DNA from: Owenia fusiformis
Taxonomy: Eukaryota > Annelida > Polychaeta > Sabellida > Oweniidae
Direction: 5' to 3'
DNA length: 64,000 bases
Assembly (NCBI GenBank): GCA_903813345.2
Contig: CAIIXF020000009.1
Location: 37,191,759 to 37,255,758 of the forward strand
Below are positions 1-64,000 of the stretch, one piece after another (within the stretch, counting starts at the first letter, position 1; every line of letters begins with the position of its first letter). Under the pieces are notes generated by a model. It had not been told where the DNA came from. It searched no databases and saw only the letters and a program-made list of their open reading frames with translations. Both the position numbers and the translations under genes were made by a program.

Positions 1-1045
1 ACAGATGTAATTGCACAATAGCATTGCACTAATTATTGTAATAAAGTCTGTTTCAAAGAGTCAACAAAATACTCATACAACCAAAAACATTTAAAAGTGG
101 CACTCATATGGCCATTTATATTTCATTTTTCGAAAAAGTACCGTTCTTTTGGCCATCTACCTTCATTCCCTAGATTTACACAACTGTATAAGTCTTCTGA
201 CTTATTCCTTGTTTTGGCTAAACCGACTACATGTAATTGACATCTTGATATCACAAACTAATTTTTCTTGAAGCTGAGCACATGTAGCTACACTACAAGG
301 TAAATGTACAATTACATATTGAGTGTTATACAAGCATTGAATATCTTTCTTCAAAAACAAAAATTCACTTCATTACTTTAACCAGAAGTCAAATTTTTAC
401 TATTCAGCAACATAAATGCCAAAAAACTGCAACAAAATATTTCTAAGATGACTGCCTATCAAGATTATATTGTTCCATCCACACAAACTATTACATATAC
501 TATACTAAATAATGCTATATGCTACATGTACTGAGAAGCCTGCCTCAGTATCATGTACAATACGTACATATACAAAGCGCCATCTATAGGCCACTTGTTG
601 ATCCAGACAAGATTATTCACTTTGATTTCTCACCAAAACTTATGTAACATCGTTTTTTTTTCAACGTTATTGCAGAAACAATGTAGAATGTCAGAAGAAT
701 GTCATTTGAATAGTCAGGAGAATAGCCGCAATCTCAAGACGTGGTAAAATTTTAGGCAAATGAGATATACATGTGATACTACTATGTGATGTAATTTCAA
801 CCTAAGTCGATTTTTCTGTAAAATTTTGAAAAAGTAGTCTCGCTTGCCTGCCTCATTGCTAGCTTTGCCGCCAATGACCATATATGGCAATTGTGTGTTT
901 ATATGTGGACCTTTTATTCCCTGGTTTCTAAATCACTGGTTTAATTGCTGTTCTATGTATTGTTCTCACTCATTTTAGCTATCCTGTTAATCTATCTCAC
1001 TCCTCTACTGTTCTAATTCTCACTGATCTTAGCTGTTCTTTTAAT
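1..1045. other. 3' UTR and downstream DNA of the MFS gene
   Basis: The sequence is AT-rich with no convincing open frame. The 64-codon frame at 553-747 has no splice or family support. The 3' UTR of the minus-strand transporter must lie in its right-hand part. Confidence 0.5.
913..918 (-). terminator. Candidate polyadenylation signal of the MFS gene
   Basis: TTTATT on the plus strand reads AATAAA on the minus strand, about 130 nt past the stop codon. This is the nearest canonical hexamer. Such hexamers are common by chance in AT-rich DNA. Confidence 0.3.
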
Positions 1046-1216
1046 TTACTTTACTCCTCTAATTTTCAGTACGAATACTCCACTCAGGAAGAAGTAGAAA
1101 GAAGAGAGCAGGAAGAGAATAATATAACCCAAGCCCAGCTCACAGTCTATACGTTCAAACACATCTAACAGCACGCCACCTATTGGGGTAGCAAGGGCCT
1201 GTGGGAGGATCATGGC
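1046..1216 (-). CDS. MFS transporter exon 17 (terminal; TM11-TM12)
   Basis: The acceptor is at 1218-1217, phase 0. The exon encodes residues 639-694, starting AMILPQALATPIGG (TM11) and continuing into a hydrophobic TM12 with many Phe and Leu. It ends with the cytoplasmic KIRGVK and stop TAA at 1048-1046. Confidence 0.88.
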   Translation of the reverse strand, partial: AMILPQALATPIGGVLLDVFERIDCELGLGYIILFLLSSFYFFLSGVFVLKIRGVK

Positions 1217-4200
1217 CTGAAAAAATTAATATAACATGTCATAATATTGACAATATCTATAGTAATTCAATATTATTTAGTATCTATAGGGTTAATGATG
1301 ATATGATCCTGACAACCTGATGTGAATTTGCAAAGGATCTTGTTATGAAACATCATATATGATTAAAAGGAGTGGGATTTGGACCAATCGGAAACAAGAC
1401 ATCCACATGATTATACAGTCATAATCACTAAATCCCGTAAATAAGTAGCAACAGTTTACAATATAATTCTGATAGCACGTACTCCATGTCTGAAACATAT
1501 CCGGCTAAAATCCACGGACATAGCAGATAAGTTGTATTTTACATGACGATGCGTCAGATATTGCGAAATCCAAATAATACAAAATGATCTAATATTGCAC
1601 TACATGACTGGTATCAATGAACTCTCCATAGTTATAACACTAAAGATCTCAAGCCCAAATGTTAACCACAAAATCTACAATGATAGAAATAGTACCCAGC
1701 ACATAATATTTATAGCAAGATCTATTTATGAAGATTTTGTGAAATGAAAATGATTTGGTACAACTTTACTCATAAATATTTTATTTAATTGTAATAATGG
1801 TACAGCTTGCAGGGGCGTTGCCAGCAAATGTCAAGGGGTGGTGCAAATTTTTGGGTTTACTTCACTGCGAGCGAAGCAAGTCTCAAAAAGTCTCAGAAAT
1901 TGTGTATGGTGCATGCTAAGCATTTCAAACTACAATATGGCCCCACACTATGTGGTGGGGACATAATAATTTGTTAATTTCCTTGCAACAACTTATCAAT
2001 GTGGGTTGAATACAGAAATAGTGATTAAAATCATTTTATGAATGGGGTACTAGAATATGACTCATTGAATCACAAGTAAAATAGTATGACTTAATATATT
2101 GCATTCTGGTTTTCACATTTTCATTTTACCACATGATGTAATGTACATAATGTGGTATTTCCAATCAGAATGTAAATAACAATGTTCACTGAGAGGGGGT
2201 GAGGATAATTAAATAAGAATAAGAAAATTGATGAAATTCATAATCAGTTTCAAATATTAAGAAATGCAGAATTCAACAGGCCCGTAGCCAGGGGGGGGGG
2301 GGGTTCGATGGGTTCCCCCTGGCCAAGAAATCTTTCAAAATCATGCAGTTTTTCACCATTCTGAGCACTTTTTAAGTGATTCTGGCCATTTTTGGACCAA
2401 GATTGTCACAAGTGAACCCCCCTGGAATTTTTCAAGAGTGAACCCCCTTGGCCAATCCTGGCTACGGGCCTGTTCAATGATGCAATTTATGACAATCTAA
2501 GATGATACATTTACCAATTCTATTAACAAACCATAAACAAACCAGCAACATGTATTTGATCACATACATTCAATTAGATTATTTGGTTATAAGATAAAAG
2601 TGATATCTCATACCTGAGACCAAACTGCAATATCCTTAGCTTTATCCTTGTCATCATCAAGTACATCCATTACCAAGGCAAAGTCCACAGCTTGGAAAGA
2701 CCCCAGACCCATACCTATAAAAGTTAAACAAAATATTTTAATCAGACGGTCTCTTCCTTTTCCACTGTGGGTATTACATGTACGTACAGGGTGAGCCAAA
2801 AGATTTCAAAGAACTTCATTTATGCTTAAATTCAGATATACATATATATAAATTCTTATCTACTTGTAAAATACCCTTGCAACAAGGATGGAGTGAACCA
2901 AAAAATTCATTTTTTTCAGTTTAAGACCTCCTAGACTTCCACATGCAGTCATACGTTCCTACCTTGTTGGCTATGTTCCTTTCACCCGAACCACATTCTC
3001 ACAACCCATATATTGACAATTTTCTCTCTCCCAAACTTATTTCTCCACTTGAGCATTGAGTTCCCAGATTGCGAATACGCAGCTTTGGAAGAGAGGAACT
3101 GGAGGTTCGCGACTAAAGAACTGATATTTGTGTTGTGAAAACATGGTCCGGGTGGAAGGAACCTGGTTATGATGACGTGAGAATGGGTTAACAATAGTAT
3201 ATGGGTGTGAGCAGATTAAAACCACTCACTCAAAACTTACCATAGATCACTGACAGGGCTATTGCAACATAGTATGCATACTCCCCCCTCATGAAGGACA
3301 ATATGCTCGTTGTTATGCACATCATTAATGCTGAAAATAACATCCAATAATGTATATCATCTCTTTTAACTGCGGTGGCATCTTTTAATTTAGTTTAAAA
3401 AGACAAAGTAATTTGAATTTTGCTTATATAGATGTCTCTGCTGTAAATTGAATAATGATGAATTCTGACATTTGAATTAAGGTACGTTCTTTCATTGGAA
3501 GCCATTATTCAAACTCGATATTCCATTGCCCGGCATGGACCAATTTGGTAACATTATTACTCATATTTTGAAGACAAGAACTGTCAACTAAACTTGAATA
3601 TAACCATATTTTTCATAATGTTCATTTCTAATGAAATTCTTGGTCCAAAGAGAATTTTATAGAAATATTTTTATTACTAAATTGTTCCATGCTGGGCAAT
3701 GGAGTATCAAGTTTGAGTAATGGCTACCAAACCTCCTTGGTAATCTCACGAACAATCTGAGTGTTTTTTAGTTGGTTTGCATATAGGTCTGCTAAAAGCA
3801 GTTCCACTTGACCAAAAATTGATGAAGAATGTATAGCAATTAAAATATCATTGTGTGATTGAAAAATGTTGCATTAAAAGAATAAAAAAAATATATAAGC
3901 TATACGAAATACATTTTTATGTTTAATAATAATCAATTCCTACCTGATGTAATAACTAAAGGTTTTCTTCGCCCAATTCTATCTGATACAATACCACAAG
4001 CTATGGAGCTGAAAAATAAAATTGAACCTCAAGTACATCTACTTTAAATTATAATGAAACATGGTCTCATTTTCTAACCAAGTATAATTCTAACATTTCA
4101 AAGATTTATGAAGTACGCTGTGTATTCAGTATTAACCATGGTAACCGTGGTTAAAAATACCGAGAGCTGTTTTTATTTCAAAAAGGTTAAAAAAAAAAAA

Positions 4201-7200
4201 CTTTCTTGATGCTCGATGCTACCAAACCATATGAGAATGGTGGAAATCATATTCCAATGTATAACTTCAATCCATTCTGAATGTACATTGTATTTGATGG
4301 TGTGACTCCTTACCTTATGGCTGCTGCACCAAGCAATGGAAGCAGCATTAGAGCAACAGAACGTTCAGGGGACCAGCAGTATGGAAGGTTGACCATATCA
4401 GACAACCAATATTCCAGAAATCTGAAATTATAAAAGTCATGATAATTATACATAAAGAACATCCCAAGCTAGGATGAGGTCATTGACACAGTTGTCTTGT
4501 CACTTTTCATGGAAAAAAATAAAAAGAGCATAGAGTCTTGCTTCACTTGTTGCAATTTACCTCATCACTAATTTAGACCTTGCTCTACACCATTCTAGCT
4601 AGGTCTAAATTGTAGCTAGGTCTAAATTGTAACTAGGTCTAAATTATAGCTAGGTCTAAATTGCAACTAGGTCTAAATTGTAGCTAGGTCAAAATTGTAA
4701 CTAGGTCTAAATTGTAGCTAGGTCTAAATTGTAACTAGGTCTAAATTGTAGCTAGGTCTAAATTGTAACTAGGTCTAAATTGTAGCTAGCTGCACACCGT
4801 ACACCATCAATCACCACTGTACATTATGAAATTACAATATGTACAGCTTTTCTTGGACCAACCTCTTGAGTTTGAGTTTTTAAAATAAGTATGACAATGG
4901 ATTTTCAGTAAATACAAACAAAGACCATATTCTGTCTCTCTGTCAGATACCATCTTGAAAATATGAACTCACCCTGTAACAGTGGAGACACCCTGCTGCA
5001 TCAGGAATCTGGTGAAAAACACCCACCTAAAGTCATGGTCTGAAAACAAAGCAACATTTAAACCAATGTAAAAAGCATATTTTAGAAAAATATGAAGGAT
5101 TTCATTTCAAGCAGAGATGCATATTTCTTTTTAAATGCCCCATTTTGAATTTAAAGGCCATTCAGAAATTCACTTTGAACAGAGATAAAGCATTTATCCT
5201 TTTTTAAAATTAAAGGCGCACTTTGGGAATTTTCAACATTTTTGGGCAAAATAAAGACATACATTTAAATTTCATAGTATGTCCAATGTGTTGATAAGAA
5301 CCTTATCTTTCATTTGACACCAACAACAGCTCAAATGGACCACAGCAAAGCTTATAATAAATGTCAAGCTTTATATACATGTATCAAGTTTTTATCAATG
5401 TCATTGAAAAGGATGGCAGAGTTGTTTGTATTACATGATACATTCATTTTTATAGAAGTTTCGCCATCTTTTAAATCGATAGTAATTTAAAACATGCTCT
5501 TTGTTTACATGTGCATGCATGTCTAATGATCTCTGAACTACAAATGCTTTTTTGACGTTTTTCTATGTGAGTTACTTTTTTCTTGGTTCAATATAAAAGC
5601 AAATCAAACTTTGTGTCACATTTGAGCTAGTGTATGAGTAACACGTTTCAATGACTACTTTTTTATTTTTCGTCTAAATTAAGTATAGTGCAGCTTTAAC
5701 CTAAGCTGGAATTCCTTTAGACTTTACAGTAGCCTAGACTGAGTTTAATTTCAATATTCTACCTTTTAAAGGCTCCCAATAGCCTTTTAAGATCTTCCTC
5801 CATTCTATGGGTTCGTGTATGGGTTTGGCTGGTTCCTCTGGTGTTGTGAACACTGTGATGAGTACAGTTATCACCACAACTCCTGTCACACACCCATAGA
5901 CACTGAATACACCCATTTGCTAGAAATACATGTACATCAATATACACTTGCACTATTTATCACAAACAAGTTACACTAAATGTTGTTCAAAAGAGAGTTT
6001 CTTTAGTAAACTTACTTCCATCATCAATATTGCGAATGAATTAATATTAAACAACTGAAATCTTGGGTAATATTATATTCATGGATAAGTTAACATTTTC
6101 AATTGATTCTCGATCACCTTGATGAAACTATGAGAAAATCCAAGAAATCTTAAACAATCAAAGTATATCTGTGGAATGTTTCCAATAATCTTACCAGGAA
6201 GAACAGTCCAACTGCAGCACCAGAAATGTTCCCAAAGAGGATCATGAAGCCCATGACACCTGAGTTGAGACCTGCGGAGAAAGAATTCATTATTTCACTT
6301 TATTTCAAGTTATTGTACAAACATAGGTGTAATCACCAATCACCAGGGTTAACATTCAGGGCAATTGTGGATTAAATGAAGAATTATTTTATTTGATTGT
6401 CACATTTTCAAATGCAAAATAGACTGAAAAGTCGAATATGCGAGGAATAAAGTACTATTCTAGTATACACATAAAGTCAGTATTCAAAATATTATTATCA
6501 TATAACTGCCAAAAACAAATAGATTTACATTACATACTCCATTCATTCAACTAAAGAAAGGAATGGATTGAAAAATGCAAAAGCACAGTGATATTCAGGC
6601 CCAAGGGCTCAGGAGTTAAAGTTCATTTTTACCTCTCTGTTCAGGTCTTGATTTATCAGCAATAAGAGCATTTAGAGGCACAGTGACACATGTGAAACAC
6701 GTGATAACAAGTAAGTAGAATCCGATATAGAGGCCTGAAAATATAGGGTTTTCATTATTGGAATGTATTGTAATATTATGTCTCGAATTAAGACGCAAAT
6801 AAGTAATACACACATGTACAATAGATACATATATAAGGGCTGTTTAAAATAAAATAACTTCTACTTATCATTGTCATACCAAGAAACATCCCTAGAAAAC
6901 TTTTCAAATCAATTTGTCAGGTGGTCATTTACTCATATACTCATTGTGTATCTCCTTTTCATAAAGGGCAATAAAGATATACATACAAACATGAGAAAAA
7001 TAAGACATCTTCACATCTTTTACTTCATGGGTGAATTAAACAAATGCAAAGCAAGTCAATGAAGACATGAATAGATGTGAATTAAAATTTCCCTCACCTA
7101 TATTTCCAAAGCGCTCCTCCTCAATCACATCAAAGTTGGTATCCTGACCACTTTTCTTATTAACTTCGGGGATATTTACGCCACCTTGTTGTTGAGGCAC

Positions 7201-10200
7201 TGAATCTTTATGGTGGTGGCCATTGGTGTATGCCAGTGGGAGATAGGTTGTTGTGTTCAAGTATGGCTTACACCTTTGTTCAACCAGGTCTATCATGCAC
7301 TAGAAAGAGAGAGATTATCTAAATGTTTATGCAATATTGGACTACAGCTTTATGCATGGTGATGTGAAAATTCTCTTGTCATCCTTCATTCTGTATAAAA
7401 ATGAACATTCCATTTACCGGTATACGTTTAATGTTTCTTCAACACTGTATTATAAAAGAATACATAGCCAAAACACCATATATGGTATACTGACTTGACA
7501 AATGAAACAAGGCATTAATAGGCAAAATGTCACCACTTGCTATTTGTAACAGATGCCAAACGCCAACTGCAGGGCACAGAAACACGTCACAAAAAGTTGG
7601 AGACCATAACAATAATTGTCACCACTTGTGGGGGTGACATAAAAATTGTGATAAAAACTATATAGAATTCTACTCACCACATTTGTAGCATTTGTGGTAT
7701 TGGTATTCAACGGAGCTTGCCTGGAATGAAAAACAATAACAATTAACATCGGATTTTATTTTGTTTTTCATCATTTTATTTTCATTTTTATTTTATTGCT
7801 CTGTATGGGATTTCAACTGTTTCACACAGTCATTGCAACTGAAATTTTAGGAATATTATTGAATATTATGGGTAGGCGCACAAAGAAGTTATTTTCATAT
7901 GGAATAGCCCCCTCCCCATATATCAAAAATTATCAATGTTCATTTGGGTTTCATTTTTTCAATATATTTATATTCTCCATTGATGAAATCATAATTAACG
8001 CCAAAAGACTACAAAAACAATTTTAGCAGAAATTACTATGGATGGAATTATGCTTGATGAGTGAATCCTTATTGATGGTATTGATGGAATCCTTATTGAT
8101 AGTATTGATGGAATCCTTATTCATATTATTGATGGAATCCTTATTCATGGTATTGATGGAATCCTTATTCATGGTATTGATGGAATCCTTATTCATGGTA
8201 TTGATGGAATCCTTATTCATGGTATTGATGGAATCCTTATTCATGGTATTGATGGAATCCTTATTCATGGTATTGATGGAATCCTTATTCATGGTATTGA
8301 TGGAATCCTTATTCATGGTATTGATGGAATCCTTATTCATGGTATTGATGGAATCCTTATTCATGATATTGATGGAATCCTTATTCATGGTATTGATGGA
8401 ATCCTTATTCATGGTATTGATGGAATCCTTGTTGATGGTATTGATGGAATCCTTATTCATGGTATTGGTGGAATCCTTATTGTTGGTATTGATGGAATCC
8501 TTATTCATGGTATTGATGGAATCCTTATTCATGGTATTGATGGAATCCTTATTCATGGTATTGATGGAATCCTTATTGTTGGTATTGATGGAATCCTTAT
8601 TCATGGTATTGATGGAATCCTTATTCATGGTATTGGTGGAATCCTTATTCATGGTGTTGGTGGAAGGTTGCTTGCCAGTTTCTGTTATGTAAGACATTTC
8701 AAATAGTCATGGTATTGATGGAATCCTTATTCATGGTATTGATGGAATCCTTATTCATGGTATTGATGGAATCCTTGTTGATGGTATTGATGGAATCCTT
8801 ATTCATGGTATTGGTGGAATCCTTATTGTTGGTATTGATTGAATCCTTATTCATGGTATTGATGGAATCCTTATTCATGGTATTGGTGGAATCCTTATTC
8901 ATGGTGTTGGTGGAAGGTTGCTTGCCAGTTTCTGTTATGTAAGACATTTCAAATAGTGTTCAAATTAATCTTTAAAAACATTGCAGCATTCAATTTCCTA
9001 TGATAAATTATATTCTTACATAAAGAAAAATCAATGCAAAATTGCCAATACATTGTGTTATTAACACTTTTCCCATTCATCATGTTTTTATTGTAACAAA
9101 TTAGTTGATGATTTAAACAGAACCACTTGTATTGAGGCCCACTTTGCATTGATCTTCATCTATGTAAAAAGCTGCAAAGGTCGTTCAACTACAATGGCCT
9201 GAAATGTTTTGATAAAAATAGTGTTGATTATTGACGCTATTTTATTAATCAATATTGTAAAAGGATGCAATGTTTTTGTTCTCTTGTTTCTGTGTTATAT
9301 TTCTGCTTATAATGTGGTCTAAAATAAGAAGAGGTTTGGACATGAGTAATTTTATACAACAAATCAAAATAGAGACCCTGGAGTTCCAGCCTTAGAGGCT
9401 GCAATAAGCTAATTCACTCTTCTCTTTCCATTCAAAGGAAAATGGTGGCATGATTTGATAATGTTCGAGTATGACGTCAAACCTGCCAGCCACTCTACAG
9501 GAAGTATTGTGTGTTTTGAATGTTTTCACAATGGAAACATATATTATATATTATGCCCGAGTCTTTTCACACTTAATTCAACATTGGTGGATTGGTTTGG
9601 CTTGACAGTTGAAGAGTTGTTTCTGGGATTTGTTTAGATTGTTTGTTTTAATTTGTTTAATGCTATGCTATAAGATTTTAATACGTGACCATCTAAGGTG
9701 AACAATTTAATCAGGCTACCTTTGAATGGGTCAACAATTATTAGTTTTTGAATAACCTAACTATTCTTAAACTAGATCAATCTGATGAACGGGATGATTA
9801 ATGAATTGCAGCCTCCGAGTCATCTTGGTTCACAGTGGAGGTATACAATTTCCACAGTCTACCTGAAGCTGGGTGAACAATTGTAGGTGATGAAATATAC
9901 TTACAACATTACTTTAGGGGCACTAAAGGCCATTCCCCACAGGGCAAGGCTAAGCATGAGGGTAGCGCCAAGCATGACTGGACGTCTCTTTCCCCACTTT
10001 GAGACCAGTCTATCACTCTTCATTCCCACAAGAGGACCACTAATGAACGTCACAACTGAAATATGACAAAGGTCAAGGACATATACAACATATGTATTGA
10101 AGTCTATATTAGAAAATATGCATATCTTTGAAAGGAGTGGTATTGATATGGTGAACTTTTTGAACACGCGTTTCTATTTAACCAGTCATCAAAACATTCT

Positions 10201-13200
10201 GAAAATTTTACACATCGTCAATTTAATGGTCATCTTTTGGATGGTTACATTATAAATTGAAATATATATATACAGTATATACTTTTCTCTATATTGTTTT
10301 AGAAAACACATCAGACATCAACAATTATTATATTTTGAATAACCCAACTATTCTTAAACTAGATCAATCTGATGAACGGGATGATTAATGAATTGAATAG
10401 TTTGTTCTTGGTATCATACGTTCGGAATGAAATGAAACATCTATCCGAACCTCATTGGAACAAATCGACATAAACACAATGTGTTTAGGTCTCTCAATAT
10501 TGTAATTGTACAAAGGAAAGTTTGGTTGATTTAAAAAAAGTATCTTGTTAATGAAATAAAAGGTTTATCTTAATTTTTATCTATTTTGGGGGGATTTTGT
10601 TTTAAGTTTTTGCATACTTTTTGTTAAATCAACCAAAATTTCCTTTGTATAACTATAATATTGAAAAATCTAAGAAAATGTTGCATGTGCTATTTTGTTC
10701 CAACAAGGTTCGGAAAAACATTTTATTTCATTCTCAAGAATTGGTAGAAATGAAAAAGACAGTTTCTGGGTCTGAAAGTGAAGAAATGATCGACTTACTT
10801 GCACCCCCTGCTACCATGCCACCCAGCCACCGTCCCTTTCCTGTTGTTCCCACCATGGCGTGAATTTGAGCAGGGACAACTGCAAACAAATTATAATAAT
10901 TAAAAAGTCAGAACAAACTTGATAAAAAATACAGGGATCTAGCAAAAATGTAGTAACGACTGAAAGAAGCAGGTAGAAAATGCACATTAACCATGATTAA
11001 ACATAACAGTGGTAATTAGGGTTTACCTCAAACATTACTAAGAAAGAGATTAATGTATGTTACTTTAAGAAAGACAAAAACAAAAAGACTAAATAAATAT
11101 AAGAACAATTTCTGAAAACCCCTTCAGTCATCAGAGCCTAAATAAAATACTTACTTCAATAAAATGTTCTTACTTTCCACAGAAAGAATGAGGCACTTAA
11201 ACTGAATCAAACCATGGGCCTAATCACCTTTGAGGCAGACGAGGCATTTGACTTTTACTAAAAAATCTTTTCTTATTGTCATCAAATTCTCCTGTTACAA
11301 TTACACTTACATGTATTTAGAACCTGGTATTCAAGACGTTAAACAAAAATACTATTTTATGGCCTTACCTTCCACGGAGAGAATTAGAAACATAAGACTG
11401 AGTCCATACCAGGACAGATTCAGAAGAAAGATGTGGCATTTTGATAGAGGTTTTGGCAACTCATCAATTTCTAATCGCTCAGGAACAGATGTGCTAAAAT
11501 AAAAACAAATGCTTTGTTTATAATCTTTTCATTTTCATGTTGAATGTGTTAGAACATTTGATTCTCTGATGAAAAACTAAGATACAAAAAAAATATGTTA
11601 TTGTAATAACTACAGGTAATTGAAAATATCATGATAGGGTAAAAGTAAACCATTTGAAATAATGCAAAAATGACAGTAACAGCTATTTCAGAAAAATGCT
11701 CAGGTTTGAGGGTCAGAAGATATGCATTTATTGTTTGAACCAGATAGCTAATCTTTCATATACTGAGATTTATATTGTGGTAGAAGATATAGCACTCTAT
11801 GATACTACAGGGTGAGATGCGCATTGTAGCAGAAACTACAACTATTCTTTGATACTCACAGGTGATGTTCCTCAGTATAGAGTTGTTTCATACTGTCTTC
11901 TAAGTCTACTACATTGGCACCTTGGATAGCAACATCTGAAATACACAAAATAGACCAAGATTTAATAAAAAATATACTAGTCTTCTAAGCCTACTATATT
12001 GGCACCTTGGATAGCAACATCTGAAAAACACAAAATAGACCAAGAATTAATAATAAATAGACTAGTGCATTTTGTGTTTCATATCTAATATGCATTACTA
12101 GGATTTGACCAAAAAAAAGAGCAGTAATGCCATTCATTAATAATTTAAATAATCAAAAAGGATTCAGCCCTGATTTTACCATTTACCACTTCTGGTTGAC
12201 CTTCTTGCTATAAATATTTTAGATCCATTTGTGGAATGATTATAGTCGCTGTGTGACTTGTATTCTTGTGTAATAAGGTAAGGTAGTTCTCCTTTATTAC
12301 ATGAAAATCTGACTTGAAAATTGATTCCTCTTTGACAGACGTCTCTTCAAATCCTTGAGAGATGCCTATCGAATTGGAAAATAAGTAGACAATCCAAAGT
12401 GACTTTGGAACGTGTTCTTTGTCTCTGATTTCGCATATGCTGAAGGTAATCTATCAGTCTCTGATTGCCTGAATGTCTGATGTGTTAAAAGAGTTTAAAT
12501 GGAAAACTAATATGTTCAAACACTTGACTCCCCAAATGAGGTGTTCTTTTCCAATTTGTCTAAATGAGGATATCAAAGACTTTCTAAATCTGGACCATGA
12601 TTCTAGCTCTGGCCTAGAAATAGTTAGTGAGGTAGCACCGAAAAATGTACCCGCTTCTGAACAAATTGAAATTACTTGTTTCTTATGTATTTTTATGTGA
12701 TTCTTCAGAAAATTTTAGTCTGACGTGCCGTATCCGGGGCGAAAGTTGTCAAAATTGGGTTTTTGACCCTAAAAAGGAAAATTACAGGGGGTACATTATC
12801 ATCATTGAATAATTCATTCAGTTGGTCTTCAATCATCATAATAATTTTATTGAGAGTTGATGAGATCATTTTAAGGTAGTATGCAAAGTTTCAATGGTCT
12901 GCCACTTGTGGTTGCCATGGAAACCACAATTTTTGCTGAGAAAATCCTTAATTTTGGTAAAACCTGTACCTGTACATAATATAGAATGTGGATTATTTTT
13001 CAAATCAACAGGTATCAGAACATTTTAGCATTCTCAAAATTACCAGGGCAGTTCAAACATTTATTTAAATATAAAGGATATTGCAATTAACATAACTGGG
13101 GAGTGTCAAAGACCATACAATTATATAAGTGATCAAAAGTGGGCGTCGCCCTCATCATAGTAGATGGTTGCCATTCTCTAAAAATACAGAGTTTTACTTG

Positions 13201-16200
13201 ACTTTTGAGATACATTTATAATGATGTTCTTTGGTTATACTAAATATGAAGCATTTTTGGTAAATAATGTACATGTAAGTGTTATACTTATTGCATGGGG
13301 GAGGGGGGGTAACAGAATTGGAAGAGGGCAAAGCTAATCACCCTTAAGTATAAATCTCATCTACATAGTTCTGGATTCCATGGGGTACATCTTCTGGGTC
13401 TTCTTCACATTCATCTGAATATATCGGATATTATAATTCTGCATGATTGGTAAGTATAAAGACCATAGAATTACGCAAGTGATCAAAATTGGGCGTCGCC
13501 CTTATCATAGATTCATTCTCTATAAATACAGAGTCTAACTTGACTTTTGAGATACATTTACATTACAACTTCTTTGATTATACTTAATATCAAGCATTTC
13601 TGGTAAGTTATGCACATCAAATTGTAATAGTTCTTGCCTGGGGGAGGATGGGGGAGAGTAGTAACAGAATAAGGAGGGGGCAGAGGTAATCGGCCTTAAG
13701 TATAAATCTCATCTGCATAGTTCTGGATTTCATGGGGTACATCGTCTGGGTCCTCTTCATATTCATCTCAATATATGGGATATTACAATTTACAGGATTT
13801 GTCAAACACCATACAATTACATATTAATAAATGATCAAAAGGAGTGTCGCCCTAACAATAATAGATGATTGGTTCTTTGTATAAATACAAAATTGAACTT
13901 GACTTTTGAGATACATTCATAGTTATACTGAACTGCTGTTATTATAATTTATGTCAAGCATTTCTGGTAAATACATCTGTGTAAGTTTTATAGTTTTTAC
14001 ATTGGGGCAGGGGTGAATAGTAACAGAATTAGAATATGTAGATCTCATCTGCCTTAAGTATAAATCTCATCTTTTTAATTCTGGATTTCATAGGGTACAT
14101 CTTCTGGAGTTTTCTGATTCATCTCCTGGTGTTGCTATATCACCAATCTCTTGTATGAGAATATCAGTCAATACCCACTGGAAAGATATGGAGTCATTTA
14201 GTTTCCATTCAAGTCCATCTGGTGGTTCACTACGAGGATTTGCAATATGGGCCATACAGACAATAAGTGATTTATATGGATGAGTTGGTTACAACAATCA
14301 GACAGTCCTTCATAAGACCAACTTAGGAAAATTATCTAGAGATGAGATGAGTGTGACACACATAATGACCTTGGAAAGGCACAAATAGCAAGTACAGAAA
14401 AAGACATAAAGATGACAAAAACCGCAATCAAAGACTTTCTTGATCCATTTACCATTGAGGATGAAGGTCATCTCTACGGTGTATCATAAGGAAAATCTGT
14501 GCCAAATGATGTCGCTGCAGATCTCATCTAATTTTAGTCAAAAGGGGAAATTGCATGAAGAGATACCATCTGAGATTAGTTGAAAAAAAGATTTCATGAT
14601 CTAATAAAACATATGAAATTGAAAACTATAGCAGCAAACTACAGCAGCAACAGTGACAGTGACAGTAAAAAAGTGCCCAGAACAAGCTTATAAGATGGTT
14701 CAAATTCATTCTGAATGAAACATCTTTGAACAGCTTCGATCTTGCTAAGGAACATAAAATTAGCCTAGAATGTCTCCTGCAGTTCCTATTGAGCCCTGTG
14801 CCTTGGGCTCTAGGAACACTGACTGGACTTCTTGCAAGAACAGAGAAACCCATCCCTATGCATGAACATGTACCCACAAGTGCCAAAGGGAAAGGACCAA
14901 AATTTGTAATAGAACCCAGCAAGAAAAAGAAACTTCTAAATGTATACAAATCATAAGGAAAACAAACCCCAACTATCCCAAATCATAATTCAACTTGAAA
15001 GGTAGTTTTGTTTCTGGATCTGGCGGAGACTTTTTTCAAGATTCTACAATTGCAGATTGATTAGTTTTTGTATGTGATAATTACATCAAAAATTCTATAA
15101 AGGAACCTGAAAGAGGGGAGGGACACCTTGCCCTATTTAAGGTAGAAAAACAAGAGTCCCTAAAGATTGGATTTAGTTCTTGTATGATGATGAAAACAAA
15201 AAGCAAATACAGGAAAGTGTGCTGCTGGATACTTGAGTTGGAAACAAATGAAGATTGATGTCAGTGGTATTTCCTCCAATATAGACCCTGACATATATGC
15301 AGCCTTCCTAGCACTTAACACATTCACAGATGAAGTGCCATGCAGAAGGGGCAATAGCAATAGCACCTTTTTAAAAGGCAAAGGTGGAGCGCCATATACA
15401 GATGCACTCAACTGAATGACTCTCAAATCTGCAAGTGTAGTGGTATACTAGTATTCTCCCACATGATATTGTTAATATATTAACATCGGGAGGTGAATGA
15501 AAATGATCAGACTATGATATTAATACTTAAAACTGACTGGCCATTGGCTCTGCCCCCTCCCATTTCTGCTACTACCCCCTTGCCCCCCCCCACAGGGAAT
15601 AACTATTACAAAACTAAATGTAATCAAAGAAGTTTTAATTTAAAAAATAAATCTTAAAGTCAAGTTAAACTCCATATTCATAGAGAATGAATTATCTACT
15701 ATTGTTAGAGCAACACCCACTTTTGATCACTTATGTAATTGTATGGTCTTTGACACTTACCAATCATGTAAATTGGAATATCCCATATATTGAGATGAAT
15801 GTGAAGAAGACCCAGAAGATGCACCCCTTGAAATCCATAACTAAGTAAATGAGATTTACATTTAAGGCTTATTAGCTCTGCCCATTTCCAATTCTGTAAC
15901 TCTCCCCCCCCCCCCATCCTCCACCCCCAGACAATAAATATTACAATTAGATGTACATATATAACTTACCAGAAATGCTTGACATTAACTATAAATCAAA
16001 GATGTTTTTAAGTAAATGTACTTCAAAAGTCAAGTTAAACTCTGTATTTATAGAGAATGAACCATATACAATGATTAGGGCGACGCCTACTTTTGATCAC
16101 ATGTGTAATTCTATGGTCTTTGACACTTACCAACCATGTAAATTCTAATATCTTATATATTGAGATGAATATAATATGACCCAGAAGCTGTACCCTATGA

Positions 16201-19200
16201 AATCTAGAACCATGTAGATGATATTTACACTTAAGGCTGATAAGCTCTGCCCCCTCCCAATTCTGTTACTACCCCCCCTCCCCCCTGTATCCCCATGCAA
16301 TAACTATAACACTTAGATGTAAAAATGCTTGATATTAAGTATAACCAAATAAATTCAATATAAATGTATCTCAAAAGTCAAGTAAAACTCTGTATTTATA
16401 GAGAATGGCAATCAACTACTATTATGAGGGCGACGCCCACTTTTGACCACTTATGTAATTGTATGGTCTTTGAAACTTACCAGTCATATAAATTGCAATA
16501 TTCTTTCTCTTTAAACAAATGTTTGGACAGCCCTGGTGATTTTTAGAGTGCTAAAATGTTCTGATATCTGTTGATTTGAAAAATAATCCACATTCTATAT
16601 TATGTACAGGTACAGGTTTTACCAAAATTAAGGATTTTCTCAGCAAAAATTGTGGTTTCCATGGCAACCACGAGTGACAGACCATTGAAACTTTGCATAC
16701 TACCTTAAAATGATCTCATCAACTCTCAATAAAATCAATATGATGATTGAAGACTAACTGAATGAATTATTCAATGATGATAATGTACCCCCTGTAATTT
16801 TCCTTTTGAGGGTCAAAAACCCAATTTTGACAACTTTCGCCCCGGATACGGCGCGTCAGACTAAAATTTTCTGAAGTATCACATAAAAATACATAAGAAA
16901 CAAGTAATTTCAATTTGTTCAGAAGCGGGTACATTTTTCGATGCTACCTCACTACCTAAAATAACTGTTTTCAGAATGAATAACATAGACTTCCATAAAG
17001 AAGCAATGAAATGACGAGACTGCCATGACAAGATTCACACGCTATGACAAGATTCACAAGTTATGACAAGATTAACAAGTTATGACAAGTTATTGACACT
17101 GCATACACTGATGTGATGAAGCGGGATAAATACAAACTAGAACATCAACTCCATAGAATAGCAATTACCACTGCACACATTGTATCATGTTGAGCTCTGT
17201 TGTTGATGTATCCATCACAATGCGGGTTTTAAAAGCATGTTGTCATTTTGGCCAGATTAATAGATGATGTTTATTTTATCTAATCACTCGTCACTCTGTA
17301 TATCACTGGTGATCCACTCGATTACGCTGGTTACCAAAACGGTTCGTTTTGGTAACAAAATGTCGGAACATCCGGAAGGTACGATTTTCTCGTTTCCTTA
17401 TTTTACACGTTGTAGGCAGAATTACCATGACATTTTTTAACACAAACGTGTATCAGTATCATATGTTTAAGAAAGTGTACATATTTGCGAACAAATAGTT
17501 CAGAAGACAACATAATCGTCGATTAACTTCCTCACTTAAGTTACATAAACGGTTTGGGTTAAAAGTGCAGATCTTAACTGTTTTTCGAAAAACCGTTTAC
17601 GTAACTTAAGTGGGGAAGTAAATCGACGATTCTGTTGTCCTCTGAGCTATTTTTTCGCAAACATGTACATTTTCTAAAACATATGATACTGATGCACGTT
17701 GTGAGAAAAAACGTCGTGGGGATTCTGCCTACAACGCGTGAAATAAGGAAAAAAGAAAAATCGTGCCTTCGACGTTCCGACATTTTGTTACCAAAACGGT
17801 TCGTTTTGGTAACCAGCGTAATCGAGTGGATCACCAGTGTATATGTCATAATAGAAATAATCTTCTTTTAACTACTGTATTCTTTTTGCCTTTTTGACTA
17901 ATGGTATCTGGTAATGGAGGAACAGTTGGAAAGGAATCTCCATATCCAAGATAATTAATTTTTAGTATATAACAAAAACATTCACAGATTTTAGATTTGA
18001 ATTAAAATAGTCCGATGAATAATTTTCATATACATTTTTTTAGAATGGAACAATCACCATAGCAACAGTAAACATTTGGAATCCATTCGAAATCCATTTG
18101 ACATTTCATTTTATTTTTAATATTCGATTTTTTGGAGCCTATACGCACGCTGATTCATTTTGTTTAATGTTGCATATATGGTATGATTTAAACTATTGAT
18201 TTCATTTGGCATTCACAATTATTGTGAAAGAGACATATGATGCCAATGTCAGTTGTATCTATTGTTTGTGGCTGGTATGCATTGACAGAATTGATCCTTT
18301 TATGGTTTCAAATTATGAAGGGCATGTCTTGTTAGAATAAGCGTATCATTTTCATTTATTCCTTCAACTGTATTGAGTGTATCTTTAAATTGTTTGAAGC
18401 TCGCGAAGAATGGGTACTGCAAAACACTACCCAAAATGGTCAGAACTCAGTAACTCAAATTGCCCAAAATGGTTAGTACTCTAAAATGTGGGGTATAGAT
18501 TATAAGAGCTCAACAATTACGAAATTTGGAGACTTAATATCAAGCCCTCCTTTTCCTACAATAAGCACCAGGTCATTAACTGATCAGAGCCTTTCAACCT
18601 CAAATAATTTTGATTCAAGTTCAAAGCTGAGTTATATATCTGTAAAATGTGTGTAGGTTGACGTCATGAAGTATTAATCAATAAAATTAATATTATATTT
18701 GATTTTTAAAAGATAACATTATATTAATCAAAAAGTGACAAATCACATACAACAATGCATGATATATTTAATTCACATATGATTTCGGTGCATATGTACT
18801 AATTAAGCCTTATTATTGTTGCTCTGTTATTCATAAATTTCAGTCCAGGTGATCGATAAAGTAAACATTTTCTCCTGATCCAAGGACATTCATATAATAA
18901 TATACAATACTAGTTTTTCTTTAATATCATAACGATCAATAAAAATGACAAATGAAATTACAAAAAGATATTATGGAAGTCACTCAGGCATGTCCAATAT
19001 AGAAGACTTCCTTGTTCTTTCTCTATATTATTTTATATTCCTTAATAATTATCTACTAGCAAATGCAGCAAGCAAAATATCAAAAACAGTTAAACCAGTA
19101 TAAAGTGTACAAATTATTTGGCCGAAAACCTTCTCACAGTGGATAGACAATTATAACAGAGAATGATTTTTTACATTCTAGGAAATGCTGAGTGAGACGA

Positions 19201-22200
19201 TGGTCCTCAGTTCTATCAAAAAATTCTTATCTGAGATTCAGCATTTTATTAATACATCATTAACTTATCAGCAACCGAGGAGTTAATCTTGTATCGAATT
19301 AATAAATCATTGTTCACCACAGCATAAATATTATTATTCCATAGTTAGCATGATATTCATAGGATAACATGTGAAAATAAAAACGGTATTTTTGTAATCA
19401 GTGGTAAAATATGATATTTTTGACAAATTTTCACTTAACCATAGCATACGGTTTTTTAGCCATGACATACGACGTCGTATGCGATGGTTTATGGATTTTT
19501 GCTACTTCAGACTCAAAACGAGGCTAAGTGTCAACATCGCCGGATCGTTTGGAAAATTCGAATTAAAACACTTAATTTCCGACGATTCTGACGATGACTT
19601 TAACTATGGAATAAAAAGAACATCCTATGATTAACTCGTGATATGATTTTAATCCACTCATGGATATTGATATCTGCACTCTCTCGCTACGCTCGCTCGT
19701 GCAGATATCATATCCATTCGTGGATAAAAATCATATCACTCATAAATCATAGGATATCCTCTATATATTTTTCTATAAATGTGAATATTTGTGTTAAAGA
19801 ATATATTGGTAGGTCAATTATACATGTTGTTTGCAATTATGTCAACCTTTATATATTGTATTCTGTCTTTGGTAGATACATACTTTCAGTTTAGGCCTCC
19901 AAGGACCTTACCACTTCTTTCTAAGTATGAATGAATCACCTGTTGTTCTAAGGGCATAGAATACCCTGATGCACAGAGGCTAGTAGTAATACTACCCTCT
20001 CAATAGGAAAAAAATAAAATGAAACTATAGAAAAGGGTTGTCATACAGGATGGCCATTTTTCTTCAGATTACAAGTGATTTTACTCTATAATGATTGATT
20101 AATGAATCGTGCATTGAGTAAAATACTTATCAATAAAGTAAATGTCAGAACATTTGGTTAAATGAAAGTGAAATGAAGCAAGTCTTAAGTTGCAATTCAG
20201 GAAAAAAGGCATACCACGGATTCATAAGCAAAATGTATTTTTTAGTTTTGACAATGTTTCAATACAATCCCTCAACTCATCTGTACCCTTGTAGCAGATG
20301 TAAATCACATTCATATCATACCAATTTTGAAAAAAATACATGTATATTCTATTTCAACTGATGGGGTCAATATTTTGCTTTGATTGAAATACATATGTTT
20401 ACGTATATTTGTTGAATTTTCATATTTACATTTATGACACCAATTTTGAAAAAACAATTTATTTCAACTCATCAGGTCAATATTTTGCTTTAATTGAAAT
20501 ACTTTGTTTATAAATTTACATTTACCCATTTGGAAAAAACATTTTATTTCAACTGATAGGGTCAATATTTTGCCTTAATTGAAACACATATGTACATATT
20601 ATGTACATCTCTCTATTATTTCTACAGTTTTTCAGAAACATGTACAATACTTATTACTTACATTCGGAAGGTCTTAGGTGACAAATTCTCCTACTGTTAT
20701 TCATTGTGAACCACCTTTTAGTGTACTAATAGAAAATTTAATTATAAAAGGAGACATATGTGGTTTTTAAATGTACAAACTTTTTTACGTGGACTTTTTG
20801 ATTGTAATGTTTATATTTATGATTTCTATTAATTATCTTATGATGACTGATAATTGCACTTTGCGATTGCATTTGATCACAAATCTGTTATCTACAAAAC
20901 ACATTAAATCATGTTACACAGCTGATTTATGGCAAATCATGTTATATTATGAAAGATGATTGTTACATGATCACAAATCATTTACAGATGTATAACATTT
21001 CATATCGTTGTTACATGTTACATCATTCCATAACAATTTTAACTCAAATTATTATTTTGTTGAATTGAATGATTTAACAATTTTCAGCATCTGAATCTAA
21101 GCACTGTTAAGTAAATAACCATATTTCCATGAAACACCACTTACATATTAATAAAAAAAAAACAATTTACCTTTCCTTCGTCACCTGCTGAGTATATTAT
21201 ATGTATGCTGTATCTTATCTATATAACATCATCTTCAGGAAATCCCTAATCGTGTCTTTAATGATAAACTTATGTTCCATATTAATCCTGTCGAGTAACT
21301 AGTATACAATTAAAAAATAGACTACACTGTGATTTTATTTGCAATAGCGGTAATTTATAATCAATTTCAATATGGTCCGAGATCGAGAGTAAAATCCGTG
21401 CAAAACGCAGACAGAAATTACCCATCAGCATTGTTATTCTGAAGAATCTTGGTTATTTCTACCTATGAATGACAACAATATCAAGGAATAATATCGTTCA
21501 CATACAAAAAGCCATATTTGGGGTTTAAGCATGCCCTTCAATAGGATATTATATTTGAAACAATCAGACAAAAGGACCTGTTGCTTTAAATTGTCACAAA
21601 AGGATGCTGGGATAGAAATCTTTTTTTGTATCAACAATATGTCATTTGTGACCTGAGTTAAGCTTGAATATATCGGCGAAATATGTTAATTTCTATTTTT
21701 ATTGATTTTGTTGTGGAAATTACAGAATCTTCAATTTACCTATGGATTTACTTATCTGCCTTTATATGAATAAATCTCAAATGTCAGAACACATGTATTG
21801 CCATGGAAATATTATTCTTGATACAGAATACAATTAAAAAGGAGACGCATGAATAAAGCCAATGGATAAGATTAATATATCAATGTGCCTCAAATGACGC
21901 ACTTAATTCCACTTGGGCGATGTGGGCAGTTCTCTGATGATTAGGCAATATCTTTTAATGCAATTTCTATTCAAGTTATTATGATTGAGGTGAAAAATAT
22001 AACCTTCATTAATTACAAGTTAACAGATTTACAATATAAAAATATCAATAATTCTTTGAAAATTTTATAAAATTTCAACAGATGTTCGGATGCTATAAGC
22101 ATGATTGATTGCCAAATTGATTTCCACGTTATGCTGTAACATATGTGTAAAAGGTAATACACATAAGCACATATATTTCATACTTGAAAAATGAAGAATT

Positions 22201-25200
22201 CTATTGATTATAGTAACCATGGATATTATGACGCCATAGTAAGAGAACAATAGACTTCAGGAATTCTTAACAAAGTTTCTATTAAATGTTATTGGCTACC
22301 AGTGTAAGATCCTTGAATACGAGAACTGGTATTTAGCAAAAAATTCCCAAAATTCTAGTAGTGACATAAAAACTATTTGATAATGTTAACAAAACTTCAA
22401 AATTAAAATGTTACAACATTAGTAATACACCAAGCTCTTTTAGTCCCCTGTTACATACTATACAATCTTGGAGTATGTAAAAAGGAAACACAATACAAAG
22501 ATACAGTGAAACCTGTCTTAGTGAACACCGGTCTCTGATGAACACCTGTGATCTAATGAATACTCCTTCTCAGCACATACGCCACTGGCTTCTGTATAAA
22601 ATTCTATAGTGAACACACACCTACAGGTGAACACATTTTTATGGCTCCATAGGTGTACACTGTACATAGGTTTTACTGTATTTGTATTGTTCTGTTTTTA
22701 GTTCACAAAAATACAGGTTACATTATACATTATGAAATTGAAAATGAAAACAATGCATGATACAAGGCTCTAACTACTATATTGAAGCATGAAGTAAAAT
22801 CTGATCAGCAGAATGCCGCTGTGACTGACAAAAAGTGTTCAGAATGCAGTGTTCATATTTCAAGATTTCTTAATATATGAGCCAATGAGACATAACAAAA
22901 CTGGGACCAAGAAGTGCTCACATTGAGGTTCAGATTAGAGAGATGTTCAGGTATACATGTTTTACTTTATGTGTATGTTCAGATTAGAGAGATGTTCAGG
23001 TATACATGTTTTACTGTATGTGTATGTTCAGATTAGAGAGATGTTCAGGTATACATGTTTTACTGTATGTGTATGTTCAGATTAGAGAGATGTTCAGGTA
23101 TACATGTTTTACTGTATGTGTATGTTCAGATTAGAGAGATGTTCAGGTATACATGTTTTACTGTATGTGTATGTTCAGATTAGAGAGGTGTTTGGGTACA
23201 CATGTTTTACTGTATGTGCATGTTCAGATTAGAGAGGTGTTTGGGTACACATGTTTTACTGTATGTGTGTATGTTCAGATTAGAGAGGTGTTTGGGTACA
23301 CATGTTTTACTGTATGTGTATGTTCAGATTAGAGAGATGTTCAGGTATACATGTTTTACTGTATGTGTATGTTCAGATTAGAGAGATGTTCAGGTATACA
23401 TGTTTTACTGTATGTGTATGTTCAGATAAGAGAGATGTTCAGGAATACATGTTTTACTGTATGTGTATGTTCAGATTAGAGAGATGTTCAGGTATACATG
23501 TTTTACTGTATGTGTATGTTCAGATTAGAGAGATGTTCAGGTATACATGTTTTACTGTATGTGTATGTTCAGATTAGAGAGATGTTCAGGTATACATGTT
23601 TTACTGTATGTGTATGTTCAGATTAGAGAGATGTTCAGGTATACATGTTTTACTGTATGTGTATGTTCAGATTAGAGAGGTGTTTGGGTACACATGTTTT
23701 ACTGTATGTGCATGTTCAGATTAGAGAGGTGTTTGGGTACACATGTTTTACTGTATGTGTGTATGTTCAGATTAGAGAGGTGTTTGGGTACACATGTTTT
23801 ACTGTATGTGTATGTTCAGATTAGAGAGATGTTCAGGTATACATGTTTTACTGTATGTGTATGTTCAGATTAGAGAGATGTTCAGGTATACATGTTTTAC
23901 TGTATGTGTATGTTCAGATTAGAGAGATGTTCAGGAATACATGTTTTACTGTATGTGTATGTTCAGATTAGAGAGATGTTCAGGTATACATGTTTTACTG
24001 TATGTGTATGTTCAGATTAGAGAGATGTTCAGGTATACATGTTTTACTGTATGTGTATGTTCAGATTAGAGAGATGTTCAGGTATACATGTTTTACTGTA
24101 TGTGTATGTTCAGATTAGAGAGATGTTCAGGTATACATGTTTTACTGTATGTGTATGTTCAGATTAGAGAGGTGTTTGGGTACACATGTTTTACTGTATG
24201 TGCATGTTCAGATTAGAGAGGTGTTTGGGTACACATGTTTTACTGTATGTGTGTATGTTCAGATTAGAGAGGTGTTTGGGTACACATGTTTTACTGTATG
24301 TGTATGTTCAGATTAGAGAGGTGTTTGGGTATACATGTTTTACTGTATGTGTATGTTCAGATTAGAGAGGTGTTTGGGTACACATGTTTTACTGTATGTG
24401 TATGTTCAGATTAGAGAGGTGTTTGGGTATACATGTTTTACTGTATGTGTATGTTCAGATTAGAGAGGTGTTTGGGTATACATGTTTTACTGTATGTGTA
24501 TGTTCAGATTAGAGAGGTGTTTGGGTACACATGTTTTACTGTATGTGTGTATGTTCAGATTAGAGAGGTGTTTGGGTACACATGTTTAACTGTATGTGTA
24601 TGTTCAGATTAGAGAGATGTTCAGGTATACATGTTTTATTGTATGTGTATGTTCAGATTAGAGAGATGTTCAGGTATACATGTTTTACTGTATGTGTATG
24701 TTCAGATTAGAGAGATGTTCAGGTATACATGTTTTACTGTATGTGTATGTTCAGATTAGAGAGATGTTCAGGTAAACATGTTTTACTGTATGTGTATGTT
24801 CAGATTAGAGAGATGTTCAGGTATACATGTTTTACTGTATGTGTATGTTCAGATTAGAGAGGTGTTTGGGTACACATGTTTTACTGTATGTGTATGTTCA
24901 GATTAGAGAGGTGTTTGGGTATACATGTTTTACTGTATGTGTATGTTCAGATTAGAGAGGTGTTTGGGTACACATGTTTTACTGTATGTGTATTTTCAGA
25001 TTAGAGAGGTGTTTGGGTATACATGTTTTACTGTATGTGTATGCTCAGATTAGAGAGGTGTTTGGGTACACATGTTTTACTGTATGTGTATGTTCAGATT
25101 AGAGAGATGTTCAGGTATACATGTTTTACTGTATGTGTATGTTCAGATTAGAGAGGTGTTTGGGTACACATGTTTTACTGTATGTGTATGTTCAGATTAG

Positions 25201-28200
25201 AGAGGTGTTTGGGTATACATGTTTTACTGTATGTGTATGTTCAGGTTAGAGAGGTGTTTGGGTACACATGTTTTACTGTATGTGTATGTTCAGATTAGAG
25301 AGGTTTTTGGGTACACATGTTTTACTGTATGTGTATGTTCAGATTAGAGAGGTGTTTGGGTATACATGTTTTACTGTATGTGTATGTTCAGATTAGAGAG
25401 GTGTTTGGGTAAACATGTTTTACTGTATGTGTATGAATAATATTTATGGGGAATATACAATATATCATAGCGATAGCCAAATCGGCATGATTACAGAGCC
25501 ATCTTTTAAAATACAGAAAAGTTAAATGTTCAATAATTTAAAACCATTTACTCAAAGATAGGATGCCATCTATATCCAGCAAACAAAACAAAATATACAC
25601 TGGCAACCACTACAACCAATATTTAACATTTATTGTTCTAATGGCCTAGTCACATAGCCCGGCCGATGAGGTTCCGATGAGCCAGCGATGCAATTTTCAC
25701 CGAACTCGGCCGAACACCGACCGGACACCGGCCGGACATCCGTGGCGTTTTTTGCTTAAAACCGCATCGGTGGCAGCTCGGTGAAATTTTAACTTCGGAG
25801 TTAAATTTCACCGGGCTCTCACCGAGCTCCCTCATCGCAGCCCCATCGTAACCACATCAGAACACACGTCGGCCGGTGCACGGCCGAGTATCGGTCGGTG
25901 TCCCGTGCATCTGAGACAACCAGAGGACGAGGTTTTTTAACGGACACCGGCCGAGCTCCGACCGAGCTCCGGCCGATGTGGGACAGAGCCTTGGAAAGTA
26001 TAGTACCTGAAGATGTCCGGACGGAGTCCGTTCACGTCACCGAGCTCTGCTTCCGATGAGGAGAGCTCGGTGGCACCAAAAAAATCCACCGAGCTCTACC
26101 GATGCCGGACATCGGCCGGGCTATGTGACTAGGCCATAAGTGACCATAACCTGCCACAAGTGATTATTTCTCCCACTGTCTCCTAAAGGAGAAACCTCAC
26201 AATTGTAGTATTCAGAAAATAATTGTTCCTTCATACTAATAATGTGTGACAAGTGAATAATGCAACACGCAACAGACAGAACAAAGCATGAGCATGTTTA
26301 TCAAATCCCGAATCAAGAACATATAAATTGATCACTAAATTATACATAAATAATTAGATTTGTGGCAGAAAGTCATCGTGTCCTCAAACAAGTAATTTGT
26401 CAATTTTATTTACCGTTAAATGTAAAAGTGAGGAGATTACTTGGTTCTCGGACATTGATTTTTCATCAATATCCCTGAGTTTATTCAAAATCCCTTGTTG
26501 ACTAGTAAAGAATGTTATTTAGAAAGCAACTAAATAATGAATAAAATCTTCATGTTAAGCCATAATTAATCCCTGGATTTTTCCAGTGGTACCTGTATAA
26601 AATAACTTGATATTATGATCTAGAAACGTAACAGCAAAGTAACCTACTGCAAAATAAACATTTTGTGTACACATGGACTGTTCATCTTTTTGCCTTGGGT
26701 GAGATGACAAAAAATCAGTGTTTGGTGTTTTGAGCTTTTCTTGAGAGAAGATTTTTAGATCTGGGATTTTCAGAAGAAAAATATGGGCAGAGCTATTGTC
26801 TCTATCTGGCTCTTATCAGCCATATAAATGTAGCATATGGGCTGTATGGATAAGCCCCATTAGGACCATATGATGTAACATTCTAAAGAAAATCTGAACA
26901 ATGATTTCTTAATGTTTCCTAAGAAAGGAGAATTTTCCCAGGTATCTTCGAAAATTGCACTCATGACAGAAACAGACACATACCCTTTTTTCAAAATGAT
27001 CATTTTTCAAAATTTGAGGCCTGTTTCTGAAGGCAAGGTAAAATGATAAAATATTACCATAAATGGGGGCTCCCGGGCACTCTCCTCCCCAGCCTAAATT
27101 TAATGTATTCTGATATAATAATTTCAAAGGGACATCTGGGTAAAAACTTTCCTTGGATCATACTCAGTGGGATCAAACCGTATCAGTAAAAGCTTTTAGA
27201 CAAATTTTATCACAACATTAGCATGGAACCTATAGATATACATTTTTTACAAGATTATTTTGGAGATTGATTAATGCAGTGGTTAAGAACAGATTCAAAT
27301 AGAAAATTCAGCCTGACTTCCAGGGGGGGGTGGTGGCTAATGTTGAACTACTCATCGACAGATGATGCATGACAATCTATAAACACATCTCTCAAGGAGG
27401 AAATTGGTGCTTTATTATACAAATTGATCTTGTAGTAAATAAAGCCATTCCAAACAATGTTTTATATTTATATTGATGCATCAGTTAGATCATCCTTGAA
27501 GGCCAATATCAGAAAAATCCTGGGGGAAAATAATGTGAAATTGATTTTGTAATTTGAATAACTTGTTTCGAAACATTAGTTTAGGTTTCTTTAGTCTGGT
27601 GTCTTTCCTCTTTTATTTTGACTACACGTCAAATTCCAGTTTTCACAAAATCAGATTTAAAAATTGTGACCTGAAACAAAAAATCTTTGAAGGTTACATA
27701 ATAAATGAATTATATTTTCCCATAAATTCAACTTTCAAGTTCGATGAACCCATTCACATTGCATTTCAAAAAAATATAATTTCAGAAAATATTCTCTAAT
27801 TTTATGTTAACCTTGCCCTAATACAACATTTCCTTTATTAATATTGATGAGATAATCAATGCTCCTTGAACGTGCCACCATATTTGGGTCTCAAGGGCCA
27901 ATATCAGGTACCACTAGCATGCCTATTGATCAGATACATACACATCCCTGATTAGTTTCTTTCAGCATATTCAAAACAAAGTCAAAAGTCCATCAAACCT
28001 CAACAAGTTTTATTCTAAATAAAGTGCAAAAAAACTTATGTTATGATGCCTCTAATTTTCAATTCAGTTTTTTATTTTTCATTTATTCATTTATTTATTT
28101 ATTTATACAATGAGTTCAGTTCACATTCAAACTCCCATGAAAGTCCATCAAAGTTACATATGAGATCATACCAGCATCAAAACAGTGTAGAATCTTCTGT

Positions 28201-31200
28201 AATAGTCAGAGTATGGTGTAGCTAACTTATGGAAATAAAGGGTACCTATATGGCAGTAGCTAGTAAAAAAGGGATTCTCCTTTAAGTCATGATATAATGT
28301 CTCACATTCATATACAGGGTATGCCAAAAATTGTTCTAGAACAATCAGAGTAACATTTTTGGCCCACCCTGTATTTATACTTAGAGATTATATTACAAAT
28401 TCTGTTGTACATATATTTTATTATCTATAAGAGGGCATTATTAATTCCAGGGTAGCATGTGTGTCACACGTGAAAACCTGTTGTGTTGTTTTAGAACAAT
28501 TACTTAGTGCCATATGACATTTAAATGTCATTATGAGATATGGAACACTTTACTAGAGAAATGAATGACTTCATTAAACCCAAAAATAATTCATTATACA
28601 AATTACTAATTGGAAAGAGGGAAATATGTTGTTTGTGGATAATTATTACAAATTGCTTTCATAAGACCTCAACATTTTGACACTTGACCTACATAATGAT
28701 AAGTCTGACCTTTTTTGATTGACTTTAGAAATGATGACCTTATGACATTCGCATATAAACTTTATAAAATACATGTTGAAAATATATTGTTTTGTTTATT
28801 TGTTAATGTTTGAGTCATTGTCAACACTTTTCCCACTTTACATGCCTAATAAGACTCATCTAGTTTTTGTAATTCAATTAAAGAACTAAACTAAGGCGTA
28901 AATGGAAGAAGATATTTGTTTCTCCATGCATCAAATAGATTCTATGATGAATATTTGAAATGGTCCCTAAACTTATTATGACTGGATACATTCTTGAACA
29001 TATCCATTTGATTAAAAACAATAAAAACAATTGTGCCATTTTATTGCCTATTTTTGCGTAAAATTGAATCAATGTGTTTTTTCACACTTCTTGGCTTAAG
29101 TAATTCTTGAAAAGGTCGACCGTAAATAAAAAAATGTATTTCTTGCTTTATTCTTGAAAGGGGAATTTATCATTGAATAATGTGGAATAAATCTATGTTT
29201 GAAATTAACATGCATTGCAGAAAACCTGTAAAAATCAGAAATAGTATAGCTGTGAGCAAGAAATAAGTTACAAAAATAGTGAGTTTAAGCAGAGCTTGTA
29301 AATGAATAAAGGAATTACTAGAATCGACTTTTTTCATGAGAAATCACATATTCATTTGTAGTGCTGTATGATTATATAACTTTTATTGACATCTTGTATC
29401 ATAACATGATTACATTAGTCAATTATAGATCATCACAGATCCTAAAATGCTCATGGTATGTTTAGGTCTAGTAAGTACCCATGTTAAAGATTTTAAACCA
29501 AAATGTTAGTAACTTGTGAACCCTTCATTAATATGCAAAATATCACTACCTGCTATTTGTTACAGATGACAAACTCCGAAAGCTGAACACTGAATGCCAA
29601 GCACCAAATGCCAGATGCTGAACACCATCCACACATCGTGACATAAAAAAGCTCATTTTGATTCTACCAGGCAATAAAATAAGTTAACTATTTGGATGAA
29701 TAAGAATTCTCATATCTATCCCACAAATATTTAAAAATAAGGTTATATCAAATAATGAATTATATGACCTATAAAAGGATTCTTTTGAATTTAGAGGCTA
29801 TTATTCTTTCAACTAATCTATAAAGATTAGATAAATAATGATACATGTATCCATGTATATCTCTGAGAGAAACTGAGGAAAACAATAAATATGTATAGAT
29901 TCAGAGAAAATCTGAGATGAATACTTCAATGAGCTTTCCTAATTACTTATTGACTTTTGGAATCTATGTTCTGATTCCCATTTACCTCAGTATCAAATAT
30001 GAACCTCACAATAAAAAAAAAATCAATGATGGAAATTCCCAAATACTTTAATGCTAGGCACAACATTGAGATGAAGTCAGAAACAGGTGCCGTCACTGAA
30101 TATTAATCCCTCACGGGGCGATAAGTGTGGCGAATATGCCCAAATTAAATGATCGATTGCTCTCAATTCATGGATAACACCACTGTTTTCACTGGTCAAT
30201 ATTCATCAAATATAGAGTGCTTCCTTGAATAGTACTTAAGGAAATGTTTTCCTCTAGATGATAACATAACTCGAGGTAAACAATGCTCAATGATTAAGCA
30301 TACTGTGAAACCTTTAACACGATTAAAATTGGATACAAGTGTTCATATTAAAAGACTCATCACAAAAGAACTGAATTTAAAATTGATTAATAGAAGTGGT
30401 CGCAGATAGGGTATAAATAACCGAGTATATAATTGCGATAGCTTCTACATCTGTGTTTTGTTTCCATGTATGCTCAACATGAAATAGTAAAGAATTCAAA
30501 TGTAGTTGCCACAGAATATGCCGGTGAATTGACTGAGAGTCCCGCACACTAGTAATGGCACCATGGTGCAACACCCATATAAATAATCTTGTGAATGTCA
30601 TCAAATTATACACGACCCCATCTGTCATGAAAACATGTCCCTTTAATAGGATTTGATTAAATGGTTGTCAAGGTGACATGAAAAACGAACTGCAAAAAAG
30701 TGTTTGCATTTCAAAATACATATATTCAGTTAAAATAGAACTATATATTGCCAAAATGGGTACAATATTTATTTCCGAATGAATATAATTCCTGAATGAT
30801 TAAATCTTCATTTGAGGTCATTATGATGATACCAAGACTAAAAGCATAATATCATCTTATGGTCAGCGAGTAATGCAATTATATGATTGGAATTTAAGAT
30901 TGCCTTGAGATTCTTCCCCAAATGATGCGGGTTCATGGACTCATTAAAAACATTCATTATGAAGCCAGATACTATATGTCTAATGTGTTGATTGGAAGCT
31001 ATCTGAGTACTAATGAGCATGGAGTTGCTCTGAAAACAAATTATCTCTGTTATGTGCATGGAATATGTAATATCACAGTTGTATGGTATAAATAGTGTGA
31101 CTTCAGGATAACCACTTGAGCTAAATTATCTCAAGATATCTCCCCAGCATTTTCTAAACTATTGCAAAATTTACCTTTATTTCCTAATTTTTTTCAAACT

Positions 31201-34200
31201 GGGAACAATTGATTTTCAACCAGGTAAAAGGTATTTTTTCAACTGTGGTATTTCTTCACAGTCTATGGTGATGAGACCCATACGGAAATTTAAACCATTT
31301 AAGATGATGGGCTCCATATTGAGCTGAAAGCTGCTGGTCTGAAAGATTTAGATTCTGTAGAAAATGTTTTCTGAGTTACTCCTGCAGATTATATTCCCCT
31401 TCTCATAAAATGTTTAAATTTTAAAACTGAATAGCAGATGACATTTCAATTCAATTAAATAACTCATTTTTAGGATAGGGTCAGACACGTATGTAAAGTC
31501 ACCATCATTTCATTTTATATCCTAATAAGTTGAGATTTAGAACTGAATTCATTTAATTAAAATATACCTGGTATAGCGTGTGGATCACCGCCTGCGGCAC
31601 CTTCAGCTTGACCGGGTGTTGTGTCATTTGTTTCTCCCCCTTCCATTTTACTCATGAGCTTCACATCTGCTTCAACATGAGTTGGATCTGTCACATTAGC
31701 ACCATTTGGTTGACTTACGTCAGAGCCAGTAGGCCCATCTGTAGTTTTAACATCACTTATATCACTGGTGGGCTCCTTAATGAGTGGATTGGTGTCATCC
31801 TGAAGGATTGTAAAGTCTAAGATTTCAGTCTCTTCTAAGGAATCTTTACTTGTTTTGGCCTTGTTTTTAGGCGATGTATTAAAACTGGTGGATGCTCGAG
31901 GACGGTTAGTTTTTGAAGGTGGGTGATGTGTAATGTTAGAATTCCTGGTGGGGAAGCAGGGTTCTGTAACATCTTGCTCTTCCAAAGAGTCCAATATACA
32001 GATCTGATCATCTTTTCTGAAATAATATAAAATATGCAAACTTATAGATAATGATAATAATATCTCTTGGCATGATAATATTTCATGGATAATCCATAGG
32101 GAGTAAGTTACCCCTTCCCCTGTTTTATTCTGGATACTAATTCCTCCCAAGGGATTATCAATGGAGGGATTAAAGTGGTTTTGTGTTTTAGTGCACCAAT
32201 ATACAGACAAACATTAACCACATAACAGTTTAAGTCGTCATGAACAACTCTGAGTCAAGTACCCTTATTAGTATAGTAGGAACAAGGGGTTCCCATGCAC
32301 CCATAAGGTGTGAATAAGTTACATACATTTTTGTAATCCCTAGGGTGTCTATTTAATGAATTCATTTGTTAACATTGCCAACTAATGTCCCATAGTACTT
32401 TTATGGCGGCATTCAGTTACCATGGTTACGCATCTTTAGACATCTTACCTTGGTATCTTAAATCATTTGTAGCTCTGTCATTATTTGGTCTATAGAAATG
32501 ATATTGGTACCAAATTGAACCTCGTTAAATTTCCAATAAATTTCTGATATTCAATTATGCAAATTTTCTAATTTGCATAAATTATAACGTCATCAATCTA
32601 TTTTTGGTTCAGAATTTCCAACTATAGCACCGTATCTATTAGAACTGAGGCTGTATGGCAAAATTTCTGAAAGGTTTTGTCCTTTATTCTATTAGTAGAA
32701 GGTATAAGCAACATAAAAGTGAAAACAGATTCAAAATTGAATCAGTATTACGAAAGTTATGTAACTTTCGAGGCAGCTATCGTGAATGTCATTATTTGAC
32801 AATAACATACATTACGTCTTACCTTGGAATCTTGAATCAATGTAGCTTCGCCATTATTTGGTATATAGAGATGATATTGGTATCTGATTAAACCTTATTA
32901 AATTTACTATATGGTTACGATATTCAGTTATGGAAATTAGCTAATTTGCATTAATTGTGACGTCATCAATCCATTTTTGGTTCAGAATATCCTAGTATAG
33001 CAACATATCTATTAGAACTGAGGCCTTATGACAGAATGTGTGCATAGTTTTGTCCCTTATTTGATGAGTGGAAGATATAAGCATTAAAGAGACGACAAAT
33101 CTTCAAAATTGGATCAGAATTAACAAAATTATCCAGCTTTGGAGGCAGCTACTGTGAACGTCATTGTTTGACAATTATAAAAATAATATTAAATTAACAA
33201 AAAAAGTAACAACCATAGTTGTTTCAATTTTATTGAGTAAAAATGTGCATGTATTGAACTGAACTAATAAGTATGTGGAAAGGTTACATGTATTTTGACT
33301 ATCATTCACAGGGGTCAAAACGGTTATCTCGACCCTGTATATTAAAGATCCAATTTTATAATTTACCATGCACTTTCAATGATTCATATAAATAGTATAC
33401 ATATAGTCTGATTTTCATCATATTCTTCATATTCTTGATTCTTAAAGCATCTGAAGTATAAAGCATGATTAGAAGTGAAGATGATCCATCATATGGTTTA
33501 TGTAATATTTCTAACATTTCAGATGCTATGGTAACATCACTTGATAATGAGGTTTTTACATTTCACGTTCTTAATGAGTTAAAAGAAAGTTATTCTCCCT
33601 TTGCTTTAGAGAAAAATAGTCACATGAATTTGTTTAAAAAAATTATAACTTAATTTAACCCCCTCCTGACAGCCCCCATATTTGAAGATTTGGGTGAAAC
33701 CTGGCAAAATACATTAATTATTATGTTCCAGAAGCCCCCAGAAGCTTTATGATGGCCCCCAGTGGCCCCAAGAATCTATACAGGGGCCCCAAGTGGCCCC
33801 CAGAAGGTATACGATGGCCCCAAGAAGCTATACAAGGGCCCCCAGAAACTATACTGTGGTCTCCAGAAGCTATATGGTGGCCCCCAGTGGCCCTCAGAAG
33901 CTATATGATGGCCCCCAGAAGCTAATTAGTGGCCCCCAGGAGCTATACGGTGGCACCCAGAAGCTATACAGGGAACCCCAGTGGCCCCAAGAAGCTATAT
34001 GATGGCCCCCAGAAGCTATACAGCAGCCCCCAGAAGCTACATGATGGCCCCAAGAATCTATATGATGGCACCCAATGGCTCCCAGAAGCTATACAGGGCC
34101 CCCAGTAGCCCCTAGAAGCTATACGGTGGCCCCCAAAGCTATATAGTGGCCCATTGGGGGACACTGTATAGCTTCTGGAGGCCATCATATAGCTTATGGG

Positions 34201-37200
34201 GGCTACCGTATAGTTTCTGCGGGCCCTTGCATAGCTTCTGGGGGCCATCGTATAGCTTCTGGGAGCCACTGGGGGCCCCTGTATAGCTTCTGGGGGCTAC
34301 AGTACAGTTTCTGCAGGCCCTTGCATAGCTTCTGGGTGCCATCGTATAGCTTCTGGGAGCCACTGTGGGCCCCTGTATAGCTCCTGGGGGCCACTATATA
34401 GCTTTCGGGGCCACTGGGGGCCACCGTATAGCTTCTAGGGGCTACTGGGGGCCCTTTATAGCTTCTGGGAGCCATTGGGGGCCACCATATAGATTCTGGG
34501 GGCCATTTTGTAGCTTCTGGGAACCACCATATAGCTCCTGAGGGTCACTATTTAGCTTCTGGGGGCCATCATATAGCCTATGAGGGCCACTGGGGGCCAC
34601 CGTATAGCTTCTAGGGGCTACTGGGGGCCCTTCACATCTTCTGGGAGCCATTGGGAGCCATCATATAGATTCTGTGGGCCATCATGTAGCTTTTTGGGGC
34701 TCCTGTATAGCTTCTGGGGGCCATCGTTTAGCTTCTTGGGGCCACTGGGGTCCCCTGTATAGCTTCTGGGAGCCACCATATAGCTCCTGGGGGCCACTAA
34801 TTAGCTTCTGGAGGCCATCATATAGCATCCGAGGGCCACTGGGGGCCACCATATAGCTTCTGGAGACCATAGTATAGTTTCTGGGGGCCCTTATATAGCT
34901 TCTGGGGGCCATAGTATAGATTCTGGGGGCCTCCGTATAGCTTGTGGGGGCCACCGTATAGCTTTTTGGGGCCACTGGGGGCCCCTGTATAGCTTCTGGG
35001 CGCCACCGTATAGCTCCTGGGGGCCACAGGGTTTCCTGTATAGCTTCTGGGACCCACCGTATAGCTCCTGGGGGCCACTATTCAGCTTCTGGGGGCCAAC
35101 ATATAGCTTCTGGGGAGCACAGTATAGCTTCTGGGGGCCATTTGGGGCCCCTGTATAGATTCTTGGGGCCACTGGGGGCCATCATATAGCTTCTGGGGGC
35201 TTCTGGAACCTAATAATTAATGTATTTTGCCAGGTTTCACCAAAATCTTCAAATATAGGGGCTGTCAGGGGGGGGGGTTAAATTAATAAGTTATAATTTT
35301 TCTAAACAAATTCATGCGACTATTTATCTCTAAAGCAAAGGGAGAATGACTTCCTTTTAACTCATTAAGAACGTGAAATGTAAAAACCTCATTATCAAGT
35401 GATGTTACCATAGCATCTGAAATGTTAGAAATATAACATAAACCATATGATGAATCATCTTCACTTCTAATCATGCTATATACTTCAGATGCTTTAAGAA
35501 TCAAGAATATGAAGAATATGATGAAAATCAGACTATATGTATACTATTTATATGAATCATTGAAAGTGCATGGTAAATTATAAGATTGGATCTTTTACAG
35601 GGTCGAGATAACCGTTTTGACCCCTGTGAATGATAGTCAAAATGCATGTAACCTTTCCACATACTTATTAGTTCAGTTCTATACATGCACATTTTTACTC
35701 AATAAGATTAAAACAACTATGGTTGTTACTTTTTTTTGTTAATTTAATATTCTTTTTATAATTGTCAAACAATGACGTTCACAGTAGCTGCCTCCAAAGC
35801 TGGATAATTTTGTTAATTCTGATCCAATTTTGAAGATTTGTTGTCTCTTTAATGCTTATATCTTCCACTCATCAAATAAGGGACAAAACTATGCACACAT
35901 TCTGTCATACGGCCTCAGTTCTAATAGATATGTTGCTATACTAGGATATTCTGAACCAAAAATGGATTGACGACGTCACAATTAATGCAAATTAGCTAAT
36001 TTCCATAACTTAATATTGTAACCATATAGTAAATTTAGTAAGGTTTAATCAGATACCAATATCATCTCTATAGACCAAATAATGGCGAAGCTACATTGAT
36101 TCAAGACTCCAAGGTAAGACGTAATGTATATTATTGTCAAATAATGACATTCATGATAGCTGCCTCGAAAGTTACATAACTTTCGTAATACTGATTCAAT
36201 TTTGAATCTGTTTTCACTTTTATGTTGCTTATACCTTCTACTAATAGAATAAAGGACAAAACCTTTCAGAAATTTTGCCATACGGCCTCAGTTCTAATAG
36301 ATTTGTTGCTATAGTTGGAAATTCTGAACCAAAAATAGATTGATGACGTCATAATTTATGCAAATTAGATAATTTGCATAATTGAATATCATAAATTTAT
36401 TGGAAATTTAACGAGGCTTAATTTGGTACCAATATCATTTCTATAGACCAAATAATGACAGAGCTACAAATGATTTAAGATACCAAGGGTAAGATGTCTA
36501 AAGATGCGTAACCATGGTAACTGAATGCCACCATAAAAGTACTATGGGACATTAGTTGGCAATGTTAACAAATGAATTCATTAAATAGACACCCTAGGAA
36601 TTACAAAAATGTATGTAACTTATTCACACCTTATGGGTGCATGGGAACCCCTTGTTCCTACTATACTATATGTTTAAAATATTAAAATACAATAAACATT
36701 CTTTGTCTGACCCAGGACTTGAACTCACAACTTATGCTACCAGAAGGCTAATATTTATATGATGAGCATGTGAATTGCGTCAAAATCGAATTGTGATAAA
36801 ATATGTATATACCTGTATTTTTTAATTATTACTATACCAACCAAAATGATATCTTCTCCTAATCTTTTGTTTAACCTCAATAAAATATCTTGAATGAAAT
36901 CATTTGAAATATATCCAAAAATATCTTTAGGGAAATCAGCTCAGTCGCACTCTGCAAATATTTTTTCTTTTATCTTACGAAAACAATTGCAATTTATGGT
37001 GTGAAATCTCTATGGTTGACCTACTTGATTAGGAACATGCAAGATTGTTCAAATAATGTGTTGTACATTTGGTACCTGTCAAGAGGTAACAGGCGCTTAG
37101 CTGACTATTAACATCTGCTCTTGACATAATGCTCTTGTATTTTTGTTTTTTTAATTAGGGCCATGTTAAAAAAGTTGGATTTCTGTTAAGGAGCTGAACA

Positions 37201-40200
37201 TTCACTCTTGAAGGGGATGTAATCAAGCTTGAAATATACATGATTTTGGATTTTGTTTGGTGAGAAAAATATTTTTGAAAAATATATTGGCTAATGGTAA
37301 AGTGGTGAACCAAGCCTATTGCTCACCTCAATATACAAACATGTTTTTTATCAGAGTATAGTCAGTGATAAACTTGAGGTCAAATGTTGTCTTAGCCATG
37401 AAAAAATATTAAATAAATATTAACAAAATACCTATCATTTAATTTGAAAAATTGCTATATCTGACCATGTTATTTCCTGATACAAAATAAAATATGAAGA
37501 CCTGTTTCCTACTACTACCTATAAAATTGAATTGAATTGACCTGGGTGTATTTCCTTAGTTTTTTTTTAGAAAGCATCCTTGTTGCATCTAGTATTAGGG
37601 AAATTAGAAATGAACTGTAAGTAATACAATGTGATTGAGAAATTTGGAAGAAGAAATTTTGAAATTATATTTTCTTGAAATATCAATATTTCCTGCTGGA
37701 GTTGGCATTGACCTCTTACCCAATTTACTACTAGACAATTGCAAAGGAATAAAGCAAGTAAACACACACACACACACCTTCATAGTTCTTTTGTACCAGA
37801 AAATAACACGATATGGTAATTTTTCATAATTTACTAAACATCAGTAAAATACAACAGTCTTGGCAAGAAACCAGGTTTAAAAAAAGATGAAGCTTAACAC
37901 TTAACATTGTACTTAGGATTACTAAAACATAACCATATCATGTTTTAATCATGTTCTAATACTTTTCCTCATACATTTTATTCAAAATACAAAAAAGGTT
38001 TGATATTGAGAAGCTGCTTACTGGGTTTCCCTACTGATAAAAAACAATTTTACTCAAAAAGCGCATAATGTACATTAACTTACAATAAATGGGCCTTAGT
38101 TCATATAAATAACTAATAACCACCTAAACAACAGCCAGCAACATTCAGTTACCATGGTTACCTGGGTTACTGTGAACAGAGAAACTCAGAAAGTACCTTC
38201 ATAAAACTTATTCATTAATCAGTCTTATGCAAAGGCAATCGTAATTACCTGAGTTTTTTCAATTTGAGAGACTAAATTTTGAATATGTGCCTAAGACTGT
38301 ATACTGAAAACACTCACACTGACATGAAATTACTAAAAAGTCATGACTTTTGGCAAACTGACAAACTGGAAAATACGCAGTCCAGAAAAATAAACATATT
38401 TCATTCATAGTACAGTAAAACCGTTGTATAACAGATACTTCTAGATTTGGTCAAGTGTTCATATTTGGTGGTGTTCACATTCTGCTATTATGGAAGTACA
38501 TAAGACATCCAAAAATGGCACTGAAATACAGTTAACCTTTCAAGGTGTTTACTTGAGACCTGTGTTCACCTTTAAATGTTTTACTGTACATTCATAGTAC
38601 ATTCACAGTGCAGGAGCACTCAGCTAAAAAGATGCTTTTGCTCATCAACAGGAGATACAGTAGTTTAGTACGGAATAAATACAAGGTGAATGAACCAGTT
38701 TCTTCCTAAGTTTTGTAATAAGAAAAACAGGGCACCATACTCAGATTCCTCAACATTGCTCCCTAAATCACCCACTAAGAAAAAATAAATGTTCTACCCA
38801 CCCATGGCTATATATAAATAATGGGATCAATTTATCTTCTTTAATTGATTGATTTGATATACTATATTTGAAAGACAAGCTTTCATCACTTTAACTTTCT
38901 ACCAAAAACATCCTTTCATGTCCAAATATTTTCCAAATGTTGAGGTGTTCACCTGAACATTTACGATAATTGCCTTTACAGTTCTGAATCCTTCAGCTAA
39001 CCTTGATATGTTGAAAGATCTACTTTTAGCAAATCTACAACTATTGACATCATTCCAAATGTGTGTTACCATGGTAATCATGAACTGCTTCACCTGGTAA
39101 GGTTACAGTCTGTTTACGTTTAGGAAATCCATGCTCTCCCCTCAGAAACATGGTGAGCTTGGTATTTCCTTTAGTAATCCAGAAATCATGACTTTCTACA
39201 AGTAGTATTACACACCAAAGATATAGGGAGATAGAGATGCCTCATTAACAATTACATCACATCCCATTGTCTCCCAAAAGAGAAATAGTCTTTACATTTG
39301 ATGCAATAAAACTGCTATTAATTAATTTAACAAATTGATCTCAAATACAAGACTCTCATTCCAAAAATTGATCAATTAGAAAGTTTCAATATTGCAGTGT
39401 TTATTTATTTATTTATTTCATTGACCTTAGATTTATGAATTCCTGGGTCAATTACAAGAATTGTTGCATGCCTATGTTCAATAACTTACTGGACATTTAG
39501 AATCAACACAATCAGGACATATCAACAAATTAATGTTCTAGTGAGCTCAGCTTCAGTTTTCTATAAATATTTCAGTATAAGTTTTCACAGATCTCTTATT
39601 CATTCTCATGAGTTTGCTACCCTTGATGACTGATGACATGGAGTTATTTAATAGCTGTTTTTTCAGAGAAGTTTGCTTAATAATATAATTCACACATAGC
39701 TAGGCAAGGTGTGTCCAATTCCAGCCAATCTGAACAGAGTATTCACACAATGAACAGTGTGTGAAATATCAATAACACATGCAAGATCAATATGTTATAT
39801 ATTTTAAATTCTAAAAGTACCCTGAGAGGCTCGTTACTTAAAGTGAAATCAAGCAATTGATAAAGCCTCAAAAGGATTTAAACTGATTAAAAATCACCTT
39901 GCTGCAAATATACAGGATTTTATGTTGAACTTTTTTCTGACTGAATACTTTGATATGATATCAGAGAGACAAAAACATATGATGATGAAAATATCAAATA
40001 ATAGAAGCGTGTTTTAAAACTACATTATTAATGAATGAATGAAAAATGGTGACATTAGTTAATTACTACCAAGTGTCATACAATCCATCAGTTCATCTGC
40101 CCCAAGGCAATGACATTGCATAAATTACAATCCCTGTATTAAGTATAGTGCATACAATGTATTTATATAGTAAAACATGTACATGTTTGTTAAAAATTAA

Positions 40201-43200
40201 ATTTACTTGTTATGATTACCAATAATTAATGAAATAGGTAATATTTTTCAAAATTTTATATGAATATTTGTCAGTTTTGGTGGTATATACTATAATTCAA
40301 AATCAAATTATTTTGTTAATAGTATGATGAACCCCCCCCCCCCAAACAGAAAAAACTGTCTTTACTTCAAACCTTCAAAGCAAAGGAGACCTTTCTTCAA
40401 GATCATCTTCTTCCTAATTTATTTATATGCCAATTAATTTCTCAGTATTTTGTAAGTGACATTAACCCATCAGTTCTCCCTGTTTGTAACTGATGGGCCA
40501 TCGGTTCAATGATTAATAACATCACCGTAACATGAACATTGAATAATACTTCATCTTAAGACAATGGCAGAGTGACTCAATTCTATGGGGCAATATAACC
40601 ATCAATCTCTTCATGGTCCATTCCTCTTGGATGCCTGATTAATCAATTGACGGGACAAGTTAATTAGAGAAAGTTGGATCGAGGGAAATAGAGCACTAGA
40701 TACATTGCCTTAGTGGAAAATCAAAAATTGTTTATTCATCAATGAAATATTTATCTCAATCGGTCTGTTCAGATCAGTTTTTATTTGATTTTCTGATTTT
40801 TATATTGGTTCTATGATACAGGAGTCTGTATCGGAATTCTGATTGTCTCTTTAGCCTAAAATATATTTTAGATATTGTACAAAGCATGTATGATCATTAA
40901 TTATGTCACTTTATAGTAGTATGCTGGAAATTGGAGAACTTTCATTTACATGTCCATTAAAACCAGCCCTTATTAGAGGGGGGGGGGATTCAATCTTATT
41001 AGAGGGAACCCATGACACAAATATTGAAAAACTTGCCATCAAAAATATAAGAATCTTTTAAAACCTGTAGTGTATAAAGAAAATTCCATTATGCCATGTT
41101 TTAAAGAGTTCAATAAATGTGTATTTGAATTCATCTTAATATAATTAATTACCATATGTGCCACGGAACACTAATACATACACAATATTACATATAACAT
41201 AATGTATAATATAAATCCTGTTGTTACAGCTTTATAGCTAGCTGAATGTCATATCAATCTATCCCCTCCCATTATCTAATATCAACATTTCCTCTATTAA
41301 TTTGCTCGTATTACATATGTATGTTTCTATGACATAAGAGCTCGTATCATGTCTCCATACCTTTTGCATACATTGAAGATAACGATAGGTGACCAGATAA
41401 TGCTTTATCTCCCATTATCTTGAAGATGAAACCTTTCGACTTGAAGGAAACAATATGCCAAAGAGCTCTCTATAGAAAATAAGACCACAGCACCGGACAA
41501 ATCAGTCATTTGTCAAGAGAATATTTCAAAATGTTTGGAAAATTGTCCGAAGATTTATTGGTCTGCTTTGCTTACCACAATATTTTACTGGTTGGTTGGG
41601 TGATTGTGATTGGTTGGCAGGTTGGTTGGCAGGTTGGGTGAATGTGATTGGTGAGTAGGTTGGTGGCTTGGTTGATTGGTGATGCCACAGTTAAGTACCC
41701 AAATGAACTATTTCCCATTTTAGGAGCTTTTTAAATTATGTAGACCAGATAATAAAAATATTTTATTTCCTCCATGTACTGAGATGTTGATATTCCTAAA
41801 GGGTTGTCACAACATCATAAATCATAATGAATTAGCCTTTATATTCAGTCACGACTCTGGTATCATATTATATTGTTGTCTGTATCTCATGTAAAAGCAG
41901 TGATCCAAACATTAACACATTCTGACTTGGTGCCACACCCAGAAATAATTACCTTGCATATATTACAGGTAACTCAACTTCCAAACGCCACCCTTCTGTG
42001 GAGTTGGAATAAGCTCAAGGGCTAAATTTTATAGATGTGCAGCCCCACAAATTTCAGTTGGGCTTTCAAGCCATTTATAAGATATTCAATCAGCCAAAAA
42101 TTGATATTTAAATATCTCACTTTTAAATAAAACTCTTAAAAGGGTAACCGATAATCAAATAAACTATTCCATTTGAATTACATGAAATGTTTGAAGATTC
42201 AAAACAACTTTTATAGTGATAGTTAACGCAATAGCATATCCTCCATCTGGATTGTTTAAACCTGGAGAGCATAATGACATTATTTCCTTTGATATCTTTC
42301 AAATTAGATTTCTCACAGCAAAGGAGATTTCCTTATCCCCTTTCACCGCAACAGCATTCATTATATCTCAGATAACTGAAGCCAATTCAGCATACGCTCT
42401 TGGAATATACTGACAGAAAAAATACTTCTTTGTGTTCAGCAGAGCTGATGACTCACTGTAGCATATAACAGGCACCATGGTTCTGATTTGCAAGTCAACT
42501 TTGATGCAGTTATTCTATGTAGCTAAGAATAAAATAATAAAAATGCCTGGGAGGGAGTGGGGGTCATAACTTGGTAAGGAGATAGGGAGACTTGGCAAAG
42601 GGGATGCATCTGGCTAAGACTTCTCCTTAGGGAGACAATGGGATGCAGTTGGTGTGGTATCATATAGTTTCACCTAAAACAGACCAATCAACATTATTTG
42701 CAAAGAGATACCTCAACTTCAGTGACACAGAAATATTCTGGTATTTTCTTCCTTATTGCGCACAGCCTGAATACAAATCTACAGATAGTGAAAACTAGGA
42801 AGTAATTACAGTGCACAAAGTATGACGCATTATTACAAGATCAACTTTAATATTCCTGTAAAACCTGTGTAAAACATACAACAAGTACAATTAACTATCA
42901 TCCCCTATGATTTCTAGAGCTAGGATTAGAAATGTGATGCAGCTAACATTTAATTAAGTATACTAAATGATGTAATAAAATGCTAGAGACAATTTGCAAT
43001 AAAGACGCATTATAATTAGAGAGCATATTGCAATCAACAAACAGATGGGACATGACCAGGATGTATCTAAAATATCACACTTAGGGACTCAAATTTTCTC
43101 AAGAAATACAATTATGATGCTAGTCGGAAAGTACATTATAGATTTTTCCCATTGACTTCTAAATGAACAGCATCTTTGCCAATATATGATTCAATCTCAA

Positions 43201-44788
43201 TCACCATGCATTTGTTCCTCTTTATCTTTTTAACATATTCTATTTAATTTCAATGTGTATGTAACTGACAAGAATATAATAAGGGTTTCATTTACATTTT
43301 TGGCCCACATTGTATGACATACATTCAAAATGCTTAACTAAGTTTGGGAAAATCATCTGCAGTGAATATCTCTTGTGCTAATAATTCTTCTATTGGATCA
43401 CTAATATTAAATAGAGCATCATAGCAGAAACTAGAAGCAGTCTCAATAATATGGTTTTTGGACAATTCCACTGTGTATAATTTTAATCTCAATAAATTCA
43501 TATTGTATTTTGACATTTGATTGTTCCCTTTTGGCCTGCTATACTTCTGGGAAAACATAAGATTCAACTAGAACATAATATTTACAAGGGTAAGTATATC
43601 TTGATACATTTCAGGATCAATCAGACATAAGACAACAATATCTCAATTTTAGCATAAAATTGAGAGTATAAACAAAAGGAAAATTAAATTAAATAGGTCA
43701 CTTTCACCTAAAATAATAAAATAAAAATTGTTATAATTTCCAACTTTATTATTCCACGGGGCATGAAATTCAGACATCAACTTGTAGAAAAATCACCAGA
43801 ATAATGCCACAAGGGTACAATAATATGAACATTGGATAAATCAATGTCAGTATGCAGAGTCTTTGGAAAACTCAATTAGATGTACGAATTTGTCCCAATA
43901 TTAGTTCTACATAGCTTAACAATAGCCAGAGCCAGATATAAGTAGAGAATTAAGTACAGTTGATATTATCATAAATGATGCAAAATGTCCAGGATAATCC
44001 CTGAGGTAATGTGACTCAGGGTTATAAAGATGTTGTTATCAAAACCACTAAACAGACATATTTCGAGGATTTCAATTCTACATCATATTCTTCAATGACA
44101 ATCGTTAGAGTAACAGTATCATATGGCCAACTAGCTAAGTTATAATGAGCTCCCATTTACTTTAATTGTTTATATGGGTCTACAGTGTTCACTAACAATA
44201 ACACTTCTCAAATAAAAACCTCAAAATACAAATTGGAGAGCACCAATACATCGCAACAGAATATGTTTACATCAAGAAGATGTCAGAAGATGCTTCTCAG
44301 TACAACAGCATGTGTTTTACTCATCATCTCAATTTTGTATTACTGCATATGCGTAACAGTTTGATGACCATCATGTCAGTCAATGGTGTTGCGTCAAACA
44401 CGTATAAAATGCCAAGGCGTACTCTCAAAATTTAGAGAAAAGTTGATCATTTATATTGAATTGGCCCGCACAAAATAATAAACACTAAAACTTTTAACTG
44501 ACAAATCATAATTGTGCCGATTGTTTGAACTGATGGCCTGAAATCACCAGAAACCTAAAATCTAGATGATGGGTAGGGATACATGTATTTATATCAAGGT
44601 AGATCTATCTTAGCCACCTTTATACAACAATGAGACTAAAATATACCCTGGAAATATACGAAGAATAATGCTCGTGTTACGGCAGAACTGCAGTCCTTTC
44701 TTCATTGTAACAATGACAATAACAATTAACTTATAAACAATTCTAGTATACAACTTTTATTTACTTACAGCTTAACTGCCCGAGCCAT
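1046..44788 (-). CDS. 12-TM major facilitator superfamily transporter, 17 exons (gene span)
   Basis: Joining 17 exons with GT..AG ends (44769-44788, 31568-32016, 11860-11935, 11369-11493, 10799-10879, 9905-10055, 7678-7720, 7098-7299, 6633-6734, 6195-6271, 5763-5919, 4973-5039, 4314-4421, 3944-4008, 3241-3330, 2614-2714, 1046-1216) gives 2085 nt, an open frame of 694 residues plus TAA. Residues 1-180 are a polar, acidic, probably disordered cytoplasmic tail. Twelve hydrophobic segments follow. The MFS loop motif occurs twice, as expected for the two six-helix halves: GMKSDRLVSKWGKRRP (261-276, loop 2-3) and GIVSDRIGRRKP (558-569, loop 8-9). The loop between TM3 and TM4 is long and has N-glycosylation sequons NTT and NAT. 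The look is closest to GPH/SLC45-like sugar symporters, but the substrate cannot be read from sequence. It is a plasma- or organelle-membrane transporter. The internal exons are very secure; the first exon, 12.7 kb upstream, rests on perfect phase and a good donor only. Confidence 0.87.
2277..2472. mobile_element. MITE, CAGGCCCGTAGCCAGG family, copy 1
   Basis: The element begins CAGGCCCGTAGCCAGG and ends with the inverse CCTGGCTACGGGCCTG. It is flanked by the direct repeat TTCAA (2272-2276 and 2473-2477), a 5-bp target duplication. A second copy lies at 55099-55283. The interior holds a G run and a Pro/Gly-like CCCCCTGG motif at both ends. It encodes no protein and sits in the last intron of the transporter gene. 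Confidence 0.8.
2614..2714 (-). CDS. MFS transporter exon 16 (end of TM10)
   Basis: The codon GGT (Gly) is split at the 5' junction and the 3' junction is phase 0 after CAG. It encodes residues 605-638: MGLGSFQAVDFALVMD, then an acidic/basic loop DDDKDKAKD, then IAVWSQ. Confidence 0.88.
3241..3330 (-). CDS. MFS transporter exon 15 (TM9-TM10)
   Basis: The acceptor precedes CA, completing a split GCA codon. The exon encodes LMMCITTSILSFM (TM9), a short RGEY turn and YYVAIALSVIY (TM10). The donor follows a lone G that is completed by the next exon. Confidence 0.88.
3497..3728. mobile_element. Small palindromic element (MITE-like)
   Basis: Imperfect inverted repeats of about 45 bp face each other: 3497-3545, containing GCCATTATTCAAACTCGATA, and 3683-3728, containing its near inverse ending GAGTAATGGCTACC. 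The whole is about 230 bp and lies in an intron. No target duplication was identified with certainty. Confidence 0.5.
3944..4008 (-). CDS. MFS transporter exon 14 (second MFS loop motif)
   Basis: This short 65-nt exon encodes SIACGIVSDRIGRRKPLVIT. It carries the D-R-x-G-R-R-K/R-P loop 8-9 signature, the counterpart of the loop 2-3 motif in exon 6. Confidence 0.9.
4314..4421 (-). CDS. MFS transporter exon 13 (TM7-TM8)
   Basis: It encodes residues 517-552: FLEYWLSDMVNLPYCW (end of TM7 and exit loop), then SPERSVALMLLPLLGAAAI (TM8). The split codons match on both sides. Confidence 0.88.
4601..4787. repeat. Tandem repeat, 17-bp unit, 11 copies in 34-bp dimers
   Basis: The unit is AGGTCTAAATTGTAGCT, repeated 11 times without gaps. 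Copies alternate between GTAGCT and GTAACT endings, so the real amplification unit is a 34-bp dimer. It lies in an intron of the transporter gene and cannot code. Confidence 0.93.
4973..5039 (-). CDS. MFS transporter exon 12 (start of TM7)
   Basis: It encodes HDFRWVFFTRFLMQQGVSTV, the typical start of the C-terminal MFS half with a charged D/R pair at the helix edge. The donor is GGGTGAGT, and phase fixes its use after GG. Confidence 0.88.
5763..5919 (-). CDS. MFS transporter exon 11 (TM6 and central loop)
   Basis: It encodes QMGVFSVYGCVTGVVVITVL (TM6), then the loop between halves, EEPAKPIHEPIEWRKILKGY, ending EPLK. The splice phase is 0 at the acceptor and one base at the donor. Confidence 0.88.
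6195..6271 (-). CDS. MFS transporter exon 10 (TM5)
   Basis: It encodes LNSGVMGFMILFGNISGAAV GLFF, a glycine-rich helix typical of MFS TM5 with a buried Asn. It joins in phase to exon 9 (RPEQRG) and exon 11. Confidence 0.88.
6633..6734 (-). CDS. MFS transporter exon 9 (TM4)
   Basis: It encodes LYIGFYLLVITCFTCVTVPL (TM4), followed by NALIADKSRPEQR, the conserved loop 4-5 pattern A-L-x-x-D-x-x-x-P-x-x-R. Confidence 0.88.
7098..7299 (-). CDS. MFS transporter exon 8 (long extracytoplasmic loop 3-4)
   Basis: It encodes residues 316-382, a hydrophilic loop with two Cys (CMIDLVEQRC), an NTT sequon and a GHHHKD stretch. A loop this long between TM3 and TM4 is unusual for the superfamily and may be a glycosylated or disulfide-tied lid. 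Confidence 0.85.
7512..7640. repeat. Dispersed repeat family, copy 1 (CAAACGCC-type core)
   Basis: CATTAATAGGCAAAATGTCACCAC, broken here into motif and flank, leads into a TTTGTAACAGATGCCAAACG segment and a variable CCAA-rich core. The same arrangement occurs at 29523-29650 and, inverted, at 48079-48235. Confidence 0.5.
7678..7720 (-). CDS. MFS transporter exon 7 (43-nt micro-exon, glycosylated loop)
   Basis: This 43-nt exon encodes QAPLNTNTTNATNV, with N-linked glycosylation sequons NTT and NAT at residues 308-313. The acceptor follows TTCATTCCAG and the donor is GTGAGT. It keeps phase with both neighbours, which supports it despite its size. Confidence 0.82.
8043..8957. repeat. 24-bp minisatellite, two blocks with duplicated right end
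   Basis: The 24-bp unit ATTGATGGAATCCTTATTCA plus TGGT is repeated about 25 times (8067-8665) and again about 8 times (8706-8912). Each block ends with the same unique 55-bp tail (GGAAGGTTGCTTGCCAGTTT through CATTTCAAATAGT), so a segment of repeat plus flank has itself been duplicated. Because 24 is a multiple of 3, the array is open in long frames on both strands. It lies inside an intron (7721-9904) whose flanking exons already join in phase, so I do not call it coding. Confidence 0.93.
9732..9808 (+). repeat. 77-bp direct repeat, left copy flanking MFS exon 6
   Basis: The run includes ACTAGATCAATCTGATGAAC and ends GATGATTAATGAATTG. It recurs almost unchanged at 10319-10395. The two copies lie either side of exon 6. 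Confidence 0.8.
9905..10055 (-). CDS. MFS transporter exon 6 (TM2, signature loop, TM3)
   Basis: It encodes residues 251-300: IVTFISGPLVG (TM2), the superfamily signature GMKSDRLVSKWGKRRP, and VMLGATLMLSLALWGMAF (TM3). The donor is GTAAGTAT after ATGTT. This is the exon that identifies the family. Confidence 0.92.
10319..10395 (+). repeat. 77-bp direct repeat, right copy
   Basis: This is the second copy of the repeat at 9732-9808, with a few substitutions near its left end. The copies are about 590 bp apart, bracketing exon 6. Confidence 0.8.
10421..10737. mobile_element. Foldback/MITE with arms of about 120 bp
   Basis: The left arm (about 10421-10545) contains TCCGAACCTCATTGGAACAA and TACAAAGGAAAGTTTGGTTG. 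The right arm (about 10617-10737) is the imperfect inverse of it. A loop of about 70 bp, T-rich, separates them. It sits in an intron 60 bp from exon 5. The frame at 10621-10863 runs through the right arm and is not a gene. Confidence 0.75.
10799..10879 (-). CDS. MFS transporter exon 5 (TM1 end to TM2)
   Basis: It encodes VPAQIHAMVGTTGKGRWLGG followed by MVAGGA. Phase requires the donor GCAA|GTAAGT. It covers the loop 1-2 region and the start of TM2. Confidence 0.87.
11369..11493 (-). CDS. MFS transporter exon 4 (cytoplasmic tail to TM1)
   Basis: It encodes residues 182-223: TSVPERLEIDELPKPLSKCH (end of the tail), then IFLLNLSWYGLSLMFLILSV (TM1). Confidence 0.88.
11860..11935 (-). CDS. MFS transporter exon 3 (N-terminal tail)
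   Basis: It encodes VAIQGANVVDLEDSMKQLYT EEHHL in the cytoplasmic tail. The acceptor follows GTATTTCAG and the donor is GTGAGT. Its 5' half and acceptor are tandemly duplicated upstream (about 11981-12063). Confidence 0.85.
11898..12063 (-). repeat. 83-bp tandem duplication over the exon 3 acceptor
   Basis: Two adjacent copies (about 11898-11980 and 11981-12063) share CACCTTGGATAGCAACATCT, the acceptor and the AAACACAAAATAGACCAAGA segment. The upstream copy holds a duplicated AG acceptor and a partial exon with no donor, so splicing into it would run through into the real exon. Confidence 0.85.
12620..16960. mobile_element. 4.3-kb element with long inverted repeats and decayed core
   Basis: The outer arms of about 400 bp (12620-13090 and about 16500-16960) are near-perfect inverses, starting TAGTGAGGTAGCA and including CGTATCCGGGGCGAAAGTTG. 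Inside each arm lie about three 350-bp repeats, head to tail and pointing inward, each with a GATCAAAAGTGGGCGTCGCC-like block (near 13130, 13480 and 13830 on the left; inverted near 15710, 16080 and 16430 on the right). The centre (about 14150-15420) holds broken plus-strand coding remnants. The exact target duplication could not be fixed. It lies in the large intron between transporter exons 2 and 3. Confidence 0.8.
14155..15416 (+). pseudogene. Degenerate transposon-protein remnant
   Basis: Three plus-strand segments look like one decayed protein with frameshifts and stops: about 14385-14490 (IKDFLDPFTIEDEGHLYGVS), 14726-14956 (LLSPVPWALGTLTGLLARTE) and 15233-15415 (YAAFLALNTFTD, then STFLKGKGG). 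From memory, the order and patterns resemble a large uncharacterised protein family abundant in cnidarian and other invertebrate genomes, with blocks of the form DPF-IEDKDKLY, PLTPVP-S-GTPDG and ALLALHAFTGCDT. I could not check this. It is clearly non-functional here. Confidence 0.5.
17304..17839. mobile_element. Hairpin (foldback) element, 536 bp, TAT-flanked
   Basis: The arms of about 250 bp are almost perfect inverses, from CACTGGTGATCCACTCGATT on the left to its complement ending GGATCACCAGTG on the right. They are flanked by TAT on both sides (17301-17303 and 17840-17842). Each arm also carries its own small palindrome, GTTACCAAAACG-gtt-CGTTTTGGTAAC. The frames at 17574-17849 and 17635-17871 are readouts of the palindrome. 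Confidence 0.88.
17843..19618. other. Intronic DNA without recognisable features
   Basis: AT-rich sequence inside the 19.6-kb transporter intron. I see no exon, RNA gene or clear repeat family. A short palindrome, CATACGACGTCGTATG, lies near 19470. Confidence 0.5.
19619..19755. mobile_element. Short hairpin MITE with CTCGCTACGCTCGCTCG loop
   Basis: The arms start ATCCTATGATT and end AATCATAGGAT. They contain matching GTGATATGATTTTAATCCA and GGATAAAAATCATATCAC blocks and an inner GATATCTGCA/TGCAGATATC stem. The loop is CTCTCGCTACGCTCGCTCGT, itself palindromic. It could fold into one long hairpin. Confidence 0.7.
20320..20620. repeat. Degenerate tandem repeat, about 90-105 bp unit, 3 copies
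   Basis: TTTCAACTGATGGGGTCAAT followed by ATTTTGCTTTGATTGAAATA recurs near 20353, 20462 and 20547 with diverged spacers that contain CCAATTTTGAAAAAA-like blocks. Confidence 0.6.
20621..22501. other. Intronic DNA without recognisable features
   Basis: Very AT-rich with short chance frames only. No splice-consistent exon and no structured repeat was seen. Confidence 0.5.
22504..22678. mobile_element. TA-flanked MITE, CAGTGAAACCTG family, copy 1
   Basis: The ends are CAGTGAAACCTG and AGGTTTTACTG, nearly inverse, bounded by TA dinucleotides. Internally there are several GTGAACAC motifs. At 175 bp it matches in length and ends the copy at 38413-38586. The TA target and end sequence fit pogo/Tigger-type non-autonomous elements (inference). 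Confidence 0.7.
22929..25433. repeat. 49-bp minisatellite, about 51 copies, with higher-order repeat
   Basis: The 49-bp unit begins TTCAGATTAGAGAGATGTTC and ends TGTATGTGTATG. Two unit types exist: A (AGATGTTCAGGTATACATG) and B (AGGTGTTTGGGTACACATG). A block of ten units, including a 51-bp unit with an extra TG and a variant AGGAATACATG, recurs with a period of 492 bp (the variant is at 23441 and 23933). The right half is mostly B units. It is in an intron and 49 is not a multiple of 3, so short frames through it are not genes. Confidence 0.96.
25642..26136. mobile_element. GC-rich MITE with TAA target duplication
   Basis: The ends are TGGCCTAGTCACATAGCCCG and its exact inverse, flanked by TAA on both sides (25639-25641 and 26137-26139). 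The 495-bp interior is strikingly GC-rich in an AT-rich region and made of shuffled CACCGAGCTC, CGGCCGA and GGACACCGG motifs. The 3-bp TAA duplication fits PIF/Harbinger-type target choice (known for that superfamily); the assignment is inference. Confidence 0.85.
28315..28371. mobile_element. 57-bp mariner-like mini-element
   Basis: CAGGGTATGCCAAAAATTGT at one end and CATTTTTGGCCCACCCTG at the other are imperfect inverses, flanked by TA on both sides. The CAGGGTG..CCA end type is typical of mariner-related MITEs. It is too short to code. Confidence 0.65.
29523..29650. repeat. Dispersed repeat family, copy 2
   Basis: CATTAATATGCAAAATATCA, then TTTGTTACAGATGACAAACT and a variable GAACACTGAATGCC / CACCAAATGCC core, ending in CGTGACATAAAAA. 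It is colinear with 7512-7640. Confidence 0.45.
31568..32016 (-). CDS. MFS transporter exon 2 (acidic cytoplasmic tail)
   Basis: This 449-nt exon encodes residues 7-156. It is rich in Asp, Glu, Ser, Thr and Pro with no hydrophobic segment: a basic start (KTNRPRASTSFNTSPKNKAK), then an acidic and polar stretch ending GGDPHAIP. It is probably disordered with many possible phosphorylation sites. The acceptor follows ATTATTTCAG, and the donor joins CCAG to AT GTT of exon 3. Confidence 0.8.
32269..36668. mobile_element. 4.4-kb foldback transposon with 1.4-kb arms
   Basis: Two arms of about 1.4 kb (32269-33690 and about 35240-36668) are near-identical inverses, beginning TAGTATAGTAGGAACAAGGG. TAT flanks both ends (32266-32268 and 36669-36671). 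Each arm holds two diverged units of about 400 bp around GACGTCATCAATC and TTTTTGGTTCAGAAT. The centre is a palindromic minisatellite (33719-35210). Mirror frames in the arms (32655-32891 with 36045-36281, and 33465-33653 with 35283-35504) are similar but match no transposase I recognise. It lies in transporter intron 1, 250 bp upstream of exon 2. Confidence 0.9.
33719..35210. repeat. Palindromic 21-bp minisatellite core of the foldback
   Basis: The unit is about 21 bp, CAGAAGCTATACGATGGCCC-like, with an interspersed AGTGGCCCC piece. Units read in one direction from 33719 to about 34150 and in the opposite direction from about 34151 to 35210. The right half is more than twice as long, so the two halves expanded unequally. 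The 21-bp period keeps several overlapping frames open (repeats of APRSYT- or GPQKLY-type peptides), which I take as artefacts. Confidence 0.92.
38413..38586. mobile_element. TA-flanked MITE, CAGTGAAACCTG family, copy 2
   Basis: It begins CAGTAAAACCGTTGTA and ends AAATGTTTTACTG between TA dinucleotides. At 174 bp it has GTGTTCA/GTGTTCACC motifs inside, like the copy at 22504-22678. Confidence 0.65.
41580..41690. repeat. Imperfect GGTTGGTTGG simple repeat
   Basis: Alternating GGTTGGTTGGCAGGTTGG and GTGATTGGT blocks over about 110 bp, G- and T-rich on the plus strand. No coding meaning. Confidence 0.7.
44769..44788 (-). CDS. MFS transporter exon 1 (start codon; predicted)
   Basis: ATG at 44788-44786 in a good context (AAAATGG) gives MARAVK plus two bases CT, followed by donor GTAAGTAA. 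The two leftover bases complete Leu with the first base of exon 2, so the phase is exact. The very short coding part and 12.7-kb intron make this a prediction; an additional or alternative first exon is possible. Confidence 0.6.
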
Positions 44789-45226
44789 TTTACGTTCAGT
44801 CCAAATTTCGAGATTTCACTGTGTTGCTCAATACTAAGTCCGTTTCCAAATCTATTGGCCACAAGTTCTAGATCATGTGAACAGCTGATTTTCTTTGTTA
44901 ATCCATTTGGCAAAAAATCAAATGTAAACATTGACTTCAATCGTCTATTTCATGGAACATATGTCTATCAAATCATTAAAAGTACATTTTTGTATTAGTT
45001 ATATATTTCACCGTTCGATTGATATCAGGTAGCACCCAACCTGTGACATAGTCTGTGTGAAATATTGATATAAAGAGCACTCCTAAGTTTCGTCGACTTA
45101 TTCAATCTGTTTTTAACTTCCGGTTAACCTAAATTGACCAACCAATCAGATAGATCGTTGGAACGTAACTTTTTAAAGATTTATGAAATGTCATTTTTTT
45201 CATTAAAACGTTAAATAGACAGAATT
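44789..45226. promoter_or_regulatory. Bidirectional promoter region between MFS and ICME-like genes
   Basis: The two start regions diverge here. The interval has a CCAATCA box (45142-45148, NF-Y type) and ACTTCCGG (45116-45123, Ets/GABP type), 18 bp apart. Both are typical of bidirectional housekeeping promoters in animals. There is no clear TATA box at a fixed distance. The plus-strand 5' UTR exon probably ends at 45226 (donor GTAAGTAT), and the minus-strand 5' UTR lies just above 44788. Transcription starts are not known. Confidence 0.5.
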
Positions 45227-45426
45227 GTAAGTATAGATTTAATTGTTTGATTGTTTTATATTGCAAATGATATAGAGAGGCTTGTTTTGCTATCAAAAGT
45301 TCAATCATAATCTCCTAAATACTGAAATTATGATGTTTTTACTGCAAACCAATTTCAATTTTTATTTTTTTGAAAAAATCAAATCAAGTGTTCTCCATTT
45401 GAATCAATGTGCTTTCTGTATTTCAG

Positions 45427-45707
45427 TTGAAACTGCTAACATGACACAGCTGAGCAAGCAAATTGCTAAAGGAGTTGTTCTTGTTGCCGGATCAGTAATT
45501 GCTATTCCATACTCAATAGCAGTTCTTTGTAACATTTTGTATGGTTGGCCAACTGGGCCAGAGAAATACAAGAGAGCTTTACATCCTAAGAAAGTCTATG
45601 CATTGAACTATGCAATTTTACAACAATTTGGAAACTTACGATATGCAGAATTATTCTTTCGGTGGAAATATTTTTATTTCAATGCTTCATTATCTAGAGT
45701 TATCAAG
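45427..45707 (+). CDS. ICME-like exon with start codon (membrane anchor)
   Basis: The acceptor TATTTCAG ends at 45426; 14 nt of 5' UTR precede ATG at 45441. I prefer this start to the upstream ATG at 45282, which lies in the 200-nt intron 45227-45426. It encodes MTQLSKQIAKG, a hydrophobic VVLVAGSVIAIPYSIAVLCN segment (signal anchor) and a basic, aromatic linker to IK. The donor is GTAAGT, phase 0. Confidence 0.85.
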
Positions 45708-48700
45708 GTAAGTTTCAAAAAGTCTGATAAATATCATTATATAGCCCAATGCACCTGGCCTATTGCTGACAGATTGGTGGCAGAATTTGAATATGCACAT
45801 CTGCTGAATCATGAATTTTGATTATTTTGAGTGAATTCAACAATTTTTCTGAGAATGCATCCCACATATGAGGACTGTAAAAAAACCCTATTGTTTTTAT
45901 GTTAGATACTATCCTTCATCATTTTCAGTAAACTCTCTCACTTTCTGTTATGAAAAATACAATTCATGTTAGCCCATGAACACATTCATTTTATGTTTTC
46001 AGCTATTTTACTTGTAATTTTTCATTTTTTGCTATTTGTTTTCACATATGTCATTGCCATTGTCATACTCTAGGTCCTCTTGGTTTTCAAGAAATTGACA
46101 ATTGAAAAGGTCACAATTTGGCAAAAGTTCACTGTTAGGAGTGGATAGATATATTGATTGATTTCAGTAACTTTTAGTTGCAGGGGCTATGAGTTATATA
46201 GGGAAAACATTGGGCAATAGAGTAGATGCGAGATATACAAATATTCAAAATTCAGTCAAAGAAATGTCATATTTGAAATCTACAAGTAAAAGTACATCTA
46301 GAAATATGGTTTCAAAAATTGTTTATCAACTTTGAAATATTTTTTTTAAACTGTGACTTCTTGTTCTGGGAGATTCCCCATCGACCCCATTTTATAAAAT
46401 CACAAAAAGTGAAATATCTTTTCTTGTATTGAATATTTTCTTTTACTGGACATATTTTAATTTGTGTAACTATTAGATACGTAAGGGTGATATGAAAATC
46501 GAAACCGCATAGGGGAGGCATCAAAAGTTCGATGTCGGATAGAAAACTAAATAAATCTAGTTAGGGGGGAGGGGGTTCAAACCCATTTCAGTTTGCTATC
46601 CGACAAATTTCAACATTTCAAATTTTCGGCAATTTAGACTCAGAATGCCTTGGAATTGTTTTAAAAAAAGATTTTACCTGCTGCTTTCTTCGTCAAGATC
46701 ATTCTAAGTAGATGGATTCTATCAATAGTTGTTAAAAGCTACAAATTAGGTAGGAATTAACAAAAACTAGATCGTGTTTAGCGATGATTTTTCAAATTCT
46801 CAAACCGGAAGTCAGTGATCAACTTTCATGGTATTTAGTTTTGGGGGGAGGGGGGGGGTCAGAGTCAAAACTAGATTTATTTAGTTTCCGATCTGACATC
46901 GAACTTATGATGCCTCCCCTTAAACAGATGAATATTTAAGTTAAAGGGTACTTTCTACTATACCCGCCATGCTATCTGATCCGAACAAGCCATCTGGTGG
47001 TAAAACTGGTAACCATCTACTCGCATCTGAGTTATTGATGATCTCATTACAAAAAAACTGCCTCATTACAAAAATATAGAGGTCATTAACTGTGATAACA
47101 ATGGACAATGGGCACCCTTATGATCTTTACCATTATGGCTTTGCAGGTTTCATATTTGGGATGAATTTAAATTCAATTTTTCTAAGTTTTCATTTCAAAA
47201 CTGAACACGTAAAAACTCTTTTTGTAAATTACTATTTCCTCATCACTCATTTAATGTGTTTATTTACCTGAATTAACATTAACAAGCCCATTGAATATTA
47301 TTATAAATTAGGTATGAGTATTATATATTTATATTTGAGTTGTATTGACATAAATATACTGTATAATATTTGAATCTCCATTGGACTTAGCTCAGTTTTT
47401 CCTAGTTAAATACATTTATAACAGCTATGTAAATATTCATTAAATGTAAGTTCTAAACATAATTTAAATTATTTGTTATATTAATCATTGTATATTATTT
47501 TATCAGGAGACACTTTAACCTAATGTTTTCCTTATTTAGGATATTCCCTATGGTGTGAATGAAAATGCACTTGATGTGTATTTCCCACAAGGAAAGCCTA
47601 TGGGAAGTACGGAATTACTTCCTGTTGTTATTTTCGTCTATGGAGGAACATGGGGTAGCGGCAAGAAAACCATGTACCCATTGCTCTGTTCACACATATC
47701 TGATCGCCTTGGCTGTATCGTGGTCTGTCCTGGCTACTCAACCTACCCAAAGGTAACTTAAGTTAAACCTTTTTTGTTTTATATATTTGGTTTAGGACAT
47801 CAAGTACAGCCAAAATGATCGATTCTTGGACTTGTACTATCCTGCCGTGCCTTCAGACAGACCCCGCCCTGTTGTGATGTTTGTGTATGGGGGTGCTTGG
47901 GGGAGCGGGAATAAGAGCATGTATGGGCTTTTAGCAGCAAGCATTGCCGATAAGCTTAACGCAATAGTCTTATGTCCTAATTATTGCATACACCCGCAGG
48001 TAGATTTTAATGCATTGTTCTTATAAACGTTATTCATGGCTAGTTCAGTATTTCATTGTTCTTGTTGAATAATCAGTTTTTATGTCCTCACCACTAGTTG
48101 GTAACATTTTTTTTATTGTGACCAACTTTTTTGTAGACGGTGTTTGGTAGTTGGTGTTTGGTTTGCGATTGGTGTTTGACCTCTGTATCAAATGGCAGGT
48201 GGTGACATTTTGCATGTTAATGCCTTTTTCATTATTTGTTATCATATATATTTTTTGCTTTATTTTACCTAAATGTTTAGCTAACTTGGTGCATGGCTAT
48301 ATATATATTCCATCTAAATTCTTGTAGATGCAATGTATTGTTATTAATTACATAGGTTTTAGGCTGATATATACAGGGTGTCAAATGGCGTTGTACCCCC
48401 CTTCCACAGCATTAACTAGGAGAAGTACACATACATTATATATATCATTAGAAAGAACATTCAATTCTGGATAAGATGAACCCTAGATGACCAGGGTCAG
48501 ATATTGCTACAAAGTTTCATAAGCACTTGAAATGCACCAGTATAGTGCTATTTTTATTGATTTTTAAAAATTCCTGCATAGACCTTTTTGGTATTGGTGA
48601 ATACCCGAGCAACAACTCTGACTTAAATGCTTCAGTTCAAATTGAGCCCATATTAATGGATAAAACAGAGCTACTTATGGAAGTTGAAGCTGTAGAGAAC

Positions 48701-51700
48701 AGATATTCCATAAATATCCTCCAAGAGAACCTCAAAAAGTATTGAGATCTCTGCTCAAGACATTGCTCTTTTCAATGCCTTTTTAACTTGATATCCAGCC
48801 TGACTGGCAGCCGTTTAAAGCTGCGGGGGATGGCCAAACTCTCTTTTAAAACTTGGTTCAAATTATGTATTATTTTCTATCATCCATCTTCACCTTTTCA
48901 CACTCTAAGAACAATTAAATGCTCTTTCCAATGGTATATAGTATGCATGTGTACCTCTTCTAGTTTATGCTGGGGATAGGGGGCACAACGCCATTTGACA
49001 CCCTGTAGATGGCAAATGTGCAGTTTATATGTGGTATTTTCTCTCTTTTACATTTTCTTTATATTGTCACAAAACTCCTACTGTATTGCATTTACTGTAT
49101 TGCATTTTTAAGGTTTAACCAATTTTAAGGTTTACATACAACTTGCCCCTTTTGTTTAGATTAAAAGAGACTTGGAAAGAGAACTGCAATATAGTCTAAT
49201 GATTGATATGTTAAATGTATGTATATACCTGTGCCATCTTTTTATGTCTGTATAAATGTAAAACTGTAACATTACTACTGTTGTACTTGTGTTTGATAAG
49301 GGATTTATACATTAAGGTTCACAATTATAAAATCAGACACAAAATTTGTTATCACATCGGCATTATGAACTGTACTGAAGCATAATTTTTACAACATTTA
49401 TTCTGATTATGTTTTTTAATGTTCTTTCATTCACATTATTTTATTCAGACATAATTATGTATGTAATAATTACAGTGTTCGCGCTAGCCATTTAAATATC
49501 TGAGTCCCAGGGACACAACAGATTTGAAAAATGTGAGTCCCGTCTAATTTTTTTTGCGTCCCTCATATTTTGTTATTAAAGTGAAAGTGAAGTGGGCGAT
49601 AATAGAATGCTTACGCTAAAACAGGATAAAGTGACATATATTGTAATTCTATGAATTCTCCCGATAAATATCTATCATTTGGTCCTTTTCACACAATTCT
49701 TTACTAATGTTATACCAAAATTCTCCGAAATGAATGAAAGAAATACTCAAATTAAGAGTTGTTTTCACATTTTACCAACCACCGATCTTCAAGGTCGTGT
49801 CAAGGTCGTGAACTTTTTGTTTCTTTTTATAACATTTCTCCTTACTCTGACGACTTTTGGATGAAAAACGTTGATCTATCATTAAATAATAATTATATTG
49901 ATGTACAACATTAGATCGGTATCTAACGGTTCCTAGTGGAAGTAAGCTTAACTAAGATTATCGTGAAAAACAAGTCTCAATTCTCAATTTTGAAACTAAT
50001 GTTTGCGTACAACAGATTGTCCAGCTTCGGTATACTCCGGAATGACTCGGAGGGCACCATAGCCAATCAAATGCTGTGTTTCAGACTAGAAACCCCGCGA
50101 ATATACTGAGACACTCCGGTAGCCAATCAGATTTGCCGACATAAACATTATTGAGATCAAGGAAGTAGACGATTTGAAAATTCTTCAGAAAATCATGTTT
50201 TATCACTTCTACGCTGCAGTAAAAGTTACTTGATGGTGGTGTAGAATCTTTGCGTCCCAGGGACGTAAGTTATTTCTGATTTTCCCGTCCGACCTCTTGA
50301 AATTTCTGTAAAAACGAGAAAAAACGGCGTCAATGTGAACACTGAATTATGTATGTACTATTAATTATTACCACCTTGCCGGGCCAGTTCTATGGGTTTT
50401 AGTGCTAGTTTAGAGGCATTCATTTTACTATATCGACCTGAGCAATATGTGACGTCATAGTGGCGGTTCATACTGCCGGTCGAGAATGCAATTCTTGACT
50501 GGCAATTTTCCCAGGGAAATTAGATATCGTTCAGTGCGCAAGATTTTCTTGCTGTTTCAGTCCTGGTCATTAACGGTGGTAATAATACTAATAACGTCAT
50601 TTCTGAGGGCAATATAGTGAAATATTGCACTTTGAAATGACGTTATTGTACTATTAGAATCTGAGTTGGAACTAGTTTGCTTCAAAAGATTTACCTAGAG
50701 ACCAATTAACATGTACAGCACATATTAAATCCTCTCAGGAAATATATTTTAGAGTAGTCTGCATCCTTAAAATTACATGTTTGTTTGTTTTGCTTCATAT
50801 ACAGGGTGGGCCAAAAAAGCATGTTTTTGGCGGTAACATTTTTAATAATGCATGGATTTTCATAATATTTTTCGTGGATTTACAGGAATTACTTTTGCAA
50901 TTGATCCAAAGAGGGATAAATAGTCTTAAAGGTTAGGGGTCTTTATAAAAAATTCTCGGGATAATTTTCAAAGCAAACAATTTGAAGTCCATGGAATATG
51001 CAATTATTACAGCATATTATTTAAAACATAACTTCTGTACTTTTAAACTTAAGTCATGCTAAAAATTTTGCTGACAAGCAATGGCTCAATGCAGTCCTGA
51101 ATATTGTAGCCTATCACAAAAAGTTTCATTTTTCAAGGATTCAAAAATGCAGAAAAGGTCTGCACCTTTATTATTTCAGAGTGAGTATTTTATTTTATGG
51201 CTTCAATCATTACTCGTTCTCTTAATGTAGCATTCCCATCCAATCCCAAATCATGAATAATTCTAGCATTATTTGCTTTCATTGTCTTTTTGCATGTTAT
51301 TGGTTGCCATGATAAATATTTCTTCGCCATTTCTGTGAAGTGTATTAAATATTTTTATCCCAACGAACGAAGTTCGGTAGGGATATAGTGAAGCCCTCCG
51401 TCCGTCCGTCCGTCAGTCCGTCAGTCTGTCAGTCCGTCGCTTTAAAAATGACGGGACTTTTTCACAAAAATCATAAATTTTTCATTCTAAACCAAAGTAA
51501 TTAATATTATTGTTTGAAATTTTGGTAGTATATTCGCAACATCTATCTATTTCACATATATTCCGTGTTTTTCATCCTGACCCCCATGGGCCGTGTATGG
51601 GGGGTCAGGAAAACAGAAATTTTCGCTAATTTTTAGATTTTTCTGAAGTATGGCTTTATTAAACTCAAATGAAAGGATTAAGAGTAGATTGCAAATATTG

Positions 51701-54700
51701 TATCATTTTTCTGATTCGAGCCTCGTAAAATTCAAAATGGCCGTCTAATGTACGATTTCGCAATAATTTTTCGATCCCTTCAAAGTATGGCTATATAATA
51801 CTCAAATTGAAGGAATTTTGGAGTAGATCACAATTATGGTAATATTTTTCAGATTTGTACCTCAGAAAATTCAAAATGGATTTTTTCAAGATGGCCGCCG
51901 CTTTAAAAATGGCGGGACTTTTTCGCAAAAATCATAAATTTTTCATTCTAAACCAGAGTAATTAATATTATTGTTTGAAATTTTGGTAGTATATTCGCAA
52001 CATCTATCTATTCCACATATATTCAGTGTTTTTCATCCTGACCCCCAGGGGCCGTGTATGGGGGGTCAGGAAAACAGAAATTTTCGCTAATTTTTAGATC
52101 TTTCTGAAGTATAGCTTTATTATACTCAAATCAAAGGCAATTAAGAGTAGATTGCAAATATTGTATCTTTTTTCTGATTCGAGCCTCGTAAAATTCAAAA
52201 TGGCCGTCTAATGTACAATTTCGCAATAATTTTTCGATCCCTTCAACGTATGGCTATATAATACTCAAATTGAAGGAATTTTGGAGTAGATCACAATTAT
52301 GTATTATTTTTCAGATTTGTACCTCAGAAAATTCAAAATGGCTGCTTTGCAGGAATTCGCAATTCTAAAATCTAAATTTTTCAATTTTAACCAAAGTAAT
52401 GAGTATGATTGATTGGAATTCGGTAATTGATATTTTGTTCGTTGGGATTTGCTACTCCGCGGAGTTGCCATCATCTAGTATTACTTGAAAAATTCTGATG
52501 TCGAAACTTGACCACATTTGATGAGGAAATCTTTGTCTTCATCTTGGAGTTCAAAATCTGTTGTTCTGATATAGTCTGTGTTTATTCCAATAGTCCTTTC
52601 CATATCACGTTCCTTCATGTAAAGCTGTTTTAGGTTAACGTCAAGCATTTCCTGGAATGCAGACAGGAAGCCTGTAACCGTATCAACGTCGTCTCTTATG
52701 GACATCCGTTGCATGTAACACATAAATGCGACACTTTTCTTCTCCATGAAATGAATAAATTCATGAAATGAGATTTCACCGTCATTATTGATGTCAATTT
52801 CGTTGAATATTGTTTCCAAAGAGCTGTCTGAAAACAATGCTTTGGAGTGATTTTCGTTAAATGTACTCTTATCTATCGCAAGGCGTAGTTCATTGATATT
52901 AACTGTGTCACTTCCATCAATATCACTGGTTCGGAGTGCTTGCCAGAATTCTCGCGCAGCTTCAAATATTTTGGCTCGTTTTTGCTCAATGACTCTTCGT
53001 GCATCCATATGCTTGCCATTCTTTTTGGCAAGAGGAGTGTTTGGTCGTTTAACGTGAACTCGTCTTTCCTCAAATGATTGCATCATGTATTCCGATTCAT
53101 CGCCAGAGTAGAGAAGTAGTCCCAGAGTTTTCGTATTGTGTTCCCTGAACATATTTTCCTTGGTTGTGCTACTCATATTCTCTAGTCTTCTGAAGAAACT
53201 ATCTTTAGGATCCATCGAGAGGTACCACCCATCAAAGCAATGTATCGGGTAGTTGCAGAGTACCCCACCATCTATATAACAATGTTTTATACCATGTCGC
53301 TCCAAGATCACAGGCTGAACCATACCTGGTAATGCGGCAGACATACGAACAGCCAAAGCAATCGATACATCAGGGGTAGTTTTTGGATGGAAATATTCAA
53401 CACTCATCGTGGTCAGATTTGTGACTATAATGCACAGTTCTCTACCTGACTTCTCGTAAAGCTCCATGAATGATAGCTTAGGATTCCCAAACTTCTTTTC
53501 AGCATAAAACTGGCATATCGTCTCTACTCTCTTCCCTGGATGCCAGCCTTTATGTCTGATCAGATTCCACAATAAAGAAACGATTCCAAATTTTGCATCT
53601 AAAAATGTCTGGGGACTTTCCCGTCTCGCGATATCCTCAATCTCCGAAGAAGAATATCCAAATGCGAGAAGTGTTGCCATCATGGCTCCCGCGCTGGAAC
53701 CAGCATATCTATAAAGATTTGAGAAGATTCCTTTTTCATCGAGAATCTTAATAGCTCCACAGTAAGCAAGTCCTTTGTTTCCTCCACCCTCTAGTATGAG
53801 ATTTGTGTAGTCATAGGGGCAAGGTTTCTCTTTAACAAATAGTTCACCTTCAGGAGCTAAGGATGTTTTAGTGGGATTGCCTAGAAACAAATGAAAATAA
53901 AATCATTGTTATTATCGTAGGAGATTCTTATAGAATTAGTTTAAACAACATTTTATGTGTTCTTATTTTTATGATCTGTTACTGCATGCTATTCATTATT
54001 TATTTATTATTTCAATATACAACCTATAAGGCTCTACAACCAATTAGTTTTTTGGCATGCTGATTAATTTTAAAGTAGGCTTTTTGGATTTTCTGTCTCA
54101 AAACATAATCTGCAAGTAAAGCAAGGAAAACCCAATCCTCACTGATAACAATTTATTAATGATGAGTCATGATTATGTCAAATTTTAATCTCAGCTTATT
54201 AAAGTTAACATTGCCCGTATTGTTGTTATTTGTCTCAAGGGTGTTATATAAATGTTGTCTACTCCATAATGTTGTTTTCAATATTTTACAAATACTTACT
54301 TGATTGAGTTGTGTTTTTTCTTGCATTTACGGGGGCTTCAGTAGATTCAATGCCATCATGTTTCTTGAGAAGACTCTCTTTCACATCAGCATCTTCTGCT
54401 CCCCCACATGCATCAGTTGTCTCATTCACTTCATTTATGACAGGATCTTCATGTATGGCTTGCAGGTCCACAGCATCATCAGAAGTTGGCTGGTATTTGT
54501 TTGTCTTTGAATTTGAGGCGCCCATTTTCCTATTCAATGTTAACGGTCCTGGAAAAAGTTAGGCTATTGTTGAAAACCAGACAAAGTCTACTATCCTGCG
54601 GAAAATAAAGAATAAATAATGAAGAAATATAATGGTTTTTGTTCTATAATGAAATTGCGTGGATTGCCCGACTCCATGGAGCATTAATTATTCAGTGTTG

Positions 54701-57700
54701 CCTTTTTAGAGGTCTGAATCATTTATTGATCACCCGACACCCTTTCAGCATGATTGATAAATAATTCCAGATTCATTCATCTTGTCCATTTTTCATCTAA
54801 GCAATGTTTATAGAGTTTATTTTCTATGAGGAATTGAGTATGACTTTTATACTGAGGGCAAATTTTCCAAGGCACAAAGAGAATTAAGGGAAATATCATA
54901 TAAACTGAGGTGTAAAACAAAAAAATTATTAGAATTTAGTCTCTTCTGTCCCACCAAAACTAATTCAAAATATTAAAGCATCTCAGAACAATAAAATGAG
55001 ACAAAATGTTTTAGCATTTCATTATTGCTACATAGTGAATATGAGTGACAGAATAATAGAATAAAGCAAGTCATCATGTTTCGCTTTTTTATAAAGGTCA
55101 GGCCCGTTACCAGGGGGGAACCCCCCCTGGCCAAAAATTCTTTCAAAATAATGCAGTTTTTCACCATTCTGAGCACTTTTTCAGTGATTTTGGCCATTTT
55201 TGGACCAAAATTGTGAAAAGTTAACCCCCCTGGAATTTTCCAAAAAGTGGAGGCCCCCTTGGCAAATCCTGGCTACAGGCCTGTAGGTGAACATCTTTGA
55301 AATTTGACCATAGTTGATATAATAGATACTGCCTAGCTGAATGAATGATCTCACCAAATGAGCTGTAAAGGAAATCATACCAACTGTTAGGTTAATAAGA
55401 TATCACATTCCAAAGGCCTTGAATTCTACCAAGAATTCTAACTTACTAATCATTGCTCCCTTCACGGAATGAATTTTACCAAGTATGAAGTACATGTATA
55501 CATGTATGTCGTTCACAAAGTATGATTTATTTGTATTTTTAGCTATAAATATTGCAGATTACAGATTTGACACCAATAGCTTGATGCGAAAACAGTTATC
55601 CATTATTTTTGTGAAAGTAGGTCATATTTGTATCCACATAATGTCATAAAGTGGTCATGCAAATATTTGTTTTATATGGTTATTTAGATGTCATTTTATA
55701 CATACTGTATACATAATAGGAATTTCTCATTTAACTCAAATCTATTTACTGAATGTGTGTATACCCCACCTGTTTTCTTAACTATTTTCCAGTTTCACCT
55801 GTTGTACCACTTTACTTCTCAATAGTAATAGATTCAAGTCCCAAAATAATTAAAATTGGATTTTTTATATTTTCTAACAATTAGCCTTGAATTTTCTGTC
55901 TACATCGTGGCAATTGTTGTATTGATTGTAATTAAGTTTTATTGTCATTTAATCCATGACTATCCAGTTTATTCCCATCTTTATAATTATTTCAGAATAT
56001 CGATCGGTATAATTTAATCGGTTTAATTTTTACTCTATTTCTTTGATGGCCAATTTTGTTAATTAGATCCATTATATGTTCATCCTCTAGAGTTCCCTAT
56101 ATGTTATGATGTCTTGTATTGTTGTCATTCTTCAGTTCACAGGTGTTGTAGGCTCAGTTCATCCTGTACTACAAGTTCCTGCGTCATTTCATCTCAAGCT
56201 CTGCAAAGGAGCATGTACATATGCAGTATAGTCTAGTGTATCATCTTCAACCTGTTCTGAGTTCTCTATTTTCAAATAACAGTTATTTTTGCAGTCAGTT
56301 TACGATTAACCTTGCTTTTGAGATGCCTTGAATGTACCTTTACATTGGGGTGCTGTCTTGTGCACAGCCTCGGAATTTATGGCATTAGCTAATTAGACCT
56401 TGTGAATAATAAAGTATTGCCATTTCTTGAGTCTGTGTATGAAACTGTATTCTGGTTTCAGGGTTTGGCTCATATATCAAATTGAACTGCAACAAATTCC
56501 TCTCAAAATCAGCTGCATGATCCGATCCCCGAGAGGGATATACATTTTAGTAGTCTTGTACAATTGCTAAGCTATTGATAAACTGCTGTCAACATTTCTC
56601 TTCAACAGAAGTTATTTCATTGTACATAAACTCATTATCTAATCAACTGATAATCTCATTTGTTGCTTTGCTAAGCGATGGGGAGAGTATACCAGAAGTG
56701 TAGAGTGATATAATGCCTATCCTCGATATTGCTGCTGATTTAATTAGTGGCTTAAAGGGGCAGTCAAGGATAAAGTTCTGAAAATTTTTCAAATCTTTTT
56801 GTTCACAATTGTTTTAAAATTTTTATAACTAAGGTCATAAGAGACATATTGCTATTTTAATTGAAGTGATTGCATCCAACATTTTATACTCTTTATCCTT
56901 TGTTGTTGTTTAAGCAAAACAAATTGAGCAAACATTTTGGCCTATCACTCCTTTAAGAATTTAGCTTCAACCATTTTCATTTTCAAACAACTTGATCCAA
57001 AATATTGAAATTTCTCGATCACATTTTTATAATAAACCATGTTCTAGAAACAATAATTACCCAGCATTTTATGTTTCCATAAAGAACCCTTTAAAACCTA
57101 TAATATTTTCTTCTGTTTTCATTCAGGCTAGTATAATAAGGTCATATAAGAATTTAATTAATGAACTGCCACAAAAAGATTAATCGTAACATGGAATGGT
57201 AATTTAGAGCAATTATACAACAAAGCAAACACAACATTCCCATTGCTAGAGTTCTATAGAAGTTTGTTCAATAATGGTGCATAAATATCCTTGAGGGAGC
57301 TTGAAGATGTAATAAACCTGTTTTACTTGATTTGTAGATTATGTTTATACTACCTTACTGTATGAAGACCACACTTTACGATGGCGAACCATCAACGCTT
57401 TCAAATGTTTATTTTGTCATTGTTGGGGATATAAAGTCAGCAGATACCTGTTTTCATGACAATCTGATTTCAACTTAACAACAACTTTGTCACGTCACAG
57501 TAAGTGACACGAATTTAAAATGATGCATCTAGGCCAATTTGATTTATTTTGTAAAGGGTGTATCAGTTAAGTGAGTAAATCAAACAAGTCCTCTCTTGTA
57601 ATTTGAGGGCTATTTGGATTATATGATGTGGAACATGGTCCTTTCTTGATCATATTATGCTTTTGTAATTCCAGGGCTATGTGGATGATATGATGTGGAA

Positions 57701-60700
57701 CATGGTCCTTTCTTGATCATATTATACTCTTGTAATTCCAGGGCTATGTGGATGATATGATGTGGAACATGGTCCTTTCTTGATCATATTATGCTCTTGT
57801 AATTCCAGGGCTATGTGGATGATATGATGTGGAACATGGTCCTTTCTTGATCATATTATACTCTTGTAATTCCATTGCTATGTGGATGATATGATGTGGA
57901 ACATGGTCCTTTCTCTTGTAATTCCAGGGCTATGTGGATGATATGATGTGGAACATGGTCCTTTCTCTTGTAATTCCAGGGCTATGTGGATGATATGATG
58001 TGGAACATGGTCCTTTCTTGATCATATTATACTCTTGTAATTCCAGGGCTATGTGGATGATATGATGTGGAACATGGTCCTTTCTTGATCATATTATGCT
58101 CTTGTAATTCCAGGGCTATGTGGATGATATGATGTGGAACATGGTCCTTTCTTGATCATATTATACTCTTGTAATTCCATTGCTATGTGGATGATATGAT
58201 GTGGAACATGGTCCTTTCTCTTGTAATTCCAGGGCTATGTGGATGATATGATGTGGAACATGGTCCTTTCTCTTGTAATTCCAGGGCTATGTGGATGATA
58301 TGATGTGGAACATGGTCCTTTCTTGATCATATTATACTCTTGTAATTCCAGGGCTATGTGGATGATATGATGTGGAACATGGCCCTTTCTTGATCATATT
58401 ATGCTCTTGTAATTCCAGGGCTATGTGGATGATATGATGTGGAACATGGTCCTTTCTTGATCATATTATACTCTTGTAATTCCAGGGCTATGTGGATGAT
58501 ATGATGTGGAACATGGTCCTTTCTTGATCATATTATACTCTTGTAATTCCAGGGCTATGTGGATGATATGATGTGGAACATGGTCCTTTCTTGATCATAT
58601 TATGCTCTTGTAATTCCAGGGCTATGTGGATGATATGATGTGGAACATGGTCCTTTCTTGATCATATTATACTCTTGTAATTCCAGGGCTATGTGGATGA
58701 TATGATGTGGAACATGGTCCTTTCTCTTGTAATTCCAGGGCTATGTGGATGATATGATGTGGAACATGGTCCTTTCTTGATCATATTATACTCTTGTAAT
58801 TCCAGGGCTATGTGGATGATATGATGTGGAACATGGTCCTTTCTTGATCATATTATACTCTTGTAATTCCAGGGCTATGTGGATGATATGATGTGGAACA
58901 TGGTCCTTTCTTGATCATATTATGCTCATGTCATTCCAGGGCTATGTGGATGATATGATGTGGAACATGGTCCTTTCTTGATCATATTATACTCTTGTAA
59001 TTCCAGGGCTATGTGGATGATATGATGTGGAACATGGTCCTTTCTTGATCATATTATGCTCTTGTAATTCCATTGCTATGTGGATGATATGATGTGGAAC
59101 ATGGTCCTTTCTTGATCATATTATGCTCTTGTAATTCCAGGGCTATGTGGATGATATGATGTGGAACATGGTCCTTTCTTGATCATATTATGCTCTTGTA
59201 ATTCCAGGGCTATGTGGATGATATGATACAGGATATTGTTGACTGTATGACATGGGTACAAGATGACATAGAAAAATTTGGCGGAAATAAGGTACTGCGC
59301 ATTATGTAATTTTTTGTTCACGTGCTTGTTTTAGTCACCATCTAAACAAAGAAAGTTTACTCTAACAATGATTTGGTCTTAAAAAAGAAGAATCCATTAT
59401 CACTTTACATATCGAATTAATTTTCATGTATAAGAAACAGTAAAAGAATGTGGAATTTCAACTTATTCTCATGTAATGCTCAGATGTAATTTTAATTAGG
59501 ATAAAGTTAGGTGTAGACAGGAATTGATATTTTCAAATAATTACAATTTTCAGCAAAATCTGATTCTGTTGGGCCACTCTGCTGGTGCCCACCTTTGTGT
59601 GATGTCCGTGCTGGAACTAGTAATGAAACGCCTGGCACATGATATACCCCTGCCAAAGTTCAGCACACCTGGCATACCTGGACGCCTTCCTCCCAGCACA
59701 GTCCGTCAGACGAACTCTGAATCAATTCACTTTGAAGACCAGTATTTCAATGGTGATAATGATACCAATGATGAGGGTGAAGATAGGCCAGTTGATAAGA
59801 AGGACAGCTCTGGGTCATCTCAAAGTGATTTTCTTGTCTTAGATGATAAAGATGAAGAATCGTCCTCTTCCACAGCAAAAAGGCTGCAAAGTATAGAAAG
59901 TGGTACTTCTAGTATAGAACAGTTAGATCTAAGTGCTAGTATGACAGAGACTCTAGCAGCAGACACAAGCCAACTGGCTTCAACAACATCATCTTTCATT
60001 CTTCTAGAACCTGAAAAAGATGATAACAACATGGGTCAAGACCCTGAGAAAGATGTATTCACAGGACATGATGAGGACAAACCCAAGGAGGAGGAAAACT
60101 CATCAGATGATGTAGATAATCAAGATGTTTCATTACTAACAGAGACAAAAGATCAAGGTGAACAGAGGGATGAGGATCAAGGAGGCGGTGACAATGGAGA
60201 GAGTACTTCTGACCCTTCTGAGCACACAACGCCACCTATTATAGTCCAAGCTGCCACACCACTTACTGAGACAGGAGGGATGTCAGCTATGGGAGAGGCC
60301 TCATGCAGTGAACAACCTCTTGTTGATGCCTTGTCCTCAGTAAAAGCTGTTATAGGTAAGAGTTCTAATGCCACTTGGATTTATGAAATGCAACATCAAT
60401 ATTTACATTGGCACCATGTTAAATGCCATAAATTGTATGTACAGTAATGTGATATTAACAATATTTGATAGTTTTGGAAAGCTGCATTTTTTCAGCAGTT
60501 TTACAAATGGTAAATTCTGATAAAAAGATGGCATGAGAGCCTGAACAAAAACTAACGGAAAACAAAATTTTATCAAAATTAACATTTTGTTTAGTATGAG
60601 TGTATGAGAAAAAAAAACTAAATTATGGTGAATGTTAGCCTAATATGACTTGCAATCCATGCATTAAACAAGAATATTTGTTTTTTATTTAGGATTAGCA

Positions 60701-61364
60701 GGTGTCTACCATATAGGGGACCATTATAAACATGAGATGTATCGTGGTGTAGAAGATATCTCTACCATGGGGAAAGCTATGTATGGTCCTGAACATTTTG
60801 ATAGATTCTCTCCTACTACTATAGTTGAACGTCTTGATAACACTATTAGGTTAGTATGCAAATATGTTAAAATCGCAGAGGTGTCATTTAGTTAAAAGGC
60901 TGGTTCCTTGGTTTCAATCCTGGGAAAAAATTTGAATGTAATGGGATCCCTTGATTTTTGAATGTCTTAAAACATTTTGGTTATATTACAATGTGCCACT
61001 ATTTTCTCACAATTATTAGATGAACAGTCCCTGTATCACATAGTGAAATGTGTGATAACTGATATTTTGAGATATTTTTTGCAAATGTTTAAAACAGTTA
61101 TGTTTTATTTCCAGTCTCCCAATGATGGTACTTGTACATGGTTCCACAGACACAACAGTGCCTGTTTCCTCGACTACAAAATTCGCAGATGCTTTGTCAA
61201 ATACATCAACTAACGTCACTACCCAGATCTTGCCAAATTGTTCGCATACGGACATATGTATGGACCTAATGTCTTCAAAACGTGGTTTCCATGATCCTGT
61301 GATGAGAGTAATTGTTGAAACAGCTCAAAGAGTTTTGCATGACAAATATTTTCTAAAAATGTGA
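45441..61364 (+). CDS. Isoprenylcysteine alpha-carbonyl methylesterase-like alpha/beta-hydrolase (gene span)
   Basis: Coding exons 45441-45707, 47540-47752 (or 47796-47999), 59208-59291, 59554-60355, 60693-60849 and 61115-61364 join to 1773 nt, or 590 residues (587 with the alternative exon). An N-terminal membrane segment (about 10-33) is followed by a hydrolase fold: YGGTW oxyanion region (123-127), FGGNK, nucleophile Ser197 in GHSAG (195-199), acid Asp520 in HGSTDTTVP and His552 in CSHTD. ICMEs of plants share the GGAW, FGG, SAGAH and HGTDD pattern and remove the methyl ester from prenylated C-terminal cysteine. The enzyme role here is by family resemblance. About 220 acidic, Ser-rich residues (about 222-445) are inserted between the nucleophile and the Asp. 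Introns hold a nested patatin gene and a splice-site minisatellite. Confidence 0.85.
46511..46920. mobile_element. 410-bp MITE with 50-bp inverted ends
   Basis: The ends AGGGGAGGCATCAAAAGTTC and GATGTCGGATAGAAAACTAA are mirrored at 46870-46920. Each end is followed inward by a G-rich run (GGGGGGAGGGGG). No certain target duplication. It is in the intron after the first coding exon of the ICME-like gene. Confidence 0.75.
47540..47752 (+). CDS. ICME-like exon 2a (one of a mutually exclusive pair)
   Basis: 71 codons, phase 0 at both ends, acceptor TTATTTAG, donor GTAACT. It encodes DIPYGVNENALDVYFPQGKP and VVIFVYGGTWGSGKKTMYPL, ending CPGYSTYPK. The YGGTWGSGKK segment is the oxyanion-hole loop. 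It is homologous to exon 2b just downstream, with which it cannot usefully be combined. Confidence 0.87.
47796..47999 (+). CDS. ICME-like exon 2b (alternative copy)
   Basis: 68 codons, phase 0 at both ends, acceptor TTGGTTTAG, donor GTAGAT. It encodes DIKYSQNDRFLDLYYPAVPS and VVMFVYGGAWGSGNKSMYGL, ending CPNYCIHPQ. It aligns with exon 2a along its whole length with a 3-residue gap and about half the residues identical. The frame is intact and substitutions respect the fold, so it looks functional rather than a dead duplicate. Confidence 0.82.
48079..48235 (-). repeat. Dispersed repeat family, copy 3 (inverted)
   Basis: Read on the minus strand it runs GCATTAACATGCAAAATGTC, CCATTTGATACAGAGGTCAA, then CAAACACCAA-rich core and a GTGAGGACATAAAA end. 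It is colinear with 7512-7640. The core TTTGGTGTTTGG is an imperfect microsatellite. Confidence 0.5.
48374..49005. mobile_element. TA-flanked mariner-like element, 632 bp
   Basis: The ends are CAGGGTGTCAAATGGCGTTG and its exact inverse CAACGCCATTTGACACCCTG, each flanked by TA. The end sequence and TA target fit Tc1/mariner relatives. The 72-codon frame inside (48527-48745) is not a transposase I recognise, so it is probably non-autonomous or decayed. Confidence 0.82.
49473..50344. mobile_element. hAT-like non-autonomous element, about 872 bp
   Basis: The terminal inverted repeats are CAGTGTTCGCG and, inverted, CAGTGTTCACATTG, a typical hAT end. Near each end is a GTCCCAGGGAC palindrome (about 49504 and 50254). 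An AATTATGTATGTA sequence occurs on both flanks, but a strict 8-bp duplication was not established. Confidence 0.6.
50364..50586. mobile_element. Possible small MITE with ATTATTACCACC ends
   Basis: ATTATTACCACC at 50364 and GGTGGTAATAAT at 50575-50586 are inverse. Just to the right (50591-50646) an AATAACGTCATTTC...GAAATGACGTTATT hairpin follows. The status of both is uncertain. Confidence 0.35.
51357..52448. mobile_element. Element with ATCCCAACGAAC ends and 461-bp direct repeats
   Basis: It begins ATCCCAACGAACGAAGTTCG and ends GTTCGTTGGGAT. After a CCGT tandem run (51408-51435), a block beginning CTTTAAAAATG-CGGGAC is present twice, at 51440 and 51901, almost identical. The right end is 33 bp from the stop codon of the patatin gene, so it sits in or next to that gene's 3' UTR. 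Confidence 0.7.
52481..53880 (-). CDS. Patatin-like gene exon 2 (catalytic and EF-hand domains)
   Basis: The acceptor follows TTGTTTCTAG. The 1400-nt exon encodes residue 76 onward and ends STSEFFK with TAA at 52483-52481. All catalytic motifs and both EF-hands are in this one exon, which could mean an origin as an intron-poor or retroposed gene. Confidence 0.9.
52481..54525 (-). CDS. EF-hand patatin-like phospholipase, N-myristoylation signal (gene span)
   Basis: Exons 54525-54300 and 53880-52481 join in phase to 1626 nt, 541 residues. The start MGASNSK fits the N-myristoylation consensus (Gly2, Ser6, Lys7) and is followed by about 75 polar residues. The patatin core has GGGNKG (107-112, anion hole), GSSAG with nucleophile Ser138 (136-140) and DGG with catalytic Asp279. 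Two EF-hand loops follow: D395-E406 (DIDGSDTVNINE) and D438-E449 (DINNDGEISFHE, canonical). Patatin enzymes use a Ser-Asp dyad to release fatty acids from lipids. A calcium-sensing, membrane-anchored lipase is my inference. The gene lies antisense inside an intron of the ICME-like gene and has one small intron itself. Confidence 0.88.
54300..54548 (-). CDS. Patatin-like gene exon with start codon
   Basis: The acceptor TTTTTCCAG gives an exon starting at 54548, with 23 nt of 5' UTR and ATG at 54525-54523. It encodes MGASNSKTNK, then an acidic polar region to TTQS, donor GTAAGT. An upstream non-coding exon must exist but was not located. Confidence 0.85.
55099..55283. mobile_element. MITE, CAGGCCCGTAGCCAGG family, copy 2
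   Basis: The ends are CAGGCCCGTTACCAGG and CCTGGCTACAGGCCTG. The flanks AAGGT and TAGGT are a decayed 5-bp duplication. The internal TTTTTCACCATTCTGAGCAC is shared with copy 1 at 2277-2472. Confidence 0.78.
55284..57600. other. Intron of the ICME-like gene, few features
   Basis: AT-rich. The only structure I see is a possible 207-bp element at 56751-56957. No exon fits the flanking phase 0 exons. Confidence 0.5.
56751..56957. mobile_element. Possible MITE with CTTAAAGG ends
   Basis: CTTAAAGGGGCAGTCAAGGA on the left and an imperfect inverse ending TATCACTCCTTTAAG on the right. Weak but of a common type. Confidence 0.4.
57608..59207 (+). repeat. Minisatellite built from a 3' splice site (67/52-bp units, about 25 copies)
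   Basis: Each 67-bp unit contains the last 47 nt of the intron (ending CTCTTGTAATTCCAG) and the first 20 nt of the next exon (GGCTATGTGGATGATATGAT). A 52-bp variant lacks 15 nt. Unit exon-starts fall at 57675, 57742, 57809, 57876, 57928, 57980, 58047 and so on to 59141, then the real exon at 59208. Three copies (57876, 58181, 59074) have CCATT instead of CCAGG and have lost the AG. A 305-bp block of five units is itself repeated (57742 and 58047). A decayed left-edge unit lies at 57608. Confidence 0.96.
59208..59291 (+). CDS. ICME-like exon 3
   Basis: 28 codons, phase 0 at both ends: GYVDDMIQDIVDCMTWVQDD then IEKFGGNK. ICME relatives have a D-M-x-x-D-x-x-x-x-x-x-x-V...FGG pattern here. Its first 20 nt are the part amplified in the minisatellite; the frame departs from the repeat at GATACAG. 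Confidence 0.87.
59554..60355 (+). CDS. ICME-like exon 4 (nucleophile elbow and acidic insert)
   Basis: It encodes residues 189-455, beginning QNLILLGHSAGAHLCVMSVL with the catalytic Ser197. From about residue 222 the sequence becomes low-complexity: Asp, Glu, Ser, Thr and Gln with short acidic runs (DKDEESSSS, DKPKEEENSSDD). It ends ALSSVKAVI at a phase-1 donor. The acidic insert is absent from plant relatives and probably forms a flexible loop outside the fold. Confidence 0.87.
60693..60849 (+). CDS. ICME-like exon 5
   Basis: It encodes GLAGVYHIGDHYKHEMYRGV, then MYGPEHFDRFSPTTIVERLD. ICMEs share the SGVYN...H...RG pattern and FSP. The split codons agree on both sides (G|GA and AG|T). Confidence 0.87.
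61115..61364 (+). CDS. ICME-like terminal exon (catalytic Asp and His)
   Basis: It encodes LPMMVLVHGSTDTTVPVSST with the acid Asp520, and ILPNCSHTDICMD with His552. It ends DKYFLKM and TGA at 61362-61364. The acceptor is TTTATTTCCAG. Confidence 0.88.
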
Positions 61365-61519
61365 AAAGAATTGACTATGACTAAAACTACTAGGCCATTT
61401 GTAACCCATAATATTATACAAAAATCCTTACAGTTGAGATAATTCAATATGTACATCTAATTGATGTCTTTAACAGGAATAATTCTTGGGATCGACTTTA
61501 TGGTAATAACATTATAATA

Positions 61520-61587
61520 CGAGGGGTGATTCAGAAGTAATGGACAAAATATTCTGTTGTGTCCCTTACTTTCTGAACCACTCCTTG
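61520..61587. mobile_element. 68-bp TA-flanked mini-element
   Basis: CGAGGGGTGATTCAGAAGTA on the left and TTACTTTCTGAACCACTCCT on the right are imperfect inverses with TA on both sides. The ends recall mariner-type elements starting CGAGGGGTG. It lies in the probable 3' UTR of the ICME-like gene. Confidence 0.6.
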
Positions 61588-63583
61588 TACACTGTAATTT
61601 ACTGCATAGAAGGTACATTATACTAGAAGCCAGGCCAGTTTCGATGCAGATTATCTCAATGATCTCAAATTGATCTTACATGGCTTTATATGGAACTTTA
61701 AATGTGAGCAAAATATCAGCTTCTTAAAGACAGAAGCAGTGTATTTTCTGACTGTACATTCTAAAGTCTGGGTAAACCATTGTTTTTAATTTGTAGAGTG
61801 GAGAAAACATCAAATTATTGCAAAATGCAAAGGGTACTATTTTTCCGATCATGGTATCTATAAGTGATGTCATCAACTCTTGAACCAATAGAAGATTTTA
61901 GCATATTTAAGAAAAAAATAAGTCTAATTTGAGGATACCATGATGCTATTGTTTGTCTTATTCACATGATTCCATGGGACTTTTATTCTCAACAGATCCC
62001 ACCCTCTTTTAATACATCCAAGAAACAAGAACATTTTGTCTAGATTTACAATGCTTATGTTGTAGGTGCTTATGTTAGAAAACTTCATAGAAATTCTGAG
62101 TTTTTCAAAAAATTAAAGTTTAATCTACTTATTCTGCAGTAAAACTGTAGCAATGACATCATAACCAATAGGTTGTAGGATTTTCTGAAGTGGTCTATTA
62201 TTTTTGTATTCAGAATTTTACCACTAAGAAGTGGTTTCTCTTGTTATAGCAACCATTTTTGTAAACAACATGACAGACATGGTTATATAGCATGGGTGGT
62301 TGGAATCTGTAAGAAATTGTTACATTTTTTTAACCATTTACAATTAGTTACCAGACATGACATTGTCATGGTAACGCCTTTTATGATTTCTATAGAACAT
62401 TCAAATAGATGGCGATACAGTTCTAGTTGACTACAAATAAGGAGAATAAACGGGCGAAGGAACCATGCCAATCTCTGTCATATACGCAGAAAATGTAGTG
62501 CCCCGATCTTCTGAATGTCAAATTGGATCTAGGGTATATCAAAGAATTCTCTCTAATCTTAAAAGTGTGTAGATGAAGTTTGGCAGTAAAAGTGCTTCAT
62601 AATTGTGCATATAAGGCCAATAGGTAAAACAGTATGACTGTTTTATGTTGACCTTTGAGGAAGTCGACGTTTAGTATCTTTTACAGAATCACTTTACAAA
62701 AGTAAATTAAAATTGAGACAATATACATGTGGCTATACACAGTATAACTTTGGGTATACACAGTATAACTTTGGGTATACACAGTACAATAAGTATTCCC
62801 TAATCATGAAACTTTTTTGATAAAAGGAATATGCTTTGTTACAGTAAAAAATAAGAATTGCAGTATTATCAATATTTTGTTGATTTTTATTAAGAACATT
62901 ATGAAAATGTCTGTAAATAATTGTTGAATTATATATAATTGCAATTTGTGGTGTAACTAAGATGGTGTATAATTTAAATGGTGATGTGTAATTGATGTGA
63001 GATATGATTTAATTACCTGAACAAGGTAAGTGATATTAAACCATGAATGTTGTGAGGATGCTAATTGATTAAAAATAAAATGAGTACAAAGCAAATGAAA
63101 TCTGTTTTGTCATCAATTGAGTGCTTATCACATTTGGAATACCAGGGGAAATTTCCATAATCACCGAGAACACAAGATGGATATTCTATATATACATGTA
63201 CTATCTGGATTACAGTATTCAATATGAAGATGGTGTCATTACATTGTCACAAATGAACTATGATTTATATTGTCCCCATCTGACATCATATCCTAATTCC
63301 TTCCCCACATCGTTATCTGTTGCTGTTAGTTGGTACAGACCTACGTGTCTCTGGTGAGTGCCTCTTCAAGAGTGTTTACCACACAAGCTTCATCCATCTT
63401 TAGGATCTTTTCAGGGATTTTCATAACTTCAATGTCTTACAAGTATAATAAACCTAAAATATGTTCACAATGACTGTAACTTACAGATGAAGGATGAGCA
63501 GAAGCATATTTAACATGCGAGCCAATTAAATTTCTTCATACCACAGTCCAACAATAAAAGACAAAATTTAACTAAATTTTTTC
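61588..63583. other. 3' UTR/intergenic DNA between convergent genes
   Basis: No exon was recognised. A 21-bp repeat (TATACACAGTATAACTTTGG) occurs about 2.7 times at 62734-62787. AATAAA hexamers at 62445 and near 63074 are possible poly(A) signals for the plus-strand gene. Confidence 0.45.
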
Positions 63584-63589
63584 TTTATT
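63584..63589 (-). terminator. Candidate poly(A) signal of the right-edge gene
   Basis: TTTATT on the plus strand reads AATAAA on the minus strand, at a suitable distance after the terminal exon 63748-63884. Confidence 0.35.
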
Positions 63590-63747
63590 TTCTCTTAATA
63601 ATATATACACATAAATACAGCTGTTTGCACATGATATGAATGAAGTGACCTAAAACGTTCTTTTTTTATTTAAAAAAGATGAAAAGGAGAAAATATGATG
63701 ACCTGAGGAGAAATCATAGTGATATAATATTTCCATGATGGCACTGT

Positions 63748-63884
63748 TCAGATATATTTCCTTATTTGACGTAACTTCTTCAGAACCACCATTTTTGATC
63801 CTTTTGAATATGGTTTATAAACTGGAAGATCACATGCCTTTTCTGGTGTAACATTATCATTTCTGAATACTGATTCAAAAATAT
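63748..63884 (-). CDS. Terminal exon of an unidentified minus-strand gene (partial)
   Basis: After the acceptor TTTATTTGTCCCAG there is a frame of 44 complete codons, IFESVFRNDNVTPEKACDLP then VYKPYSKGSK and MVVLKKLRQIRKYI, and TGA at 63750-63748. AATAAA on the minus strand (63589-63584) lies about 160 nt downstream. The composition is protein-like (basic C-terminus), but I do not recognise the family. The rest of the gene lies beyond the right edge. Confidence 0.5.
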
Positions 63885-64000
63885 CTGGGACAAATAAATT
63901 CAATAATCATGCTGGTATATAATACTTTAAATTTCTGTATTCATCATAACACTATGAAGAAAAAGAAGAATTTAAGAAACTTAATCTGGAATGAAATCCA

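Follow-up and report, generated by a model that had tools for sequence, protein, structure and literature searches.

Two homologous exons encoding the oxyanion-hole segment of an ICME-like hydrolase in the annelid Owenia fusiformis are probably spliced as mutually exclusive alternatives

The window, a 64,000-nucleotide stretch of the Owenia fusiformis genome, carries a gene for a putative alpha/beta hydrolase in which the exon for the oxyanion-hole segment is present twice, as adjacent homologous exons 2a and 2b that are only 43 nt apart. Mutually exclusive splicing of these two exons is the best reading of the locus and, judged from its sequence, a highly probable one. The two proteins so made would have different pocket walls, and whether their chemistry differs as well is a separate and considerably less certain matter that is taken up below.

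The gene is on the plus strand of contig C9 of the 498-Mb genome, where it extends from a start codon at position 45441 to a stop codon at 61364 of the window; its boundaries were set from open frames and GT/AG ends. The coding part of exon 1 (45441–45707) has 89 codons beginning with the start codon, includes what appears by eye to be a hydrophobic N-terminal stretch, and ends in phase 0 at a strong donor (AAG/GTAAGT). Exon 2a (47540–47752, 213 nt) contains the motif YGGTWGSGKK and exon 2b (47796–47999, 204 nt) the parallel motif YGGAWGSGNK, and both are phase 0-0. The gap between them (47753–47795) begins with GT and finishes with AG. When re-read from the sequence, the exon coordinates, phases, open frames, and motifs, as well as the 43-nt separation, proved to be just as the original prediction gave them. 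Exon 3 (59208–59291, 84 nt) belongs to both predicted forms and ends at the donor AAG/GTACTG. Exon 4 (59554–60355) encodes the nucleophile motif GHSAGAH and then a long insert rich in serine and acidic residues, exon 5 occupies 60693–60849, and exon 6 (61115–61364) encodes HGSTD and SHTD and ends with the stop codon. The protein would be 590 amino acids long with 2a and 587 with 2b. The lengths of exons 2a and 2b are both multiples of three and the reading frame would survive whether both were included or both skipped, so exclusion through frame or NMD is ruled out. An exclusion of the U12 type is likewise ruled out, since the donors (GTAAGT, GTAACT, and GTAGAT) are U2-like when set against the U12 consensus.

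The predicted product is an alpha/beta hydrolase of the BD-FAE/Abhydrolase_3 kind. Its likeness to ICME is a lead that comes from the described features of those enzymes. Both isoforms exceed the curated cut-offs of four families with similar scores, namely BD-FAE (74.6 bits with 2a and 80.1 bits with 2b; cut-off 26.8), COesterase (56.3 and 58.1), Abhydrolase_3 (54.3 and 52.5), and Peptidase_S9. The exons by themselves fall below the BD-FAE cut-off (21.3 for 2a and 25.8 for 2b), and a genome search with this profile at E ≤ 0.1 recovered 2b and missed 2a. The best NCBIfam match is esterase LipQ, at 68.7 (2a) and 62.8 (2b) bits, far under the LipQ cut-off of 700. The solved chains that were matched include an esterase, a carboxylesterase, an acetylcholinesterase, and a kynurenine formamidase; according to the available part of a published account (PMC5171882), one branch unites animal kynurenine formamidases with plant ICME and a bacterial HGGG esterase. 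In alignments to solved esterases, YGG[T/A]WGSG lies over FGGGW or HGGGF stretches and GHSAGAH over GxSAG, which supports the earlier assignment of exon 2 as the oxyanion-hole strand. The GXSXG nucleophile is followed by Asp and His in that order (GHSAGAH, HGSTD, and SHTD), and the last two motifs are the probable sites of the acid and the histidine of the triad, as assigned from the motifs. The acidic, serine-rich insert in exon 4 is about 230 residues long and separates the nucleophile elbow from the conserved stretch that follows; none of the Pfam families at E ≤ 1 places its best stretch within the insert.

The two exons are clearly homologous to one another, as had been claimed. A protein search of the Owenia genome with 2a as query found only 2a and 2b (2b with an E value of 7.0e-16) at E ≤ 10, and the reciprocal search with 2b found only 2b and 2a (2a at 5.7e-16). 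Values of this size genome-wide rule out chance similarity, and neither search of the 498 Mb turned up a third copy of the exon at that threshold. A protein-pattern scan with the 2b form had no match in viral_contigs and four in genome_contigs, none of them a relative. A search of the assembly for COX1 was also negative. The pair is identical at 35 of 68 aligned codons (51%) in protein and 52% identical in DNA, and identity at the three codon positions is 57%, 69%, and 29%, respectively.

This identity is unevenly distributed along the pair, with 9 of 24 residues identical in the N-terminal stretch, 17 of 22 in the oxyanion core, and 9 of 22 in the C-terminal stretch. With conservation highest in the core, either form looks competent for catalysis, and the differences between them appear to lie mostly around the pocket. 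The GGA motif of plant ICME is present in 2b (YGGAW), and 2a has GGT in its place (YGGTW). A difference in substrate range between the two forms, as suggested in the original prediction, is plausible, and it is a reasonable expectation even though the odds are somewhat against it. A slightly stronger candidate, whose chances we would put not far below even, is that the exons are used singly for regulation, stability, or folding and that the chemistry is unchanged. Such a role would accord with the strong conservation of the core, and what argues against it is that identity within the pair has fallen to 51% and that the T/A difference falls inside the pocket motif itself. It competes with a difference in substrate and not with exclusive splicing.

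Several features of the pair bear on whether both exons have been in use. The proportions of silent and replacement differences between them are 0.94 (pS) and 0.35 (pN), and a pS of this size means that the silent sites are saturated; 24 of the 33 identical residues that have degenerate codons are encoded by a different codon in 2a than in 2b. Neutral decay was simulated by allowing one copy silent changes only while the other was free to change, at five mutation levels and with either exon as the start (2000 runs per level and start, 20,000 in total; gaps were not modelled). None of the 20,000 runs jointly matched the observed identity, codon change, and absence of stops. Thus neutral decay is rejected for 2a and 2b alike, and neither can have been free to drift since they were duplicated. 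The absence of stops is by itself a weak sign of function, as neutral decay in a single lineage leaves 9% and 13% of copies stop-free at 52% identity. A very recent loss of use of one copy would escape these tests.

These results weigh against the idea that one exon, most likely 2b to judge from the splice sites, is a relic or is too seldom used to matter. The donor and acceptor of 2b are indeed rather weak, at the 12.5th and 16th percentiles of 32 reference introns and so on the weak side but within the range, and those of 2a are at the 31st and 28th percentiles. Regulated exons commonly have weak splice sites, and from its own sites 2b could be rarely used. Against its being a relic, however, are the failure of the neutral simulations for either copy, the retention in 2b of the GGA pocket motif of plant ICMEs, and a BD-FAE score above that of 2a, and we consider it improbable. 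With both copies under constraint, as the simulation and the comparable scores of the isoforms against the same families indicate, and with the two homologous exons adjacent and in the same phase, the locus has several of the features expected of a mutually exclusive pair.

The spacer between the exons also bears on how they would be spliced. Spliced introns near 43 nt occur in some animals. In ten dynein heavy-chain stretches of the Owenia genome, the 32 resolved introns range from 117 to 489 nt, with a median of 294.5. Estimates from adjacent exons gave a minimum of 117 nt for 52 dynein heavy-chain pairs and 126 nt for 43 myosin pairs, although in 12 of the latter a single downstream exon is paired with copies in an array of alternative exons, and these do not count as separate introns; the survey covers two families of large genes. 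Unrecognized short introns within exon matches would appear as codons in excess of the profile positions. The largest such excess among 92 myosin matches is five codons, and one of 80 dynein matches (C7:14235877-14236122) has 21, the next being eight. This segment is open throughout and its internal GT...AG pairs are without a GTRAG donor, so it is best taken as a coding insert, although it could conceivably hide an in-frame intron of 39–90 nt. As far as sequence can tell, then, a 43-nt spacer in a genome whose resolved introns are at least 117 nt long would act as a device against joining 2a to 2b.

The content of the spacer points the same way. Apart from the terminal AG, its adenines are at positions 3, 4, 8, 9, 13, 14, 15, 29, 31, and 33, with an AG at 9–10 and a pyrimidine-rich run after it. 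Since the last of these adenines is at position 33, any branch point for 2b that lies inside the spacer comes no more than 33 nt after the donor of 2a, and the proposed steric limit for the distance from donor to branch point is about 50 nt (PMC7969005, from the part of that paper available). A branch point might instead lie within exon 2a, yet one there would be useless for joining 2a to 2b. If the spacer were retained, its third codon would be a stop. Constitutive inclusion of both exons, which would put two consecutive oxyanion-hole segments in the protein, is very improbable, because the GT...AG ends of the spacer and the preserved frame that would permit it are outweighed by an intron length far under the 117-nt minimum, by candidate branch points so near the donor, and by the fit of either single-copy isoform to the BD-FAE profile in one stretch (positions 1–115), which leaves a second copy surplus. 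At the level of sequence, the earlier proposal of mutual exclusion by the tiny gap is well supported, by a spacer much smaller than the introns measured in this genome and shorter than the donor to branch point limit, together with the rejection of neutral decay.

An imperfect inverted repeat (47702–47717 and 47805–47820; 16 nt, 81% complementary) links the end of 2a to the start of 2b and folds into an imperfect stem of 18 bp that encloses the 43-nt gap; it was spotted after the fact. The fold of 47695–47830, a stretch also chosen after the fact, has a z score of −2.55 (3 of 200 shuffles were as good), and over the full 460 nt the fold does not stand out (z −0.65, equalled by 29 of 100 shuffles). 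Because the stem was picked post hoc and the larger stretch is unremarkable, an RNA stem between 2a and 2b carries little weight.

A further feature lies at the acceptor of exon 3. A minisatellite with 67- and 52-nt units (57593–59227, plus strand) contains 25 copies, 21 of them exact, of the exon 3 acceptor and the first 20 nt of the exon. Only the last copy continues into exon 3 and is the real acceptor; in the remaining 24 a stop closes the frame 13 or 21 codons on. Exon 3 is thus preceded by 24 decoy 3′ splice sites, and its own donor is weak, scoring under all 32 reference donors. In a genome search with part of the minisatellite, which skipped very common words, all ten of the matches fell inside this same array.

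Mutually exclusive use of 2a and 2b can be accounted for as follows. The exon for the oxyanion-hole segment would long ago have been duplicated in tandem to give 2a and 2b, and both copies would have been retained under purifying selection. The spacer would be too short for the 2a 5′ splice site and the 2b branch point to be engaged together, and transcripts would be spliced 1-2a-3 or 1-2b-3 but never 1-2a-2b-3. The products would be two hydrolases that have a common N-terminal anchor, nucleophile, acid, and histidine and that differ in the walls of the pocket, both presumably active and perhaps differing in substrate or rate. In its most complete form, this account has one gene encode two serine hydrolases that prefer different substrates, by a swap of the whole oxyanion module, with exclusivity hard-wired by the too-short spacer such that the 2a donor and the 2b acceptor compete as a shared splice unit, possibly aided by the 18-bp stem; taken as a whole it is tentative, and a shade less probable than the difference in substrate by itself. 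If confirmed, it would extend active-site exon swapping to the ICME-like/BD-FAE esterases, with the oxyanion hole borne on the swapped module, and it would provide two naturally occurring enzymes whose sole difference is that module. It would also be a clean case for the steric limit on splicing, the entire spacer being shorter than the proposed donor to branch point limit.

Similar arrangements were sought elsewhere in the genome. Among 43 BD-FAE matches, none on the same strand and with the same profile stretch were closer together than 5.7 kb, in a search that is a weak test for such pairs, having missed exon 2a itself. At C3:26372088-26378089, one strand carries weak matches to a single profile stretch at a spacing of 5.7 kb, and at C7:38738252-38790276 three more on one strand are spaced by at least 17 kb. 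These repeated matches are taken for tandem genes but may instead be additional alternative exons. On the same contig as the window and about 0.73 Mb past it, a minus-strand myosin heavy chain gene (G000:C9:37985800-37994700), of muscle type by our reading, has 14 tandem homologous matches of a motor-domain exon (one of them short) whose identity to the query copy is 50–83%. Annelids are known to have clustered alternative Mhc exons (PMC3912159, as far as its available text goes).

The remodelling of an enzyme core by a homologous exon pair is well established, and a published case has its counterpart in this same genome. In the accessible portion of PMC7434440, the coq-2 exon pair is described as mutually exclusive in helminths, annelids, and molluscs, where it switches the product of the enzyme. 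A coq-2-like pair, identified here from its place and likeness, is found at G000:C2:21736600-21743400 (positions 1986–2123 and 5616–5756 of that stretch), and its two exons are 49% identical (E 8.4e-13 within the 6.8-kb stretch) and about 3.5 kb apart. By the rhodoquinone switch of PMC7434440, this pair suggests that the animal can make rhodoquinone. Exons 2a and 2b resemble coq-2 exons 6a and 6e of nematodes, flatworms, annelids, and molluscs in being homologous exons that replace an enzyme core, and the two pairs have diverged to a similar degree in this genome. On the other hand, coq-2 is a polyprenyltransferase and not a hydrolase, and its product switch was shown by exon removal, whereas any switch by the hydrolase pair is a prediction. 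The coq-2 exons, at about 3.5 kb from one another, are also unlike those with the 43-nt spacer, so their exclusion cannot rest on a tiny gap.

Among the hydrolases, the nearest described enzymes are Arabidopsis ICME and ICME-LIKE (PMC3017835). According to the available parts of that paper, they belong to the common esterase/lipase superfamily, have GXSXG, the Ser-Asp-His order, the GGA pocket motif (as in 2b), and more than 400 residues, and, like the hydrolase here, are without a classical oxyanion sequence. The Owenia protein differs from Arabidopsis ICME in its long acidic insert after the nucleophile, in the GGT of 2a, and in having HSA for QSA. Alternative exons are not mentioned in those parts of PMC3017835, and literature searched at the title and abstract level, with subscription journals mostly outside it, contained no description of mutually exclusive exons in the ICME-like/BD-FAE hydrolase family. 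Active-site exon swapping is thus already known from coq-2 and others, and for this family of hydrolases none was found in the literature searched.

Two other systems are instructive. The gate-domain exons of human ACSL6 are also alternative and change the substrate gate, in this case of an acyl-CoA synthetase (PMC1543647, available text). Exons 4a and 4b of OGDH are likewise either-or exons in an enzyme, kept exclusive by branch points that in human are 25–41 nt from the upstream donor (PMC7969005, within the portion accessible). The OGDH spacer is 118–131 nt long in birds and mammals versus 43 nt between 2a and 2b, and the OGDH swap alters calcium sensing, whereas that of 2a and 2b would cover the oxyanion hole. 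When the spacing logic of OGDH is applied to the 43-nt spacer, transcripts of the form 1-2a-3 or 1-2b-3 are predicted.
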